Positions 1-64,000 of a DNA stretch of 64,000 bases are shown here, in pieces (position 1 is the first letter of the stretch; every line of letters begins with the position of its first letter). The translations under genes were made by a program, and so were the position numbers. The notes beneath the pieces are model-generated. The model saw nothing but the letters and a program-made list of their open reading frames with translations. It was not told the origin of the DNA and made no database searches. Source of the DNA: Agathobaculum massiliense (GTDB taxonomy: Bacteria; Bacillota; Clostridia; Oscillospirales; Butyricicoccaceae); assembly GCF_900291975.1 (NCBI RefSeq), contig NZ_OMPN01000001.1, positions 1,054,001 to 1,118,000 on the forward strand, in the 5' to 3' direction.

Positions 1-496
1 GCGAACCATGCTCCGAGACGAACCACTCGTCATACGTGCGGTTTTTGATGCGCTCGTAGTCCTCATCCGACAATAACGGCTCGTTCCGCAGGGGATAATA
101 GCGTGATTTTGCCCGCACGCCGCTGTCTGTGCGCACATAAATCGCCTCGATGTCGGTGCGGAACTCGTTGATCGCGCGCAGGCGGTCCTCGATCGTTTGC
201 ACCGCCTGTTCGGAGGAAAAAGCGGCGTTTTGCTGCGTTGCCTGCTCGATAAACTTGTCGTTATCCACCAGGCGCGAGATATAGACCATATCGGTCAGCA
301 GGCTGTCCATATCGCCGGACACTTTTTCGACGATCTGCGTGCTCGATTGCAGCGCCATATCGCTGATATGTGCCACTGAGATCGCGTAAACTGAAAAACC
401 TACCAGAGTCAGCGGCACGGCCATCAGCAGCGTGAAGTATAAAAACAGACGGTTGCCCAGCGAATGCAAAAACATACCCTTGATCTTTTCCTTCAT
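1..496 (-). CDS. YesM-like sensor histidine kinase, N-terminal part, runs off the window
   Basis: The frame is open from an ATG at 496 (AGGTGG ribosome binding site just upstream) to base 1, giving 165 codons without a stop. Residues about 16-37 form a membrane helix (LFLYFTLLMAVPLTLVGF) followed by a predicted extracellular sensor region. The opening matches the complete kinase at 8194-9984 (LGNRLFLYFTLLMAVPL against LGRRLLLYFTLLMMIPL), and both carry a 'VRAKSRYYPLR/VTAKSRYYSVR' motif, so they are paralogues. YesM-type kinases sense extracellular sugars and phosphorylate YesN/AraC regulators. The catalytic half lies outside the window. It has its own promoter and probably starts another sensor-regulator pair. 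Confidence 0.85.
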   Translation of the reverse strand, partial: MKEKIKGMFLHSLGNRLFLYFTLLMAVPLTLVGFSVYAISVAHISDMALQSSTQIVEKVSGDMDSLLTDMVYISRLVDNDKFIEQATQQNAAFSSEQAVQTIEDRLRAINEFRTDIEAIYVRTDSGVRAKSRYYPLRNEPLLSDEDYERIKNRTYDEWFVSEHGS

Positions 497-528
497 ACTT
501 CCACCTGCCCGCACCCTGTTTGGGTTTT

Positions 529-558
529 ATTATCGCATGATGTGCGATCTTCCGTCAA
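529..558 (-). promoter_or_regulatory. Probable promoter of the partial kinase gene
   Basis: On the minus strand TTGACG (553-558) and GATAAT (529-534) are separated by 18 bases, upstream of the ATG at 496. A short inverted repeat TCGCA/TGCGA (533-547) overlaps the spacer and could be an operator. Confidence 0.45.
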
Positions 559-566
559 TGTCAATA

Positions 567-608
567 AGCGGAAGCCCTGCAGACTGGCACGCCGACAGGG
601 CTTCCGCT
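567..608 (-). terminator. Hairpin after the transaldolase-like gene
   Basis: A perfect 13-bp inverted repeat (567-579 and 596-608, AGCGGAAGCCCTG) lies 22 bases after the stop codon at 631. The run of T after it is weak (TTATTG), so it may be an inefficient terminator or an mRNA-stabilising stem. Confidence 0.55.
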
Positions 609-630
609 CCGTAGAGAGAAAAGAAAAAAT

Positions 631-1944
631 TTATTTGACCGCCTTGAGGAACATGCGCTGATAGGTCAGCACGCCCGAGGCGCTCGCGAAACGCGAAAGG
701 TAGCTGGGCGGCGCGGTAACGACCACGCGGTGGATCATATCCTCAAACTCAGGTTCCATCAGCATTTTGTCGATATGGGGATAGATCATCTCGCCGCCCA
801 TCGAGCAGATGATCAAGCGGCTCGTCGGCAGGTTGGAATTTCGCAACACGCGCAGCGCGTGGCGGGTGGCATCCAGGCCGTCCGCGCCCTCTTCGTTCAG
901 CGCGTTGCGGTAGGTGAGCGTCCAGCGCGCCTTATCCACCACCTTGCCAAGCGGCCCCGCCGCCTCGGCGGGCGACAGCATATCCTCGGCTGTCATCAAC
1001 TCGCGCATCTTTTCTGCAAGCGCGATATCGCCCGTGGCTTCGTAATCGGCCATCAAGCCGCGCAGGGCGTAGGTGACGTTGAAGCGCTGCTTGATAAAGG
1101 TATTGATGAAATAAGGCTTGGCCTGCAAAGCGAGCGCGATCTGGTGCGGCTCGAACATCAGGGTGAAGTTGGTGCGATAGCCCTTCTGCCACAGGTGGTA
1201 CGCCAGATTGTGCCCATAGAAATTGGTTTCTACCGTGCCGTCCTCAAAGCCCTTCTGGAAACTGCCGCCGACCAGCGCGGGCGCGTCATCTTTGGCGAGC
1301 GGCCCGGTGTGCGGCACTTTGACAACCAGACGGTACGGCGTCAAAATCTCCTCAAAACGGACGATCTCCTCAAGGATCTCGCTTTCGGAGGCAAACGGAT
1401 TATCAACCTCGACGCTGATATCCACGCCCGGCCCGAGGATCTTACAAAGCTCCTCCATGACCTCGTATCGATCCTTAAACTTATTTCCCACATTGGCCTT
1501 GGGGTTATTGATGAAGCTGTCGTAAATGATTGCGGGATTGCAGGTCAGGTTGGCGATAAAGTCCTTGATGGGCTCAACCTCGTAGGGGTTAGCGCTGTCC
1601 GCCGAGTACAGCACCCGCGTCGGGCGTTTCACGCCGTTTTCGCCATAAGAAATATCGCGCGTTAGATCGACCTGCGCCGAGCCGCCCGCGCCGTAGCGGA
1701 ACTCCGGCCGGAAACCCGCGGGCAGTACGCCCTCTGGCACCTTGAACGTGTCGATAACCTTGGAAAACTCATCCGTCACGCCGAGCGCGGACACGCTCCC
1801 TGTCAGCAGCGAAATGTCCCCCGCCGGCACCTCGAGCTGACGGATGCGCTTCCACGCGTCCTCGCCGAGTCCGCTTTGTAGCTGCAGCTTTCCCGCTGCG
1901 TGCAGCGCGTCCAATGTCACTTTCATGTCTTTCACAGAAATCAT
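631..1944 (-). CDS. Transaldolase-like TIM-barrel protein
   Basis: 437 residues; ATG at 1944 with AAGGAG eight bases upstream. The segments VVKVPHTGPL (about residue 213) and RTNFTLMFEPHQIALALQ (about 258-275) resemble the lysine strand and the following strand of transaldolase-type class I aldolases (compare the 'VKVP' and 'NVTLLFS' signatures), which suggests Schiff-base chemistry on a sugar phosphate or keto acid. It is longer than typical transaldolases (220-380 residues), with about 120 extra N-terminal residues. It is the last gene of a run containing a cyclase-type hydrolase and a ribose-type ABC importer, so it probably acts on the imported compound. The exact substrate is not evident. 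Family assignment rests on motif resemblance only. Confidence 0.6.
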   Translation of the reverse strand: MISVKDMKVTLDALHAAGKLQLQSGLGEDAWKRIRQLEVPAGDISLLTGSVSALGVTDEFSKVIDTFKVPEGVLPAGFRPEFRYGAGGSAQVDLTRDISYGENGVKRPTRVLYSADSANPYEVEPIKDFIANLTCNPAIIYDSFINNPKANVGNKFKDRYEVMEELCKILGPGVDISVEVDNPFASESEILEEIVRFEEILTPYRLVVKVPHTGPLAKDDAPALVGGSFQKGFEDGTVETNFYGHNLAYHLWQKGYRTNFTLMFEPHQIALALQAKPYFINTFIKQRFNVTYALRGLMADYEATGDIALAEKMRELMTAEDMLSPAEAAGPLGKVVDKARWTLTYRNALNEEGADGLDATRHALRVLRNSNLPTSRLIICSMGGEMIYPHIDKMLMEPEFEDMIHRVVVTAPPSYLSRFASASGVLTYQRMFLKAVK

Positions 1945-2057
1945 ACTGTTCTCTCCTTTTGCCGGTCTTTCCGTGTTTCTATACTTTGATGATACCGGAT
2001 GTCCCGCGCTGTCTCAATTCAAATTGTTTTCACTTTTTCACGAATCCGTTTCACATT

Positions 2058-3050
2058 TTAACGTTTCTGATCGCGGATGGTCGACAGGATGACCGCCACG
2101 ACAATGATCGCGCCTTTGAGCATCAGCTGCGGATAATTCGGCACATTCATGAGATCCAGGATGTTGTTGATAATACCCAAGATAAACACGCCGATGACCA
2201 CGCCGGAAACATTGCCCGACCCGCCCGAAAAGCTGACGCCGCCGATGACGACCGAGGCGATCGCGTCCATGTCCAGCCCCTCGCCGCTGTTCGGCGCGCC
2301 CACGCCGAGGCGAGCGGTCAGCAGAATGCCGCCGAGCGCGCAGCAGAACGCCGAGAATGCGTAAGGGAACACCTTCCATTTGGCGACGTTGATGCCGCTG
2401 AGCTTTACCGCCTCTTCATTGCCGCCGAGCGAATACAAGATGCGGCCGACTACGGTAAAGCGCATCAGCAGAAACGTCACGGCGATCATCAGCAGCCAGA
2501 CAAGGCAGATGACCGGCACAGGGCCGAGCGTTCCCGAGCCCAGCCAGAACATGAAGTCCGCACCCAGCGTCGCTTTCCACGAGATCGGCACGGCCTGCGT
2601 GTACCAGTAGGCCACGCCGCGCGCGAAGCTCATCATGCCGAGTGTGACGATAAAGGGCGCGATGCGCAGACGCGCCACGATCAGGCCGTTAAAGCAGCCG
2701 ATCAGCGTGCAAATCAGCATGGTCGCCAGAATGGCGATGCCAACCGGCAGATTCTGCATAAAGCCCGCCACCAGCACGCCTGACACCGCGACGACCGAGC
2801 CAACGCCCAGATCGATGCCGCCTGTCAGAATGACGACGAACATACCCATAGCGACGACCATATTGAGCGCGACCTGCACCACCAGGTTGGACGCGTTCGG
2901 TTTGGACAGGAATACCGGCGAAATACAAGACGCGATCACGATCATCAGCAGCAAAACGACGAGCGGGATGGCCTGTTCCTTAAAATATCTCTTGACGCCC
3001 TGAAAAGCCGTATTCTTCTTTGGCGCCGCCTGCACTGTTTTTTCACTCAT
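2058..3050 (-). CDS. Ribose-type ABC transporter permease (RbsC family)
   Basis: 330 residues with an N-terminal cytoplasmic stretch and about eight to ten membrane helices. The segment GMFVVILTGGIDLGVGSV is the hallmark of the RbsC/XylH/AraH permease family (BPD_transp_2), and GGVSFSGGSGNVSG lies in the conserved cytoplasmic loop. It forms the membrane channel of a sugar importer together with the ATPase at 3047-4534 and the lipoprotein at 4626-5744. Its ATG overlaps the stop of the ATPase gene (ATGA, 3047-3050), which indicates translational coupling. Confidence 0.93.
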   Translation of the reverse strand: MSEKTVQAAPKKNTAFQGVKRYFKEQAIPLVVLLLMIVIASCISPVFLSKPNASNLVVQVALNMVVAMGMFVVILTGGIDLGVGSVVAVSGVLVAGFMQNLPVGIAILATMLICTLIGCFNGLIVARLRIAPFIVTLGMMSFARGVAYWYTQAVPISWKATLGADFMFWLGSGTLGPVPVICLVWLLMIAVTFLLMRFTVVGRILYSLGGNEEAVKLSGINVAKWKVFPYAFSAFCCALGGILLTARLGVGAPNSGEGLDMDAIASVVIGGVSFSGGSGNVSGVVIGVFILGIINNILDLMNVPNYPQLMLKGAIIVVAVILSTIRDQKR

Positions 3051-4534
3051 GCCGTTTCACTCCTATACATCAGACTGAGGATATGCTCGCTGTCCTCCAA
3101 ATGGTCCTTGACCTCGCCGACGATGCGGCCGCCGCGCATGACGAGCAGGCGGCTGCAAATGCCCTGCACCTCTTCGATTTCGGACGAAATGACCAGAATG
3201 GACATGCCCGCCTTACGCAGGTTTTCGAGCAGCGCATAGATCTCGGATTTTGCGCCCACATCGATACCCTGCGTCGGCTCATCAAATATCAAAATTTCCG
3301 GATGTGCGGCGATCGCCTTGGCGACCACCACCTTTTGCTGGTTGCCGCCCGACAGCGTGTTTACTGGGCTTTCGATCGTGTCCGACTTGATGCGCAACTC
3401 TTCGCGGAGCGTTTCGATATAGTCCCGCTCCTGTTGCCCGCGGATAATGCCGCCCCTCGCCATGCGACCGAAATTTGACAGCGTCACGTTTTCGCGGATC
3501 GAACGGATGAGTACAAGCGCTTCGCCCTTGCGGTCCTCGGGCGCAAGGAACATGCCGTGCCGGACCGCGTCGACCGGCGAGCGCATTTTGACCGGCTTGC
3601 CGCCGACCTCGATCACACCGCTTTTCAGCTTATCGAGCCCATACAGCGCGCGCACCATCTCAGTGCGGCCGCTGCCAACCAGCCCTGCCACGCCCAAAAT
3701 CTCGCCTTTGTGGAGCTGGAAAGAGATGTCGGAAACCTTGTCGGTCGTCACCCCCTTGGCTTCGAGCACAACCTCGTCGGAGCGCTCAAGCGTCTTTTCG
3801 GGGAACATTGCGTCCACCCGCCGGCCGAGCATATGTACAATCAGGTCGGCCTTGGTCAGGTGGACGTTGTCCAGAACGGTGATCATCGCGCCGTCGCGCA
3901 TGACCGCGATGCGGTCGCACAAACGAAACAGCTCCTCCAGCCGGTGCGAAATATAAATCATCGTGGTGCCCTTTTTCTTCAGCACCTCGATCAGGTGGAA
4001 CAGGATGGTGACCTCCTGGTCGGACAGCACGGCGGTTGGCTCGTCCAGAATGAGCAGCTTGGGCTCGCGCTGCAGCACCTTGGCAACCGCGACCAACTGC
4101 CGGTTGGCGACGTTGAGCGTCCCCACCTTGGCGCGCGCGTCGATCGGGATGCCGTATTCGGCGAGCAGCGCCTCGGTGCGGGCAAAAAGCTGCCTCCATT
4201 TGACTACGCCGTTCATGAGCTTCTCGCCCAGATAGATGTTTTCGGCCACGGTCAGATCGGGCACCAGCTCAGCCTGCTGGTACACCTGCGCAATACCCAG
4301 CCTTTTGGCTGTGATCGTGTCGCGGTAGTCCTCCTTCCGGCCCTCGAACCAGACCTCGCCGCTGTCCTTCGCGTAAGCGCCGGTCAGTATTTTCATCAGC
4401 GTGGATTTGCCCGCTCCGTTCTCTCCGGCAAGCGCGATCATTTCACCCTCGCGGATGGACAGCGACACCTCTTTGAGTGCGTGCACCGCGCCAAACCGTT
4501 TATCAATGTTTTTCAGCTCCAATATCGGCTTCAT
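3047..4534 (-). CDS. Sugar ABC transporter ATP-binding protein, double ATPase (RbsA/MglA family)
   Basis: 495 residues, the usual length for this family, with two ATPase modules. The first has Walker A GENGAGKST (about residue 37) and Walker B LLILDEPTAVLS. The second has the signature LSGGNQQKVVVAKAI and Walker B ILIFDEPTQGIDVG. As in other RbsA-type proteins the second Walker A is degenerate (GLVGSGRTEMVRALYG), so one site is probably inactive for hydrolysis. ATG at 4534 has AAAGGA upstream. It powers import with the RbsC-type permease that it overlaps by four bases. Confidence 0.95.
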   Translation of the reverse strand: MKPILELKNIDKRFGAVHALKEVSLSIREGEMIALAGENGAGKSTLMKILTGAYAKDSGEVWFEGRKEDYRDTITAKRLGIAQVYQQAELVPDLTVAENIYLGEKLMNGVVKWRQLFARTEALLAEYGIPIDARAKVGTLNVANRQLVAVAKVLQREPKLLILDEPTAVLSDQEVTILFHLIEVLKKKGTTMIYISHRLEELFRLCDRIAVMRDGAMITVLDNVHLTKADLIVHMLGRRVDAMFPEKTLERSDEVVLEAKGVTTDKVSDISFQLHKGEILGVAGLVGSGRTEMVRALYGLDKLKSGVIEVGGKPVKMRSPVDAVRHGMFLAPEDRKGEALVLIRSIRENVTLSNFGRMARGGIIRGQQERDYIETLREELRIKSDTIESPVNTLSGGNQQKVVVAKAIAAHPEILIFDEPTQGIDVGAKSEIYALLENLRKAGMSILVISSEIEEVQGICSRLLVMRGGRIVGEVKDHLEDSEHILSLMYRSETA

Positions 4535-4570
4535 AGGCGTTTATCCTTTCTGTTTTTTCCCCGGATGCTG

Positions 4571-4605
4571 GGAGCACCCTGCTGGGAAACCCGGCAAGGT
4601 GCTCC
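4571..4605 (-). other. Stem-loop between binding-protein and ATPase genes
   Basis: Imperfect inverted repeat with outer arms GGAGCACC/GGTGCTCC in the 91-base gap after the binding-protein gene. No T-run follows on the minus strand. Such stems commonly protect the highly expressed upstream message and lower expression of the downstream genes. A similar stem sits after the Liv binding protein at 13460-13487. Confidence 0.5.
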
Positions 4606-4625
4606 AAAACAGGTGTTTCACGGGA

Positions 4626-5744
4626 TCAGAAACCTTCAAATCCTTCACAGTTTTCCGGGGTGAGAAGCTCGGGCTGCATGGCCATCAGTTTGGAAGCAGG
4701 TACCTGCGAGGGGTCGTTGAGCAGGTTGACGATGGTGCGCGCAGCGACCTCGCCGACTACGATCGGGCTGTTGACGCCAAGCGCCTTGATCGAGCCGCCG
4801 GCCTGCATGATCTCAACCGCGGCCTTGGAGCCGTCAACCGCGCCCATGATGACGCTCTCATCACGGCCCTGCCGCTTGGCAGCGGCGTAAGCGCCGACAA
4901 CATGCGCGTCACAGGTGCCGATAATGCATTTCAGGTTCGGGTTTGCGACCAGCATGTTTTCCGCGGTCTCCATGCCGGACTGTTCGGAATAATCGCCCGC
5001 ATATAGAAACGATACTTCCTTGAGGCGGCCCTCAGTGTCGACCGCGGCGATCGCGTCGCGCGCGCCCTTGTTGCGGTTGGAGGCGATATAGTTGCCCTCG
5101 GTACCGCCGATAATGCCGAACTCTACCTCGCCCTCATTGTTCGCGAGCATCTGCTTGGCCAGTTCCTCGCCGACCAGATAGCCAAGCTGGTACGCGTCGG
5201 TGATGCAGGCGGACAGGTACTGCGCGCCCTCATCAGGCGGTAGGTCGACCGAGATGACCGGGATGCCCGCGTCGAACGCCTTGTTCAGCGCGATATTGAC
5301 AGCCTCCTGCGGGTCGGCAGGGTTGACAATGATCGCGTCCACGCCCTGCGCGATAAAGTTTTCGATCTGGGAGACCTGCTTGGTCGCGTCGCTCTCGCAG
5401 TCGGCCAGCAGCGCCTTCCCGCCCATGGCTTCGACCTCCGCCTTGCAGGTGTCGGCCAGCGATTTAAAGAAGCCAGTATTCACATTCAGCATCGCAAGGC
5501 CGATGGTGTATTCCTTATTCGCCTTGGGCTGGGGCAGCGCGTTGATATCGATGTAGGTCTGGTCGATCGGGATGCTTTTATAGATCGCGCCGAGGTCCAT
5601 GTCTGTGGACGCGCCCGCGTCCGGCTGTTGGGCGTCGCCGCTCTGTAGCTGCTGCTGTCCGCTGTTGCTGCAGCCCGCGAGCATCGCGGTCATCAAAGCG
5701 CCCGCCGTCAATGCGGCAAAGAACCGTTTCATGCTGTTTTTCAT
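4626..5744 (-). CDS. Sugar ABC transporter substrate-binding lipoprotein
   Basis: 372 residues from the ATG at 5744, which has GGAGG nine bases upstream; the frame is open further upstream but lacks a signal there. The N-terminus is a lipoprotein signal with lipobox LAGC (about residues 19-22), so the mature protein is tethered to the outer face of the membrane. The fold is periplasmic-binding-protein type I (RbsB-like): IENFIAQGVDAIIVNPAD and FDAGIPVISVDLPPDEG are the typical hinge-region strands. It captures the ligand for the ATPase and permease encoded next. The ligand is unknown; cyclase and transaldolase-like neighbours suggest a sugar acid, sugar derivative or lactone. Confidence 0.93.
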   Translation of the reverse strand: MKNSMKRFFAALTAGALMTAMLAGCSNSGQQQLQSGDAQQPDAGASTDMDLGAIYKSIPIDQTYIDINALPQPKANKEYTIGLAMLNVNTGFFKSLADTCKAEVEAMGGKALLADCESDATKQVSQIENFIAQGVDAIIVNPADPQEAVNIALNKAFDAGIPVISVDLPPDEGAQYLSACITDAYQLGYLVGEELAKQMLANNEGEVEFGIIGGTEGNYIASNRNKGARDAIAAVDTEGRLKEVSFLYAGDYSEQSGMETAENMLVANPNLKCIIGTCDAHVVGAYAAAKRQGRDESVIMGAVDGSKAAVEIMQAGGSIKALGVNSPIVVGEVAARTIVNLLNDPSQVPASKLMAMQPELLTPENCEGFEGF

Positions 5745-5781
5745 AATGCTATCCTCCACTCTTTCTATTTCTGCGTTTTTC

Positions 5782-6513
5782 TCATACGATGATCGCCGTC
5801 GGGCGGATCGGGGAGCCGGAACCGTTTTTGATTTTGAGCGGCAGCGCGGCGAAATAGCACCGCGTCGGCAGCTGATCGAGGTTATGCAGCATCTCCATAA
5901 TGAAGATCTCGTTCGGCAGCCAGTAGTTCTGGTGCCCAAAGGACTTCATCTCGTAGCCGTTCTGCACCGGCGTGTCGCAGGCGATGGTGTCCGAACCCAC
6001 AGCTCTCACCTTGCGGTCGGCAAAGAGTTTTACCGCGTCTTCATCAAACCCGGGTTCGTTCGTTGCATAGTATTTCCACTCTTTGTCGAGTTTCCAATAC
6101 TGCTGCCATCCAAAGTTCAAAAGGACGATATCGCCCTCTGCCGCGCGGTCTCCCATCTGTTCCTCGATCTGCAAAATCTGCGCCGCCGTGATGCGCTGTC
6201 CGGGCTTCGCGTCCAGCGGCCGGAGGTCGTAAACGATGGCCGGCGCGAACAGCATGTTCACCGGATACGTGTCGACCGTGCGGTCCATCATGGAAGAAAT
6301 GATGTGCGCCGGCACATCGACGTGCGCGCCCGAGTGCTCGCCAAGCACCAGGGTTTGGCAATAATAATGGTCGTGCTCGTGCGTGACCGTTGGGTCGACG
6401 ATCACCGGCGGATGCGTCGGCCACTTGGGCATATTGTGCTCGATCGTCGGGGACAGGTCGATAAACCGCGCCTCCGCGAGTAGCCGTGTGAGCTGCCCCA
6501 AGCGTTCCTCCAT
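5782..6513 (-). CDS. Cyclase-family metal-dependent hydrolase (PF04199)
   Basis: 243 residues; ATG at 6513 preceded by AAAGGAGG. The motif LGEHSGAHVDVPAHI (about residues 56-70) matches the HxGTHxDxPxH metal-binding signature of the cyclase/kynurenine formamidase-like family, with serine in place of the usual threonine. Members hydrolyse cyclic amides, lactones or formamides, with the metal held by these His and Asp residues. It is the first gene after the promoter at 6559-6586 and precedes the sugar importer, so ring opening of an imported compound is a reasonable inference. No secretion signal is visible, so it is cytoplasmic. Confidence 0.85.
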   Translation of the reverse strand: MEERLGQLTRLLAEARFIDLSPTIEHNMPKWPTHPPVIVDPTVTHEHDHYYCQTLVLGEHSGAHVDVPAHIISSMMDRTVDTYPVNMLFAPAIVYDLRPLDAKPGQRITAAQILQIEEQMGDRAAEGDIVLLNFGWQQYWKLDKEWKYYATNEPGFDEDAVKLFADRKVRAVGSDTIACDTPVQNGYEMKSFGHQNYWLPNEIFIMEMLHNLDQLPTRCYFAALPLKIKNGSGSPIRPTAIIV

Positions 6514-6558
6514 AAAAAATCCTCCTTTGCGGGTGATACGCTTCTCTGAAGTGTCTCT

Positions 6559-6586
6559 ATTGTACCAACCGCGCAGGAGGATGCAA
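6559..6586 (-). promoter_or_regulatory. Promoter of the cyclase/ABC importer operon
   Basis: Minus-strand TTGCAT (6581-6586), 16 bases, TACAAT (6559-6564) with an extended -10 TGG. It lies between the YesN-type regulator gene and the cyclase gene and is the likely target of that regulator. Confidence 0.6.
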
Positions 6587-6617
6587 ATTAAATTTTCTAT
6601 CGCGCCATTTAAGATTT

Positions 6618-8219
6618 CTACGATTGCCCATTTTCCTGTTTGCGGTATTCGGAGGGGGAAACGCCCACGTAGCGTTTAAAAATGGTGCTGAAATAAGTGG
6701 AATTGTCATAGCCGCACATGTAGGCCACCTCGTAGGAGCGGTAGTCCCCCGAGCGGAGCAGGCGCTGGGCGTGGGTCAGACGGGTCTCGGTCAGATAGCC
6801 GACGAACGACTGGTTTGCGTTCTGCTTGAACAGCGCGCTCAAATAGGTCGGCGAAATGCCGACCGCTGCGGCCACCAGATCGAGCGAAAGCTTGGAATTT
6901 CCATAGTGTTCTTCGATATAGACCTTAGCCCGCTCGACCGCGTCCTGATTGCCGCCCACGTTTTCCTCCAGAAAATCGCACACCAGATCGAGTACGCGCA
7001 TCAGCTCCCGCATCATGCTGTCGAGCGACTGGCAGGCCATCAGCCGCCGGTATGCGGCCATGGGTTCGGGCAAAATGCTCTGCACTGGGCAGCGCATCTC
7101 ACCCAAAAGCCTGATGGTTTCGCCATATACAAAGCTGACCAGCATGCTGGTATACAGATAGGAATTGTGCGAGGTTTTGCGGATATTTTCCGCGATCCCT
7201 GTCAGCGCGTGATGGATCTCCTCCTTGTGGAAGCCAGACAGCGTCTTGATGATGTTCCGCATATCGATCCCCTCGGGCAGCGGCGAGGCGAACCCCTGCC
7301 CCAGCGCCTCTCCCGCTTGAATGTCCTGCCCGGTGCCGAGCAGGAACACCCTGTCCATACAGCGGCGCGTTTCCTCATACGCCTGCCGGCACAGCGCAAC
7401 GCCGCCCCGCAGGATCGAGGAGGCGATCGTCGTATAGGCGGCCTGCACGCCCGTCGCACGCAGGCGGCGGACATAGGAGCGGATATGGAAGCGCAGTTCT
7501 TCCTCCAGCTCGCTGACGAACAGGACGAAATAACGCCCGTTGTCATTTTCTACAATGCGCATATCATCGTTGCTCTGCGCAATCATCGCGGTTTCCAGCT
7601 CCTGTGTGAACGAGAAGATCGTCTCCTCGTCCATGTCGCCGGTCAGCCGGTCGAAATCGTCCATCTGTACGAGTACGCCCGCGCAGAACGGCGCGTCCCG
7701 CCAGCGGGAGGGCAGGTTTTCCGCCAGCTCGCCCACGCTCGCGCGCCCCGCGAAGAACCGCCCCAGCAGGCGCTGCTGCTGCAAGACCCGTTCTTCCTGC
7801 ACCTGCTGCTGTAATTGGTCGATCTCATCCTGCCGGCTGCGCTCCGCATCCAGCTCCTGCCGCAGGCGGGTAAGCACGCCGCACAGCGGCGGCAGCTCGA
7901 CCGGCTTGAGAAGATAATCGCTGACGCCGAGCTGCAAAGCCGTGCGCGCATAAGTAAACTCGCCGTGCCCGGTCAGGATCAGCAGCTTGCAGTCCGGATT
8001 CTGCTCGCGCAGGGCGCGGATGAGGTCCAGCCCGTCCATACGCGGCATACGGATATCGGTGATGACGATGTCCGGCTGCTCTTTCTTCGCCAGCGCGAGC
8101 GCCTGCGCGCCGTCCTCCGCCACCGCGGCCAGCGTAAGCCCGAGCGTGTCCCACGGCACCGCGCGCCGCACGCCCTCCCGGATAATCTCTTCATCATCTG
8201 CCAGCAGAACTCGGTACAT
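6618..8219 (-). CDS. YesN-like response regulator with AraC-type DNA-binding domain
   Basis: 533 residues. Residues 1-120 are a receiver domain with acidic pocket LLADDEE, phosphoacceptor Asp55 in ITDIRMPRMDG and the conserved lysine in YLLKPVELP. A long middle region follows, then a C-terminal AraC/XylS helix-turn-helix pair (about 430-533), including GISPTYLSALFKQN and VAYMCGYDNSTYFSTIFKRY. The start overlaps the end of the kinase gene by 26 bases, so the two are co-transcribed and probably coupled. YesN proteins activate carbohydrate-use operons, which fits the importer operon directly downstream. Confidence 0.95.
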   Translation of the reverse strand: MYRVLLADDEEIIREGVRRAVPWDTLGLTLAAVAEDGAQALALAKKEQPDIVITDIRMPRMDGLDLIRALREQNPDCKLLILTGHGEFTYARTALQLGVSDYLLKPVELPPLCGVLTRLRQELDAERSRQDEIDQLQQQVQEERVLQQQRLLGRFFAGRASVGELAENLPSRWRDAPFCAGVLVQMDDFDRLTGDMDEETIFSFTQELETAMIAQSNDDMRIVENDNGRYFVLFVSELEEELRFHIRSYVRRLRATGVQAAYTTIASSILRGGVALCRQAYEETRRCMDRVFLLGTGQDIQAGEALGQGFASPLPEGIDMRNIIKTLSGFHKEEIHHALTGIAENIRKTSHNSYLYTSMLVSFVYGETIRLLGEMRCPVQSILPEPMAAYRRLMACQSLDSMMRELMRVLDLVCDFLEENVGGNQDAVERAKVYIEEHYGNSKLSLDLVAAAVGISPTYLSALFKQNANQSFVGYLTETRLTHAQRLLRSGDYRSYEVAYMCGYDNSTYFSTIFKRYVGVSPSEYRKQENGQS

Positions 8220-9984
8220 TACTCATCCCTCCCAATGTTTTTGGCAGCCGCAGCCGGACCGAGGTGCCGAACCCCGGCTCGCTGACCACTGAAATGCCGT
8301 ATTCCTCGCCTGCCAGAATGTGGATGCGGTCGTTCACATTGCACATGCCGTAGCTCTCCGCGCGGATGTCCCCGCAATGCGCCAGTGCTTTGCCAAGCGC
8401 CTGAAGCTTGCTCTCGGACATGCCCACGCCGTCGTCCCGCACCTCCATCACCAGATCGCCGCCCTCCGAAAGGACGTTTACGAACAGCCTGCATTTGCGC
8501 GCGGCCGGCTTGATGCCGTGGTACAGCGCATTTTCCACGATCGGCTGGAGCAGCAGCTTAGGCACCATGCAGCCGCACACGCCGCCGTCCAGATATACCG
8601 AATAGTCAAAGATCTTGCTGTACCGGATCTTTTGGATGGTCAGATAGCTCTGTACATGCTGCACCTCGTTTTCAACCGGGATCAGATCGTTCCCGCGGCT
8701 CAGGCCGATGCGGAAAAAGCTGGTCAGCGCGGCGACCATCTCGCTCGCCCGGTCGTTTTCACCCGCCCATATCAGCCAGTTCAGGGAATCGAGCGTATTA
8801 TAGAGGAAATGCGGGTTGATCTGCGCCTGCAGCGCCTTATATTCGGCCCAGCGCAGCCGCTCCTGCTCCTGCTGCACAGTCACAAGCAGGTTTTGGATGT
8901 GTCCGGTCATGTTTTTCATGCTGACCGCGAGCGCGCCGACCTCATCCTCCCGCACAATGTCCAGTCCGGCGGAGAAATCCCCGGTCTCCACCTTTTTCAC
9001 ATACTGCATCATTGCCTTGATCGGCCGCAGTTCATAGGCGCGCAGCCAGCGCGACACCGCGATATTGATGAGAAACGCGAACAGGCCGATCCACAAAACG
9101 GTTTGCAGGATGTGTCGGCTGTCCTCGCGCAAAAAGTCCTTGTAGACCAGCCCCGCCACCGTCCACCCGCTCGCGGGCAGGCGGCTACACAGCACAAAAA
9201 AGTCCTTTTTATCGCGCACCTCAAGCTTACTGCCGATCACTTCCCCCTGCACGAGTTCTGTCACAAGCGACTGCTGCTCGCTGTCTTCCATGAGCGCGGA
9301 GAGCACGCCGCCGTCCCGCCCGAGCAGGAACACATTGCTGTTTTCGCCCAGATCGACCCGCATCATGCGCTTGATGGCCGCGAGCTTAATCTCCACCACG
9401 ATAACGCCGCACGGCTGCCCTGTCTGCGGATGGCTGATGGAGGAGATCGCGCTCAAAACGCCGTCTCCCATGTTGTCCACAATCATCGAGCCGTCTGGGC
9501 AGTTGACCCACTGGGTCGCCGCGTGGTCTCGCGCCAGCTGGTACAGCTCCTCCGACATGCCCGAGGTTTCACGCACCGAATAGTAACGCGATTTGGCGGT
9601 CACGCCGTTATCCAGCACCAGATAGGCGCCGCTCGTCATATCGTAGTACGCGCCGAGCCGCTTGAGCTGCATGCCAAGCGCTGTTTGAAGCTGCTCTCGC
9701 TCCTCTTCGTTCGACGGCTGGCGCATCAGGCACTCCCGCACCGCAGAATCCGCCGCGATCATTGAGGAAAGATCGTCCGCGTCCGCAATCATCTGGTCCA
9801 GGTCGAGCGAAACATTATTCATGATCTGCGTGGACAAACGCAGTGCGCCTCTGCTCATGCGCGTGTCGGACACATGGTAGATCACCCAGCCGGCGGCCGC
9901 CAGCGGGATCATCATAAGCAGTGTGAAATAGAGCAGCAGCCTTCGCCCCAGCGAGTGCCGGAAAAAGCACCGAAGTCGTCCCAT
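8194..9984 (-). CDS. YesM-like sensor histidine kinase
   Basis: 596 residues. A first membrane helix lies at about 14-36, an extracellular sensor at 37-290, a second helix at about 292-313 (WIGLFAFLINIAV), then a HAMP domain. The His_kinase domain has the phosphoacceptor region LQAQINPHFLYNTLDSLNW and the ATPase region has NALYHGIKPA and DDGVGMSE. The NPHFLYN signature defines the YesM/LytS type kinases. It pairs with the overlapping regulator gene 6618-8219. It is closely related at its N-terminus to the partial kinase at 1-496. Confidence 0.95.
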   Translation of the reverse strand: MGRLRCFFRHSLGRRLLLYFTLLMMIPLAAAGWVIYHVSDTRMSRGALRLSTQIMNNVSLDLDQMIADADDLSSMIAADSAVRECLMRQPSNEEEREQLQTALGMQLKRLGAYYDMTSGAYLVLDNGVTAKSRYYSVRETSGMSEELYQLARDHAATQWVNCPDGSMIVDNMGDGVLSAISSISHPQTGQPCGVIVVEIKLAAIKRMMRVDLGENSNVFLLGRDGGVLSALMEDSEQQSLVTELVQGEVIGSKLEVRDKKDFFVLCSRLPASGWTVAGLVYKDFLREDSRHILQTVLWIGLFAFLINIAVSRWLRAYELRPIKAMMQYVKKVETGDFSAGLDIVREDEVGALAVSMKNMTGHIQNLLVTVQQEQERLRWAEYKALQAQINPHFLYNTLDSLNWLIWAGENDRASEMVAALTSFFRIGLSRGNDLIPVENEVQHVQSYLTIQKIRYSKIFDYSVYLDGGVCGCMVPKLLLQPIVENALYHGIKPAARKCRLFVNVLSEGGDLVMEVRDDGVGMSESKLQALGKALAHCGDIRAESYGMCNVNDRIHILAGEEYGISVVSEPGFGTSVRLRLPKTLGGMSNVPSSAGR

Positions 9985-10012
9985 GTGTGGCCTCCCATCT
10001 AAAACGACACAA

Positions 10013-10040
10013 GACCGGACCGCAGTTTTACGGTTCGGTC
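10013..10040 (-). terminator. Terminator after livF
   Basis: Inverted repeat GACCGAACCG/CGGTCCGGTC with one mismatch, located 21 bases after the livF stop and followed on the minus strand by TTGTGTCGTTTTAG. It separates the Liv operon from the YesM/YesN genes. Confidence 0.55.
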
Positions 10041-10060
10041 TATAGTCTTTTCTTGCTTTA

Positions 10061-10777
10061 TTATTCTTCGCCCAGGTACATTTTCCGCACCTTATCGTTG
10101 CCGAGCAAAGCCTCGCCCGTGCCCGTCAGCGTAATTTTTCCGGTCTCCATCACATAGCCGCGGTCGGCCACCGCAAGCGCCATGCTCGCGTTCTGCTCGA
10201 CGAGCAGGATGGTCGAGCCCATCTGCTGCAAACGCGGGATGATGTTGAAGATCTCGTCGATAAAGATCGGCGCGAGGCCGAGCGACGGCTCATCCAAAAT
10301 AAGCAGCTTGGGGTTTGAGATCATCGCCCGCACCATGACCAGCATCTGCTGTTCGCCGCCGGACAGCGTGCCCGCCGTCTGCCAGACGCGCTCCTTGAGG
10401 CGCGGGAATATCTCAAACAGCCCCTCTATCTCGCCCGGGATATTCTGCTTGTCTTTGCGCAAGAACGCGCCCATCTGAATATTCTCCATCACAGTAAGCT
10501 TGGGGAACACATGGCGGGATTCCAACACCTGTGCAATGCCCCGTTTGGCGACCTTGTGAGAGGGAAAGCCGTAGATGCTCTCATCCTCAAAGGTAATGCT
10601 ACCGCCGCAGGGCTTCAATATGCCCGAGATGCAGCGCAGAAGCGTCGTTTTGCCCGCGCCGTTCGCGCCGATCAGCGCGACGACCTCGTTTTCATGCACC
10701 TCCAGGCTCACGCCTTTCAGCGACTGGATCGCGCCGTATTTATGCTCAAGATCCTTGACGATCAGCGTGCTTTGCAC
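10061..10777 (-). CDS. livF: Branched-chain amino acid ABC transporter ATPase LivF
   Basis: 238 residues if translation starts at GTG 10777, which has GGGAGG eight bases upstream; a longer open frame extends to 10867 but overlaps livG further and has no binding site. Walker A is GANGAGKTT, the signature LSGGEQQMLVMVRA, and Walker B LLILDEPSLGLAP. The 'GLAPI' after Walker B and the compact size are typical of LivF. It overlaps livG by 32 bases and pairs with it to energise the LivH/LivM channel. Confidence 0.93.
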   Translation of the reverse strand: MQSTLIVKDLEHKYGAIQSLKGVSLEVHENEVVALIGANGAGKTTLLRCISGILKPCGGSITFEDESIYGFPSHKVAKRGIAQVLESRHVFPKLTVMENIQMGAFLRKDKQNIPGEIEGLFEIFPRLKERVWQTAGTLSGGEQQMLVMVRAMISNPKLLILDEPSLGLAPIFIDEIFNIIPRLQQMGSTILLVEQNASMALAVADRGYVMETGKITLTGTGEALLGNDKVRKMYLGEE

Positions 10778-11543
10778 GTTCGACACCTCCCTTGCCCAGA
10801 TAGGCCTCGATGACCTGTTCGTTTTTCTGAATATCCGCCGGCAGGCCCTCGGCGAGCTTGGAGCCATGGTCGAGCACGGTGAGCTGGTCGGACAGGCTCA
10901 TGGCGAGCTTCATGTCGTGCTCGATCATCAGGATCGTGATGCCCTGCCCGCTAATCGCGCGGATAATGCGGATGAGATTGTCCTTTTCCACCGAGTTCAT
11001 GCCCGCAGACGCTTCGTCCAGCATCATCAGCTTGGGGCGGCTCGCAAGCCCGCGCACGATCTCGAGCAGGCGCTGCTCTCCGTAGGGCAGGTTACAGGCA
11101 AGCTCGCCCGCGCGATTTGTCAGGCCGACAAAGTCCAGAAGCTCATAGGCACGCTCAACCATCGCCTGTTCCTCAGCGCGCTCGGCCTTGGTCCGCAGAA
11201 TGGCCGAGGCGATGCCGGACTTGGTGCGGCAATGCTGGCCAACAATGACGTTTTCCAGCACGTTCATTGTGGAAAACAGGCTGATGTGCTGAAAGGTGCG
11301 TGCGATGCCGAGCTGGTTGATCTCATATTTTTCGTTGCCGTTGATTTTCTGCCCCTCGAGATAAACGTTACCGGCAGTCGGCTGGTAGACGCCTGAAATA
11401 ACGTTGAAGCAGGTGGTCTTTCCAGAACCGTTTGGGCCGAGCAGCCCGTGGATCTCGCCCTTTTCCACGCTCATATCCAGCTCATTGATCGCTTTCAGGC
11501 CGCCGAACTGCATGGTCACATTTTGAACTTTGAGTAATTCCAT
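10746..11543 (-). CDS. livG: Branched-chain amino acid ABC transporter ATPase LivG
   Basis: 265 residues from ATG 11543, preceded by AGGAGG nine bases upstream. Walker A is GPNGSGKTTCFN, a LivG-type variant. Downstream are IARTFQHISLF, the signature region LPYGEQRLLEIVRGL (LivG proteins have YGxQR in place of the standard signature) and Walker B LMMLDEASAGMN. It is the second ATPase of the importer; the start is one base from the livM stop and the end overlaps livF. Confidence 0.93.
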   Translation of the reverse strand: MELLKVQNVTMQFGGLKAINELDMSVEKGEIHGLLGPNGSGKTTCFNVISGVYQPTAGNVYLEGQKINGNEKYEINQLGIARTFQHISLFSTMNVLENVIVGQHCRTKSGIASAILRTKAERAEEQAMVERAYELLDFVGLTNRAGELACNLPYGEQRLLEIVRGLASRPKLMMLDEASAGMNSVEKDNLIRIIRAISGQGITILMIEHDMKLAMSLSDQLTVLDHGSKLAEGLPADIQKNEQVIEAYLGKGGVERAKHADRQGS

Positions 11544-11544
11544 G

Positions 11545-12549
11545 TCATTTCGCCTCCTGTTTTCCGGCACGGCCCGGCAGCTTGTTGAGCAGATGGTAGT
11601 ATTTGTTCCGCAGCGTGCCCGCGATGCCGTTCGGCATAAAGAACAGCACGAAGATGATGAGCGCGCCGTAAATCAGCATTTGATAGGTTCCGAACTGCTG
11701 CAAAAATTCGGTCACAACGATGATGAGCAGCGAGCCGAGCAGCGGGCCGCAGAATGTGCCCATGCCGCCGACCAAAATCATCACAAGGAACATGCTTGAC
11801 TGGTCAGCTGAGAACGACTCTGGGCTAATGAAGCGCACCAGATGCGCGTACAGCGCGCCGCCAACGCCCGCATAAAACGCTGCGATGGTGAACGCCATGG
11901 ATTTATAGCGCGAAAGCTTCATGCCGAACGCCTCGCTCGCGTCCGGATTGCACTTGATCGCCTGCATCGCGCGTCCGACGCGCGAATCGACAATGCGGTG
12001 CTTGATGACCAGAAACAGCAGCACGAGCGCAAGCACAAAATATAGGTACGCCGCCTTGCTTGTCAGCTGGAAGCCGAACAGGCTCACCGGCGGAATACCA
12101 CCGATACCGTTCGCGCCGCCCGTCAGCTTTGTCGGGCCGTTGAGCGCGAGCAGGCGGACGATTTCGCCGAAGCCGATCGTGACGATCGCAAGAAAATGGT
12201 GTACCAGTTTGGAACAGGGAATGGCAAGCACATAGCCGACAATGGCCGCAATGGTTGCCGCAAACAGCATGGCGAGCACCACGGGCACGCCCGCCTTGCT
12301 CAAAATGGCGCTGAAATACGCTCCGATGGCGTAAAAGCCCGCCTGACCGAGCGAGATCTGTCCGGAATAGCCGAACAGGATGTCGAACCCTGTGTTTACG
12401 ATCATGTAAATTCCCAGCGTGCAGATGATGAGATGGATATAGGTCGATTCGCGGAACAGAATGGGATACAGCACGGTCACCGCGACCAACACGAGCGCGA
12501 TCAGCCGCTGCACCTTGGTCTTGGACAGGGTCTTCATAATCTGATTCAT
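11545..12549 (-). CDS. livM: Branched-chain amino acid ABC transporter permease LivM
   Basis: 334 residues with about nine membrane helices. GYSGQISLGQAGFYAIGAY is the typical LivM motif, and SRVGRAMQAIKCNPDASEA is the cytoplasmic coupling segment that contacts the ATPases. It forms the heterodimeric channel with LivH (12566-13432), which is encoded 16 bases upstream. Confidence 0.95.
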   Translation of the reverse strand: MNQIMKTLSKTKVQRLIALVLVAVTVLYPILFRESTYIHLIICTLGIYMIVNTGFDILFGYSGQISLGQAGFYAIGAYFSAILSKAGVPVVLAMLFAATIAAIVGYVLAIPCSKLVHHFLAIVTIGFGEIVRLLALNGPTKLTGGANGIGGIPPVSLFGFQLTSKAAYLYFVLALVLLFLVIKHRIVDSRVGRAMQAIKCNPDASEAFGMKLSRYKSMAFTIAAFYAGVGGALYAHLVRFISPESFSADQSSMFLVMILVGGMGTFCGPLLGSLLIIVVTEFLQQFGTYQMLIYGALIIFVLFFMPNGIAGTLRNKYYHLLNKLPGRAGKQEAK

Positions 12550-12565
12550 TCGCTTCCCCTCCCCC

Positions 12566-13432
12566 TTAATCCGCTTTTACTTTGAGAATGCCGTGCGGCA
12601 TCACAAAGAGGACGACGATCAGCACGCCGAACGAAATGATATCCTTAAACGAGGACGAAAGATAGCCTGCGGCCATTGTTTCGACCACGCCGAACATCAG
12701 GCCGCCGATGATCGCGCCATACATGTTGCCATAGCCGCCGAGCACTGCCGCGGCAAACCCCTTGGTGGACAGGATGGCTCCCATCTTGGGATATACGCCG
12801 TAGATCGGGGCAAGCAGGATGCCCGCCACCGCCGAGAGCGCAGCTGCGAGCGCCCACGCCATGCCGACAGTCAGCGGCACGTTGATGCCGACAACGCCCG
12901 CCGCCATCGGGTCCTGCGCGGCGGCGCGCAGGCTGGTACCCAGCTTGGTGCGGCTCATGAACAGGTGCAGCAGCACCATGCACGCGAGCGTCACCACAAC
13001 AATGGCGATCTGCTGCGGCGAAATGGATATCGGTCCCATCTTGATCGGATTTTCCCCGAACGAGGAGGGGAAATTTTTCACATCCGAGCCCCACAGGATC
13101 ATAGCGAAATTCTTGAGGAAGATGGACAGGCCGATCGTGGCCAAAACGATGTGGATCTGCTGGCTGCCGCGCCGCAAAAGCGGGCTAATCATGCTGCGTT
13201 CGAGCAGCATCCCGAAAGCGAACATAAAGCCGATGGCGATCAGCACGGCCAGCAGAAACGGGATGCCGAGGCCGACGTAGATCGTGAAAGCGACATAGGC
13301 GCCGAGCATGAAGATCTCGCCCTGCACGAAGCTCATCAGGCCGGACGCGCTGTAAATCAGGCTGTATCCCAGGCCGATCAGCGCGTAGATGCAGCCAACG
13401 GCGATGCCGCCGACGAGTAACTGCAAAAACAT
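12566..13432 (-). CDS. livH: Branched-chain amino acid ABC transporter permease LivH
   Basis: 288 residues with about eight membrane helices; the N-terminus GIAVGCIYALIGLGYSLIY and the segment TKLGTSLRAAAQDPMAA are characteristic of LivH, the latter being its ATPase-coupling loop. ATG at 13432 has AAAGGAG upstream. It is the first membrane component encoded after the binding protein. Confidence 0.95.
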   Translation of the reverse strand: MFLQLLVGGIAVGCIYALIGLGYSLIYSASGLMSFVQGEIFMLGAYVAFTIYVGLGIPFLLAVLIAIGFMFAFGMLLERSMISPLLRRGSQQIHIVLATIGLSIFLKNFAMILWGSDVKNFPSSFGENPIKMGPISISPQQIAIVVVTLACMVLLHLFMSRTKLGTSLRAAAQDPMAAGVVGINVPLTVGMAWALAAALSAVAGILLAPIYGVYPKMGAILSTKGFAAAVLGGYGNMYGAIIGGLMFGVVETMAAGYLSSSFKDIISFGVLIVVLFVMPHGILKVKAD

Positions 13433-13459
13433 AGCATTTCTCCTTTGTTTTGTTTGTAA

Positions 13460-13487
13460 CAGCCGGTCCGGATTGGCGGGCCGGCTG
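13460..13487 (-). other. Stem-loop between the Liv binding protein and livH
   Basis: Arms CAGCCGG (13460-13466) and CCGGCTG (13481-13487) in the 80-base gap. No T-run follows. It probably tunes the ratio of binding protein to membrane subunits, as the stem at 4571-4605 may do in the other importer. Confidence 0.5.
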
Positions 13488-13512
13488 CTTGTACCGCATG
13501 GTAGTTTCGGAT

Positions 13513-14697
13513 TTATTCGGCTTCGATGTACTTGCCGTCCTGGATCTGGAAGATGCGCATGGACTCGATACCCTCGCCGTTCTTGCCCTTATAGGAGAAC
13601 GTACCCGCGAGGCCTACATAGCCGTCAATATCGTTATATGCCTGCCGCAGCTCGGGGCCATGGTCAGCGCCCGAGGCCTCCATGGCTTCCGCGATCATCA
13701 TGACGCCGTCGTATGCGCGGAACGCGTTGTCAGACGCAGGCGCCGAGCCGAACTCTTCCATATAAGCTTCGAGGAACTTCTTCATGTTGTCGTCCTCTAC
13801 GTCTTCCGGATTCTCATAAACCAGATACTGCGCCGCGAAACGCACGCCGTTGGTCGCCGCGCCCGCGTTTTCAAGGATCTCGGGCAGCGTGTAGCTCTCC
13901 GAGCCGAGGATCGGGCCGTCAAACCCTGACTGGCGGAGCTGCTTGGTGACCGCGCCGAGGTCGTCGCCCAGGCACCAGATGAATACCGCGTCTGGGGCTG
14001 CCGCGTTGATCTTGGCAAACTGTCCGGTAAAGTCGCGGTCGCCATTGGTCATGGTCTCGCTCGCGACAAACTCAATGTCATAAGGCTCGCATTCGGTCTT
14101 GAAGCCATCCGAACCCGAGGTGCCGTATTCGTCGTTGCTGGTAAACAGCGCGATCTTCTTGTAGCCCTGGTCGGCCGCGTATTTGGCGAGCTGCTTGGCC
14201 GATACGGTCGAGTTGGAGATCGAGCGGAACAGGTAGGTATAGCCCTGTTCGAGCCAGGCCGGCGAGGTACCGCCCGCGACGCAGATCGTCTGCGCTTCCT
14301 CGATCACCGGGCCCGCCGCCTGCACGTTCGCGCTATGTAAGGAGCCGAAGATCGCGTTTACCTTATCTACCTGCACCAGCTTGGTCGCCGCCTTGACGGC
14401 CTCCTCCGGCGAGGATTTATCGTCATAGGATACAATCTCGAGCTGGCGGCCGAGCACGCCGCCGCCCGCGTTGAGCTCATCCACCGCGATCTGCACGCCG
14501 TTGAGCGCCGCTTGTCCGGCCTGCGCGGTGCCGCCGGTCAGCGGGCCGAAATAGCCGATCTTGATCGCCTCGCCGTCCGAGGAGGACGCGCCGGGCTCTC
14601 CGGCGAGCGCGTTTCCGGAGCCGTCACCGCCTCCGCAGCCTGCGAGCAGGCTTGCCAGTATCGTACCGCACAGGAACCAGCTGAGTTTTCGTTTCAT
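13513..14697 (-). CDS. Branched-chain amino acid-type ABC transporter substrate-binding lipoprotein (LivJ/LivK family)
   Basis: 394 residues; ATG 14697 with AAAGGAG upstream. The lipobox is LAGC at about residues 18-21, followed by a Gly/Ser linker. The segment IKIGYFGPLTGGTAQAG is the classic start of the Peripla_BP_6 (LivJ) fold, and SKQLAKYAADQGYKKIALF is a conserved later strand. It binds the ligand outside the cell and delivers it to LivHM. Family members also carry aromatic acids, amides or urea, so the substrate cannot be fixed from sequence alone. Confidence 0.92.
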   Translation of the reverse strand: MKRKLSWFLCGTILASLLAGCGGGDGSGNALAGEPGASSSDGEAIKIGYFGPLTGGTAQAGQAALNGVQIAVDELNAGGGVLGRQLEIVSYDDKSSPEEAVKAATKLVQVDKVNAIFGSLHSANVQAAGPVIEEAQTICVAGGTSPAWLEQGYTYLFRSISNSTVSAKQLAKYAADQGYKKIALFTSNDEYGTSGSDGFKTECEPYDIEFVASETMTNGDRDFTGQFAKINAAAPDAVFIWCLGDDLGAVTKQLRQSGFDGPILGSESYTLPEILENAGAATNGVRFAAQYLVYENPEDVEDDNMKKFLEAYMEEFGSAPASDNAFRAYDGVMMIAEAMEASGADHGPELRQAYNDIDGYVGLAGTFSYKGKNGEGIESMRIFQIQDGKYIEAE

Positions 14698-14861
14698 AAT
14701 GATTCTCCTTTTCTCTTTTCGTTTAGGGCCTCGCTTTTATTGTCTGTATCATACCGCAGCGCAGAAAATCTCTGAATCAAATATCTTATAATTACCTTTC
14801 GCTTTTCTATAAAATCATAAAAATACCGTTTTTACATCTTCCGCCTTTTTGTCCAAATGAA

Positions 14862-14895
14862 TTCAGCCGCCGGAACAGAACGTCCGGCGGCTGAA
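14862..14895 (-). terminator. Hairpin after the alcohol dehydrogenase gene
   Basis: Perfect 13-bp stem (14862-14874 and 14883-14895, TTCAGCCGCCGGA) with an 8-base loop, 31 bases after the dehydrogenase stop. The tail is only weakly T-rich (ATTCATTT), so read-through into the Liv operon is possible. Confidence 0.6.
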
Positions 14896-14925
14896 CCCTA
14901 TATAAGAGAAGAGAGGTTTTCAGAA

Positions 14926-15963
14926 TCAGTCGTCAAAGGTCAGAATGACCTTGAGCGCTATTTTCTCCCGCACCAGCCGGAGGACTTCGTCCAAATCGTT
15001 ATAGGAGACCACATGCGAATAAAAATCCTTTGGATCGACCTTGCCGCTTTCAATCAGCGCGATCGTTTCATCCATAATGGCGTATTCGCCGTAAGGGAAG
15101 TTTAGCATATGGAGCGAGGTGTTGCATTGCAGCCGCGAGGTGTCGATCATCAGGTCATTGGTTCTCAGCACGCCGAGCGAGCACACCTTGCCGCCCGGTT
15201 TCAGCCGGCCGCTGCCCTCATACAGAATGCTGGTAAAGCCGACCGCGTCCATAACCAGATCGAACTTCCGCCCGGCGAGCACCTCATCGACGGTTTCAGC
15301 GGCGAAGTTGATGGTTTGATCAACCTTTGCCACACGCTTTGCCTGCTCGAGCCGATCGGGCACGCTGTCGATCTGCACGACCGTGTCCGCGCCGCGCAGC
15401 TTGCAGAACATGGCGAGCGCAATGCCCATCGGCCCTGCGCCGTAGATCAGGATATCCATACCCGGTGCCGCGCCGAAATTCTTGGCCGCGCTGTGGCACT
15501 CGGCCAGCGAAAGGAGCACGCCCGCGTCGACAAAGCTGATGCTGTCTGGGAATTTATGCTGCTTCGGGAAAGGGATATCGGCTTCCGCGAAGCCGTCCTC
15601 GAGCATGGCCTCGCGGTCGCACACCAGACCGAACTGCGCCATCGAGCCATGCGTTTTGGAATAGCCATTGCCCACATCCGGATGCAGGTTTGGATGGATG
15701 AACCGCTCGCCCACCTTGATATGGCGCACCTTTTTGCCGACCGCGACAACCTCGCCCGCGCCCTCGTGCCCCAGTACGGTCGGATAGCCGCCAAAGCCGT
15801 TGTCCAGAGTGCCGCCGATAATCTGCGAATCCGTGCCGCTGCAAAAGCCGCAGGCGTGCACGCGGATGAGCGCCTCATAATCGCCGGGCACAGGCTTCGG
15901 CACATTGTCTACCACGCGCACATCGCCCGCCGCCAGAACGGCGACCGCTTTCATCAGTTCCAT
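14926..15963 (-). CDS. Zinc-dependent medium-chain alcohol dehydrogenase
   Basis: 345 residues from ATG 15963 with GGAGG eight bases upstream; an adjacent GTG at 15966 is a less well spaced alternative. Catalytic zinc ligands are visible in GFCSGTDSQ (Cys near residue 37) and in GHEGAGEV (His-Glu near 66). The four-cysteine structural zinc lobe is not seen between residues 90 and 115, so only the catalytic zinc is expected. The Rossmann domain is at about 165-290 (ILIYGAGPMGIALAMFCKLRGAD). It oxidises an alcohol or polyol with NAD(P). It is encoded just upstream of the Liv-type importer in the same direction and may process the imported substrate. Confidence 0.9.
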   Translation of the reverse strand: MELMKAVAVLAAGDVRVVDNVPKPVPGDYEALIRVHACGFCSGTDSQIIGGTLDNGFGGYPTVLGHEGAGEVVAVGKKVRHIKVGERFIHPNLHPDVGNGYSKTHGSMAQFGLVCDREAMLEDGFAEADIPFPKQHKFPDSISFVDAGVLLSLAECHSAAKNFGAAPGMDILIYGAGPMGIALAMFCKLRGADTVVQIDSVPDRLEQAKRVAKVDQTINFAAETVDEVLAGRKFDLVMDAVGFTSILYEGSGRLKPGGKVCSLGVLRTNDLMIDTSRLQCNTSLHMLNFPYGEYAIMDETIALIESGKVDPKDFYSHVVSYNDLDEVLRLVREKIALKVILTFDD

Positions 15964-16166
15964 CACGAAATCCTCCTTGTTTATTTTCTGTTTTCACTTT
16001 ACCATGCGCGCTGTACCGCAGCAATTGCAACTTGCTTCACAATTCAAACAAAACCTTTCACATTTTTACGAAGCGGAAAACGCGCCGAAAAACGGAAAAC
16101 CGTTTTGGAGTATATTCATAAGGATGTTTATACTTCGGGGAAACGGTGTGATGTGCAATCGGCATG

Positions 16167-17675
16167 TCACGCCGTTTCTTTTTTGTCGATTGCATGGGAA
16201 AGCCCGATTTCACCAATAAAATTATAGTGAATGTCAATTTGCTGGGTTCGGTGTCCGCTGGACTTGTCCGGGGCGTGGACTACAATCTTTTCCACAAAAG
16301 CATGAAGCAGTTCGGGAAACAGCTTGTCCGGCACCGTGTATTTCTTCACCAGCTTGATAAAGCTGTCCATGTTGACGCTTTGCTGTTCGCAGGCTTCCAC
16401 GGTCTGCCACAGTTCCTTGGCGCTCAACTGAAAGCGGGCCTGCTCCTGCTCATAATCAGCAGACATTTTTGAAAAGCGTTCATCAGTCAGTTTGCCGCTG
16501 ATGTTGTCCTCATACAGCCGCTTGATAATACCGTCGATTTCCGTGATACGCCGCTCCTGCTGCTCCAGCGTCCGCTTGGCCTGGGCCTGCTCTTTCATTT
16601 GCGTCTCCATCCGGTTAGACATGGCCTGACGGGTAAAGCCCTCTGTGTCCGCACGGGTAAAGGCAATGACTTCCCGCAGGTTTTCCAGCACTACTGCGCA
16701 GATAAAATGAGCGCTACATTCACCCTTTTTCCGCGCCGGTTCTCCCTGTTCTTCTTCACAATCTCCCACGTCTCCTGTGATACAAGGGCCTCATGGGTAT
16801 TTTCAAAGACTACCTGCTTTTCTTCGGGATTTCGAATTTTCTTTTTGCTTTTGTAGGACTTCTTAGTGGTCTTGAAGTTTACCGTGTGGCCGAGATAATC
16901 CCGGTTATTCAGAATGTAGACGATGGTGCTGGACAACCAGAAGCAGGGATTTGACGGGTCATAACGGTGGGTTCTGCCTGTGCGCTCAAATTCCAGTGTT
17001 CCCGGCGTGACAATCTCCATTTCCCGCAAGCGACGTGCAATCTTGCTGGGGCCGTTGCCCTCGGCGGCAAGCTGAAAGATCAGGCGGACGACCGGGGCGT
17101 CTTCCGGGTCTACGGTCAAGTTTCCCCTCCTTATCACTCAGATAGCCATAGGGTGCTTGCGTAGAGAGACGCTTGCCGCTCATACCCTTTGCCTTGAACA
17201 CGGCGCGGATTTTCTTGCTCGTGTCTTTCGCGTACCATTCGTTTATGATGTTGCGGAACGGAGTAAAATCGTTGTCCTCGCGTTCGCTGTCTACACCGTC
17301 ATTGACGGCGATAAACCGTACATCAAATTCAGGAAAGCGGATTTCGGTATACATGCCCACCTCAAGGTAGTTGCGCCCGAAACGGGACATATCCTTGACA
17401 ATGACCATGCTTACAAGGCCGTTTTCGATATCGGAAAGCATTTCCTGAAAGCCGGGGCGGTTGAAGCTCGTACCAGAATAACCATCGTCTTTATAGATTT
17501 TATATTGGGTAATATTATGGTCCTTCGCGTACTTTTTGAGGATTTCGACTTGATGGGCAATGGAGTTGCTGTCGCCCTCGTTATCATCGTCGCGGGAGAG
17601 GCGGACATAGAGTGCCGCCCATTTCCCTGCTTCAGAATCGTTGTATGGATAGTTGATAAAAGACTGTCTTTTCAT
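16167..17675 (-). pseudogene. TnpX-like large serine recombinase, broken
   Basis: The 5' part (from ATG 17675) encodes a resolvase domain with the catalytic serine in AALYVRLSRDDDNEG and arginines in VIVKDMSRFGRNY. The frame breaks near 17110. The recombinase domain continues in another frame to about 16725 (ARRLREMEIVTPGTLEF, TIVYILNNRDYLGHTVNF) and then shifts back for the coiled-coil C-terminus down to 16167. The cysteine-rich zinc ribbon that normally lies between GKR and CSAHF is missing, so an internal deletion joins the two parts near 16730. The protein cannot be made intact. The family excises and integrates Tn4451/Tn5397-type elements. Confidence 0.88.
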
Positions 17676-17759
17676 GATAGACCTCCATTCCGGCAGTCAC
17701 CGCAATCGGCTATTTATAACACTATTATCATGCCAATAATCAATGAATCGTGCAAATTT

Positions 17760-17927
17760 TCAATAAATCCGCTTTATTTTCTCGTTTTTAGTTGCCGTAT
17801 CGATTAAACGCCGGATATGGTCGGCTACGGTGCTGCCAGTCTGCTTGAAATGTGAGGTCACAATGTATGTAGTACCATCAATCGTTCTTTCTCTCTTTGG
17901 CGGCTTTGCGTGGATATGGCCTGCCAT
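17760..17927 (-). CDS. TnpW-like small transposon protein
   Basis: 55 residues, ATG 17927 with a perfect AGGAGG eight bases upstream, stop TGA at 17760-17762. The core RTIDGTTYIVTSHFKQTGS and the ending DHIRRLID match the TnpW type of small protein that is regularly encoded just upstream of TnpX-like recombinases. Its function is not established. It is intact although the recombinase downstream is broken, and the IS1182 copy begins only 18 bases upstream of its start, so it has probably lost its promoter. TnpW identity is from memory of the family and was not checked by search. Confidence 0.75.
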   Translation of the reverse strand: MAGHIHAKPPKRERTIDGTTYIVTSHFKQTGSTVADHIRRLIDTATKNEKIKRIY

Positions 17928-17945
17928 CAAGAACACCTCCTAATA

Positions 17946-17979
17946 CGTCCCAAGTTGGACGTGTTGACAAAGTCGAAAA
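17946..17979 (+). repeat. IS1182 left terminal inverted repeat
   Basis: 34 bases identical to the reverse complement of 19414-19447. It contains an inward-facing TTGACA that resembles a -35 box. Confidence 0.92.
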
Positions 17980-18034
17980 ATAGAGAGCGGCTGTGGGAGA
18001 GCAAGAAAAAGACGCCGTTGCGGCGTCATGACAT

Positions 18035-19371
18035 CTACTTTATCATTCTTTTCAGGTTTAAGGCCACGGCAGAAAGGAGGCAGCGGTCCTCCGCTGCCTC
18101 TAAACCTCGTCTCCAGACTTGCCTTAAATTGTGGCTCCATTTCTGGATGGCAAAAGTACCCTCGCACCAAATCTGCCTTTTGCGCAGCGCCTGCCGGTAT
18201 TCAGGTAAGGCGGACTGGGAGAGGTTTGCCTTTGCTGCATCCTCGAATACGCTCCGTACCAGCCGCTTGGCCCCATGCTGCATACTCTGGCTCAGACGCC
18301 GCTCCCGCAGCGGGCATGTCTGGCAGTCCGCCTTACTTGCCGTATAGACCCAGTGGAGCGTGCCTGACCCACGGCTCACGGTATTCAGTGTCAACGATCT
18401 TCCATTGGGGCAAAAGAAGATATCTTGTTCCCTGTCGTAGCTAAAGTCGTTTCTTCCAAACTTCACCTTCTGCTAAGGCTGAGTTTTCATGGGCCGGACA
18501 TAAAACGGGATGCCTCGCTCTTTCAATACTTGGTGGAACAGTCCATAGTCATACATGGAATCAGCCGTCGCCCCCTGGACCGGGATAAGGTCCAGGACCC
18601 GCTCCATCTGTTCCAGATATGGTGTCTGGTCGCTGGCATCTCCCGCTGTCACCGCCACATCCAAAATAATCCCATGTTTCGTGTCCAATGTCTGGTGGCT
18701 GAGATAATGCATCCCTTTAGGCTTGCCGGGCCGGTTGAGGTACCCTGCTTCCGGGTCAGTCCGGCTTACCCGGCGCTGCCTGTGTTTTGCCCTTTTTTTG
18801 ACCTGTTTGATCCGGCGCTTCCTCCGCTTTCCTGTTTGGCGCTCCAATTCTTCCAGCGCCCTTTCCTCGTAGGCATCAAGCCGCTCCCAATACGTGCCGG
18901 GGCTAACCGCCACATCCTCTAAGTACATGGAACCGGGCGACGCGCTGGCTTTGAGTCCGTGACCACTAGCTTCCCACTCACCAGGCCCTTTTCTATGCGC
19001 TGCCGCACCACTGCCTCAAACAACCGCCGTACTACTTTCCGGAACGATGGTTTCCTCCGCCGCAGCTGCGAGATCGTGCTGTGGTCCGGCACACGCTCAA
19101 ATAAATCCAACCCCAGGTACCACCGCATGGCCACATCCGTCTCAATCCGCTGCTCGATCTGCCGCTCTGACGGAATCCCATACAAGTAACCTACCAGCAG
19201 ATATTTTACCAACACCACTGGGTCAATTGGTGGCCGGCCCAGCCGCCGGTTGTACAGACAGGACGTTTCCTCGCGCACAAACGTCAGGTCCAGTACCGAT
19301 TCAAGCTTTCGCAGAAAATGCCCCGGCGGCACCAGATCCTCTATCGTCACCATATGTGTCCGTAACTGCAT
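18035..19371 (-). pseudogene. IS1182-family transposase, frameshifted and interrupted by TAG
   Basis: The N-terminus (ATG 19371) carries the DUF772-type domain (LVKYLLVGYLYGIPSERQIEQ, DHSTISQLRRR). The frame shifts near 18925, where a small deletion has removed bases after VVTDS. The catalytic region follows (DTKHGIILDVAVTAGDASD, then the DSMYDYG segment) and is cut by an in-frame TAG at 18473-18475; the cysteine-bearing C-terminus (CQTCPLRERR) continues in the same frame to 18035. Two independent lesions make it non-functional. Confidence 0.9.
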
Positions 19372-19413
19372 CCGCCCGCCCCCTTTCTTTTATTTTATCA
19401 CACTTCCCTAGAC

Positions 19414-19447
19414 TTTTCGACTTTGTCAACACGTCCAACTTGGGACG
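19414..19447 (-). repeat. IS1182 right terminal inverted repeat
   Basis: Identical over 34 bases to the left repeat at 17946-17979 in inverted orientation. Confidence 0.92.
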
Positions 19448-19498
19448 CATTAAATCCCATGAAAGCAGAGGAAACCAATATGCGATACACTAACAACC

Positions 19499-20146
19499 AT
19501 GGTAACAGCCTGTGGAAATCTGAACACGGAGGAGGTATTCGGCATCGGAGAACAATACGCATATATCCGCGTCAGCAGCCGCGACCAGAACGAGGACCGG
19601 CAGCTTGCCGCTATGCAGGGGCTTTGCATCCCTAAACGGAATATTTACATCGACAAGCAGAGCGGAAAGGACTTCAAGCGGCCGCAGTATAAAAAGCTCG
19701 CTCGGTGCATGAAAAAAGACGACCTGCTCTACATCAAGAGCACCGACCGTCTGGGGCGCAACTACAAGGAAATTTTGGAGCAATGGCGCATTTTGACCAA
19801 GGAGAAAGGCGCGGATATCGTGGTGATGGACATGCCCCTGCTTGACACCCGGCGCGGCAAAGACCTGATGGGGCCATTCCTCAGCGATATCGTATTGCAA
19901 GTGCTGTCCTTCGTCGCGGAAAACGAGCGCAAAAACATCCGCCAGCGGCAGGCCGAGGGCATCGCCGCCGCCAAGGCCCGCGGCGTAAAGTTCGGCAGAC
20001 CGGCCCTGCCCCTGCCCGACAACTTCTACGAAGTACATAAGGCGTGGCGGGAAAAGAAAACCCCTCTGCAGTTGGCGGCGAAAGCCTGCGGGATGCCGGA
20101 GGGGAAGTTCTATGATAGAGCGGTGCGGTTTGAAAAAGGGTGGTAA
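19499..20146 (+). CDS. Small serine recombinase (resolvase/invertase family)
   Basis: Up to 215 residues. The resolvase domain is intact: YAYIRVSSRDQNEDRQ with the catalytic serine, LYIKSTDRLGRNYKEI with the arginine pair, and FLSDIVLQVLSFVAENERKN in the long E-helix, followed by a helix-turn-helix tail (TPLQLAAKACGMPEGKFYDRA). ATG 19499 gives an unusual N-terminal extension; the best GGAGGAGG site lies at about 19528, inside the frame and just before YAYIRV, so the true start may be a non-ATG codon there or may have been altered when the IS landed upstream. It runs opposite to the conjugation genes and could resolve or invert DNA in the element. Confidence 0.85.
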   Translation: MVTACGNLNTEEVFGIGEQYAYIRVSSRDQNEDRQLAAMQGLCIPKRNIYIDKQSGKDFKRPQYKKLARCMKKDDLLYIKSTDRLGRNYKEILEQWRILTKEKGADIVVMDMPLLDTRRGKDLMGPFLSDIVLQVLSFVAENERKNIRQRQAEGIAAAKARGVKFGRPALPLPDNFYEVHKAWREKKTPLQLAAKACGMPEGKFYDRAVRFEKGW

Positions 20147-20490
20147 ATAAATCGGGCAAAAGTTTGGAAAAGTGTAGAATCAGGGAGCCGGAGCTTGTTA
20201 TAATCCATTAGACATTTCAGCCTAGAAGAGAAGTGCGAGAAATTCAGTGAGACTCAACAGCCTTTCAAGGCGTCTCTTAGCCAGAGCGTCTAACAGGGGA
20301 CAGTTGTGTTTCCAGGTAATTTGAATGCAGTGCGGATGTTCCGTTCCATCCGCTCCCAGTCCGTACCGTATTTCCCGGCAGCATCAGGCATAAAGCCATT
20401 TTGTCACCAGCAGAACCCTGCCCCGTTGCTCCATGCACAACTTTATATTTTACAAGCACACCATCGGCTCCTGCAAAAACAATAAAAACC
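20147..20490. other. Intergenic stretch with no recognised gene
   Basis: A TATAAT-like hexamer lies near 20198 and a small imperfect hairpin (GAGAC/GTCTC with inner GCC/GGC) at 20249-20276. A 79-residue minus-strand frame over 20277-20516 overlaps the terminator and has no recognisable family. Nothing else is supported here. Confidence 0.4.
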
Positions 20491-20528
20491 GCCGGCCTGC
20501 TAATGCTATTCTGCACTAACAGGCCGGC
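20491..20528 (-). terminator. Terminator of the conjugation gene operon
   Basis: Arms GCCGGCCTG (20491-20499) and CAGGCCGGC (20520-20528), followed on the minus strand by GGTTTTTATTG. It lies eight bases after the downstream TAA (20536) of the S1-like gene, not after its TAG at 20629. This supports the view that the gene originally ended at the TAA. Confidence 0.7.
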
Positions 20529-20628
20529 CTCTGTATTACCGTATCTTCCCTTTAATCTTTCCGCGCAGCCACTGCCGGTCGTCGCTGTACTCCATGCTCT
20601 GCACGATCACACTGTCGCCTGCCTCAAA

Positions 20629-21453
20629 CTAGTCGTCGGAAAACTGCTGCGCATACCTGCATACCACCGTGCAGCCGTCCCGCAAGCGTCCAAATATGCC
20701 GCCGGTATACTTGTTTGTGATCTTTGCAATCCGCGTGCTCCCCACCCGATGCCGGAACTCCGCGCCAATATAGGGGTTCGGCTCCGCCTCCCGTACAGAT
20801 ACCGCGACCCCCTCCTCGTCCGCGGCCATCACCTTTGCTTTCAGGCTTTGCCCAGGATAGTAGCTTTCGCGCATATCCCCAAGATAAGAATAGGACAGCC
20901 CTGCCTGTGCCAGCGTCAGGTCATGCCCGCAGGTTGTCAGGGTGAGGTGGGACGCCCCCACAGCCAGCACCATGCAGTCCACAATATCGCCCTCCTGGAC
21001 GCCGCGCACACGATGGGCATGCCACCGCTGCCGTTCCATCGCCAGCGCACGGGACGCTACCGCGCACTGCCCCTCACAGTCCACGCCGGTGATGATATAG
21101 TCTATCTTCGCCCCTGCCATATGCCCCAGCACATAGGTTTCCCGTTCATCCCCCTCTTTCCATACAAAGGGTTCGGGTATCAGCACCTTTACCCTGTACT
21201 GCACCACAGTGAGGCAGGGCATCTCCTTTTTCCCGTCCGTGCCGTCTTCGTCTTCCCCGTCCGGAAGAGGCACCCCCTCCACGCCTATGATCTCCCCGCT
21301 CAGTATGGAGCTGGACCGGTAGGACGCGTAGATCGCGTTCCACTCCGCCTGTTCCTTTTCCGTCAGGCTGTAGTCCAGCGCCTTAAAGTCCGTTTCATAA
21401 AACCTCAGCCTGGTCAAATTTAATTCGTCCGGCAAACGGTTTTTTTCATTCAT
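20629..21453 (-). CDS. S1-like (OB-fold) protein of the conjugative element, truncated by in-frame TAG
   Basis: 274 residues before TAG at 20629-20631; the same frame continues 30 more codons (FEAGDSVIVQSMEYSDD and on) to TAA at 20536, and that tail looks like the last strand of a third OB fold. Two S1-type repeats are visible, for example GDIVDCMVLAVGASHLTLT and GQSLKAKVMAADEEGVAVS. Such proteins recur at the end of conjugation operons in Firmicutes elements; their role is unknown but nucleic acid binding is expected. The start ATG overlaps the TGA of the preceding gene (ATGAATGA). The TAG probably removes a small part of the last fold. Confidence 0.7.
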   Translation of the reverse strand: MNEKNRLPDELNLTRLRFYETDFKALDYSLTEKEQAEWNAIYASYRSSSILSGEIIGVEGVPLPDGEDEDGTDGKKEMPCLTVVQYRVKVLIPEPFVWKEGDERETYVLGHMAGAKIDYIITGVDCEGQCAVASRALAMERQRWHAHRVRGVQEGDIVDCMVLAVGASHLTLTTCGHDLTLAQAGLSYSYLGDMRESYYPGQSLKAKVMAADEEGVAVSVREAEPNPYIGAEFRHRVGSTRIAKITNKYTGGIFGRLRDGCTVVCRYAQQFSDD

Positions 21454-21997
21454 TCCGAATCCCCTCCCATTTTTTCAGCTCCAGCTTTTCGTTTTCATCC
21501 GGCCAGGCCAGCAGGCACGGCGTTTCCGCTCGCAGCGCCGCAGCCTGTCCCGTTTCATCCAGAAGCAGTGCATACAGCGTTTTCATCGTGTTTTCCACCC
21601 GCAGGCTGTCCAGCGTAAGGCAGCGCTTCCGTTCCTTCCCCACAGGGATATACAGCACACACAGCCGCACCTCCCGTTCCGGCAGGTACGCGGTCAGAAA
21701 TACCGGTTTTTTGCGCGGGAATATATCCGGCGCCCTGCTGCCAGACAGGGCCAGCGAGATATCCACCGCGCGGGCCAGCTGTATGTCAAACCGCCTGTCC
21801 GCTGCCAGAACATACGCCCCCATGTCCCGCAGCACGCCGCCGTAGCGCAGCTGGCGGATCGTGCGGTCCACGGCTTTTTTGTCCATCCCAAAGCGCAGCC
21901 ACAGCAGCATGTACACCTAGCGCTTCCACATCCCGCCCAGTGTCTTGAGCAGTGAAAGAAGCTCTGTCTGCGGCTCGCTGTAATACATTGACTTCAT
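21446..21997 (-). pseudogene. Conserved conjugative-element protein interrupted by TAG
   Basis: ATG 21997 overlaps the stop of the RepA-type gene (ATGA). The frame reads 26 codons to a TAG at 21917-21919 (LLKTLGGMWKR, stop) and then continues in frame for 156 codons (VYMLLWLRFGMDKKAVDRT) to a TGA that overlaps the S1-like start. Both parts look like one protein of about 184 residues. I do not recognise the family; a helix-turn-helix-like segment (DKKAVDRTIRQLRYGGVLR) is visible. An internal restart at the ATG two codons after the TAG is possible. Confidence 0.6.
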
Positions 21998-23079
21998 GTC
22001 GCCAACCTCCGTTTCACCTGGTTTAGCACGGGGTCGAGCAGCGCTTCGCTCCCCATCTCCACGATCGTACTGAAAATGACCTTGGCGGTGTAGACCAGTG
22101 TGTTGGACAGCGCCTCGTTCTCGTTCCGCCGCAGCCTGTACAGCGCTTCGTCGAGTACGTCGGCATTCAGCCGCCGGAGCGTGTCGCGGACATAGCCCTG
22201 CGGGTAGGTACAGGCGCCAAGCTGCAGCCGGCCACAGTAGTACAGCCACGAGACCGCGTCACGGAACACCTCCGCTTCCTCCGGCGCATAGCGGGAAAGC
22301 GCACATCGCTACAAGATCGCCGCTATGGCCTCGCGTCCGTCCTCCGCGCCCGCGCGTGGGACTGTCGGAAGATCATCATCAGTATCCCTGTACTCTTTCT
22401 TATTCTTCTCTTTCTTACTTGTGTGCGTTTTTTGCAGGTCTTGATATGCTGTTTCGGCACCCGAAGAAGTGTGGTTCTGGCAGTTCAAGACCTGCGGTTC
22501 CGGTAGGTCTTGATATGCACTTTCCGCAGTTCTTACTATGGTGTTTTCAGCAGCATCCGGCTCGGTTTCGGGAAAACCGTCCTGCATCTCGTTATTATCC
22601 GCAAGTTTAATGTTATCATTGTCCGCATCCAGAAGTGCAATTTCTGCAGGTCTTATCTCCGCGCAGAACGGCGCGCAGTCATAACCGTAGGCCGCCTTTC
22701 CGTCCAGCGCCACCTCGGCCAGGAAGATGCGGTTAGGCAGCCCGCGGCCCTGCCGCTGCTCCCAGACCAGGCGCCTGTCCGCCAGTTCCTTAAAGCAGGC
22801 TATCGCCTTGCGGTAGGAAACCTGCAGCTCCCGTGCCAGATCCTCGCGCGTGTAGATGATGTACACCTCGCCGTGCCGGTTCACCCAGCCGTTGCGGCGG
22901 GACAGCTGGTACCGGTTGAGCAGGAACGTGTAGGCCACCTTGCTCTCCAAACCCATATCCATGTAACGCGGGTCGCAGAACAGCCACCGCGGCATCTGCA
23001 TGTGGAAATAAGAAATGGCGCCGGACAGCTTCATCAGCGTAAAGTCCGGCCGGTCTTCTGCAGCGATGTTCTTTTTCAT
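21994..23079 (-). pseudogene. Replication initiator-like protein (RepA_N plus DUF6017-like tail), interrupted by TAG
   Basis: The first 256 codons encode a RepA_N-type domain (FHMQMPRWLFCDPRY, LESKVAYTFLLNRYQLS, a winged-helix-like region) and a low-complexity linker. A TAG at 22309-22311 cuts the frame after REAIAAIL; the same frame then gives 104 codons (RCALSRYAPEEAEVF to VLNQVKRRLAT) ending in a TGA that overlaps the next start. The tail matches the way DUF6017 regions follow RepA_N domains in conjugative elements. The N-terminal domain could still be produced. Its ATG overlaps the virD4 stop. Confidence 0.7.
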
Positions 23080-25031
23080 AAGGCAGCATCCTCGCTTTCG
23101 TTGTCTAATTCGTTGTTTCGATCCAGTTCCTGTTGGTATTGGTCGATCTGATCGTCTGTTGGGATAAATGTCGTATGATCGGGCATATCATCCTCCTGAT
23201 CGGGATCGTCCGGCTGCAACAGGTCGGAATAAGGGGACTTCGGCTCCGGTGGCAGTTCAGGAGGGGGCACCGCCGATCCTGCATCCGGCGCAGGCTGCTT
23301 TTTGTTTTCCCCGCCCGCCGCACCGTCCGGCCTGTCCGGCGGGTAGTCATGGATGGACGCCGGCCGCAGCTTGCCGTAATCGGTAAATTCCGGCGGCGTT
23401 ATCTTGTACAGCAGCATCGGGTACTGGCCGCGCAGCCGGACGATGCACCTGTCGTTGCCCAGCCGCAGCACCTCGTCCGGCTGCATGAGCGCGCGCTGGG
23501 TGTTGCTGCGCGTCATGGAATACGGCCGGATGTTGTTCTGCAAGGGGGAGAACAGCGGCGTCTGCGGCTGTTGGTTATTAGTCACGCGGATGGTTGTCAT
23601 GCCGCATTTCTCCGAAATGAATTTGGCGCTCGTCAGGTCGTTCACACCCAGGCAGATGGTGGCGTCGCAGCAGGCCGCGATCTCCTCCCACTCGTGCCGC
23701 GGGTACATGTCCGCCAGCTGGGAGATGGACTGCACCAGCACCTGGCAGCTCATGCCGAACGACCGGGTGAACGCGATGGAGCGCTTGAAATCCCCCAACC
23801 TGCCGATGGACGGGAATTCGTCCAGCAGGAAGTTTACCCGCACCGGCAGCTTCCCGTCCTTCGTCTCCTTCCGCGCGTATGCCTCCAGACGGGAGAACAG
23901 CATGGTGAAGAACAGCGAGGACAGGAAGGTGTAGGTGCTGTCCTGCGCGGACAGGATGCAGAAATAGGCGCAGGGCTTCTGTCCTGGCAGGGTGAGGTCT
24001 ATCGTGCTGTCCGAAGTCAGGCTGTCCACCAGCGCATCGTGGAACACGTTCAGCCGGTTGCCGAGACCGATCACGATGTTGCCGCGCAGATTCTCCTTGG
24101 CGTTCAGGAACAGGCCGTAGGGGCCTTTGGCCGGATGCCCGGCCGGCAGCCGCTTTATCGTCTCATCTATCTGCTTGAGGCCGTCCTCGCTGGGCAGGGC
24201 CAGCACCCTGCCCAGCCGCCGCATCGCCAGCGGCAGTCGCCGTCCGGACTTGTCCTGTTCGTTCTGGACATAGTACAACAGCGCCGTGAGCAGGTTAAGT
24301 TCAGCTTTAGACCAGAAATCGTTGGCCTCCTTCTCGCTTGAGGTGTTAGCGATGATGGTGGAGGCAATGACAGGGACAAGGCGAGGGTCGTGGTCCGCCT
24401 CGCCGATCGGATCCCAACGGTCCGAGTGCTCCATATCCAGCAGGTTAAACACCCGCACTTCGTAACCCTGATCGATCAAGTAGCCGGCCATGCTTTCATA
24501 AAGTTCATTTTTGGGATCGGTCAGGACGATGCTCTCGCGCCGCTTCACACACTGGAGTACAAACGGCCGGACGAACCCCCAGCTCTTGCCGGTACCCGGC
24601 GCGCCCACGACCAGCAGGCTGCCGGCGAGGCCAGCCTTTTTGCTGGACGCGACATAGTCCGCATAAGCATCGCTGTCCAGCGGGTCGTCCTTATGCTTGC
24701 CGTAGACCGTGCCGGAAAGGCTGTCCAGCCTGCCCACATCCAGTACCCGCCCCATCTCCTCCCGCTTCATGAACCGGCTCGAGCCGTGTGTGCCGTCCGG
24801 CAGGATATCGAACCCGCGCCTGTCCTTTACCGGATGATAGCCGGCTATCCAGTTATACCCCTTGCGCGTCAGCAGGCAGGCCATCGTGACCAGTGAGGCG
24901 GTGACAAAAATACCGGTGGGGGTAAACGGGGCGATCAGGTTGAGGAACGGGTTTACCGTCCAGATATCCGTGATCCCACTGTCCGCGTCAAAGGACTGGC
25001 GGACACCGAGCCGGACGGAGTTTATCAGCAT
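23076..25031 (-). CDS. virD4: VirD4/TraG-type conjugation coupling protein
   Basis: 651 residues. Walker A is VVGAPGTGKSWGF (about 115-127), followed by SIVLTDPKNELYESM; Walker B is NFLLDEFPSIGRL, then RSFGMSCQVLVQSISQLADMYP. These are the hallmarks of the TraG/VirD4 ATPase that delivers the relaxase-DNA complex to the secretion channel. One membrane helix is visible near residue 38 (TGIFVTASLVTMACLL); the family usually has another before it, and here the N-terminus looks shortened. The C-terminal 90 residues are Pro/Asp rich. The upstream peptidase gene is in the same frame, separated by a single TAA and one codon. Confidence 0.92.
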   Translation of the reverse strand: MLINSVRLGVRQSFDADSGITDIWTVNPFLNLIAPFTPTGIFVTASLVTMACLLTRKGYNWIAGYHPVKDRRGFDILPDGTHGSSRFMKREEMGRVLDVGRLDSLSGTVYGKHKDDPLDSDAYADYVASSKKAGLAGSLLVVGAPGTGKSWGFVRPFVLQCVKRRESIVLTDPKNELYESMAGYLIDQGYEVRVFNLLDMEHSDRWDPIGEADHDPRLVPVIASTIIANTSSEKEANDFWSKAELNLLTALLYYVQNEQDKSGRRLPLAMRRLGRVLALPSEDGLKQIDETIKRLPAGHPAKGPYGLFLNAKENLRGNIVIGLGNRLNVFHDALVDSLTSDSTIDLTLPGQKPCAYFCILSAQDSTYTFLSSLFFTMLFSRLEAYARKETKDGKLPVRVNFLLDEFPSIGRLGDFKRSIAFTRSFGMSCQVLVQSISQLADMYPRHEWEEIAACCDATICLGVNDLTSAKFISEKCGMTTIRVTNNQQPQTPLFSPLQNNIRPYSMTRSNTQRALMQPDEVLRLGNDRCIVRLRGQYPMLLYKITPPEFTDYGKLRPASIHDYPPDRPDGAAGGENKKQPAPDAGSAVPPPELPPEPKSPYSDLLQPDDPDQEDDMPDHTTFIPTDDQIDQYQQELDRNNELDNESEDAAL

Positions 25032-25034
25032 CCC

Positions 25035-26030
25035 TTAAAAGTGCCAGACCACTACGCCGATGAAATGTCCCCCGCGGGTGAAATGCCCGGCGGACATGAT
25101 CGCGATCACGAGCTTGCCTTCCTGCAATGCCTTTACCAGCTCGGTCCCGCTCCGGCCGATGCCGCGGCAGGGGACGTTGTAATGCGCCGCCCCATCTGGG
25201 ATCAGGCTGTGGTAGCTCCCGCTGCCTTCGCAGCGGTGGCCCGTTTTTACGGACCAGTCACAGACCTCCGGCGGCGTGACGATGGTATCCGTTAGCGTGG
25301 ATACGCAGATGGCAAGCGACGTTGGCCCGCAGCCCGCCCCCGCGATCGTATTGGTCTGGCCGTACATCAGCCCACCCCAGCGGGGATCGTACTGGCTGAA
25401 ATACACGACGTCCCTGGAATTACCCCTGCCGGTGAACACCACATCGGAGAAATCCATATCCGCTGTGTTGTCCACAGACCCGCCCGGCGCACTGTATTCC
25501 GCGTCGCAGATGGTATTGTAAATGACCTCCGCCCACATGCGCTGCTGCCCGTCCATGCCCAGCTTGTCCATGAGTTCGGTTGGCGTCATGTCTGAGATCA
25601 CCAGCACATAGCCGATGAAATCCCCCTCCGCGTCATACTCCGCTTCGAGGTCATATTGGAGCTTGGCCTGCATGGTCCGGACGATCTTCGCTTCGTCTAT
25701 CGTCATCACGTCCTGCTCGCTGTACACCGAGGTAATGGCGATCATCCAGTAATCGTTCGTGTTGCCGAGCCGCTTCTCGATGCGGATAAAGCCCAGATCC
25801 TCCGGCAGGAGCGATACGAACAGGTCTACCGCCTGCTGCTCCAGCGTGCGCTGCCGCTTCCATGCGGCGGTGAGCTCCTCCGCATGGGCGGTCATCTCCT
25901 GGATATCCGGAGACGACACGCTGGGCGCGCCGAACAGGCTGCACGGCACGGTGGCAAGCAGCAGGGGCAGGCAAAGGCCGATGAGGAGCAGGGCCAGCAC
26001 TGCTTTGCGCCGTGGACGCCTCCCGCCCAT
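25035..26030 (-). CDS. C39-like cysteine peptidase of the conjugative element, C-terminally short
   Basis: 331 residues with an N-terminal membrane anchor (VLALLLIGLCLPLLL). A helical region of about 170 residues precedes a papain-like domain with catalytic cysteine in IAGAGCGPTSLAICVS and the histidine in TRGGHFIG. Such enzymes cut peptidoglycan crosslinks or precursor peptides to open the wall for the transfer machine. The family normally continues about 40-50 residues past the histidine to the catalytic Asp/Asn; here it ends after HFIGVVVWHF. The hydrophobic ending followed by TAA and the in-frame virD4 start suggests a deletion has fused this gene to the virD4 N-terminal helix. Confidence 0.75.
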   Translation of the reverse strand: MGGRRPRRKAVLALLLIGLCLPLLLATVPCSLFGAPSVSSPDIQEMTAHAEELTAAWKRQRTLEQQAVDLFVSLLPEDLGFIRIEKRLGNTNDYWMIAITSVYSEQDVMTIDEAKIVRTMQAKLQYDLEAEYDAEGDFIGYVLVISDMTPTELMDKLGMDGQQRMWAEVIYNTICDAEYSAPGGSVDNTADMDFSDVVFTGRGNSRDVVYFSQYDPRWGGLMYGQTNTIAGAGCGPTSLAICVSTLTDTIVTPPEVCDWSVKTGHRCEGSGSYHSLIPDGAAHYNVPCRGIGRSGTELVKALQEGKLVIAIMSAGHFTRGGHFIGVVVWHF

Positions 26031-26075
26031 GCCGCCTGCGCGATCCGCGCTACAGCTGCTGCGGTGTGGCTGTGA

Positions 26076-28280
26076 TTATTTCTTTCTCCTGCGTTTTCTA
26101 TTGTGGATTCCTCCTCCCTTTGGTGTTTCCGGCGCCGCTTTACTTTTCAGCGGCTGTGCGCTGCGTCGTAGGGTACGGGGCTGGACGGCAGGCGGCGGCG
26201 TTACCATATCCGGCGTGTGGACGCCCGGGGTGACGTCCGGATGGGATGCCGTATCTAGGCGCTCCGGTTTTTGTTCCCGTTTTGCTGGGGTAACTGTAGG
26301 GCGACGGTCTGCGGGTGCAACATCCGGCTGCAGCTTTGCGGCTGGCTGCGCGTGTGCCTGCGACGGCGCGGCAGGTGTCACAGCTGCCGCCTGTGTGGGC
26401 GCGACCTGTGATCCCGTCTGTGCAGATGTCTTGTGTGGTGCAGACGGCATCACCCGGGCAGGAGACGGAACCCTCTGTTGTGCCGTCGAAGGCGTTTGTT
26501 GTTTTGCCGTAGAGACAACGCGCCCAGCCGCCGGATGTACTGATCGCGGCGGGGCTTCCCGCGCAGGGGAGATACGGACCACATCCGCACGGCCGGACGC
26601 CATGCTGCCAGCGGCGACCGTTGCAGCGGATGCTCTGGCGATCGGTGCAGTGTCCTGTTTTGCCTGCGCCGTCCCGCCAGCCGGTACGGGCGGGGTGGCC
26701 GGCGTCATGCTGGTGACCGGCTGTGCCGCCGGTCGCTCTGTATTGGATATGGATGTATGGTTTTCCATGCCCATCCGATCCTGATGTATCTGCTGCGGCG
26801 ACGGCGGCATGACCTGACTGATCTTACCCGCCTGCGGCGTATGCCCTAGCTGTCTGTTTCCATGCTCCGCTGTGAATGTGCCGCGTTCCGGTATGACCCC
26901 GCTGCCGGACTGTACCTGTTCCGGCGGCCGCGGCGTGACCGGGGATACCATATGGCTGGCCTGTCCATCCGCTGTGCGCTGTGGCATGACCGGCGGCAGC
27001 TTGCCGTCTGTCTGCGGCGGGTCCATGCGGCCGAAGTTCTCCGGAAGCGGACGCTTTGGCGGCGCCGGCGGCATCACCCGGCTGCCAGTACCCGAAACGG
27101 TCTGGGCAGTGTTGTTCTGCACCACGCTGCCGGTATAGTTCTCGTCTCCCCAGTCATCCGCATCGATGCTGATCGCCTGCCGCACCTGCCGCATAGCCTC
27201 GGCGTTATCCGCGCCGTACCGGCTGCGGAAGGCTGCCAACGTGTCCGCCACACGCGCGCCGGAATATGCCCCCTGCGCGGCGGTCTTATCTGCTGCACGG
27301 CGGGACGGCGTCCCCGTCCCTTTGCCTGCGGCAGATGGCCGCGAAGTGCCGGATCGGCGGGGAGCGCCGGACGGCCTGCCGCCGGCTAGGATGCCGCTGT
27401 GCCGCAGCGAATCGCCCCCGTGCGGCGGGCCGGAGGTATTGCGGTGTCCGGCGGATGGTGTGTTCTGCGCCGCCGTGCGTGTCACGACGGACGCGATGCT
27501 GCGCAGGGCCATGGCCGTGAGCGCGCCGGGGAAGCGCGCACCCAGCGTGTCCCCGGTGAGAGCGGGGTTCAGGCCGATGCGCAGGATAACGCCGTCCATC
27601 TTCTTCGCCATACGGACAATGCCAACCACGAGCATCGCCCACGGGATGATCGCCGCGCCGTTCGGGTCTGTGGAGAGCGCGGACAGCACCAGCTTGACGA
27701 ACATCAGATTGAACACCATGAGTACGCACATGCTGGCGAACATCCGCAGCCAGCCGCGGAAGATATCGCCTGTGCTTTTCGACCCGCCCATCGCAAAGGC
27801 CAGCGGCGCGCAGTACGTCAGGACACAGAGGATAACGTACCGCTCCGCGACCTCGAAGAACAGCCGGATAAGCTGCCACTGGATGACGATGTTTACCACG
27901 ATGACGATGAGCCAGCCCGCGTTGGGGAGCGTATCAAAGGTTTCCTCCCCGAACGGGTCAAAGGTGACGGCGTCCGGCACCTGCAGCATCTCCATGACCG
28001 TGGCGGACAGGTCAAAGCCAATCGCACAGATCTGCCGGCTGACGAGCAGCAAAAAGGAAAACATCGCGCTGCGCAGGAACAGCCGCCCCGGCTCCTCCGC
28101 CTCGATGCCGACGCCTGAGGCCATGGAACGCATCGCCTGATACGCCAGGTTGCCGATAAGCAGCGCCCAGCCCACCGCAACAAAGATGTTTGCAATGTCG
28201 TCTATGACCGGCACGCGTTCTGCGAAGTAGGAAAGATCCACATTAAACAGCTCCATGAGCTGGTCCAGCAGATATTCCAC
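26076..28280 (-). CDS. TrbL/VirB6-like conjugation membrane protein
   Basis: 734 residues from a GTG at 28280. Residues 25-265 hold about six hydrophobic helices (IANIFVAVGWALLIGNLAY, MFSFLLLVSRQICAIGF, LIVIVVNIVIQWQLIRLFF and others), as in the polytopic TrbL/VirB6 components of the transfer channel. Residues 280-734 are a Pro/Ala/Ser-rich tail, probably cytoplasmic. The frame is open for about 40 more codons upstream, and a GGGAGG lies nine bases before an ATT at 28340, so the real start may be there. The product sits next to VirD4 and the C39 peptidase, the usual neighbourhood. Confidence 0.85.
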   Translation of the reverse strand: MEYLLDQLMELFNVDLSYFAERVPVIDDIANIFVAVGWALLIGNLAYQAMRSMASGVGIEAEEPGRLFLRSAMFSFLLLVSRQICAIGFDLSATVMEMLQVPDAVTFDPFGEETFDTLPNAGWLIVIVVNIVIQWQLIRLFFEVAERYVILCVLTYCAPLAFAMGGSKSTGDIFRGWLRMFASMCVLMVFNLMFVKLVLSALSTDPNGAAIIPWAMLVVGIVRMAKKMDGVILRIGLNPALTGDTLGARFPGALTAMALRSIASVVTRTAAQNTPSAGHRNTSGPPHGGDSLRHSGILAGGRPSGAPRRSGTSRPSAAGKGTGTPSRRAADKTAAQGAYSGARVADTLAAFRSRYGADNAEAMRQVRQAISIDADDWGDENYTGSVVQNNTAQTVSGTGSRVMPPAPPKRPLPENFGRMDPPQTDGKLPPVMPQRTADGQASHMVSPVTPRPPEQVQSGSGVIPERGTFTAEHGNRQLGHTPQAGKISQVMPPSPQQIHQDRMGMENHTSISNTERPAAQPVTSMTPATPPVPAGGTAQAKQDTAPIARASAATVAAGSMASGRADVVRISPAREAPPRSVHPAAGRVVSTAKQQTPSTAQQRVPSPARVMPSAPHKTSAQTGSQVAPTQAAAVTPAAPSQAHAQPAAKLQPDVAPADRRPTVTPAKREQKPERLDTASHPDVTPGVHTPDMVTPPPAVQPRTLRRSAQPLKSKAAPETPKGGGIHNRKRRRKK

Positions 28281-28415
28281 TATCTCATACCACAGCGACG
28301 CCAGCCATTCAAACAGGGCTTTTACTAACTTTTCGAGAATTTCAGGTTCCCTCCCTTCCAGTAAAACAAAAAACCAGGCCGCATATGGGAAATATGATAC
28401 GGCGCCGCTAATAGA

Positions 28416-28444
28416 AAAGACGCTTCAGTAACAGAAGCGTCTTT
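28416..28444. terminator. Bidirectional terminator after the toxin-antitoxin genes
   Basis: 11-bp perfect stem AAAGACGCTTC/GAAGCGTCTTT with a 7-base loop. The minus strand ends in TCTTTTCT. It lies 45 bases after the toxin stop. Confidence 0.65.
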
Positions 28445-28488
28445 ATACTATTCAGTTGTTGTGTCATGTCGCCAGACAAAGTACCGCA

Positions 28489-28791
28489 TCACAGCAATGC
28501 GCGGTAGTCCCTTCGCGCATATAGTACGCGCCTGATCTGGACGGTATCGCCTGCGACCACGAAAAAAACCAGATAGTTTTTGACGAGCAGATACCGATAT
28601 CCCTTTGCCCGCAACGCAAGGTCATTGAGCTGGGGACAGCGCTCCGGCATCTGGGCCAGTCCCGCTATCTTTTCTACCAGCAGATCGTAATTGGCCAGTG
28701 CGCTCTCCTGTGATAGGGTGTTCAGGTACTGGACAATCTCCCGCATATCCTGTTTCGCTGTAGGATAGATCCTGACTTTATACGTTTCCAT
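28489..28791 (-). CDS. RelE/ParE-family toxin
   Basis: 100 residues from ATG 28791. The pattern VRIYPTAKQDMREIVQYL, the basic strand KGYRYLLVKNYLVFFVV and the ending VQIRRVLYARRDYRALL are typical of the RelE/ParE fold, with arginines on the last strand. Members cleave mRNA in the ribosome or poison gyrase. The start overlaps the antitoxin stop by 14 bases, the standard coupling. It probably stabilises the element. Confidence 0.88.
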   Translation of the reverse strand: METYKVRIYPTAKQDMREIVQYLNTLSQESALANYDLLVEKIAGLAQMPERCPQLNDLALRAKGYRYLLVKNYLVFFVVAGDTVQIRRVLYARRDYRALL

Positions 28792-29050
28792 GAATGCTCT
28801 CCCACAGGTCCGCCGCAAAAGCGGCAAAGTCCTCCCCTTCCGCTCCGGAAGAGATCTCCTGCTCCGCCGCCGACAGCTTGCCGTACAGGTCGATCAATCC
28901 CTGCTGGCGTTCATATTCCTCCATGCTGATCACAACCATATCGCCGGTTCCGTTGCGGGTGATGAAAACAGGCTCGCGGGTCTGGTGGCAGAAATCCGAT
29001 ATCTCATTGGCACTATTGCGAAGGTCAGAGATCGGGCGAATACTCGGCAT
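28778..29050 (-). CDS. Phd/YefM-family antitoxin
   Basis: 90 residues from ATG 29050, which has GGAGG eight bases upstream; the longer frame to 29092 has no binding site. IRPISDLRNSANEISDFCHQ followed by EPVFITRNGTGDMVVISMEEYE is the diagnostic YefM/Phd DNA-binding fold. The C-terminal third is acidic and should wrap the toxin. It normally represses its own promoter at 29083-29111. Confidence 0.9.
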   Translation of the reverse strand: MPSIRPISDLRNSANEISDFCHQTREPVFITRNGTGDMVVISMEEYERQQGLIDLYGKLSAAEQEISSGAEGEDFAAFAADLWESIHGNV

Positions 29051-29082
29051 CACTAACACCTCCATTTTGTTTTTACTTTTAT

Positions 29083-29111
29083 AGTATAGCAATATTTCGA
29101 GTAGATATCAA
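29083..29111 (-). promoter_or_regulatory. Promoter of the antitoxin-toxin operon
   Basis: Minus-strand TTGATA (29106-29111), 17 bases, TATACT (29083-29088), placed 33 bases before the antitoxin ATG. Confidence 0.75.
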
Positions 29112-29158
29112 TGCAAATTTAACACTCTATATTGCTCATAGCTTTTAAGATAGGTAAG

Positions 29159-29254
29159 CTACAATTTATCATTGCATAGCTCTCCTTGTCCACGACCTTC
29201 CGCTACGCACTTACAGCAGGTGCTTTTATTCCACTCAACTTTGTGCTTGGACAT
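29159..29254 (-). CDS. Possible cysteine-rich micro-ORF (31 residues)
   Basis: ATG 29254 preceded at some distance (12 bases) by GGAGG; stop TAG at 29159-29161. The peptide contains KSTCCKCVAEGRGQGELC, with four cysteines that could bind a metal. I do not recognise it. It may be a remnant of a longer element gene, since the spacing of the ribosome site is poor. Confidence 0.25.
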   Translation of the reverse strand: MSKHKVEWNKSTCCKCVAEGRGQGELCNDKL

Positions 29255-29312
29255 AGCGTAACCGCCCCTCCTTGTCATCGCCAGTGTAGCATATTTCGTC
29301 ACTTATCAGCGG

Positions 29313-29453
29313 TCATTCCAGCGTCGCCAGCCCGTCAAAAAGCGGGCGGACGTAGGCGATGAACGCGCCGATGCCGTTGATGATGACCCAGGCGAGCCAG
29401 ACTCTTTTGAGCCACTCCCACGCGCTGTCAGCCTTTTGCTGTGTGCCGCTCAT
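29313..29453 (-). CDS. Small membrane protein (46 residues) of the element
   Basis: ATG 29453 overlaps the stop of the gene at 29450-29695 (ATGA), so they are translationally coupled. One membrane helix is predicted (VWLAWVIINGIGAFIAYV, about residues 18-35). Small membrane proteins of this kind lie upstream of TrbL-like genes in Firmicutes conjugative elements and include pilin-like subunits, but no family could be assigned. Confidence 0.6.
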   Translation of the reverse strand: MSGTQQKADSAWEWLKRVWLAWVIINGIGAFIAYVRPLFDGLATLE

Positions 29454-29695
29454 TTTGGCGCGCCGTTGATCGCCACCGCGCTCATCAGGCCGGCGAGTGC
29501 GGTTGAAATGGCGGCAATCTTGGAATACACGTCCTTGATGATGCGGTCCGCCGTCCACATGTCCTCCACGGCAAAGGCCAGCGGGATCAGGACCGCGGCG
29601 ATGACAGGCAGCACCAGCGCGATACGGTAAAATAAGAAGGCGCGTTCCATCCATCCGAGGGCGGGACGCGCCTTTTGCAGTTTATTTTGATTCAA
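29450..29695 (-). CDS. Small membrane protein (81 residues) of the element, TTG start
   Basis: The open frame runs to 29806, but the only good ribosome binding site (AAAGGAGG) lies nine bases before a TTG at 29695, which I take as the start. Two helices are visible: FLFYRIALVLPVIAAVLIPL and, near the end, KIAAISTALAGLMSAVAI. A VirB2/Maff2-like subunit of the transfer machine is one possibility, given the TrbL-like gene downstream; this is an inference from position and topology only. Confidence 0.6.
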   Translation of the reverse strand: MNQNKLQKARPALGWMERAFLFYRIALVLPVIAAVLIPLAFAVEDMWTADRIIKDVYSKIAAISTALAGLMSAVAINGAPK

Positions 29696-29714
29696 TGGGA
29701 AATTCCTCCTTTGG

Positions 29715-29743
29715 TTGACTGGCCTGTACAGCCCTGCTATAAT
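29715..29743 (+). promoter_or_regulatory. Near-consensus promoter for the 71-residue ORF
   Basis: TTGACT (29715-29720), 17 bases, TATAAT (29738-29743) on the plus strand, 29 bases before ATG 29773. Confidence 0.8.
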
Positions 29744-29772
29744 AGGCAAAGCAATACAAGGTAAGAGGTGTG

Positions 29773-29988
29773 ATGAAAATGGCATGGACCGATGGTAATC
29801 TGGCAAGCGCGCTTACCGAGCTGGAGGCCGCTGAACGCCGGCTGGAAGCAGGGGAGCGCAGCCGCGACCTGAAGCAGGCCGCGCAGCACGCATACAATAG
29901 CGCCTATGTCAACGAAAATCCCGCGCAGGCGGAATGGCGGCGCGAGATCCTGGAGCGGGCGCAGCATGTGATAGATGCATGCTGCTAA
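29773..29988 (+). CDS. Small charged helical protein, function unknown (71 residues)
   Basis: ATG 29773 with AAGAGG four bases upstream (a GTG at 29770 is an alternative). The product is almost wholly helical and charged (LASALTELEAAERRLEAGE, RREILERAQHVIDACC), with a heptad-like pattern suggesting a coiled coil. It has its own near-consensus promoter and runs opposite to the conjugation genes. No family recognised; such small proteins in elements are sometimes regulators or transfer accessory factors. Confidence 0.5.
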   Translation: MKMAWTDGNLASALTELEAAERRLEAGERSRDLKQAAQHAYNSAYVNENPAQAEWRREILERAQHVIDACC

Positions 29989-30014
29989 TGTAGCAGCGCG
30001 TTCACTCCGTCTGC

Positions 30015-30043
30015 TTGACAAAGCGGCGCGCACCGCTTATAAT
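30015..30043 (+). promoter_or_regulatory. Perfect consensus promoter for a small RNA
   Basis: TTGACA (30015-30020), 17 bases, TATAAT (30038-30043). No ribosome binding site or ORF follows; a terminator ends the unit at about 30140. Confidence 0.88.
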
Positions 30044-30049
30044 AGATAC

Positions 30050-30140
30050 ACAAAGGGAACGCTGTTACAGCAGTCAGCCCCTATTGGGTATCAACAAAAG
30101 TTGACCGTTCGGGTACCAGCCGAGCGGTCAACGCGCTTTT
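30050..30140 (+). ncRNA. Small untranslated RNA, probable antitoxin-type RNA
   Basis: About 90 nt from the consensus promoter to a 13-bp stem (30100-30112 with 30120-30132) followed by GCGCTTTTAT. The stem is shared with a convergent minus-strand transcript that encodes a 23-residue hydrophobic peptide, so the two RNAs are complementary over at least 33 nt. The first 30 nt (GGGAACGCTGTTACA and GTCAGCCC) are nearly identical to the start of the opposing transcript. The layout resembles type I toxin-antitoxin loci of the Fst/par kind. Confidence 0.6.
30100..30132. terminator. Bidirectional terminator shared by the two convergent small transcripts
   Basis: 13-bp stem with one G-U pair and a 7-base loop. 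The plus strand ends GCGCTTTTAT; the minus strand ends CTTTTGTTGAT. The peptide stop codon (30128-30130) lies inside the stem. Confidence 0.8.
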
Positions 30141-30199
30141 ATAAGTAAAATATGCAGCAAAAGGATTGCCCATATTACAATTCTTACGAATCGTCTCAT
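30128..30199 (-). CDS. 23-residue hydrophobic peptide, candidate type I toxin
   Basis: ATG 30199 follows AAAGGGGG at nine bases. The peptide begins MRRFVRIVIWAIL, continues as a leucine/isoleucine-rich helix and ends in lysine-alanine-arginine: a basic N-terminus, one membrane helix and a basic end, like membrane-acting type I toxins. The binding site can pair with an upstream CACTCCCC, which would hide it. An extended -10 (TGATATACT, box 30262-30267) would start the message near 30255. The opposing RNA from 30050 overlaps its 3' end. No database family is claimed. Confidence 0.55.
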   Translation of the reverse strand: MRRFVRIVIWAILLLHILLIKAR

Positions 30200-30261
30200 A
30201 AAGCATCACCCCCTTTGTGGGGAGTGGGCTGACCGCCATATGTAACAGCGTTCCTGTGTCC

Positions 30262-30267
30262 AGTATA
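30262..30267 (-). promoter_or_regulatory. Extended -10 for the hydrophobic peptide message
   Basis: Minus-strand TGA-TATACT. No good -35 is visible, so this promoter should be weaker than the consensus promoter of the opposing RNA, as expected for a toxin/antitoxin pair. Confidence 0.5.
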
Positions 30268-30296
30268 TCACACAAGCCACTTGTCGTCTATACGTT

Positions 30297-30319
30297 CCGC
30301 CTTTCCAGGCGGTTTTTTT
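30297..30319 (+). terminator. Plus-strand intrinsic terminator
   Basis: Stem CCGCCT/AGGCGG with a 4-base loop followed by seven T. It could stop read-through from the small plus-strand genes before the SLH pseudogene. Confidence 0.7.
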
Positions 30320-30320
30320 G

Positions 30321-31634
30321 TTATATTACGCAATTTGCAGCACTGATGATATCCCAAAACGCCTAGTGCGAGGCAGGCACATCCGCAAATCTGGTCTGGA
30401 TGGTATACACGCACAGCGACCGGCTGGTCACACGGTTAATGAGCTTGACCGCTTCCGCACGGGTCAGGGTGTCCTCCGGACAGAACCGGTAGTTTCCCAT
30501 ACCTTCAAAATACGGCGCGGTGACGCCATTACGCAGAAACAATGTGCCGTTGTTTTTGCGTACCGCACCGGCGCTGAGCCGCACGTCGTCCCTGATATTG
30601 CTTACGGCGACTTTTAAAACGCCTTTTGCAGAAAGGCTCATAGGATAAGACCTATCCCCTACTTTGATCGTGCCATCCTCCACATGGGCGGTCTCCTGCC
30701 GACTGCCCACGCGCAGCGTGACGGTATCCAGCGTATAACTCTTGTCCGGCGAAACCGTATACGTCGCCGAGCCGCCGTCGTTCACACCCGTGCGGGAGGC
30801 AGAAGCGGCCATCGATCTGGTCTATGCGGTACACCTTGCCGCCCAGCCAAACGCGCCCCTCGGACACATAGCCGGTTACGGACTGCACTCCATCGTCCAA
30901 CCGTACCTCGGCGATCTCACAGCCGCGTTCAGCTTGCGCTCCGATATTCACATCATTCCCGCGCCTCACTTCAATACAGCTGCCACCTATGTCCACGCCC
31001 TTATCGCCGCTGACGCGGACGACCAGCGGCTGCTCCCCCGGCCTGCCGTTGCTGTAAAAATAGACGCTCAGATTTTCTTCTGCCGTCAACGCCATCGTGG
31101 CTTTGCCACCTGTACGCGGGTGACCCCTGCTTCGCCGGAAGGCTCAGCGGTGATGGTCACGGTCTTGCCTGCGCCATACGTCCCGCCGTCGCTGACCTCA
31201 ATGCCGCTGTCCGCGGTCACGGCGAGCCGGTAAGATACGGCTTCCGCAGCAGCGGACAAGATAAGGTTTCCAGTGCAGTTGCCTGGGACAGTAACCGTGA
31301 CGCTCCGCCCCTCATGCTACAAGGGGAGCGCCATGCCGCCCGCGGTAATCTGCACCGGCATTTCCTCCGTCTTGATCTCCACGCTGGCCGATGTATCGCC
31401 ATTAGAGGCGTTCACCGGCGTGATGCAATAGCCCTCTATCGGCACAAAGGATATGTCTCGGGCGATGCCGGTCTCTCACACGTTGACGCCGACCGCGCTG
31501 GATGTATAACCGGTACCGTTTTTTACTTCGCCGCGGTGCGTACCGCCCGCGGCATAGGACTGCGGGATAACCGTCGCCGCTATCAGCCACAGCGCCAGCA
31601 GTAAGATGGGGATGCGCAGTTTCTTTGTGGTCAT
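30321..31634 (-). pseudogene. SLH-domain surface protein, multiply disrupted
   Basis: ATG 31634 starts a signal peptide (RIPILLLALWLIAATVIPQ, then SYAA). The frame then meets TGA (31476-31478) and TAG (31317-31319), shifts near 31100 and again near 30815, and meets a further TAG (30363-30365) inside an SLH motif, at the position where the motif has tryptophan. The translated pieces join into repeat domains (GGTYGAGKTVTITAEPSG) and at least one SLH repeat (DTLTRAEAVKLINRVTSR, RFADVPASH). It was a cell-wall-attached protein and is now clearly dead. Confidence 0.85.
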
Positions 31635-31689
31635 GTTTTTTCTCTCCCGTATAATGTGGGGAACCGCATGAAACCCACTTGTTGTTCCA

Positions 31690-31896
31690 CAATCCATGTG
31701 GGATAATAAGGCCAGCAGACAGAGGGCGCAGGTTGTCTCCTTGAAGTACAGCTTCCAAAGAGAGAATTGCGCCTCTGTCTTTGCGGGTGGACACGAATGG
31801 CTGGATAGCGAGGATGCGCTGGATATCTAACGAGGTTGTGTTCCGCAAAGAAGCGTGAGGGAACTCTGTCTGGAATTTTGAAAGAGGAGGTTTCCC
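31690..31896 (+). ncRNA. Noncoding left region of IS110 copy, possible bridge RNA
   Basis: About 200 bases between the SLH gene start and the IS110 transposase have no ORF that fits either side. In the IS110 family the noncoding end upstream of the recombinase encodes the bridge RNA that chooses target and donor. The placement fits, but no loops were matched to flanks, and the element ends are not defined. Confidence 0.3.
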
Positions 31897-32642
31897 ATGC
31901 TCTACTGCGGGATCGACATCGCCAAATACAAACATGAAGCCACGGTCATAGGTGAGGCCGGCGCGGCCTTGCTGGACAGCATTTCATTTTCCAACAGCAA
32001 AGAGGGCTGTGAGAAGCTGGCGGCAATGTTCAGAAGCTGAACAGCTCAAAAGATGACCTGCTCATTGGCATGGAGGCCACCAGCCATTACTGGCCGAGCG
32101 TGTACGGGTATCTGCTGGAGCATGGCTTTGAAGTAAAGGTCATCAATCCCATCCAGTCTGAGGCTTTTCGGAAGATGTATATTCGTCAGACAAAGAATGA
32201 CCGAAAGGACAGCTTCATTATCGCCCAGATCGTGCGCTTCGGGCAGTTCTTCGTCACGAATCTGTCACTTGTTTTCAGACACCTTTGGCGCTGCCTCTTG
32301 GGCGCCATTATCCTGAGCGAGATCGGAGACATCCATCGCTTTGACGCATCCAATAAACTGGTCGCCTTTGCCGGGTTGGATGTACGAGTCACACAGTCCG
32401 GTGAGTTTATCGGAACAAGGCAGAAAATCTCTAAACGGGGCTCACCGTATCTCAGGCGGGCCATCTGGCTATCCGCCTCCAAGGCGGCTTTTTGTGCCCC
32501 CATTCTCTCAGAGTATTACCAGTCCCTCCGTGCTCGCGGCAAGCACCATCTTACCGCGATCGGCACCATCTCCCGCAAACTCTGCAACACCATTTATGCT
32601 ATTTTCAAGGAAGACCGGCCCCTGGCAGCCGGTATCTCCTAG
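31897..32642 (+). pseudogene. IS110-family transposase, frameshifted and internally deleted
   Basis: ATG 31897 has GAGGAGG upstream. The DEDD N-terminus reads LYCGIDIAKYKHEATVIG, the frame breaks at a TGA near 32038, and continues in another frame with LLIGMEATSHYWPSVYGYL and VINPIQSEAFRKMY (RuvC-like domain). After FFVTNLSLVFRHLW the sequence jumps to the C-terminal Tnp_20 domain (EIGDIHRFDASNKLVAFAGL, SGEFIGTRQKISKRGSPYL), so roughly 100-150 codons are missing. Non-functional. Confidence 0.88.
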
Positions 32643-32652
32643 AAACAAAAAG

Positions 32653-32702
32653 TGTCGAATAATAGCGACAAAAATTGAATTTCCTGTTTTTGGTTGTATT
32701 AT
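32653..32702 (+). promoter_or_regulatory. Promoter with candidate Spo0A boxes upstream of the Spo0A-C gene
   Basis: TGTCGAA (32653-32659) matches the core 0A box, and an inverted copy of its TGTCG core lies at 32666-32670 (CGACA). A promoter TTGAAT (32675-32680), 16 bases, TATTAT (32697-32702) follows directly. Confidence 0.55.
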
Positions 32703-32736
32703 CTTCTCAAATCTTTGTATTTGGGAGGATATACCT

Positions 32737-33096
32737 ATGACAACCGTTCAGGATACGTTACGTTTATTCGGCATTACCAGATGCTACAAAGGGTTTCAGC
32801 ACACCGCCCATGCCATCTGTCTGGTAGTTCATGATGAATCTCGTTTAGAGGCTGTCACAAAGAAAATCTATATGGAAACCGCCTCTCACTTCCACTGCAA
32901 ATGGACTGCTGTGGAACGCAATATCCGAACTGCCGCTGCAAGAGCATGGAAAGTCAATCGTCCTTTGCTGTTCGAGATGGCCGGCTATCCGCTGGCCTGT
33001 ATTCCTACCGCCTCCGAATTTATTGAGATCCTGGCTTCTTACATACTGCGTTTATCCCAACCGCAGACCCAACTGCGGCCTCTTGCTATGCTTTGA
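32737..33096 (+). CDS. Stand-alone Spo0A C-terminal-domain DNA-binding protein
   Basis: 119 residues; ATG 32737 with GGGAGG eight bases upstream. The order of signatures follows the Spo0A effector domain: ITRCYKGFQHTAHAICLVV (helices A-B), LEAVTKKIYMETASHFHC, then KWTAVERNIRTAAARAW (recognition helix region) and PTASEFIEILASYILRL. There is no receiver domain, so it cannot be phosphorylated in the usual way and should bind DNA constitutively or by abundance. Candidate 0A boxes precede its promoter, suggesting autoregulation or control by the host Spo0A. It sits inside the mobile element, between the IS110 remnant and the sortase genes. Confidence 0.85.
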   Translation: MTTVQDTLRLFGITRCYKGFQHTAHAICLVVHDESRLEAVTKKIYMETASHFHCKWTAVERNIRTAAARAWKVNRPLLFEMAGYPLACIPTASEFIEILASYILRLSQPQTQLRPLAML

Positions 33097-33170
33097 TCCC
33101 TCCTTATCTCCCTTTCGTTTTTTCACTCAGACCTCTTGAATTTTTACCGCTGGCTTCTCCATAAAATACA

Positions 33171-33208
33171 ATGAGCCGGTATGAACGGAAAAGGTCATAC
33201 CGGCTCAT
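33171..33208. terminator. Bidirectional terminator between Spo0A-C and lipoprotein genes
   Basis: Perfect 14-bp stem (33171-33184 and 33195-33208, ATGAGCCGGTATGA) with a 10-base loop, between convergent genes. The minus strand continues TGTATTTTATGG. Confidence 0.75.
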
Positions 33209-33215
33209 GCCAATA

Positions 33216-33843
33216 TTATAAGGCTTGGTCTGAAATGAGATAAGCGGCGGTCCTGTCAAATGCGGGCGAGCTTTCCTCCGCCTGCATATCCGGTATGGAG
33301 CGCCACAGGCGGTCCACCCGGGCGACGCCGCCCAGATCAGTGTAGACCACCAGCTGCTCCATACCGACTTTGTCATTTTCCAACCGCAGATGGACTGCAT
33401 ATCGGGTCTCGTTGATCTGTAGCGGCTGGGTGTACTGGATCAGGTCGAATTCGCTCGCATCTGCCCAGTGGTACAGCTCGCTTTCGGCCAGTTCGCGCAC
33501 CGTACCGTATGCGCCCAGCTGGACAGCAGCGCTGTTCAGCACCAGCTCCGCGCTGACCGATGTGAGTTCATCCGTTCCGGTAGACGGCTCCTCGCCCGTA
33601 TCAAGTGCATACAGGGCGGCCGTACCTCCTGACGCGAGTTCCACATCACGCCGCACCAGCGGCACATCCTGTACCGTCTCATTCTCTGCGTCATCCCATC
33701 CCTCCAAACCTGTCTGTTCCATCTCTATGAATACTGCTGTGTCCGTATCGGGTACCTCCATTTTTGCTTTGTCGTCCGCGCAGCCTGTGGACAGAAGCAG
33801 AGCCCCCCGCCATGCAGGCGGCGATCATGCCACGGAATTTCAT
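33216..33843 (-). pseudogene. Lipoprotein of the element with a homopolymer frameshift
   Basis: The intact frame from 33761 (MEVPDTDTAVFIEM) has no signal. Reading from ATG 33843 gives MKFRGMIAACMAG, then a run of six C (33803-33808; G on the coding strand) throws the frame. Removing one base restores ALLLSTGCADDKAKMEVPD, a perfect lipobox. The mature part (about 190 residues) is of unknown family. It could be a real mutation, a phase-variable tract or an assembly error. Confidence 0.7.
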
Positions 33844-33855
33844 TGTATCATCCTT

Positions 33856-34278
33856 TCATCGCATTTCCTGTCCGATCACGTAGAACCGGTAAGCCGGTTC
33901 GTTCGCGATACAGGTGAGCATAGTGATCTGGTCGCCTGCCGTGGGGTTCAGCACGTCCGTATCTGTAGCAAGGATGCGTCCGGCAAAGGTAACGCGGTAG
34001 GTGCGGATGCCGAGCGAGGTCTTATAAGTGACGACATCCCCAACCTGCACATATTTCAGATTTCCGAAATACGGCCACGAGCCGCGGTTGTGGCCGCACA
34101 ACGAAACATTTCCATTCCAGGCGCTTGTCCCGTCCACATGACCGGCGCCCTTTTTCATATTCTCATAGGTGGCTCCAGGGTAGACATAAGCGAAAATGCC
34201 GCGGCTGCCGATGGAGACCGCACCGAAATGCCCATTTGTGGTGGTGAGCTGGCTTTGGGCAGTGTAGCCACCTCCCAT
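33856..34278 (-). CDS. Class D-like sortase, missing its N-terminal anchor
   Basis: 140 residues in this frame. The catalytic histidine lies in GNVSLCGHNRG, the cysteine in QITMLTCIANEP, and the arginine in YRFYVIGQEMR; KKGAGHVDGTSAWNGNV matches the sortase D region before the active site. The usual N-terminal membrane helix is absent. Upstream codons in the same frame (RRRLARWLEGLSFNRLEG) look like the end of the neighbouring gene, so a deletion has probably fused the two. It would act on the LPQTG protein encoded upstream if it were anchored. Confidence 0.75.
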   Translation of the reverse strand: MGGGYTAQSQLTTTNGHFGAVSIGSRGIFAYVYPGATYENMKKGAGHVDGTSAWNGNVSLCGHNRGSWPYFGNLKYVQVGDVVTYKTSLGIRTYRVTFAGRILATDTDVLNPTAGDQITMLTCIANEPAYRFYVIGQEMR

Positions 34279-35354
34279 ACCCTCCAGCCGGTTAAAGGAC
34301 AGGCCCTCCAGCCATCTGGCGAGCCGCCGGCGCAGGATGACCGTATACTCGGTTTCCTCATGCCCCTGTAAAACCGAAAGCCGTACTTCGGCATCCGTAC
34401 CCGCACATACTGGCGGCTTACGACGTCATGGATGCGGCGCTCCTCGTTATAGACATAGATGTGGACAATATGCCAACGCAGATACCAGAGCACTGCCGCC
34501 AACAGGAACAGGGCTGCCAGCCCTGTCACGATCGCGACCTGCGATACGGTAACGTCCGGATCCAGCCCGGGCAGGACCGGTATCTTGTTTCCCGTATAGG
34601 TCACGGTGTAGACCACGCTCCCGACACTGGTTTTCCCCACCTCGCCCTTGTAGACTGCTGTAGCGCGGTATCCGTCCGCCACTTCGCGGGGCGTATAGGT
34701 GGTTTTGCTGTAGATGGCTGTTGCTGTCCATACCGCAGGGACGTCCGAGTCCTCCACATTTTTCGTTTCGGACCATCTCAGATTCGTGAGCGGCAGCGTC
34801 AGCCCGTCCGCCTGCACCGTCTCCGGTACAAGGCCGCGGTCATTGTAGGCAAGCTCATACGTTTTGGTGACGGTATGCGGGTGGCTGTCCGTCACGGTGC
34901 TGTACCCAGTCGCCTCCACCTTGATGCTCTGCACGTCCAGCAGCAACTCGCCAGTATAGCCGTCCTTGCTGTAGCTTCGTGTGTAGGGGAACTTACCGAT
35001 CACGTCCGCAAGCTCACCGGAGGGCGCGTCTACTGTAACGGTTTCCTCGGCCTGCTTTTTGTCTGTTATCTCCTGGTCGGCCTTTTCCATACGCTGATAG
35101 CGGTACCAGTAGCCGTCCTGAGAAAACGGCTCCTCACGGAGCAGAGCGGGATCGATGTCCGGCGCCAGCTCAAAAGTCTTGGTGAGTGTCGGAACACCGT
35201 TTATCTCAACCAGCTCGGTGCTGACCGGCTCAAAGCTTGCTTTGTCGCCGTCGAGCAGCACCTGTTCGCTTTCCTGTACTGCGCCCGCCGCGCCGATAAA
35301 CAGCGCGGCGAGCAGCGGCATAATCAGCCTCTGCAGTTGTTTTCTGTTCTTCAT
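34279..35354 (-). pseudogene. Membrane protein of the element, frameshifted near its end
   Basis: ATG 35354 starts a signal peptide (LIMPLLAALFIGAAGAVQ). An extracellular region of about 270 residues rich in Thr/Val strands follows, then one membrane helix (VAIVTGLAALFLLAAVLWYL, about 275-295) and a cytoplasmic tail. After VRMPK the frame is off by one base near 34384; restoring a base gives RLSVLQGHEETEYTVILRR and runs into the sortase frame. Family not recognised; it lies between sortase and adhesin genes and may belong to a wall-assembly set. Confidence 0.6.
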
Positions 35355-35377
35355 ATTGCAAAGCCCTTTCTTTCTTT

Positions 35378-37045
35378 TTAGAATCCAGTCTGCGGGAGCG
35401 TAGGCTTGGTATATGTGGGCGCGCGGTAGATTTTAGTCACCCATACGCTGGCAGCGTTGTCCCACTCGCCCTGATACGAGCCGCCGCACTCCGCGCGGTT
35501 GATGATGTTATAACCATTCGCCATGTAATCCGGCACATAGACCAGCAGCGTCGCTTTCTCGGTCATTTCGAAGCCAGCCGGCACTGTGCCGAACTCAAAG
35601 CGGATATCGGTCACATATTCGCCGGCCGCCAGTTTGAGCGAGCCACTGTCGATCTTGAACGAATACGCGTTGGTTGAAAGCAGATTGTCCGCCAGCGTGC
35701 GGTAATCATTCATGTTGGTCTTAAAGGTGATCTTATACCAGACGCGGGCATTGTAGGTACCGGTGGTCAGCGTGGCCGCGCGCACCGCGTCCGTGGGGAT
35801 GCGGTCATGCCAGAAGAAGTTGTCCAGCGTAACATTCGAGTTATTTGCAATGTTCGTGAAGTCATACCGCATATTCAAGCCGGCGTCTACCGTGTAGTTG
35901 CCGGTCTTTTCAATGGTGGTCTGGATGTTTGCCGGGTCGTTGTACATCTCGATCTGCACCACGTCGCCTTCCACCTTGAGCTTGGCCTCTACCTTTTCGT
36001 TATTCAGCTGATAAAACCGCGGCACCTGCACCTCCTGCACATAGTAGCGGCCCAGTGGGATCGGGTTGGAGGCGGCAATGCCTCGGGAATCCGAGGTCAT
36101 GGTGTCCACCACGCGGCCGGTGTCGGCGTTGGTGATCTCGAACACCGCGCCCTCGAGCAGGCTGCCTTTCGACTGATTCGTGACTGGGTTGTCCTGCGCA
36201 GACTTTTTGACCACCTGTATCTGGCCAAGGATCGGGGTGTTTTCCACGACAAGCTCGGTCGTCTCGCCGCGCCGGACGCGGAGCGTGCGCACGGTATCGT
36301 CCAGCACATAGCCTTCCGCGGCAGCGACCTCCTCCACCTTGAGCTTGATCTCGCTCTTGCCGTCTGTCAGCAGGTCGTCCAGTTCGATGTAGCCGTCCTG
36401 ATCAGTACTGTACTCGCCGATCAGATTGTTGTGCTCGTCCTTGATGAGAAAGCGTACCCCATAGACGCCCTCGCCTGTCACGGCGTCGACCTTTTTAATG
36501 CGCACGCCGGCGAGCTTTTCATTTTCAAAGGTGACGGTCGCCAGCTCCCCGGACGTTACAATCACGTTCTGCGGGGTCGGGTCCAGCCGGTAACCCTCCG
36601 GACAGGATAGCTCGGTCACAATATAGACGCCGTCCTCCAGACCGGAAACCGTCACAAGGCCGGAGGAATCCGTGGTGTAAGTGCCGACCATCTCGCCATT
36701 CGCCTTTTCCACTGTAAACGCGCAGCCGTCCAGCGGCTGGTTTGTACCTTTGACGACTTTGCGGATCTGCAATCCGTATGCCTTTTTATTCGTGAACACC
36801 AGTTCCATGCTCCCGCTATCCTTGATCTCAAAGGTCTTGGGTGTATCCTGCAAAATATACCCGTCCGGCGCTTTGATCTCCGTCACAATATAGCTGCCTG
36901 CCGGCAGTCCGTCCAGTGTGATAGCGCCGTTTGCGTCGGTTTCGGCTTCCCTGACAAACTCGCCTCTGGATTTGGTGATCTTGAACACAGTCTTTTTGAG
37001 CGGCTGGCGGGTATCCTCGTCTATCTTCTTATATATGTGATACGA
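35378..37045 (-). CDS. SpaA/Cna-B repeat adhesin with C-terminal LPQTG, N-terminally truncated
   Basis: Four Cna-B/SpaA-type domains are visible, each starting with a K-x-x pattern and ending in an E-containing strand (for example GLPAGSYIVTEIKAPDGY and GLEDGVYIVTELSCPEGY); in such folds a Lys-Asn isopeptide bond forms inside each domain. A C-terminal domain ends exactly in LPQTGF, a sortase motif without the usual membrane tail. The frame is coding back to 37045 (KKIDEDTRQPLKKTVFKI), where a TAG stops it, and no signal peptide is present. GTG 36988 is an internal codon and not a convincing start. The 5' end was lost at the element boundary. Confidence 0.8.
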   Translation of the reverse strand, partial: SYHIYKKIDEDTRQPLKKTVFKITKSRGEFVREAETDANGAITLDGLPAGSYIVTEIKAPDGYILQDTPKTFEIKDSGSMELVFTNKKAYGLQIRKVVKGTNQPLDGCAFTVEKANGEMVGTYTTDSSGLVTVSGLEDGVYIVTELSCPEGYRLDPTPQNVIVTSGELATVTFENEKLAGVRIKKVDAVTGEGVYGVRFLIKDEHNNLIGEYSTDQDGYIELDDLLTDGKSEIKLKVEEVAAAEGYVLDDTVRTLRVRRGETTELVVENTPILGQIQVVKKSAQDNPVTNQSKGSLLEGAVFEITNADTGRVVDTMTSDSRGIAASNPIPLGRYYVQEVQVPRFYQLNNEKVEAKLKVEGDVVQIEMYNDPANIQTTIEKTGNYTVDAGLNMRYDFTNIANNSNVTLDNFFWHDRIPTDAVRAATLTTGTYNARVWYKITFKTNMNDYRTLADNLLSTNAYSFKIDSGSLKLAAGEYVTDIRFEFGTVPAGFEMTEKATLLVYVPDYMANGYNIINRAECGGSYQGEWDNAASVWVTKIYRAPTYTKPTLPQTGF

Positions 37046-37189
37046 CTACTGCATAGTCATATTACTCGACGTGTTGAACAGCTTCCCGCTCTCCACGTCG
37101 AGCAGACCTTTCAAGTAGTATAGCAGTATGGTTGTAGTGTAAGGGGAGGCAGCTTGTCCTATCTGTTTCGAATGATATGTTGTTCTTTT

Positions 37190-37474
37190 GCAGTTGCAGC
37201 AGAGCAGAAAGCCCGCACGACCTATGACAACCTGCTGCGCCTGATCGACAATCCAGATGTCCGCGAGCCGCTCAAATTCCTCCGTGAACGGGAGATCGTA
37301 CACTTCCAGCGCTTCGGCGACGCCCTGCGCGTCGTGCAGGAGAACCTGGACGCGAAGAACTACTATGCCTTCAATCCCGCAATCGACATCCGCCCGCCTG
37401 AAAGGACCTGGGCGCCCAAGCTGCCCAACCTTTCCGCCGGCGCTGCGGCGCCTGCCGAACCGAAAAAGGCCTGA
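37190..37474 (+). pseudogene. CotJC-type manganese catalase, C-terminal fragment
   Basis: The segment AEQKARTTYDNLLRLIDNPDV followed by FLREREIVHFQRFGDALR is the last helix pair of the di-manganese catalase/CotJC spore coat family, including the Glu and His metal ligands (REREIVHFQRF). Residues upstream of AVAAEQ have no similarity and belong to the mobile element side, so about the first two thirds of the gene are missing. An ATG at 37154 opens the frame but without a ribosome site. The terminator of the gene survives. Confidence 0.82.
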
Positions 37475-37487
37475 GCTTTCCTTTCCC

Positions 37488-37520
37488 AGCCTCCCCGCTG
37501 CAGCGGGGAGGCTTTTGTTA
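37488..37520 (+). terminator. Terminator of the catalase remnant
   Basis: Perfect palindromic stem AGCCTCCCCGCTG/CAGCGGGGAGGCT (37488-37513) followed by TTTGTTATT. Confidence 0.8.
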
Positions 37521-37566
37521 TTGAACATATTATAAGGTGAAAATACTTTTATTTTTTCGCTTAATC

Positions 37567-37575
37567 TGGTATACT
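37567..37575 (+). promoter_or_regulatory. Extended -10 promoter of fabF
   Basis: TGG-TATACT with the -10 box at 37570-37575 and no good -35. The same extended -10 (TGG-TATACT) precedes the oxidoreductase gene at 41408. Confidence 0.5.
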
Positions 37576-37620
37576 ATACATGTATTTCTATCAACTGAAT
37601 ATAGAAATTGAGGAATGAGT

Positions 37621-38856
37621 ATGACAGAAAAAACACTGGTAATCACCGGCATGGGCGCGGTAACGCCCATCGGCATCGGGGTCGCCGCCTACTGGGAGGC
37701 GCTCAAGGCCGGCCGCTGCGGTGTAGGCCCGATCACCCGTTTCGACGCATCCGGCCTGCCCGTGCAGATCGCGGCCGAGCTGAAGGGTTTCGCCCCCGTC
37801 GACCACATGCCCAAGGCGCTCGCGCGCACGATGGACCCCTTCATGCAGTTCGCTTTCGCTGCCGCGCAGGAGGCGCTCGGGAACAGCGGGCTTTCGGTTT
37901 CGGGCGAGCCCGACCGCATCGGCATCGTGATGGGTACGGCGATGGATGGCGTGACCACGGTCGCGCAGACACAGTCCGCGTTCGACGCGGGCCACCGCGT
38001 CGGCCCCCGCTTCGTGCCTATGACCATCGGCAACATCGCCGCCGCGCAGATCGCCATTGCGCATGGCATCTGCGGGCCGAGCCTGACGCTCAACACCGCC
38101 TGCTCCGCGGGCGGCGACGCGATCATGACCGCCGCCATGCTGCTGCGCACCGGCGAGGCGGACGCGGTGCTCGCGGTCGGTGGGGAAAGCATCCTGTGTC
38201 CGATTGTGGTGTCCGGCCTGTCGCAGGCCAAGGCGCTGTCCCGCCGTAACGACGACCCTGAACATGCCTGCCGCCCGTTCGACCTCGACCGCGACGGGTT
38301 CGTTATCGGCGAGGGCGGCGGCGCGCTCATCATCGAAACCGAGGAACACGCCCTGGCGCGCGACGCCGATATATACGCCGTGCTGGCCGGCTGGGCCAAC
38401 ACCTCGGACGCGCATCACGTCACCGCGCCCTGTCCGGACGGCGCGGGCGCCGCGGCCTGTATGAAGCGGGCGCTCGGACGCGCCGGCCTGCCGCCCGCCG
38501 CCATCGGCTACATTAATGCGCACGGCACCTCCACCCCGTTGGGGGACAGGGCGGAAACGCTGGCGGTCAAGGCCGTGTTCGGCGGACGCGAGACCGCGCC
38601 CCCCTTGTCCTCGACCAAATCCGCCACCGGACACCTGATGGGCGCGGGCGGCCTGACCGAGGCGATCGCCTGCATCCTAGCCATCCGTGACGGTATCCTG
38701 CCGCCCACCCTGCACCTTGAAAATCCAGATCCGGAATGCGACCTTGATTATGTTCCCAATCAGGCCCGCCGGGCGAATATCGACTCAGCCATGAGCAACT
38801 CCCTCGGCTTCGGCGGGCAGAACTCCAGCATCGTCCTTTCCCGATACCAGAAATGA
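37621..38856 (+). CDS. fabF: Beta-ketoacyl-ACP synthase II (FabF-type)
   Basis: 411 residues from ATG 37621 (GAGG seven bases upstream; an ATG at 37615 is too close to the site). The thiolase-fold catalytic triad is complete: cysteine in LNTACSAGGDA, histidines in NAHGTSTPLGD and SATGHLMGAGG. It condenses acyl-ACP with malonyl-ACP. No other fatty acid synthesis gene is nearby; instead an acyl-CoA ligase follows after 12 bases, so it may be a second, specialised ketosynthase that makes a modified lipid or polyketide starter. Confidence 0.93.
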   Translation: MTEKTLVITGMGAVTPIGIGVAAYWEALKAGRCGVGPITRFDASGLPVQIAAELKGFAPVDHMPKALARTMDPFMQFAFAAAQEALGNSGLSVSGEPDRIGIVMGTAMDGVTTVAQTQSAFDAGHRVGPRFVPMTIGNIAAAQIAIAHGICGPSLTLNTACSAGGDAIMTAAMLLRTGEADAVLAVGGESILCPIVVSGLSQAKALSRRNDDPEHACRPFDLDRDGFVIGEGGGALIIETEEHALARDADIYAVLAGWANTSDAHHVTAPCPDGAGAAACMKRALGRAGLPPAAIGYINAHGTSTPLGDRAETLAVKAVFGGRETAPPLSSTKSATGHLMGAGGLTEAIACILAIRDGILPPTLHLENPDPECDLDYVPNQARRANIDSAMSNSLGFGGQNSSIVLSRYQK

Positions 38857-38868
38857 GGCCCCTTTGAA

Positions 38869-40503
38869 ATGATGAATGAATATACCTATGATGTGTCCAT
38901 GTTTCGGGACACCTTTGAGACTCGGTTCACCTATTTGAACGGTTTTTTACGCAACGTATCCCGTTTCGGCGCGCGGCCGGCGCTGCACGACCCTCTCTCT
39001 GGCCGCCGCTGGACCTACCGCGAGCTGAATGCCGCAGCCAACCGCTTGGCGCACGCGCTGCGCGCGGACGGGGTGGGGAAAAATGACGTGGTGATGTTCG
39101 CCCTGCTCAATTCTCCTGAATTCGTGTTCTGCTATCTGGCGGCGCACAAGATCGGCGCCATCGCCTGTCCGGTCAACTACCGCCAGGGCGCGGGCGAAAT
39201 CGCGCTCGTGATCGACGACAGCCGCCCCAAGGCGTTCCTGTACGACGCTGCCTTCGGCGAACTGTCCGGCGGCGCGCTTGCGCTGTGCGAGTACAAGCCG
39301 CAGGCCGTTGTGATGGTCGATTACCGGGGCGGCGCGCAGGCGCCCGACGGTCATGTCTGTTATCCGGATTATGTGTCCGGCCAGTCGGAGACCGACCCGC
39401 CGGTCGATTTCGCACCCCATATCTACGACGAAACCACCCGCCTGTATACCTCGGGTACGACCAACCGGCCCAAGGGCGTGCCGATCAACAATGTCAACGA
39501 GGTGCTTTCCGCGCATGATGTGATGATGCATTTCCCGCTGGGTCCGACCGACCGCACGATGAATATGACCCCTTGGTTCCACCGCGGCGGCATCCATTCG
39601 GGTGGCCCCTGCCCGACCCTGTACGCGGGAGGCGAGGTCGTCATCCTGCGCGACTTCGCGCCCAAGCGCTGTCTGGAATACACGGAAAAATACCGCATCT
39701 CTTTCCTGATCGGCGTACCGACCATCATCGCCATGCTCGCGCGCACCCAGGAACGCACGCCCGCCGACCTGTCCGCGCTGCGCGGCATCGTAACCATGGG
39801 CGCGCCGTTTGAAAAGGCCGCATGCGAAAAATACATGCAGCTTCTGACCCCCAATATCTTCAACGGCTACGGCACCACCGAAACGTTCTGGAACACTTTC
39901 CTGCGTCCGTTCGACCTGCCCGCCCGGGCTGGCTCAGCCGGCCGCTCCTGCACGGACGACGAGGTGCGCCTGGTCGCCCTCCGCGCGGACGGCGCGCACG
40001 CGGAGCCGGAGGATACCGTCCCGCGCGACGGGGAGACTCCGGGCGAGATCATCATTTCCTCCCCCGCGAAAAGCGCGTTTTGCTATTTCAATAATCCGGA
40101 AATGACCGCCCGAAAATTCTATAAGGGCTGGCTCTACACCGGCGACGTGGGTACCTGGGATGAAGATGAATTCGTTACCGTTGCCGGACGCAAGGACGAC
40201 ATGATTGTGTCCGCGGGCGAGAATATCTATCCGGCGCAGATTGAAGCCGTGCTCAACGGCCACCCCAAGGTCGCGGAAAGCGCGGTCATCGGCGTGCCGG
40301 ACGCGCTGCGCGGCGAAGTCGTGGCGGCATACGTCGTCCCGTCGGACGACAGCCTGACCACAGAGGAGCTCAAAGCGTACTGCGCACAAAGCCCCATGCT
40401 GTCCTCCTATAAGTGGCCGCGCGTCTACCATATCGTTAACGAGCTGCCGCACACCGCAACCGGCAAGCTGATGCATTACAAGCTGCGCGAGGCACTGGGC
40501 TGA
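38869..40503 (+). CDS. AMP-forming acyl-CoA synthetase (ANL superfamily)
   Basis: 544 residues. The P-loop motif is YTSGTTNRPKGVP (about 190-202), the adenine motif NGYGTTETFWN, the hinge GRKDDMIVSAGENIYP and the catalytic lysine lies in HTATGKLMHYKL near the C-terminus. It activates a carboxylic acid as acyl-AMP and transfers it to CoA (or a carrier). Start 38869 or the adjacent ATG 38872. It forms a two-gene unit with FabF, which suggests that it supplies or recycles a special acyl substrate; family members with this N-terminus act on medium-chain or aromatic acids, which cannot be distinguished here. Confidence 0.9.
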   Translation: MMNEYTYDVSMFRDTFETRFTYLNGFLRNVSRFGARPALHDPLSGRRWTYRELNAAANRLAHALRADGVGKNDVVMFALLNSPEFVFCYLAAHKIGAIACPVNYRQGAGEIALVIDDSRPKAFLYDAAFGELSGGALALCEYKPQAVVMVDYRGGAQAPDGHVCYPDYVSGQSETDPPVDFAPHIYDETTRLYTSGTTNRPKGVPINNVNEVLSAHDVMMHFPLGPTDRTMNMTPWFHRGGIHSGGPCPTLYAGGEVVILRDFAPKRCLEYTEKYRISFLIGVPTIIAMLARTQERTPADLSALRGIVTMGAPFEKAACEKYMQLLTPNIFNGYGTTETFWNTFLRPFDLPARAGSAGRSCTDDEVRLVALRADGAHAEPEDTVPRDGETPGEIIISSPAKSAFCYFNNPEMTARKFYKGWLYTGDVGTWDEDEFVTVAGRKDDMIVSAGENIYPAQIEAVLNGHPKVAESAVIGVPDALRGEVVAAYVVPSDDSLTTEELKAYCAQSPMLSSYKWPRVYHIVNELPHTATGKLMHYKLREALG

Positions 40504-40593
40504 CCGGCAGGGGGAACCGTGCAGTGGGCTGCGGGACGCCGGCCGTCCTGCAGCTCCTTTTTATCCGTCGACAAACCGAAAGGAGATGGTCAC

Positions 40594-41229
40594 ATGATGG
40601 TGATACGCAATGAAACGGCAGGCGACTATACCGCCGTGGAAACGCTCACACGCCGTGCTTTCTACAATATTTATATCCCGGGCTGTGTGGAGCATTACCT
40701 GGTCCACTGCATGCGCGGGCATGCGGACTTCCTGCCGGAGCTGGATTTCGTACTCGAGCTGGACGGGCAGGTCATCGGCAATATTATGTATACAAAAGCC
40801 AAGCTGGTCGGCGAGTCGGGTATGGAAAAGGATATCCTGACGTTCGGCCCGCTCAGCATCGCACCGGAGTACCAGCGGAAAGGCTATGGGACGCGGCTGA
40901 TGGAGCATTCATTCGTGCGTGCGGCCGCCCTTGGGTATGATGGGATCGTTATTTTCGGCAGTCCCGCCAATTATGTGGGCCGCGGCTTTCAGAGCTGCAG
41001 GCGGTTCCATATCGCCACGGAGGACGGGCGCTTCCCCGCGGCGATGCTGGTCAAGGAGCTTGTCCCCCATGCACTCGGCGGGAAACGCTGGGTATATTAT
41101 GGCAGCCCCGCTATGGAGGTCGATGAGAAGGCGGCGGCGCGGTATGATGACAGCCTGGAGCCCATGGAAAAACGCCGTCTGCCCAGCCAAGAGGAATTTT
41201 ATATCATAAGCCGCTCCTTCCTGGCATAG
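40594..41229 (+). CDS. GNAT-family N-acetyltransferase
   Basis: 211 residues from ATG 40594 with AAGGAG eight bases upstream. The GNAT core is DILTFGPLSIAPEYQRKGYGTRLMEH, here given in part as FGPLSIAPEYQRKGYG, where QRKGYG is the acetyl-CoA pyrophosphate loop. The region ILTFGPLSVxPxYQxxGIG type is common in YhbS-like acetyltransferases. The acceptor is unknown. It is 90 bases after the ligase gene, with its own ribosome site and a terminator behind it. Confidence 0.9.
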   Translation: MMVIRNETAGDYTAVETLTRRAFYNIYIPGCVEHYLVHCMRGHADFLPELDFVLELDGQVIGNIMYTKAKLVGESGMEKDILTFGPLSIAPEYQRKGYGTRLMEHSFVRAAALGYDGIVIFGSPANYVGRGFQSCRRFHIATEDGRFPAAMLVKELVPHALGGKRWVYYGSPAMEVDEKAAARYDDSLEPMEKRRLPSQEEFYIISRSFLA

Positions 41230-41232
41230 GCA

Positions 41233-41251
41233 GGGCGGGGCTGCCCCGCCC
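41233..41251 (+). terminator. GC-rich terminator hairpin after the acetyltransferase
   Basis: GGGCGGGG-CT-GCCCCGCCC followed by TTTCC. A second strong stem (41267-41278 with 41294-41305) lies just downstream and is followed by A, not T, on the plus strand. Confidence 0.6.
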
Positions 41252-41315
41252 TTTCCGAGAAAGCGCAGCGCGGCGGCCGGAATGGAAAAATGCGGCCGCC
41301 GCGCTTAAAAAAACA

Positions 41316-41342
41316 TTGTTTCATCTGCGTTTTTGGTATACT
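41316..41342 (+). promoter_or_regulatory. Promoter of the UxuB-like oxidoreductase
   Basis: TTGTTT (41316-41321), 15 bases, TATACT (41337-41342) with extended TGG. A purely AT track (ATATATAT) follows. Confidence 0.5.
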
Positions 41343-41407
41343 ATATATATGAGTATCCATCGGCACACCGCATTCCTATTCTTATGAACACCAAAGGATG
41401 TGAACCC

Positions 41408-43024
41408 ATGAAACTTTCTCTTGAAAACCTTTCGCAAAACCTTTCCTGGAAAGGCTACCGCCTGCCGCAGTATGATATCCAGGCTGCCCGCGATTACACC
41501 AAGGCCCATCCGGTCTGGCTGCATTTCGGCGCTGGCAACCTGTTCCGCGCTTTCCCCGCTGTGCTTGCACAGCGCCTGCTGACCGCCCGCCTTTCCCGAG
41601 CCGGTGTGATCTGCTGCGAGGGCTATGACGAGGAGCTGATCGACCGCTGCTACCGGAGCTGCGACCATCTCTCGATCGTCGCGACCGTGTATCCCAACGG
41701 CACGGTCAACAAGGAGGTTGTCGCCTCGGTCACAGAAAGCCTGAAGATGAGCGAGGACGAGGACCGCCTGCGCCAGATTTTCACCAGCCCCGACCTGCAG
41801 ATGGTGTCGTTCACCATCACGGAAAAAGGCTACGTCCTGCGCGACGACCAGCGCCATTTTTTACCCGCGGTCGGTCAGGATATCCTGCAAGGCCCGCAAG
41901 CTGCTTCCACGTTTGCCGGCCGCATCACGGCACTGTGCCTCGCGCGCGCCCGCGCCGGTCTTGCGCCAGTCGCGCTGGTTTCGCTCGACAACTGCCAGAA
42001 CAACAGCCACCTGCTCCGCCGCATGACGACCGACCTCGCCGGTGGCTGGCTCGAACACGGACACATCACGCAGGAGGACTTTGACTATATCACCAAAAAG
42101 CTGACCTACCCGCTCTCCATGATCGACAAGATCACCCCGCATCCGGACGAGCGCGTCTGCGCTATGCTGCAGGAAGACGGGCTGAGCGGCATGGAGATCT
42201 TCACGACCTCCAAAAGCACGGTCGCCGCGGCCTATGTCAATTCCGAGCGTCCGCAGCACCTGCTGATCGAAAACGATTTCCCGAACGGCCATCCCGCGTT
42301 CGAGCAGCTCGGCGTTATCCTGACCAGCCGCTCGATCGTGGAAAAGTCGGCCCGCATGAAAGCCTGCACCTGCATGAACCCGATGGACACCGCGCTGGGC
42401 CTGTTCGGCTGCCTGCTCGGCTACACCCGCATCTGCGACGAAATGCAGGACCCCGACCTGGTGAACCTGATCACCCGCATGTCCGAACGCGAGGCCATGC
42501 CGCTCGTCACCGACCCCGGCGTGATCGACCCGTTCGCGTTCCTGCACGAGGTGCTCGGCGAGCGGTATCCCAATCCATTCCTACAGGATACGCCCCAGCG
42601 CATCGCGACCGACACCAGCCGCAAGCTCGCCATCCGCTTCGGGGAAACGCTCAAGGCCTATTATAACTCCCCCGTACCCATGCATCGGGCGACCCACCTG
42701 ACCTATATCCCGCTCGTGCTGGCCTGCTGGCTGCGCTATCTCGTCGGCGTGGACGATGAGGGTCAGCCGTTCCAGCTCAGTCCGGACGCGCGGATCGGAA
42801 ACGTCCACAAGCTGCTCGGCGAGGTCCGCTTGGGCGACCAGGTGACCGAGGAGCGCCTGTACCCGTTGCTTTCCAGCACCATGTACTTCGGCATCAACCT
42901 GTTCGAGGTCGGCGTGGGGGAAAGGGTCGTCGCACTGTTTAACGAGTTGAACCGCGGCCCACACGCGGTCCGCGAGACCCTGCACAAATACTGCGGCGAA
43001 AAAGAGCCGGAACCCGCTTGGTAA
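41408..43024 (+). CDS. Mannitol dehydrogenase family oxidoreductase (UxuB/fructuronate reductase type)
   Basis: 538 residues from ATG 41408 with AAAGGA upstream. The Rossmann motif is VWLHFGAGNLFRAFPA (about 39-54), and later segments such as MVSFTITEKGY and NDFPNGHPAF match the long-chain mannitol dehydrogenase family (NAD-dependent, no metal). Length fits the 530-540 residue Firmicutes subgroup usually called D-mannonate oxidoreductase or fructuronate reductase. It is a single-gene unit between a promoter and a bidirectional terminator, so its partner genes of the hexuronate pathway lie elsewhere. Confidence 0.85.
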   Translation: MKLSLENLSQNLSWKGYRLPQYDIQAARDYTKAHPVWLHFGAGNLFRAFPAVLAQRLLTARLSRAGVICCEGYDEELIDRCYRSCDHLSIVATVYPNGTVNKEVVASVTESLKMSEDEDRLRQIFTSPDLQMVSFTITEKGYVLRDDQRHFLPAVGQDILQGPQAASTFAGRITALCLARARAGLAPVALVSLDNCQNNSHLLRRMTTDLAGGWLEHGHITQEDFDYITKKLTYPLSMIDKITPHPDERVCAMLQEDGLSGMEIFTTSKSTVAAAYVNSERPQHLLIENDFPNGHPAFEQLGVILTSRSIVEKSARMKACTCMNPMDTALGLFGCLLGYTRICDEMQDPDLVNLITRMSEREAMPLVTDPGVIDPFAFLHEVLGERYPNPFLQDTPQRIATDTSRKLAIRFGETLKAYYNSPVPMHRATHLTYIPLVLACWLRYLVGVDDEGQPFQLSPDARIGNVHKLLGEVRLGDQVTEERLYPLLSSTMYFGINLFEVGVGERVVALFNELNRGPHAVRETLHKYCGEKEPEPAW

Positions 43025-43031
43025 AAAACAC

Positions 43032-43067
43032 AAAAGCATCGGATGAAAAATCATCCGATGCTTTTTT
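43032..43067. terminator. Bidirectional terminator
   Basis: 15-bp stem AAAAGCATCGGATGA/TCATCCGATGCTTTT with a 4-base loop and T-runs in both directions, between the convergent oxidoreductase and kinase genes. Confidence 0.9.
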
Positions 43068-43084
43068 CTATGACGCGCTGCCAG

Positions 43085-44365
43085 CTATTCGGTCCGACTT
43101 TCCGCAAGGGGCAGGCAGGCCACCAGCTCAAACTTCCCATCCCGTGCCGCCGCCTCGAGCGTGCCGCCGTAACGCGCAGCGATCTCGCGCATGCCGCGCA
43201 GGCCGAAGCCGTGCGCGCGCTGGTCCGCCTTGGTGGTGCCGAACAGCCCGTCCGGCTTTTCCTCCCGCTTGCCCGCGTAGGCGTTGACCACGCGCAGCAT
43301 CAGCAGCCCCTTCTCCGCGCGGGCGCGCACGGTGATGTGCCTGTCCACCGCGTCCTTCGCCGCCTCGACCGCGTTGTCCAGCGCGTTGCCAAACAGCGCG
43401 CACAGGTCAGGGTCGGCGACCGGCAATTTTTCCGGCAGGAAGACGCGGATATCCGCCTCCAGTCCCGCCTCGCCGATCTCGCGCGCCTTGGCGGATAATA
43501 CGATATTGACCGTGTCGTTTTCCGTAAAGCGTCCGGCGCCGGAGGGGCCGGACGCAGCCTGCAGGCTGCGCACATACTCAGCCGCGCGGCCGGCCTCCCC
43601 CTGCTCGAGCAGGCCGGAAAGCGCGGTCAGGTGGTTGCGCATATCGTGCCGCAGGCGGCGCACCTGCTCCTGCTCACGCCGGATGCCCTGGTAGTACAGC
43701 TCGCGCATATCCGCGAGCTGATGTTCCTGCTCAAGCGCCTGGTGCCGTGAAAGCAGCACGACCGCGAGTAGCAGCGCGACCGAGGAGACGAACACGAACG
43801 GCAGCAGCGTGTAGAACGCGGCATCGAGCACCCCGTCCACAATCTCCTCCGTGTAGGCGCGGACGTTCCATAGGGAGAACGCCAGCTCGCTGAGCAGCGG
43901 CGAGAGCGCCAGCAGCCCCAGCAACGCCCACAGTCGGCCGGAGAGCGCGATCTGCCGGCCGTCCCGCAGCGCGCGGCGCACGAGCAACCACACCGCGGCC
44001 CAAGCCGCCAGCTTCCACACGACCGCGCCCCAGTAGTCCGCCGAGCCCGGCAGCACCGCGCGCGTGTCCACGATCATGCTCCACGCGATGATCCATTCAA
44101 AAAAAATCACGCCCACCACCAGCCGCGCGGCCAGACTGCCGCCGTAGCCGATCAAAAAAGCAGCGATCAAGAACGGGAAGTAGTAGAGCGGGTTGCCGTC
44201 CCCCATCCACGTCGGCATGCCGAGCGCCGCGCCCAGCACCAGATACGGCGCAATCCAGCGCACCCGCCCCTTGGGCGCAGCCAGAAAGCGCAGCGCCGTG
44301 CGGGCGGGCAGGACGCCGCCCAGCAGCACGGTCGCCAGCCATGCAAGAAAGTCCCATGCCGTCAT
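43085..44365 (-). CDS. GHKL-type sensor histidine kinase (AgrC/NatK-like)
   Basis: 426 residues. The N-terminal half has about six membrane helices. A linker with QEHQLADMRELYYQGIRRE leads to the phosphoacceptor region LRHDMRNHLTALSG and a HATPase_c_5 domain (LFGNALDNAVEAAKD as N box, FGLRGMREIAARYGG as G box). The short linker and missing standard dimerisation box are typical of GHKL kinases that pair with LytTR regulators such as the one encoded 12 bases upstream. Ligands of this class are often peptides. Confidence 0.92.
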   Translation of the reverse strand: MTAWDFLAWLATVLLGGVLPARTALRFLAAPKGRVRWIAPYLVLGAALGMPTWMGDGNPLYYFPFLIAAFLIGYGGSLAARLVVGVIFFEWIIAWSMIVDTRAVLPGSADYWGAVVWKLAAWAAVWLLVRRALRDGRQIALSGRLWALLGLLALSPLLSELAFSLWNVRAYTEEIVDGVLDAAFYTLLPFVFVSSVALLLAVVLLSRHQALEQEHQLADMRELYYQGIRREQEQVRRLRHDMRNHLTALSGLLEQGEAGRAAEYVRSLQAASGPSGAGRFTENDTVNIVLSAKAREIGEAGLEADIRVFLPEKLPVADPDLCALFGNALDNAVEAAKDAVDRHITVRARAEKGLLMLRVVNAYAGKREEKPDGLFGTTKADQRAHGFGLRGMREIAARYGGTLEAAARDGKFELVACLPLAESRTE

Positions 44366-44377
44366 CTGCGCGCCCCC

Positions 44378-45085
44378 TTATTCCAGCATGGCGCGCGCGA
44401 TGGCCGCGAGCGCCGTGGGCTGGCAGGACCGGCTGATCGGCAGCTTCTCTTCCCCGATCACGACCGTGCCGCCCTCCACGCGGTCGACCGCGCCCGCGCG
44501 CACCAGATACCGTTGGTGGATGCGCACGAACGCCGCCCCCACCGCCTCGGCCACATCGTCCAGCCGCGCGTAGAAGGTCAGCCTACGCGTATCGGTCACG
44601 CAGGTGACCTGCCGCCGGTCGGAGTAGAAATAGCGGATGGACTTTTTCGGGATGCGGAACAGGCCGTCCGTATTGCGGCACAGGAACACCTTGTCTGCCT
44701 CGTTAAACTGCGCCGCGAGCGCACGGGTGAGCACATCGCCGATCTGCTCGGGCTGGGGCGGCTTCATCACATAGCCGAGCGCGCCGACCGCGTACCCGTC
44801 GAACACAAAATCCGTGTAGCCGGTGACGAATACGAGCTGCAGGGCGTCGCTCCGCTCCCGCAGGGCCTTGGCGGCTTCCATGCCGTTCAGGCCGCCCATC
44901 TCGATATCCAGGAATACGAGATCGATCTCACCCGTGTGCTTTTCCATCCAGCCGAGCAGCCCCTCGCCCGAGGAAAATTCATAGATCTGGCACTCGACCG
45001 CGCGCTTGTCCAGCAGGCGCTCGAGCATAGCGCGCAGGCCGAGCCGCGCCTCCGCTGAATCGTCGCAGATGCCGATGCGAAGCAT
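44378..45085 (-). CDS. LytTR-family response regulator
   Basis: 235 residues. The receiver domain has GICDDS at the start and phosphoacceptor Asp60 in LVFLDIEMGG. The C-terminal LytTR DNA-binding domain (about 135-235) shows SIRYFYSDRRQVTCVTD and FVRIHQRYLVRAGAVDRVE, the typical beta-strand pattern. It is the first gene of the operon with the GHKL kinase downstream. Confidence 0.94.
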   Translation of the reverse strand: MLRIGICDDSAEARLGLRAMLERLLDKRAVECQIYEFSSGEGLLGWMEKHTGEIDLVFLDIEMGGLNGMEAAKALRERSDALQLVFVTGYTDFVFDGYAVGALGYVMKPPQPEQIGDVLTRALAAQFNEADKVFLCRNTDGLFRIPKKSIRYFYSDRRQVTCVTDTRRLTFYARLDDVAEAVGAAFVRIHQRYLVRAGAVDRVEGGTVVIGEEKLPISRSCQPTALAAIARAMLE

Positions 45086-45122
45086 GGGCTTCCCCCCCTT
45101 TGTTTACTCTTTACCAGAACAA

Positions 45123-45151
45123 ATTATATCACAAGGCTTCCCTTTCGCCAA
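45123..45151 (-). promoter_or_regulatory. Promoter of the LytTR two-component operon
   Basis: Minus-strand TTGGCG (45146-45151), 17 bases, TATAAT (45123-45128) with extended TGA. Confidence 0.7.
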
Positions 45152-45243
45152 ACCAAACTTTACAGCAGACGTGCGGATTATGACGTCCCACGCTGCCCGC
45201 CGGCCAAACGTTACATCAGCCCTGCCATTTTTGGCAGGGCCGT

Positions 45244-45272
45244 TTGTTTTCGCCCGCCGGCCGCGGTATGCT
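45244..45272 (+). promoter_or_regulatory. Promoter of the TraX-Bce operon
   Basis: TTGTTT (45244-45249), 17 bases, TATGCT (45267-45272). A hairpin (CCCTGCCA/TGGCAGGG, about 45220-45239) lies immediately upstream and may end opposing transcripts. Confidence 0.5.
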
Positions 45273-45300
45273 GGAGACAAGAAAAAGGAGGACATCGGCC

Positions 45301-46164
45301 ATGACTGCAAAGCTGACTTTATCCCGCATCCGCACCGTACTGACCACGCCGCCCACGTTTGAAGCGGGCGCGCCCAGGCTCAGGACCAATCTGGATACGA
45401 ATTTCCTCAAGCTCATCGCCATTTTCGCCATGCTGATCGACCACATCGGCGGCGCGTTCTTCCCCGAGGCGGCCTGGTTCCGCTGGGTGGGGCGCATCGC
45501 GTTTCCGATCTTCTGCTACTGCATGACGGTCGGCCTGCTCTACACGCGGGACATTAAAAAATATCTGTTCCGGCTCGGCCTGTTCGCGGTGATCTCCCAG
45601 CCGTTCTATGTGCTGGCCTTCCACCCGCATGACTTTGTCGCCCAGTTCACAAACTGGAACATCTTCTGCACGCTGTTCCTGTCCCTGCTCGCCATGTACG
45701 GGCTCAAGGAGCGCAAATGGTGGCTGTTTCTCGCGGCGTTCTTCGTGGTTTCCTGGTGGAACTTCGACTATTCCGGTATGGGCATCCAGTACATGCTGAT
45801 CTTTTACCTGTGCCGCAACCATCCGGCCGTGGGCGCGGCGCTGTACTGCGCGCAGTTCATCACCTGCCTCGGCGTGATGCCGGGCGATCCGCTGAGCCTT
45901 GCGGTCGGCGGCCTCTGCATCGACTGGTCGTTCTTCGCCGTGTTTGCCGCGCCGCTCCTCTTCCTCCCCACGTGCCTTGACCTTAAGATTCCCAAATGGG
46001 TATTCTATGCGTTCTATCCCGCGCATCTGGCGGCCATCGCCGTAATACAATTCGTTATTTTTTTAAAGGAGTATCCGTTATGTTATCTGTTCAAGACCTC
46101 CACAAATCCTATCAGGTCGGAAAAACGACCTATGAGGTGCTCAAAGGCGTATCCCTTGCCGTAA
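45301..46164 (+). CDS. TraX-family membrane protein
   Basis: 287 residues from ATG 45301 with GGAGG nine bases upstream. About eight helices follow a short cytoplasmic start. LKLIAIFAMLIDHIGGAFF (about 38-56) is the signature of the TraX/acyltransferase-like family, with the aspartate-histidine pair expected at the active site; VGRIAFPIFCYCMTVGLLY comes next. TraX acetylates F-pilin in plasmids; chromosomal copies in Firmicutes have unknown targets. The gene runs 85 bases into the Bce-type ATPase gene, an unusually long overlap, so the last 30 residues are atypical and an upstream stop may have been lost. Confidence 0.85.
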   Translation: MTAKLTLSRIRTVLTTPPTFEAGAPRLRTNLDTNFLKLIAIFAMLIDHIGGAFFPEAAWFRWVGRIAFPIFCYCMTVGLLYTRDIKKYLFRLGLFAVISQPFYVLAFHPHDFVAQFTNWNIFCTLFLSLLAMYGLKERKWWLFLAAFFVVSWWNFDYSGMGIQYMLIFYLCRNHPAVGAALYCAQFITCLGVMPGDPLSLAVGGLCIDWSFFAVFAAPLLFLPTCLDLKIPKWVFYAFYPAHLAAIAVIQFVIFLKEYPLCYLFKTSTNPIRSEKRPMRCSKAYPLP

Positions 46165-46823
46165 ATGAGGGAGAATTCGTCGCCGTGATGGGACCAAGCG
46201 GCTCGGGCAAGACCACGCTGCTCAACTGCATCTCCTGTTACATCCCCGCGGACAGCGGCAGCATCACCCTGCGAGGGGAGGAGCTGGCCCGTCTGGACGA
46301 GGACGCGCTCGCGCAGGTGCGCAACCGCAAGCTGGGCTTTGTGTTCCAGGACTTCCTGCTGCTCGACGGGCTAACCGTGCGCGAAAACATCCTGCTGCCC
46401 CGCATCATCGCCGGCCAGGCTGGACGCGACATGGAGAACGAAGCGGACAGCCTGTGCGACGTATTCGGCATCACCGCCATCAAAAACAAATACCCCGCCG
46501 AGATCTCGGGCGGCGAAAAGCAACGCACCGCGGTCGCCCGCGCACTCATCAACCACCCGCTGCTCATTTTGGCCGACGAGCCAACCGGCAACTTGGACTC
46601 CAAGTCCTCCCGCGCGGTCATCGACAGCTTTGCGCAGGCGCGGCAGGCACTCGGCGCGACCATCTTCATGGTCACGCACGACTCGTTCGCAGCCTCGTTC
46701 TGCGACCGCGTGGTCATCCTGCGCGACGGCGTGGTATGGCGCGTACTCGCCCGCGCGGACAAGGCGCGCGGTGCGTTTCAGGACGAACTGCTGGACGCCA
46801 TCCGCGAAATGTCAGCGGAGTAG
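46080..46823 (+). CDS. Bce-type ABC transporter ATPase
   Basis: 247 residues from ATG 46080 with AAGGAG eight bases upstream. Walker A GPSGSGKTTLLN, signature ISGGEKQRTAVARAL, Walker B LLILADEPTGNLD. The family (MacB/LolD/BceA) powers peptide antibiotic resistance pumps. A FtsX-type permease and an OmpR/kinase pair follow in the same direction, which is the bce arrangement in which the transporter also acts as sensor for the kinase. Confidence 0.92.
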   Translation: MLSVQDLHKSYQVGKTTYEVLKGVSLAVNEGEFVAVMGPSGSGKTTLLNCISCYIPADSGSITLRGEELARLDEDALAQVRNRKLGFVFQDFLLLDGLTVRENILLPRIIAGQAGRDMENEADSLCDVFGITAIKNKYPAEISGGEKQRTAVARALINHPLLILADEPTGNLDSKSSRAVIDSFAQARQALGATIFMVTHDSFAASFCDRVVILRDGVVWRVLARADKARGAFQDELLDAIREMSAE

Positions 46824-46843
46824 TATAGGGGGACGTGATCACG

Positions 46844-48976
46844 ATGAAAACCTTTTCCGAAGTCTACGCGGCGCTGCGCCGCAAAAACCGCGGGCAGTAC
46901 GGGCTGCTCGCGGGGTGCTGCTTCTTTTCCGTGCTGCTCATCACTGCCTATGCGTGCATGATGCGCTCGCCCACCATCCTCACCATTCTGCCCGAGGGCG
47001 GCGACAGCCGCAAGCAGGTTGTGATGGTGTTTGTACTGGCGGTGCTGGGCTGCGCGGTATTCACCACCTATGCCGCAGGGCTGTTTTTCCGCCAGAAATC
47101 GCGCGCGACCGGCGTATTCCTCGCGCTCGGCGCGTCGCGCGGCCAGCTCCGCCGCGAGCTGGTCAAGGAGCTTACTCTGATCGCGTTCGGCTCGTGCGCC
47201 GCAGGCGCGGCGCTGGGCGCGCCGCTCGCGTGGGCCGTCTGGCAGGGCTTCCGCACCTTCCTTGTGGACTCGCAGGAGATGCCGCTGTCGTTCGACCCGC
47301 AGGCCTACCTGCTCGCGCTGGCGTTTTCGGCCTATGTGGTCGTGATGCTGTTCACGCTCGCCGCGCGCTTCATCCGCCGCACCAACATCATCGACATCGT
47401 GCAGGAATCCCATAAATCCGAACCCATCCGCACGGTGCCGCGCTGGTACGGACCGGCCGGCATCCTGCTGATGCTGCTCGGCGCCGTGCTGGGCTATATG
47501 ATGCCGACGTTTTTCGTCAAGGTGCTACACTGGTATGCCTCCGGCGCGGTGGACGCGCTCTTCTACCTGCCCGCCCTTGCCGGCCTGTACATGGTGCTGC
47601 TGCACACAGTGGTCAACGGCTGGAGGCGCGGCGCAAACCGCTATAAGCACATCATCTCCGTCTCCATGATGAAATTCCAGGGCCGCCAGACCGTGCGCAA
47701 CATGCTGGTAATGACCCTGCTGATCGCGGGTGCGTACTTCGCCTCGTTCTACGCGCCCATGCTGTCCACCAGCTCGGAAAACGCCTACGCCGCGCGCCCG
47801 ATCGACTACGAATACCACTGGCGCGCGGACCAGTCCCTGCCCCAACGGGACGAGGTGCAGGCGCTGGCGGAGGAAACAAACGTCGAGATCACCTCCTGGG
47901 CGCAACAGGGCGCGGCCGTACTGGGCAAGGACGGCACCTACTCCATCGAGACGGATACCGGCTTCGGCACCACCTACACGACCGCATATGCCAAGCTGCT
48001 GCACGGCGCAACCTTTTTCTCGGAAAGCGCGTACAACGCCCTGACCGGACAGGACGTGGATATCCCCGCGGGCGCGTGCGCCAACATTCTGGACGACGAG
48101 GGCGGCAGCGGCTATCTTTCGGGCGGCGACGCAACCCACCTGACCAACATGGCGACCGGCGCGGAGCTGGACGTGACCCCGATCGAGCCGCTGCGGTACA
48201 CCATGCTGCTTGGCTGCTATGTGCTGGACGATATAGACTACGCCGTGCTCACCGAGGGGCTGACCGACGTATGGCGCGAGGAATATGTGTTCTTTAACGT
48301 GACGGATGTGGAGAATAGCTATCCCTTCGCCAAGGCGCTGTTTGATGAGATTGTGGACCGTTCGGGTCCGGAAGTCGAGGTCGGGGACTATTACGACGAT
48401 GTAGCGGCCGCGCTGGCCGCACAGGCGGGCGAGGTCTACGACTATTCCCCCGAGGCGGCTGCCTCCCGCGGCCTGTTCACGCCGGAGTACAGCGACCGCG
48501 ATTCCTCCGGCTTCCGCAACTACTGGAAATACATGCCCCAGTTCCGCATCCTCGACCAGAACGACTTCGTCACCACCATGGCGGTGTTCCTCATGCTGTT
48601 CATCTTTATCGCCATCGTGTGCTTTGCGGCGGTCATCGTCATCGCATTTACCCGCTGCATGACCATCGCGCTCGTCAATGCCCGCGTGTATGACGACCTG
48701 CGACACCTCGGCGCGTCCAACGGCTATCTGTTCCGCTCGGTGCGCGGACAGATCAGTCGGGTGTTCCTCGTCCCCGCGCTGGTCGGCACCGGATTGATCT
48801 GGATATTCTATATGATGATCATGTACTTCAACGGCGACCCCCTCGGCTTTACCCGTTCCGAGTTGGCGGGCATGGGCGCGTGCCTGATCGTGGTCGCGGC
48901 GGTATCCGCGCTGCTGTATCTCGTGTACCGCGTGACACGGAAAAGCGTGTGCCGCGCGCTGCACATCCATTCCTAA
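46844..48976 (+). CDS. Bce-type FtsX-domain ABC permease
   Basis: 710 residues from ATG 46844 (a GTG at 46835 in the same frame is the alternative). About ten membrane helices: a first at 21-40, three around 60-180 with FtsX features (ATGVFLALGASRGQLRREL), one pair near 210-250, another near 285-305, then an extracellular domain of about 250 residues (310-555) and three C-terminal helices. This large loop between helices 7 and 8 is the hallmark of BceB proteins, where it contacts the antibiotic. Works with the ATPase just upstream. Confidence 0.9.
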   Translation: MKTFSEVYAALRRKNRGQYGLLAGCCFFSVLLITAYACMMRSPTILTILPEGGDSRKQVVMVFVLAVLGCAVFTTYAAGLFFRQKSRATGVFLALGASRGQLRRELVKELTLIAFGSCAAGAALGAPLAWAVWQGFRTFLVDSQEMPLSFDPQAYLLALAFSAYVVVMLFTLAARFIRRTNIIDIVQESHKSEPIRTVPRWYGPAGILLMLLGAVLGYMMPTFFVKVLHWYASGAVDALFYLPALAGLYMVLLHTVVNGWRRGANRYKHIISVSMMKFQGRQTVRNMLVMTLLIAGAYFASFYAPMLSTSSENAYAARPIDYEYHWRADQSLPQRDEVQALAEETNVEITSWAQQGAAVLGKDGTYSIETDTGFGTTYTTAYAKLLHGATFFSESAYNALTGQDVDIPAGACANILDDEGGSGYLSGGDATHLTNMATGAELDVTPIEPLRYTMLLGCYVLDDIDYAVLTEGLTDVWREEYVFFNVTDVENSYPFAKALFDEIVDRSGPEVEVGDYYDDVAAALAAQAGEVYDYSPEAAASRGLFTPEYSDRDSSGFRNYWKYMPQFRILDQNDFVTTMAVFLMLFIFIAIVCFAAVIVIAFTRCMTIALVNARVYDDLRHLGASNGYLFRSVRGQISRVFLVPALVGTGLIWIFYMMIMYFNGDPLGFTRSELAGMGACLIVVAAVSALLYLVYRVTRKSVCRALHIHS

Positions 48977-49020
48977 ACCATTTTTCACAGGGCGCGCTTT
49001 TAAGCGCGCTCTGTTTGTGC

Positions 49021-49026
49021 TACAAT
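49021..49026 (+). promoter_or_regulatory. Extended -10 before the response regulator
   Basis: TGC-TACAAT, just after a GC-rich stem (GGCGCGCTT/AAGCGCGCT, 48991-49010) that may end the permease message. It would let the two-component genes be expressed on their own. Confidence 0.45.
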
Positions 49027-49047
49027 GGGGAGCGTGAGGTGATTGCC

Positions 49048-49716
49048 ATGGAACACATCCTGATCGTTGAGGACGACCCCGCGCTCGGCCGCGGGCTGAC
49101 GCTTGCGCTGGGCGGCGCGCACGCCTGCACGCTGGCATCCGGCTGCGCGGACGCGCGGCGGGCGCTCGCCGCCGCAACCTTCGACCTTGCCATCTTTGAT
49201 ATCAACCTGCCGGACGGCTCGGGGCTGGCGCTGCTCGAAGAGACGCGCGACACGGGCGGCCCGCCGGTCATCCTGCTGACCGCGAACGACCTGGAAACCG
49301 ATATCGTGACCGGCCTGACGCTGGGTGCGGACGACTATATCACCAAGCCCTTTTCACTGGCCGTGCTGCGCGCCCGCGTGGAGGCCGCGCTGCGCCGCAA
49401 CGCCCCCGCCGCCGCGCCCGCTGTGTTCGAACAGGACAGGTTCCGCTTTGATTTCGACCGGCTGGACTTCGCCGTGGAGGGCAGGCCGCTCCAGCTTTCG
49501 CAGACCGAGCAACGGCTGCTGCGCCTGCTCGTCGAAAACCGCGGGCATACCCTGCCGCGCGACACGCTGCTCGACCGCATCTGGACGGACGGGGCGGACT
49601 ATGTGGACGAGAACGCGCTGTCGGTCACGGTCGGTCGGCTGCGGCGCAAGCTGGGCAAAAACGCACCCATCAAAACCGTATACGGCGTGGGGTACAGTTG
49701 GGCGGTGGAGACATGA
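49048..49716 (+). CDS. OmpR-family response regulator of the Bce-type system
   Basis: 222 residues from ATG 49048 (GTGAGGTG upstream). Receiver domain with LIVEDD and phosphoacceptor Asp51 in LAIFDINLPDGSG; winged-helix domain with LSQTEQRLLRLLVENRGH and ALSVTVGRLRRKLG. Its stop overlaps the start of the kinase (ATGA). It probably activates the adjacent ABC genes, including the attenuated unit downstream. Confidence 0.94.
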   Translation: MEHILIVEDDPALGRGLTLALGGAHACTLASGCADARRALAAATFDLAIFDINLPDGSGLALLEETRDTGGPPVILLTANDLETDIVTGLTLGADDYITKPFSLAVLRARVEAALRRNAPAAAPAVFEQDRFRFDFDRLDFAVEGRPLQLSQTEQRLLRLLVENRGHTLPRDTLLDRIWTDGADYVDENALSVTVGRLRRKLGKNAPIKTVYGVGYSWAVET

Positions 49717-50609
49717 AGTATGTCGCCCTGGCCGCCGTGCTGCTGGCGCTGGCCGTGCTTGTTTACGACCGGCTGCGCCTGCGCCGCACCATGAACAGCC
49801 TGGACCGCATGCTGGACGACGCGGTGTGCGGCGCGTTTGTCCCCACGCATTTTGACGAAAGCCGCCTGTCCGCGGTCGAGGCCAGGCTCAAGCGGTATCT
49901 GGACGCAAGCGGCACGTCCGCCGCGCGACTTGCCGAGGATCGGGCGCGTGTGCAGGCGCTGATCGCGGATATCTCGCATCAGACCAAAACGCCGATCGCG
50001 AACCTGCTGCTGTACGCTGGGCTGCTGGCGGACAAGGGCCTGCCGCCGGATTGCCGCGACTGCGTCGCGCAGCTCACCGCGCAGGCCGAGAAGCTGCAGT
50101 TTCTCATCGCGTCACTGGTCAAGGCCGGCCGGCTGGAAACCGGCGCGATCGAGGTACACCCGAAGGAAGCCAGCGTGCAGGCGCTGGTTTCCGCCGCCCT
50201 GCGCGAAGCCACGCCTAAGGCTGCGGAAAAGGGCGTTGCGCTCCTTGCGCCGCCGGATACGGCAGCGGCGGCGCGCTTTGACCCCAAGTGGACGCAGGAG
50301 GCGCTGGGCAACCTGATCGACAACGCCGTGAAGTACACGCCGTCGGGCGGCTGCATCACGGTGTCGGTCACGCCCTATGAGCTGTTCTGCCGCATCGACG
50401 TGGCGGACACCGGCATCGGCCTTGCCGAGGAGGAATGCGGACGGGTGTTCCAGCGGTTCTACCGCTCCCCCGCCGTGCGGGGCGAGCAGGGCGTTGGGCT
50501 GGGACTGTATCTCGCCCGCGAAATCGCCGCGGCGAACGGCGGGTATATCAAGGTAGCCTCCCGCCTTGGGGAAGGCAGCACGTTTTCACTGTTTTTGCCC
50601 AAAGCGTAG
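49713..50609 (+). CDS. Sensor histidine kinase of the Bce-type system
   Basis: 298 residues. Only one membrane helix is visible at the N-terminus (VALAAVLLALAVLVY), so there is no extracellular sensor; in the bce scheme the transporter does the sensing. HisKA box ALIADISHQTKTPIANLLL, N box EALGNLIDNAVKYT, G boxes DTGIGLAEEE and GVGLGLYLAREI. Typical BceS kinases have two helices, so this is a variant. Confidence 0.92.
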   Translation: MKYVALAAVLLALAVLVYDRLRLRRTMNSLDRMLDDAVCGAFVPTHFDESRLSAVEARLKRYLDASGTSAARLAEDRARVQALIADISHQTKTPIANLLLYAGLLADKGLPPDCRDCVAQLTAQAEKLQFLIASLVKAGRLETGAIEVHPKEASVQALVSAALREATPKAAEKGVALLAPPDTAAAARFDPKWTQEALGNLIDNAVKYTPSGGCITVSVTPYELFCRIDVADTGIGLAEEECGRVFQRFYRSPAVRGEQGVGLGLYLAREIAAANGGYIKVASRLGEGSTFSLFLPKA

Positions 50610-50763
50610 CGGCTGTGGTTGCCGCTCCGCGGAAGCGCATGATGGCACATATGCAGCGCATGTTTGGCCCACTGGCACGGATGATTTGCCCGCGCTTCGC
50701 GGGCTGGAAAATTTCGCCGTCTGTGGACGGCGAGGAACTGTGCGCAGGCCGTGAAACTCCCCC

Positions 50764-50877
50764 GCTGGAGCGCTTCCTCCAGCAATCTAACAAAACTGTT
50801 AGATTTCCGACAGGCTCTCGACAGAATTGCATGGTATCGTCTGTATTGTACCCAAGGGTGCGATACAGACTTTTTTT
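50764..50877 (+). promoter_or_regulatory. Structured leader with intrinsic terminator (attenuator) before the second ABC transporter
   Basis: Three stems follow one another: GCTGGAG/CTCCAGC (50764-50783), AATCTAACA/TGTTAGATT (50784-50805), and a 14-bp stem at 50839-50852 with 50857-50870 (GTCTGTAT/ATACAGAC outer arms) followed by seven T (50871-50877). The ribosome site GGGAGG begins three bases after the T-run and the ATG is at 50892, so transcription must read through a strong terminator to express the ATPase. Confidence 0.65.
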
Positions 50878-50891
50878 GGGAGGTTCCTTTT

Positions 50892-51560
50892 ATGAAGGTT
50901 TTACAGACACAGGCCCTGCGCAAGATTTACGGCGCGGGCGATACCGAGGTGCGCGCGCTCGACGGCGTGGACCTTGCGGTCGAAAACGGCGAATTCGTCG
51001 CGGTGGTCGGCACATCCGGCTCGGGCAAATCCACCCTGCTGCACATGCTCGGCGGGCTGGACCGCCCGACGGACGGCAAGGTCTATGTGGACGGGAACGA
51101 CATCTTCGCGCTGAAGGACGACGAGCTGACCATTTTCCGCCGCCGGCGCATCGGGTTCGTGTTCCAGGCGTATAATCTTGTTCCCGTACTGAGCGTGTAC
51201 GAAAATATCGTACTCCCCATCGAGCTGGACGGCGGCACGGTCGATCGCGCCTATGTGGACGAGATCATCCGCACGCTGGGGCTGGAAAGCAAGCTGTCCA
51301 ATCTGCCCAGCCAGCTTTCGGGCGGCCAGCAACAGCGCGTGGCCATCGCCCGCGCGCTCGCCACCAAGCCCGCCATCATCCTGGCGGACGAGCCGACCGG
51401 CAACCTGGACAGCAAAACCAGCCAGGACGTGCTCGCGCTGCTCAAGGTGACGAGCGAGAAGTTCGGCCAGACCATTGTGATGATTACCCACAACGAGGAG
51501 ATCGCCCAACTCGCGCACCGGATCGTCCGCATCGAGGACGGCCGCATCGTCCATTCGTAA
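50892..51560 (+). CDS. MacB/LolD-type ABC transporter ATPase
   Basis: 222 residues from ATG 50892 with GGGAGG eight bases upstream. Walker A GTSGSGKSTLLH, signature LSGGQQQRVAIARAL, Walker B IILADEPTGNLD. It pairs with the 900-residue FtsX-type permease encoded 13 bases later. The set resembles peptide antibiotic export or lipid-detaching transporters and lies directly behind the Bce-type two-component genes. Confidence 0.94.
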   Translation: MKVLQTQALRKIYGAGDTEVRALDGVDLAVENGEFVAVVGTSGSGKSTLLHMLGGLDRPTDGKVYVDGNDIFALKDDELTIFRRRRIGFVFQAYNLVPVLSVYENIVLPIELDGGTVDRAYVDEIIRTLGLESKLSNLPSQLSGGQQQRVAIARALATKPAIILADEPTGNLDSKTSQDVLALLKVTSEKFGQTIVMITHNEEIAQLAHRIVRIEDGRIVHS

Positions 51561-51573
51561 GGGGGCGCGCGAT

Positions 51574-54276
51574 ATGCTGAACGTTCCCAACAAAAGGTGC
51601 ATCCGCCGCCTGTCCGACCGCAGCCTCAAGGCGGCGAAAACGCGCAACATCATTGCGGTCATCGCCATCGCGCTGACGACCGTGCTGTTTACCTCGCTGT
51701 TCACCATCGCCATGTCCATCAACGACTCGTTCCAGCAGGGCAACTTCCGGCAGGCGGGCGGCGACAACCACGGCACGTTTAAGGACCTGACCGAAGCGCA
51801 GGTGGCCGAGCTGCGGGACGATCCCCTCATCCAGGAGTCCGGCACCCGCCTGATGGTGGGCATGACGAGCGACGACCCGCCGTTTAACAAGAGCCATATC
51901 GAGGTCAGCTACATGGACCCGACGCAGGCCAAACATTACTTCATCGAGCCGGTCGAGGGCCGCCTGCCCGCCGAGGGTACGGACGAGGCCGCGGCCGACA
52001 CCCGCGTACTCTCCCTGTTGGGCGTGGAGCCTAAAATCGGCGCAAGGTTCACCCTGCCCATCGCCATCGACGGCAACACCGAGGACGCGCATGTGGTCGA
52101 GCGCACGTTCACGCTCTGCGGCTGGTGGGAGTACGACAGCGCCATTACCGCCTCCCACGTCCTGCTGCCCCGCTCGGCGGCCGACGAGCTGTGCGCCCTG
52201 TCCACGGGCAACCCCTATACCGCGACCGGTACCTGGTCGCTCGACGTGATGCTCGCCAGTTCACTGCACATCCGCGAAGATCTGACGCAGATCCTCGCAA
52301 ACCACGGCTATCAGTGCGAAAACGCCGGAGAGGAGGACTATATCGGCATCGGCGTCAACTGGGGCTATTCGGGCGCGCAGCTTGCCGCGCAGGCCGACCC
52401 CATGACCGTCATCGCCATCGCCGCCATGCTGGCGCTCATCATCTTCACCGGCTATCTCATCATCTACAATGTGTTCCAGATTTCGGTCACGGGCGACATC
52501 CGCTTTTACGGGCTGCTCAAGACCATCGGCACGACCGGCCGGCAGATTCGCCGCATGATCCGGCGGCAGGCGTACCTGCTTTCGCTCGTCGGCATCCCCA
52601 TCGGCCTTGCGGGCGGGTATTTCGTCGGCGCGGGGTTGGTGCCGGTCGTCATCTCGCGCTTGGACGGGATGCACGAGACTGTGTCCCTCAGCCCGCTCAT
52701 CTTTGTGTTTGCAACCGTATTCTCGCTCATCACCGTACGCATCTCCTGCCGCAAGCCGGGCAAAATGGCCGCGCGCGTATCGCCGGTCGAGGCGGTACGC
52801 TACACGGACGCAAGCGCGAAAAAGCCGAAAAAGGCAACAGGCCGGCACACTGCGGCAAAGCGCGCGGCCTACGGCGCCAGGCTGCCGCGCATGGCGTGGA
52901 TGAACCTCGGCCGCAGCCGCGGCAAAACGGTCGTCACCGTCCTTTCGCTCGCGCTCGCGGTGGTGCTCATGCAGCTCACCTACACCTTCGCCATCGGCTT
53001 TGACATGGATAAGTACCTCTCAAGCAAGTCGGCGGTCGATTTCGTCGTCGGCGACGCGGCCTACTTCCAGACCGGCGCAGGCTTTACCTCGACCGATGAG
53101 GCGGTGCCGGAAAACGTCATTGCGGACATCGGCGCACAGGGCGGCGTCACGGACGCGGGCCGCATCTACGGCAAGGTGTCGAACGTGCAGGAGTTCGTCA
53201 CCGAGGACTGGTTCCGCCAGAGCTGGGGGCAATGGAACTCTCCAGAAACGCTCGACCTCATGGTCGCGGATGAGGAGCGCGACGAAAACGGCCTGCTGGC
53301 CGACCGCGTCCAACTTTACGGCATGGAGGATTTCCCGCTTTCCAAACTCGAAGTGTTGGAGGGCGACCTGTCCGCGCTCGCCGACCCCACCGCCAACGCG
53401 GTCGCGGCGGTTTATATGTCCGACGACTACGGCGACGCGCAAGAGGGCTCGAACTGGGCGAAGGTGGGTGACAAGGTTCGCCTGCGCTATGTGGAGGAGC
53501 TCGAGTACTTTTATTCGGACACCGGCGAAATCATCCCGCCCGAGCAGGTGGACGCGGCTTATGACAGTGGGCGCGGCATCAGCTCGCGCGCCAAGACCTA
53601 CCGCGACGCGGAATACACGGTCGTGGCCACGGTACTCGTCCCCCACTCGCTCGACTACCGCTACTACGGCGCGGACGAGTTCGTGATGGGCGCGGAGCAG
53701 TTCAAGCGTGACACGCAGACCAGCTCGGTCATGACCTATGTGTTCGACGTAGCAGACGGCACGGACGGCAGCATGGAGGCCTTCCTCAAGGACTACACCG
53801 AAAACGTGCAGCCGCTGTTCGATTACGAGAGCAAGGCGACCTATCAGGCCGAGTTTGACAGCTTCCGCACCATGTTCTTGACACTGGGCCTCGCACTGAG
53901 CTTGATCATCGGTCTGGTCGGCGTTTTAAACTTCTTAAACGCGGTGTTGACCGGCATCATCACCCGCCGGCACGAGTTCGCCGTCTTGCAGGCTATCGGT
54001 ATGACCGGAAAGCAGCTCAAACGCATGCTCATGCTCGAGGGGCTGTACTACGCCCTGCTCGCGCTCGCACTGAGTCTTGCGCTCAGCGTGACGCTCGGGC
54101 CGCTGGTGGGCGCCGGCTGCTCGACCGTGTTCTGGTTCTTCACCTATAAATTCTCCATCCTGCCCCTCGTGCTGCTACTGCCGGTGTTCGCCGCGCTGGG
54201 GCTGCTCATCCCGCTCGCCACCTACCGCAGCACCGCGCGGCTGAGCGTGGTCGAGCGGCTGCGCACAGATGAATAA
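51574..54276 (+). CDS. Large FtsX-domain ABC permease (900 residues)
   Basis: Two FtsX modules in one chain. Helix 1 is at about 24-46; an extracellular domain (about 60-270) follows; then three helices around 273-395 with FYGLLKTIGTTGRQIRRMI. A cytoplasmic linker leads to a second set: one helix near 450 (VVTVLSLALAVVLMQLTYTF), a second extracellular domain of about 280 residues and three helices at the end with EFAVLQAIGMTGKQLKRML. Each FtsX domain has the usual 1+3 helix layout. Acts with the ATPase upstream. Confidence 0.93.
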   Translation: MLNVPNKRCIRRLSDRSLKAAKTRNIIAVIAIALTTVLFTSLFTIAMSINDSFQQGNFRQAGGDNHGTFKDLTEAQVAELRDDPLIQESGTRLMVGMTSDDPPFNKSHIEVSYMDPTQAKHYFIEPVEGRLPAEGTDEAAADTRVLSLLGVEPKIGARFTLPIAIDGNTEDAHVVERTFTLCGWWEYDSAITASHVLLPRSAADELCALSTGNPYTATGTWSLDVMLASSLHIREDLTQILANHGYQCENAGEEDYIGIGVNWGYSGAQLAAQADPMTVIAIAAMLALIIFTGYLIIYNVFQISVTGDIRFYGLLKTIGTTGRQIRRMIRRQAYLLSLVGIPIGLAGGYFVGAGLVPVVISRLDGMHETVSLSPLIFVFATVFSLITVRISCRKPGKMAARVSPVEAVRYTDASAKKPKKATGRHTAAKRAAYGARLPRMAWMNLGRSRGKTVVTVLSLALAVVLMQLTYTFAIGFDMDKYLSSKSAVDFVVGDAAYFQTGAGFTSTDEAVPENVIADIGAQGGVTDAGRIYGKVSNVQEFVTEDWFRQSWGQWNSPETLDLMVADEERDENGLLADRVQLYGMEDFPLSKLEVLEGDLSALADPTANAVAAVYMSDDYGDAQEGSNWAKVGDKVRLRYVEELEYFYSDTGEIIPPEQVDAAYDSGRGISSRAKTYRDAEYTVVATVLVPHSLDYRYYGADEFVMGAEQFKRDTQTSSVMTYVFDVADGTDGSMEAFLKDYTENVQPLFDYESKATYQAEFDSFRTMFLTLGLALSLIIGLVGVLNFLNAVLTGIITRRHEFAVLQAIGMTGKQLKRMLMLEGLYYALLALALSLALSVTLGPLVGAGCSTVFWFFTYKFSILPLVLLLPVFAALGLLIPLATYRSTARLSVVERLRTDE

Positions 54277-54285
54277 AACCACCGC

Positions 54286-54314
54286 TTGACTTTACCATCC
54301 CCCCGTGCTACAAT
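54286..54314 (+). promoter_or_regulatory. Promoter of the MATE pump leader
   Basis: TTGACT (54286-54291), 17 bases, TACAAT (54309-54314). It fires a 115-base leader before the ATG at 54435. Confidence 0.8.
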
Positions 54315-54319
54315 GATAC

Positions 54320-54407
54320 CGCTCACTCGGAGGGCGAGTCATTCGCGGGAAATGATAAGCCGGATAAGGTGACAGGCTGGGATGCCTGTTCCTTATCCGG
54401 CTTTTTT
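54320..54407 (+). promoter_or_regulatory. Candidate riboswitch (guanidine-IV/mepA type) with terminator
   Basis: The leader has two small hairpins (ACTCG/CGAGT at about 54325-54339 and TCATT/AATGA around 54339-54355) and then a terminator: AGCCGGATAAGG (54358-54369) with CCTTATCCGGCT (54391-54402), an inner stem ACAGGC/GCCTGT, and six T. The gene behind it is a MATE pump. The guanidine-IV (mepA) riboswitch is known from Clostridia upstream of MATE pumps as a transcriptional on-switch. I could not compare with the consensus, so the class is a proposal; the attenuator itself is clear. Confidence 0.5.
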
Positions 54408-54434
54408 AACGCCCGCAAAGGGAGGTTCAAACAC

Positions 54435-55784
54435 ATGAATTTGCTGACAGACAGCATTCGTCCGCTGTACTTCCGGTATCTGGCCGCAGCGTTCGGCAGC
54501 GCGCTCATCAGCTCGATTTACGGCATCGTGGATATGGCGATGGTCGGCCAGTACCAGGGGCCGGATGGCACGGCGGCCCTGGCCGTGGTCGCGCCGGTAT
54601 GGAACATCATTTACAGCTTCGGCCTGCTGGCGGGCATCGGCGGGTCGGTGCTGTTCTCCACGCTGCGCGGCAGCAAGGGTATGCGGCACGAGGATGAAAA
54701 CGAGTACTTTACCGCCGCGCTCGGCCTTGCGGTGCTGTTCTCCGTGCTTTGGTGGGGCATCGTCGCGTTTTTCGACGCGCCCATGCTGCGGCTGTTCGGC
54801 GCGTCGGACGCGCTGCTCCCACTCGCGCAGGATTACCTGCTGCCCATCAAATTCACCGTTCCATTTTTCCTGTTCAACCAGATGCTCGCCGCATTCCTGC
54901 GCAACGACGGCAGCCCCGCCCTGGCGACTGCAGGCGTGCTGGCTGGCGGTATCTTCAACGTCTTTGGCGACTGGTTTTTCGTATTCGCCTGCGATATGGG
55001 CATTTTCGGCGCGGGCTTGGCGACCGCGATCGGCGCGGGCATTTCTTTCTGCGTGATGCTGACGCACTTTTTTTCGCGCCGCTGCACGCTGCGGCTGGTG
55101 CGCCCGAAGCGGATACTGCTCCAGACCCAGCAAATCCTTGTCACCGGCTTTTCCACGTTTTTCATCGATGTGGCCATGGGTATCCTCACCATGCTGTTCA
55201 ACCGCCAGATCATGCGCTATATCGGCACGGACGGCCTGGCGGTCTACGGCATAATCGTCAATATCAGCACCTTTGTCCAGTGCTGCGCGTACAGCGTAGG
55301 ACAGGCCGCGCAGCCCATTCTCTCGCGCAACCTCGGCGCGCGGGCATGGCGGCGTATCCGGCAGACGCTGCGCTATGCGCTGTATGCTGTGGCGTTTTTC
55401 AGCGTCTTCTGGACCGCGCTGGTACTCGCCGTCCCCAACGGGTTCGTGCGCGTGTTCATGTCCCCGACCGAGAGCGTACTCGCCGCCGCGCCCGCCATCA
55501 TGCGCAGCTATGGCATCTCGTTCCTGCTGTTGCCGCTTAACATCTTCTCCACCTACTATTTCCAATCCCTGATGAAGCCGGGCGCGGCGTTTATCGTGTC
55601 GGTCGCCCGAGGGCTTGTCATCAGCGGCGCGCTGATCTATGCGCTGCCCGCGTTCGCCGCGCCCGGGGCGCTGTGGTTCGCCATGCCGGTGACCGAGCTG
55701 ATCGTGGCGGTATTCGTCGTGCAGCGCATGGCGCGCTACACCCGCACGCTCGGCAAAGCGCCCGCCCCGTCCACCTCCCGCTGA
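54435..55784 (+). CDS. MATE-family multidrug efflux transporter
   Basis: 449 residues from ATG 54435 with GGGAGG nine bases upstream. Twelve helices in two bundles; IYGIVDMAMVGQYQGPDG at the first loop and MLAAFLRNDGSPALAT (helix 4-5 region) are typical of the MepA/DinF branch. It exports cationic drugs in exchange for Na+ or H+. The terminator leader suggests ligand-controlled expression. Confidence 0.93.
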   Translation: MNLLTDSIRPLYFRYLAAAFGSALISSIYGIVDMAMVGQYQGPDGTAALAVVAPVWNIIYSFGLLAGIGGSVLFSTLRGSKGMRHEDENEYFTAALGLAVLFSVLWWGIVAFFDAPMLRLFGASDALLPLAQDYLLPIKFTVPFFLFNQMLAAFLRNDGSPALATAGVLAGGIFNVFGDWFFVFACDMGIFGAGLATAIGAGISFCVMLTHFFSRRCTLRLVRPKRILLQTQQILVTGFSTFFIDVAMGILTMLFNRQIMRYIGTDGLAVYGIIVNISTFVQCCAYSVGQAAQPILSRNLGARAWRRIRQTLRYALYAVAFFSVFWTALVLAVPNGFVRVFMSPTESVLAAAPAIMRSYGISFLLLPLNIFSTYYFQSLMKPGAAFIVSVARGLVISGALIYALPAFAAPGALWFAMPVTELIVAVFVVQRMARYTRTLGKAPAPSTSR

Positions 55785-55786
55785 CC

Positions 55787-55836
55787 GCACCTCAAAAGAA
55801 ATGACCGCCCGCGGGCGGTCATTTCTTTTGAGGTGC
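55787..55836. terminator. 50-bp perfect palindrome, bidirectional terminator
   Basis: Every base from 55787 to 55836 pairs with its partner, with centre CCGCGG. The arms contain TTTCTTTTGAGG, giving a U-rich lower stem in both directions. It separates the convergent MATE and AI-2E transporter genes. Confidence 0.8.
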
Positions 55837-55853
55837 ATGCTTTTCGGCAAAGC

Positions 55854-56927
55854 CTATTTGAATATTTTGATCGTCCCCTGCTCATTGAGGTAGCGTAGCA
55901 GCGACAGGCCAATCGGGAACCCGAACAGGCCGACCACGCCGAACAGCTGTGCGCCGAGGAACAGACTCGCAAGCGTCGCCACCGGATGCAGGCCAAGCTG
56001 GCTGCCCACGATCTTGGGTTCGATGATATTGCGGATGATCGTGACCACGATATATACCGCGAACAGCGCCAGCGCGAGCTTGAACTCGCCCTGTATCGCC
56101 GTGATGGCTGCCCATGGGATCATGATGCCGCCTGTACCGAGCACGGGCAGGATGTCAAAGACCGCAATCAGCAGCGCAATCACCACCGCGTTTTCGATCC
56201 CGACGACCGTCAGGCCGATGGACAGCTCTACAAATGTGATCGACATGATGAGCGCATACGAACGGATGCAGACGAACAGCGTACCTGTGACATAGGTCTT
56301 GATCTCCCAAAACACCTCCTGCGCCTTTTCGCTCATCTGACGGATAAAGAAACCGGTGATGCGGTCGTAGTCCATAGCGATAAAAAACGTGGAAATAATC
56401 ATGAGCAGGAGCTTGATGAACAGCCCGGGCAGGGAACCCGCCAAGCTGTACAGCACGCTGATCGTTCCGGCGGACAGGCTGGACACCAGCTGGCCGAGCG
56501 ATTCCACGAACTGCCCCCAGAGTTGTTCCAGGGAAGCGATCAGAGATTCGTCAATACTCAGGACGGACTGCTCAATTCCGCTGAAAATGCTCATGAGCAC
56601 AGGCTCCACCCGCGCGGTGTAAAAGCCGGGCAGCCCACGCAGGAAGTCTCCGGCAGCGGAAAACGCCTTGATCCCCAGCAGCGCCAGTAGCAACCCAATG
56701 GTGCAGTAAAATACCAGCACCAGCGCGATCGCCGCCGCTTTCCGGCTGATATGCAGCTTATGCGAGGCAAAGCGGATCGGCCGCTTGAGCAGGTAGGCAA
56801 GCACGAAGCCGATCACGAACGGCGCGAGCAGCGGCAGCGCGTATTTGAGCAGCACGACCGCGAGCAGCAGCATGATGCCGAAATACAGGGTATTGACGAT
56901 AAACGTTCTTTTTTTATCCAGATTCAT
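55854..56927 (-). CDS. AI-2E family transporter (YtvI/PerM-like)
   Basis: 357 residues from ATG 56927 (GGGAG seven bases upstream). About eight helices: two at the N-terminus (IMLLLAVVLLKYALPLLAPF, IGFVLAYLLKRPIR), one near 75, then a long loop, and a bundle at 200-340 (LFLGAQLFGVVGLFGFPIG). The family includes TqsA, YtvI of sporulation and Na+/H+ antiporters; no substrate can be given. It lies behind a strong promoter and a structured leader ending in a terminator (56963-57136), so its expression is probably regulated by RNA. Confidence 0.9.
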   Translation of the reverse strand: MNLDKKRTFIVNTLYFGIMLLLAVVLLKYALPLLAPFVIGFVLAYLLKRPIRFASHKLHISRKAAAIALVLVFYCTIGLLLALLGIKAFSAAGDFLRGLPGFYTARVEPVLMSIFSGIEQSVLSIDESLIASLEQLWGQFVESLGQLVSSLSAGTISVLYSLAGSLPGLFIKLLLMIISTFFIAMDYDRITGFFIRQMSEKAQEVFWEIKTYVTGTLFVCIRSYALIMSITFVELSIGLTVVGIENAVVIALLIAVFDILPVLGTGGIMIPWAAITAIQGEFKLALALFAVYIVVTIIRNIIEPKIVGSQLGLHPVATLASLFLGAQLFGVVGLFGFPIGLSLLRYLNEQGTIKIFK

Positions 56928-56962
56928 GGAAACACTCCCAGCCGCGCGCAGGGCAGACAACA

Positions 56963-57101
56963 GAAAAAGGCATGCCCCACCGCCCCTTCCTCCAAGGGGA
57001 CAGGTATGCCTTGCTTACTCCTTATCGGTGTGGTTTACTGTTCGTCCGCAGGATTGTCAGCGGTGTCATTCCTGGTTTATGCGGTCCCTTTCGCGGCATT
57101 T
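56963..57101 (-). ncRNA. Structured leader RNA with terminator, candidate riboswitch of unknown class
   Basis: About 140 nt from a perfect promoter to a long stem (about 56969-57010, outer arms GGCAT/ATGCC) followed by TTTTTCT, 36 bases before the AI-2E gene. The 5' ATGCCGC can pair with GCAAGGCAT near the end; that pairing uses the same GGCAT that forms the 5' arm of the terminator, the classic anti-terminator arrangement. Inside are CCGC/GCGG and AGGA/TCCT stems and two copies of TAAACC. I compared from memory with 6S, SRP, T-box and the common riboswitch classes and found no match. Confidence 0.55.
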
Positions 57102-57107
57102 TTCCTT

Positions 57108-57136
57108 ATTATAGCGGCGGCGTCCCTCCCTGTCAA
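57108..57136 (-). promoter_or_regulatory. Perfect consensus promoter of the structured leader
   Basis: Minus-strand TTGACA (57131-57136), 17 bases, TATAAT (57108-57113). Confidence 0.9.
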
Positions 57137-57228
57137 CCGAAGGCGGACAATATTAACCGCATCTTAACGGCCGGACGGCATGTCGCCGCACAAACAGGAA
57201 AGGCGCGGATGCCCCGCGCCTTTTCCGC

Positions 57229-58230
57229 TTATTCCATTCTTCCGCTCAGGTGCATGACACTTCCCGTCAGCGCCTGTCCGGAGTGACCCAGCCGCGTGAA
57301 TACCTCGGCCGGCACCCAGCTCACGCCATCCACTTCGTAGGAGGCCGCCCCCAGCGCCAGGCCGCTGCCGCCGTCGCCCAAGCTGTACCGGTCCTCTCCC
57401 AGCCGGATATCCGCTGCGGCGCTTCCGTCCAGTGAGAGCCGAACGCTCTCATCCACTCCATCCCAGGATACGGTATAGCCCAGCGCCTCCGCGACCGCGC
57501 GCACCGGCACCATCGCCACGCCATTTTCCACACGGCCCTGCGCGATTGCAATATCGCCGCCAGTCAGGATGGTAAACGTCCGGTCCTGCTGGGGCAGAAG
57601 CACGACTTTCTGCGCGGCCGTCTGCCCGGGCATGGACAACGCCACGATGTCATACCAAGCGACGACCGTTGCCCCCATATGCAGGTCCGCGGCCTCCGCC
57701 GCCTCGCCATACAGCGTCTGCACCGGCGTCTGCGCGTCCACGCTGACGACCAAACCCGCGTTATCGGTCAGGAAGCGCACCGTTTCATCGCGATACAACA
57801 CCTCCACATCCAGCAGGTGCGGCGTAACGCCCTCGTCCGGATGGGTGACGACCAGTTCCGCATGGGTCTGCGGCGGGATGCTTCGGGTCATCTCCGGCTC
57901 ATAGGTGACAAGCAGGGTGTCACCGGTTTGCAGCGCGTCTGTCTGGCCGCTTACATCGGTCATACGCTTTACCGTGCCATCCCGCGCGTCCGCCAGAAAG
58001 GTATCCTCGCCCAGCATGAGCGTCAATTCATCCCAGGTGTCGGTCTTAACGGTGATCCGCGGCACCAGCGTGATATCCCCCTCATGAACCGAGGTATGCA
58101 CCTCCACGATCTCCGCCTGCTCCGTGATCCGATAGGGCTGCGGCTGGTATGGCTCTGCGGGCTGTTCCGCCGCGCCTGCGGCCGTCCCTAGCAGCATCGC
58201 GCCAAGAACGCCTGCTATGATTCTCTTCAT
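57229..58230 (-). CDS. Secreted protein with copper amine oxidase-like N-terminal (stalk) domain
   Basis: 333 residues. A signal peptide (AGVLGAMLLGTAAGAAEQ) is followed by about 200 residues of beta-rich sequence of unknown family and a C-terminal Cu_amine_oxidN1-type domain (MVPVRAVAEALGYTVSWDG, then VRLSLDG and VDGVSWVPAEVFTRLG). Despite the name, the domain has no oxidase activity and is common in exported Clostridia proteins, perhaps binding wall or metal. ATG 58230 with AGGAGGAG upstream. Stands alone between the S9 terminator and the structured leader. Confidence 0.82.
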   Translation of the reverse strand: MKRIIAGVLGAMLLGTAAGAAEQPAEPYQPQPYRITEQAEIVEVHTSVHEGDITLVPRITVKTDTWDELTLMLGEDTFLADARDGTVKRMTDVSGQTDALQTGDTLLVTYEPEMTRSIPPQTHAELVVTHPDEGVTPHLLDVEVLYRDETVRFLTDNAGLVVSVDAQTPVQTLYGEAAEAADLHMGATVVAWYDIVALSMPGQTAAQKVVLLPQQDRTFTILTGGDIAIAQGRVENGVAMVPVRAVAEALGYTVSWDGVDESVRLSLDGSAAADIRLGEDRYSLGDGGSGLALGAASYEVDGVSWVPAEVFTRLGHSGQALTGSVMHLSGRME

Positions 58231-58335
58231 ACGAGTCTCCTCCTTTTTCGTTGTGCCTTTTTGACGGAGCGCGCCCGCCTAAGGTTCCATGTTTTTCAAT
58301 CGAAGTCAAATTTTTTTGCCGCACGGACAGAAAAA

Positions 58336-58365
58336 AGCACCCGAAAGCTTTGGCTTTCGGGTGCT
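58336..58365 (-). terminator. Terminator of rplM-rpsI
   Basis: 13-bp stem AGCACCCGAAAGC/GCTTTCGGGTGCT with a 4-base loop, followed on the minus strand by TTTTTTCTG, 26 bases after the rpsI stop. Confidence 0.92.
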
Positions 58366-58390
58366 TGCCTGTTCTGCGGAAATACAGGCG

Positions 58391-58798
58391 TTAGCGCTTG
58401 GAGAACTGCGGAGCGCGGCGTGCAGCCTTGAGGCCGTACTTCTTGCGTTCCTTCATGCGCGGGTCACGGGTCAGGAAGCCCGCCGCCTTGAGCGCGGGGC
58501 GGTACTGCTCAGCGTCCGCCTGCAGCAGCGCGCGGGCGATGCCGTGACGGATCGCGCCGGCCTGACCGGTAAAGCCGCCGCCGGAAACCGTGCATTCCAC
58601 GTCGAATTTGCCGGCGGTGCCGGTCGTCTCAAACGGCTGACGGCAGACCATCTTCAGCGTCTCAAGGCCGAAGTAGTTGTCGATCGTGCGGTTGTTGATC
58701 TTGATCTCGCCGGTGCCGCCCGGGAACAGACGAACGCGGGCAACGGAGGACTTTCTTCTGCCGGTGCCGTAGAAATAAGCTTTCTTAGGTGTATACAT
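58391..58798 (-). CDS. rpsI: 30S ribosomal protein S9
   Basis: 135 residues. [20 protein letters not shown] and the C-terminal tail RRAPQFSKR, which reaches the P-site tRNA in the ribosome, are diagnostic. ATG 58798 has GGGAGG nine bases upstream. It follows rplM by 15 bases, the near-universal order in bacteria. The N-terminal extension MYTPKKA is slightly longer than usual. Confidence 0.98.
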
Positions 58799-58813
58799 CA
58801 GTTGGTTCCTCCC

Positions 58814-59242
58814 TTACTTTTCCCAGTTCTCGGGCTTCTGCGCCTGATGGTTGTGGTTCTCGCCCGCGTAAACCTTGAGACGGGTCGCGGACTGACGGCC
58901 GATCGAGTTCTTCGGCAGCATGCCCTTAACGGCCAGCTGCATCGCGAACTCCGGCTTCTCCGCCATCAGGGTCTTGTACTGGACCTCTTTCAGGCCGCCG
59001 ACCCAGCCGGTGTGGTGGCGGTAATACTTCTGGGTGAGCTTCTTGCCGGTCAGAACCGCCTTGTCCGCGTTGATCACGATAACGAAATCGCCGCAGTCAA
59101 CATGGGGGGTGAACTCAGCCTTGTGCTTGCCGCGCAGCAGCATGGCGGCGGTAGCGGCGGTGCGGCCGAGCGGCTTGCCCGCGGCGTCCAGCACATACCA
59201 CTTACGCTCGACAGTCTCTGCCTTAGCCATAAAAGTAGACAT
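58814..59242 (-). CDS. rplM: 50S ribosomal protein L13
   Basis: 142 residues. [19 protein letters not shown] at the start and the [19 protein letters not shown] segment near the end match L13, an early assembly protein of the large subunit. ATG 59242 with GGAGG eight bases upstream. First gene of the rplM-rpsI operon. Confidence 0.98.
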
Positions 59243-59313
59243 GTTTTCTTCCTCCGTTTTTTATATCAAAAGTAATTTGACAACATTTTCATGCGCTCCA
59301 AGCGAGCATATCT

Positions 59314-59342
59314 ATTAAAACATATCATTTCCGGCAAGTCAA
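59314..59342 (-). promoter_or_regulatory. Promoter of rplM-rpsI
   Basis: Minus-strand TTGACT (59337-59342), 17 bases, TTTAAT (59314-59319), about 65 bases upstream of the rplM start. The untranslated leader is short and shows no obvious stem. The remaining 59343-59506 is AT-rich and holds only the divergent promoter region of the next gene. Confidence 0.7.
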
Positions 59343-59506
59343 GCGGTTTTTTCAAATTTTATCTGCAATCCACAATATTCTCCGTTTATCTCTTGTTTTC
59401 TCTTTCATGCTCACTATTTCTCGTTTTGAATTTCAAATTTTGTATTTGCTTCCGCGCGCGTTTTCTGATATAAATAATAGGTATTTAACGGAAACGAGGC
59501 CGCATC

Positions 59507-60247
59507 ATGCAGAAAATGCTTTCCTACGTCCGCCGCGCGGTGGACCACTACCATATGATTGAAGAGGGCGACCGCATCGCGGTTGGCGTGTCAGGCGGCA
59601 AGGATTCGCTCGCGCTGCTCGTCGCGCTGGCGAAGTTGCGGGCATTTTACCCCCAAAAATTCGAGATCGTGGCCATCACGCTCGAGATGGGCTACGCGGA
59701 GATGGATTTCTCTCCGGTCCAGGCGCTGTGCGACGAGCTGGGCGTGGAATATATCCGCATCCCGACCCAGATTGGCCCGATCATCTTCGATATCCGCAAG
59801 GAGGAGAACCCCTGCGCGCTGTGCGCCAAGATGCGCCGTGGCGCGCTGCACGAAGCCGCGAAGGCCGCCGGCTGCAAAAAGGTCGCGCTCGGCCACCACT
59901 TTGACGACGTGGTGGAGACCTATATGCTTTCGCTGTTTTATGAGGGCCGCATCTCCTGCTTCCAGCCGGTAACCTTTCTTGACCGCACTGGAATCACGCT
60001 CATCCGGCCGCTGCTGTATACGCCGGAGTACTATGTCCGCTCGTTCGCCGCGCGGCATGTGCTTCCGATCGTGCATAACCCCTGCCCCGCGGACGGCAAC
60101 ACCAAGCGGCAGGAGATCAAGGACCTGCTTAAAAGCCTTGAACAGACCATGCCCGGCCTGCGCGAGCGGATTTTCGGCGCGATCCAGCGCTACCCGCTGA
60201 AGGGCTGGGCGCCCGACCGCACGCGCACCCCCAAACGGCCCAAATAG
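59507..60247 (+). CDS. TtcA-like tRNA thiolase (PP-loop ATPase)
   Basis: 246 residues. The PP-loop is VGVSGGKDSLALL (residues 28-40), a CxxC lies in NPCALCAKMRRGAL, and a later cysteine in HNPCPADGN completes the set that holds an iron-sulfur cluster in TtcA-type enzymes. These thiolate cytidine 32 of tRNA; related TtuA proteins thiolate uridine 54. Start ATG 59507 with a modest ACGAGG. Followed by a strong terminator, so a single-gene unit. Confidence 0.9.
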   Translation: MQKMLSYVRRAVDHYHMIEEGDRIAVGVSGGKDSLALLVALAKLRAFYPQKFEIVAITLEMGYAEMDFSPVQALCDELGVEYIRIPTQIGPIIFDIRKEENPCALCAKMRRGALHEAAKAAGCKKVALGHHFDDVVETYMLSLFYEGRISCFQPVTFLDRTGITLIRPLLYTPEYYVRSFAARHVLPIVHNPCPADGNTKRQEIKDLLKSLEQTMPGLRERIFGAIQRYPLKGWAPDRTRTPKRPK

Positions 60248-60272
60248 AAAAACCGCCCTGGGCGGTTTTTTT
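60248..60272 (+). terminator. Terminator after the TtcA-like gene
   Basis: CCGCC-CTG-GGCGG flanked by AAAAA and seven T, starting at the stop codon. Confidence 0.9.
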
Positions 60273-60292
60273 CATTTTTTACACAAATCCCT

Positions 60293-60321
60293 TTGAGTTC
60301 CGTCCGGTTTTATGTCATACT
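60293..60321 (+). promoter_or_regulatory. Promoter of fbp
   Basis: TTGAGT (60293-60298), 17 bases, CATACT (60316-60321), 38 bases before the ATG. Confidence 0.55.
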
Positions 60322-60359
60322 GGAATCAGACCAAACCACATGCAGAAAGAGGCGTTTTC

Positions 60360-62339
60360 ATGGACAACCGCACCGAAAGACAGAAATACCTGCGCCTGCT
60401 CGCACAACAGTATCCCAACGTGCGCGCGGCCAGCAGCGAGATCATCCACCTACAGGCCATCCTCAGCCTGCCCAAGGGCACCGAGCATTTCATGAGCGAT
60501 CTGCACGGCGAGGCCGAGGCTTTCGTGCATATCCTGAACAACGCTTCGGGCGCTGTGCGGGAAAAGGTGGACATCGTGCTGCGCGACGCTCTGCCCGCGG
60601 ACGAGCGCGCGCGGCTCGCCACGCTCATCTATTATCCGGAGGAAAAGCTTTCCGAGCTGGCCGACGCGGCCCCTAACCGCGCGGAGTGGTACCGCATCAC
60701 CCTGCGCCGGCTGATCGAGATCTGCCGCCTGTGCGCCTCCAAATATACGCGCGCCAAGGTGCGCCGCGCGCTGCCCGTCTGGAACGGTGACATCATCAAC
60801 GAGCTGCTCAACAAAAACAATGATATCTTCAACAAGCGCGAGTATTTCGACACGGTTATCGCCTCCATCATCGAAACCGACTGCGCGGAGGAATTCATCA
60901 TCTCCATGTGCAACCTGATCAAGCGCCTGGTCGTCGACCACCTGCACATCGTGGGCGATATTTTTGACCGCGGCCCGCGCGCGGACATCATCATGGACCT
61001 ACTGATGGAGCACCACTCGGTCGATATCCAATGGGGCAACCACGACGTGCTGTGGATGGGCGCCGCCACGGGCAGCCGCACCTGCATCGCAACCGTCCTG
61101 AGCAACTCGATCACCTACAACAATCTGGATGTCATCGAGACCGGCTACGGCATCAGCCTACGCCCGCTCGCGCTGTTCGCGGATGAAACCTACCGCGGCT
61201 CGGACATATCCTGCTTTCTCCCCAAGACCGTGGAGGAGGGCGAGCAGTCCAAGGTGGATGTCACCCGCGCCGCGCGCATGCACAAGGCAATCGCGGTCAT
61301 CCAGTTCAAGCTGGAGGGTCAGACCATCATGCGCAACCCCTCGTTCCGCATGGACGACCGCTTGCTGCTCGACAAAATCGACTTCTCAGGCGGCACGGTG
61401 CGGCTCCCCTCGGGCGTTTACCCGCTGCGCGACTGCGATTTCCCGACCATCGACCCTGCCGACCCCTACCGCCTGTCCGAAGCCGAGGCCGAGCTGATGG
61501 GGCAGCTCAAAAACTCGTTCCTGCGCAGTGAAAAGCTCCAGCGTCATATCCGCTTCCTCTATTCCAAGGGCGGGCTGTACAAGTGCTTCAACGGCAACCT
61601 TCTGTACCACGGCTGCATCCCGATGGACGACAGGGGAGAATTCCTCACGTTCTCGTTCGGCGGGAAAACGCTTTCCGGCAAGGCGCTGATGGACTGGTGC
61701 GAAACCGCCGCGCGACAAGGCTATTATGCCCGCGAGGGAACGCCGGAGCGGCAGTTCGGCAAGGATTTCCTATGGTTTTTGTGGTGCGGGCGCAACTCCC
61801 CCTCGTTCGGCCGCGACCATATCGCAACGTTTGAGCGCCGCCTGATCGCCGATCAGGCGACCTGGGCCGAGCCAAAAAACCCCTACTATTCCTTCTACAA
61901 CGAGGACGCCGTGTGCGTGCGCATTCTGCGCGAATTCGGGCTGGAGGGCGAGCACTGCCATATCGTCAACGGCCATGTGCCGGTCAAGACCAAGGACGGA
62001 GAAAGCCCGATCAAGGCGGGCGGCCGCCTGATCGTGATCGACGGCGGCTTCTGCCGCGCGTACCAGCCCACCACCGGCATCGCGGGCTATACGCTGGTAT
62101 ACGATTCCTGGGGCATCCACATCACGGCACACGAGCCGTTTCCAGGCAGACGCAACGCCATTCGGGACAACAAGGATATCCTGTCCACCTCCATGGCGTT
62201 CGACCGGTCAGAAAACCGCATCCGCATCAGCGAGACCGACAACGGCCGCGCGCTTCAGCAGACAATCGACGACCTCAAGGACCTGCTGGCCGCGTTCCGG
62301 CGCGGCGAGATCAAGGAGGATAACAGCGGCGCCGAATAG
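60360..62339 (+). CDS. fbp: Fructose-1,6-bisphosphatase, class III
   Basis: 659 residues from ATG 60360 (AGAGG upstream), the normal length for the Firmicutes class III enzyme. It shows the metallophosphoesterase core: HFMSDLHGEAEAF near residue 44, HIVGDIFDRGPRADIIMD near 195 and IQWGNHDVLWMGA near 223, then HCHIVNGHVPVK-type histidines (CHIVNGHVPVKTKDGE) near the end. It removes the C1 phosphate in gluconeogenesis with Mn2+. Stop TAG at 62337-62339, showing that TAG is an ordinary stop in the host genes. Confidence 0.97.
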   Translation: MDNRTERQKYLRLLAQQYPNVRAASSEIIHLQAILSLPKGTEHFMSDLHGEAEAFVHILNNASGAVREKVDIVLRDALPADERARLATLIYYPEEKLSELADAAPNRAEWYRITLRRLIEICRLCASKYTRAKVRRALPVWNGDIINELLNKNNDIFNKREYFDTVIASIIETDCAEEFIISMCNLIKRLVVDHLHIVGDIFDRGPRADIIMDLLMEHHSVDIQWGNHDVLWMGAATGSRTCIATVLSNSITYNNLDVIETGYGISLRPLALFADETYRGSDISCFLPKTVEEGEQSKVDVTRAARMHKAIAVIQFKLEGQTIMRNPSFRMDDRLLLDKIDFSGGTVRLPSGVYPLRDCDFPTIDPADPYRLSEAEAELMGQLKNSFLRSEKLQRHIRFLYSKGGLYKCFNGNLLYHGCIPMDDRGEFLTFSFGGKTLSGKALMDWCETAARQGYYAREGTPERQFGKDFLWFLWCGRNSPSFGRDHIATFERRLIADQATWAEPKNPYYSFYNEDAVCVRILREFGLEGEHCHIVNGHVPVKTKDGESPIKAGGRLIVIDGGFCRAYQPTTGIAGYTLVYDSWGIHITAHEPFPGRRNAIRDNKDILSTSMAFDRSENRIRISETDNGRALQQTIDDLKDLLAAFRRGEIKEDNSGAE

Positions 62340-62365
62340 GCGCCGCCCGTCCGTCCACACACAGC

Positions 62366-62397
62366 AAAAAACCGCAGCCTGACGGCTGCGGTTTTTT
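62366..62397. terminator. Bidirectional terminator between fbp and the SLH protein gene
   Basis: 14-bp stem AAAAAACCGCAGCC/GGCTGCGGTTTTTT with loop TGAC; T-runs on both strands. Confidence 0.93.
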
Positions 62398-62408
62398 CAT
62401 AGCAACGC

Positions 62409-64000
62409 TTACTCCGCTACGGCGATCGAGCGGAAATTTTCCAGATAATAGTCCGCGTTTTCATCATCCATGATTACGCAGACCAGATTGCCGACGCTGT
62501 CGATCTTGACGTTTTCGTCCGCCACGCCCACGCAGATCCACTTGCGCGGGTCCACGCTTTCGGCCAGCTTGCTCTTGGCCGCGTCCACGTCCGCACCGTC
62601 CGCAAGGCGGAGCAGGACCACCGAGTGCGCCTGCGAGGTGATCGCGGACTCGGAGGCAAGGCCGGCCTCAAACGCGATATCCTCGGTGCCGAGGTACCAC
62701 TGCAGCCCGCGGCTCATGCCGTCCGCGCCCATGCCGCTGTACAGCGGAGTCTGCATGACCATGCCGCCGTACGGCTTATTGCCATAGACCTTTTCCATCA
62801 GCGAAACCAGAGCGGCGTCCGCCTCCGGCTCCTGCGGTTCCTCCGGCGACTGAGGCTCGTCGGATTTCTTGTAGCCCCATTCCGCTTCGCCGTAGGGCTT
62901 CATAAACAGGTCGTAGTACTCGTCATAACGGGCGGCGTAAACACTCTCGATCTGCGGGTCGAATGTATAGGCTGTGCCGTCGATTGTGATCTCGGTCCAA
63001 GCGTGTACCGATTCGCTGCCCTTGGGGCTGACGCCCGTGCCGACGACCGTCTTGGCATCATAGCCGACCTGGCGCGCCAGATAGGTGAACAGGGATGCCC
63101 AGGAGTAGCAGTTTCCCCTGCCCGTTTTGAGCATGTTGATCGCCTGCTCGATCTCCCAGCCGGCCTTGGAGGTATCGACCTCGCCAATGCCCAGATAGCC
63201 AAACGAACCCTTGGCGTACAAGTATACCGCCCTCAGGCGCTCCATCTGGGTCAATCCGTCCTTCAGCACGTTGCCCACCGCCGGAGCGAGCAACCGATCC
63301 AGCTCCTCCGAGCCGGTCGTGTAGCGGCCGTTACGGTCCAGCTCCAGATTGTCGATCACCACGTTGTGATCAAACTGCCCGTCCGCGTTGACATGGAACA
63401 GCATGCCGCTTATGTTCTGCCAACCTTCCGCCAGACCGGAAACCTCCCTGTCAAAGCCGGTCCAGCTCTCGATCCCGTCGGTTATCTCATATTCGTGGTC
63501 TGTGGTCGCTTCCAGCATGTCCAGATAAGCCCAGTGCGTATCCGGCACGTCCGGCATGATGCGGATGCCCTCGCTGGTAGCAGCCGTCACCGCGTCGCCC
63601 GCACGGCCCAGCACGCGGTTGAGGATGGCGACGGTTTCCGCGCGGGTGATCGGGTCGTCCGGCCGGAACAGGCCGGACGGGTCGCCGGAGATCCAGCCCT
63701 GCGCCAGCGCGGTCTGCACCGCGCCGTGCGCCCAGTGGGAGGCGGGTACGTCGGCAAACGTCCGCTCCGTGCCGATATCATCATGCGGGAAGCGCGCGAG
63801 GATGGTGACGAACTCCGCGCGGGTAATCGCCATGTCCGGCAGGAACGTGCCGTCCGCATAGCCGCTCACCAGGCCGAAGCCAGCCATCTGGCGCACCGCG
63901 TCCGCGTACCACGCGGAAACGTCCACATCCGTGAACAGATGATCCCCGTTTGCCGCTTTTGTGGTCAGGAGTGAAGCGATCAGCTTGCACGCCTCCGCGC
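62409..64000 (-). CDS. SLH-repeat surface protein with transglutaminase-like domain, 5' end outside window
   Basis: The frame is open from the stop at 62409 to base 64000 (530 codons) and continues beyond; ATG 63926 is internal to an SLH repeat. Two full SLH repeats (YADAVRQMAGFGLVSGYADG, AHGAVQTALAQGWISGD) would bind the wall. A transglutaminase-like domain follows with the cysteine in TGRGNCYSWASLFTYLA, histidine in SVHAWTEITIDG and aspartate in YTFDPQIES. The last 150 residues, after a Pro/Glu linker, resemble DUF4358 (ISEL-type VYGNKPYGGM and MDDENADYYLENF). Role probably in cell surface remodelling. Confidence 0.85.
   Translation of the reverse strand, partial: AEACKLIASLLTTKAANGDHLFTDVDVSAWYADAVRQMAGFGLVSGYADGTFLPDMAITRAEFVTILARFPHDDIGTERTFADVPASHWAHGAVQTALAQGWISGDPSGLFRPDDPITRAETVAILNRVLGRAGDAVTAATSEGIRIMPDVPDTHWAYLDMLEATTDHEYEITDGIESWTGFDREVSGLAEGWQNISGMLFHVNADGQFDHNVVIDNLELDRNGRYTTGSEELDRLLAPAVGNVLKDGLTQMERLRAVYLYAKGSFGYLGIGEVDTSKAGWEIEQAINMLKTGRGNCYSWASLFTYLARQVGYDAKTVVGTGVSPKGSESVHAWTEITIDGTAYTFDPQIESVYAARYDEYYDLFMKPYGEAEWGYKKSDEPQSPEEPQEPEADAALVSLMEKVYGNKPYGGMVMQTPLYSGMGADGMSRGLQWYLGTEDIAFEAGLASESAITSQAHSVVLLRLADGADVDAAKSKLAESVDPRKWICVGVADENVKIDSVGNLVCVIMDDENADYYLENFRSIAVAE

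Follow-up and report, generated by a model that had tools for sequence, protein, structure and literature searches.

The leader that precedes an AI-2E family gene in a 64-kb stretch of Agathobaculum massiliense DNA (the whole stretch is here called the window) raises the question of what decides whether transcription continues into this gene. The original prediction was a riboswitch of a yet unrecognized class. The features on which our analysis of the locus is based are as follows.

57108..57136, minus strand: sigma-A/70-type promoter TTGACA-17-TATAAT with 12/12 consensus matches, identical in 4/4 Agathobaculum orthologues.
57079..57092, minus strand: purine-rich Shine-Dalgarno (SD)-like element GAAAGGGACCGCAT, which in an alignment with L021 to L024 is better conserved than any other leader part outside the terminator.
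57022..57099, minus strand: alternative longer frame MPRKGPHKPGMTPLTILRTNSKPHR from an ATG near the 5' end (57099); the four orthologues have no ATG there.
57022..57069, minus strand: candidate leader open reading frame (ORF) MTPLTILRTNSKPHR of 15 amino acids, with its ATG at 57069 (+32, within the +28 to +40 of other leaders) and a TAA at 57024-57022.
56964..57012, minus strand: intrinsic terminator AAGGCATACC ... GGGGCATGCC TTTTT, an inverted repeat whose helix is compensated across five Agathobaculum leaders.
55854..56927, minus strand: gene for an AI-2E (UPF0118) family membrane protein of 357 amino acids (Pfam PF01594, E = 4.1e-41).

The host genome comprises 3.2 Mb in two contigs. With 141.7 bits against PF01594 (gathering cut-off, 34.3), the encoded protein belongs to the AI-2E family, and its gene starts with an ATG at 56927, 36 nt past the T-run of the terminator. 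Reported functions of family members are export of autoinducer-2 and Na+(Li+)/H+ antiport, the antiporter group being described by signature residues in motifs A to D (PMC7221264). Compared by eye, without an alignment, to the motifs as given in that source, the protein has the D and R of motif A, the D of motif C, and one R, the E and the K of motif D; K and Q of motif B are replaced by R and Y. In the same comparison, IRNIIEPKIVGSQLGLH differs from the antiporter motif IRRTVEPKVMGxxIGLS at the second R and at S. When the 24 other genomes of the genus were searched with the protein, four of them proved to have an orthologue, with 79 to 82% identity (loci L021 to L024), and a further AI-2E search of the same genus, with matches in 5 of 25 genomes, added nothing.

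Analysis of the promoter boxes on the minus strand revealed TTGACA at 57136-57131 and TATAAT at 57113-57108, separated by a 17-nt spacer, so that the perfect consensus promoter claimed originally was confirmed at 57136-57108. Shuffling of a 2.8-kb region yielded a mean of 0.8 promoter-like sites with at least 9 of 12 matches. The transcription start was inferred from the −10 element, as for all other leaders, and lies at about 57101 in the window, which gives a leader of ~138 nt from this start to the terminator. An inverted-repeat search placed the terminator arms at 57012-57003 (5' arm, AAGGCATACC) and 56976-56967 (3' arm, GGCATGCCTT) and the T-run at 56968-56964. This hairpin went unreported in two scans, one of which gave a shorter pairing within the terminator. 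The predicted succession of leader, strong terminator, and transporter gene 36 nt further on held at all coordinates checked. Folding of the 140-nt leader gave −36.6 kcal/mol compared to −37.97 kcal/mol for shuffled sequences (z = +0.38), i.e., no better than chance, and the first 105 nt likewise carried no signal (z = −0.19). Taken by itself, the window rises clearly above chance only in its promoter, and the weight of the terminator comes from its conservation in relatives. With a promoter, then a conserved intrinsic terminator, and then the AI-2E gene, the locus has the layout of a transcription attenuator and is predicted to be one.

A putative RNA polymerase pause consensus was noticed by eye in the terminator arm and is not used in the argument below. 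A second inverted repeat with 17-nt arms (82% complementary) is located at 57192-57230, upstream of the AI-2E promoter. It lies between this promoter and a gene for a copper-amine-oxidase-N-domain protein (57229-58230, minus strand) and is likely the terminator of the latter.

The four Agathobaculum orthologues retain the TTGACA-17-TATAAT promoter, a GAAAGGAACCGCAT-like element, and a terminator of the AAGGCATACC...ATGCCTTTT type, which in L022 is altered to AGGACAT...ATGTCCT, a compensated change. RNAalifold analysis of the five Agathobaculum leaders found compensatory changes in 8 of 22 predicted pairs, and all eight are within the terminator. The second helix it returned, a hairpin of 4 bp, is doubtful: one change gives a wobble pair, three cells are broken, and compensation is absent. 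From the start-codon region to the terminator, the leaders vary in sequence and length, and the distance between ATG and terminator differs by up to 19 nt. When 60 related genomes were searched at the DNA level with the leader, the window was the sole match (1/60). The leader is too short and too diverged for such a search, since four of the 60 genomes hold an orthologue with a recognizable leader.

How does the riboswitch prediction fare against these data? Its individual observations are correct: AUGCC (57099-57095) can pair with GGCAU (57010-57006), extended by two GC pairs past a 2-nt bulge, so that a competing 5' stem would exist on paper in the window, and the two TAAACC motifs are located at 57079-57074 and 57037-57032. 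In the frame starting at 57099, both motifs read as AAA-CCA codons. In the alignment, neither the ATGCCGC stem nor TAAACC is found in any of the four Agathobaculum orthologues, and the search for covarying stems in the aligned upstream regions ended with compensation in the terminator helix only. The statement that the leader matches no known class proved right: a search of 56500-57500 against Rfam at E values up to 10 gave eight lines, with no riboswitch, T-box, or 6S RNA among them, and the whole 64-kb window gave no match at gathering thresholds. Two of these lines overlapped the leader, ctRNA_p42d (17.1 bits; threshold, 50) and HOTTIP_3 (6.6 bits; threshold, 50). A linker variable in sequence and length, together with the absence of stem and TAAACC in the orthologues, is unlike a riboswitch aptamer. 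The original prediction was to be dropped if the leader proved not to be conserved before homologous genes, and such a lack of conservation was found in the proposed aptamer, whereas promoter and terminator recur upstream of some homologues. Given the missing Rfam match, the missing fold signal, the loss of stem and motifs in 4/4 orthologues, and the terminator as the sole covarying helix, the riboswitch reading is not supported and should be set aside unless experiments free of ribosomes revive it.

Two known RNA classes were also considered. T-box leaders are characterized by a Stem I with a specifier and by a T-box sequence ahead of an antiterminator. A GGAACCGC-like string of the orthologues suggested this class, which was rejected because there was no Rfam T-box line at E values up to 10 and because the string sits ~20 to 25 nt from the inferred start, leaving no room for Stem I. 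A 6S RNA was rejected for lack of a match to a 6S model, both in the region at E values up to 10 and in the whole window at gathering thresholds.

Furthermore, we analyzed whether the layout exists upstream of other AI-2E genes. The survey covered the best 80 of 146 homologous loci, with upstream sequence for 79 (L071 has none), and 19 further loci were also inspected, several of which repeat genes of the 80-locus set. Promoter-leader-terminator sequences were picked by eye in the 330 to 340 nt upstream, helped by a terminator scan that missed L021, L024, and L031 and shortened the stems of others. The layout was seen by eye in 16 of the 79 loci, which together with the window, L102, and L115 makes 19 sequences; it was unseen within 330 nt in the other 63 of the 79 (from the best 80 of 146). 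These sequences come from Clostridia and Bacilli and were sorted into 11 groups. They represent Agathobaculum, Eisenbergiella, Enterocloster and relatives, Flavonifractor An100 with RGIG3015, Murimonas, Acetobacterium and a similar genome, Trichococcus, and an unclassified Clostridia isolate. Independence of the groups is incomplete, as two Eisenbergiella and two Enterocloster-type loci are counted apart. The near-duplicates L036 (of L035) and L077 (of L070) were dropped from the 12-leader and 17-leader counts and from the group tests given below.

Additional searches extended the set slightly. A class-wide protein search at E 1e-100 matched 3 of 391 genomes, including that of the window, and returned L101 without and L102 with a leader. 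The genus (4/5 genomes matching) and family (4/40) of L101 provided L103 to L105, none with a leader; L105 has one internal TAG in its AI-2E frame, which is absent from three genus relatives. The genus of the L029 genome (8/17) yielded one more leader locus, L115, and its family (11/397) no additional leader by eye. In the family of Trichococcus (4/76), two more Trichococcus leaders were found. A viral scan found nothing.

Several observations made by eye in this survey are recorded here. In the Lachnospiraceae locus L027 (CE91-St56; 2671-3000), a long inverted repeat, GGAACAAAATGGCCTTCCGCC ... GGCAGAAGGCCATTTTGTTCC, is present in the 330 nt before the gene and may be a small mobile element that takes the position of the leader in relatives. 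In L029, L031, L035, L036, and L066, a GCC-containing discriminator (AGGCC, AAGCC, or AGCC) directly follows TATAAT and might reflect start-nucleotide or stringent control. The related leaders of L069 (Acetobacterium) and L102 share NRFSDYLRSGFVNNRM, which is read across a terminator-like hairpin, AAACCGTTTTTCAG...GAGCGGTTTTGTT; their upstream starts differ. Several sequences carry a TGCCCGAA-like motif mid-leader, in differing frames.

Most of the leaders contain a candidate short ORF. An ATG lies at +28 to +40 from the inferred start in 14 of the 19 leaders (12 without L036 and L077), and the frames of these 14 have their stop between −12 and +85 relative to the terminator 5' arm, i.e., they reach or cross the terminator. 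In the window, the stop is 12 nt ahead of the arm. The stop overlaps the AI-2E start codon in L021, L024, and L035/L036 and begins 4 nt before it in L023. Examples of the predicted peptides are MDDEFGDTVPKNKYLIQFTA (L029), MEDADRNAALNYNFTQKSEQ (L031; stop 1 nt before the arm), MQFDCADPAARNKCIIE (L022; stop 4 nt before the arm), and MEDEPGERPIINFIGSLFVMPKLNYIKIYTSFNYCRP (Trichococcus L077; stop inside the arm). An SD-like match of −2.5 kcal/mol or lower accompanies 13 of the 14 ORFs (L069, −1.5). For the ATG at 57069, the duplex of the SD-like element with the anti-SD amounts to −4.1 kcal/mol; the four orthologues reach −5.9, and the ATG of the window is displaced by four alignment columns relative to theirs.

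To what extent these ORFs exceed chance was assessed with two tests. The strict test demanded an ATG at 22 to 43, an SD energy of −2.5 or lower, at least eight codons, and a stop at or beyond −13, with thresholds set after inspection; it was passed by 13 of the 19 sequences (failures: L048, L115, L066, L069, L102, and L097) and by 7 of the 11 groups compared to 1.0 expected from dinucleotide shuffles. None of 200,000 simulated draws reached seven groups. The loose test accepted ATG, GTG, or TTG starts (GTG and TTG penalized by 1 kcal/mol) and ORFs that had 10 or more codons and came to within 15 nt of the arm, and compared the best SD energy with shuffles. Combined by Fisher's method, it gave P = 0.010 with the first member of each group and P = 0.0055 with the median member. 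Single values ranged from 0.002 to 1.0, and by first member, only Eisenbergiella tayi (0.002) fell below 0.05. The ORF of the window alone was not above chance (P = 0.33).

Composition and divergence of the ORFs were examined next to these tests. The chosen frame is open up to the terminator in 12/12 leaders (by choice), the other two frames in 5/12 and 2/12. Purines make up 66%, 55%, and 40% of codon positions 1, 2, and 3, and G occurs 66 times at position 1 versus 47 by phase permutation (P = 0.0016). Among residues 2 to 12 of the 12 leader ORFs, D and E occur 25 times in frame compared to 2 and 10 times out of frame, an enrichment that may merely reflect G-first codons; proline (11 in frame versus 15 and 9 out of frame) is not enriched. 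Across four Trichococcus species, the 37-codon frame is free of indels while its flanks contain them. In the peptide, no residue changes within MEDEPGE, SLFVMPK, or the final RP, four codons vary synonymously only, and the residue changes in 17 of 21 varying codons, so that the frame appears to be kept more than the peptide sequence. Among the four Agathobaculum orthologues, codons with nonsynonymous changes outnumber synonymous ones in 6/6 pairs. Codon-phase bias and the indel-free Trichococcus frame support that the ORFs are coding, but conservation of the peptides is poor.

We also searched for an antiterminator. In 17 leaders, the terminator 5' arm paired with the sequence upstream of it no more than in shuffles: P values of the duplex energies ranged from 0.09 to 0.99 (window, 0.17), and sequestration of the arm, calculated from partition functions, gave combined Fisher P values of 0.17 for the 17 leaders and 0.34 for the five Agathobaculum leaders. 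Sequestration in the window was 0.57 versus 0.33 in shuffles (P = 0.10). The lowest P values belonged to L048 (0.02) and L097 (0.03), which both fail the leader-ORF test and might be under control of another kind. A model in which a ribosome masks the arm directly would need no antiterminator.

The 5' arm itself is more fixed than its 3' partner. Among 13 AGGCAT-type terminators (L021 to L026, L029, L031, L035, L048, L066, L115, and the window), 12 have the core GCAT, and the 3' base opposite its last T is A in nine and G in four; at the position facing the first core base, variation on the 3' side is limited to 2 of 13. The pattern GGCAT...ATGCCTTTT with 14 to 50 nt in between occurs eight times in 593 kb, seven of them in AI-2E leaders (L035/L036 being near-duplicates), where the 593 kb are the loci around AI-2E genes plus the window and not random genome. 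This may reflect ancestry or a further role in binding.

Taken together, these results make an attenuator gated by translation of the leader ORF the best reading, and we give it an even chance of being right. From the placement of the ORFs we infer that their translation, and the position of the ribosome, would decide on termination. The strong promoter would start transcription, which by default would end at the terminator, with another 36 nt to go to the AI-2E gene. A ribosome translating the leader ORF, which has 15 codons in the window, would reach the 5' arm of the terminator and, sitting there, block pairing of the hairpin, so that transcription would run into the AI-2E gene. If initiation or elongation on the leader ORF failed, the terminator would form. 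The signal would presumably be something that alters translation of the leader, e.g., ion status, translation inhibitors, or starvation.

Similar principles are known from other bacteria. In Salmonella and E. coli, the leader peptide MgtL, which has an acidic N terminus and precedes a transporter gene, reportedly acts by intrinsic ribosome destabilization. Several AI-2E relatives likewise have acidic N termini (MEDEPGE, MDDEFGD, and MEDADRN). In contrast, the peptide of the window, MTPLTILRTNSKPHR, has no acidic residue, and the terminator of the AI-2E leader is intrinsic. The vmlR leader of Bacillus subtilis also combines a short upstream ORF with an intrinsic terminator before the gene, with read-through decided by ribosome position; as described, its ORF encodes a tripeptide and lies in an anti-antiterminator hairpin, and the antiterminator is separate (PMC9226507), whereas antiterminator pairing was not found in the AI-2E leaders and their ORF extends up to the terminator or across it. 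The same source reports that B. subtilis RNA polymerase outruns the ribosome, so that a pause would be needed in the leader-ORF model (PMC9226507). Masking of the arm agrees with the report that a ribosome coupled to the polymerase prevents formation of an intrinsic terminator hairpin (PMC5021804), a study described for E. coli, polyproline codons, and EF-P, whereas the AI-2E leader is known here from sequence. The leaders uORFC-6-1 (hflX) and uORFC-8-2 (cysS) are comparable in having a short ORF before one gene family (PMC8632094). As presented there, uORFC-6-1 differs by its conserved peptide motif and by a structure that covaries and lies downstream of where the ORF starts; apart from the terminator, the AI-2E leader showed neither; the main text of this article does not mention AI-2E (PMC8632094).

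Leader translation has to be weighed against simpler explanations. A plain leaky attenuating terminator, its strength set by NusA/NusG or by how fast the polymerase moves, with incidental leader ORFs, would account for promoter and terminator being common to all 19 sequences (which were chosen for it), for the six sequences that fail the leader-ORF test, for the poor conservation of the peptides, and for a loose-criterion P of only about 0.01. We consider it rather unlikely in view of the 7 of 11 groups that pass the strict test where 1.0 is expected, the codon-phase bias (P = 0.0016), the similar position of the ATG across leaders, and the stops that overlap the AI-2E start in L021, L024, and L035/L036. 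The fixed 5' arm could instead be the target of a protein or small RNA that prevents (or stabilizes) the hairpin. Retention of GCAT in 12 of 13 terminators while the partner of its last T is A or G (nine and four cases) agrees with such a factor, as do the seven of eight GGCAT...ATGCCTTTT occurrences (593 kb; L035/L036 near-duplicates) in AI-2E leaders. No binding partner is known, however, the terminator sequences differ in Trichococcus and Acetobacterium-type leaders, the 3' side opposite the first core base varies in only 2 of 13, and the conservation could be due in part to common descent, which makes this distinctly unlikely.

A ligand-binding riboswitch of unknown class could draw on the pairing of the 5'-end AUGCC with the terminator arm and on the sequestration values of the window (0.57 versus 0.33; P = 0.10), L048 (0.02), and L097 (0.03). 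We regard it as very improbable, as Rfam returned no riboswitch line, the fold is no better than that of shuffles, stem and TAAACC are absent from the orthologues, the compensated helix is that of the terminator only, and 17 leaders show no pairing excess (Fisher P = 0.17). Hardly credible is an independent terminated small RNA, e.g., of the 6S type, that lies ahead of the gene by chance: the perfect promoter and the terminator do delimit a transcript of ~138 nt, but no 6S line appeared at E values up to 10, its internal sequence is not conserved, and the layout stays beside AI-2E genes across several genera.

Attenuators with a leader ORF are a known kind of regulator, of which AI-2E would be a new case; among the matches listed in the open-licence literature, no report of a leader attenuator or riboswitch for AI-2E genes was found. 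Extending translation-gated attenuation beyond the window, we speculate, with little confidence, that Clostridia and Bacilli share a widespread, unrecognized system in which a leader peptide that evolves fast and is often acidic controls the transporters of a single AI-2E clade: through a ribosome that masks a terminator with an unusually fixed 5' arm, the cell would gauge how well it can translate a difficult N terminus. If true, low ions or translation stress would be read as in intrinsic ribosome destabilization, and the peptide would be free to drift, since only the arrival of the ribosome at the arm would count. The physiological role of most AI-2E proteins is open, and a conserved attenuator hints at a condition in which the gene is needed. 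Gating by a leader ORF would shift the search for the signal to translation stress and ionic conditions instead of a metabolite ligand.
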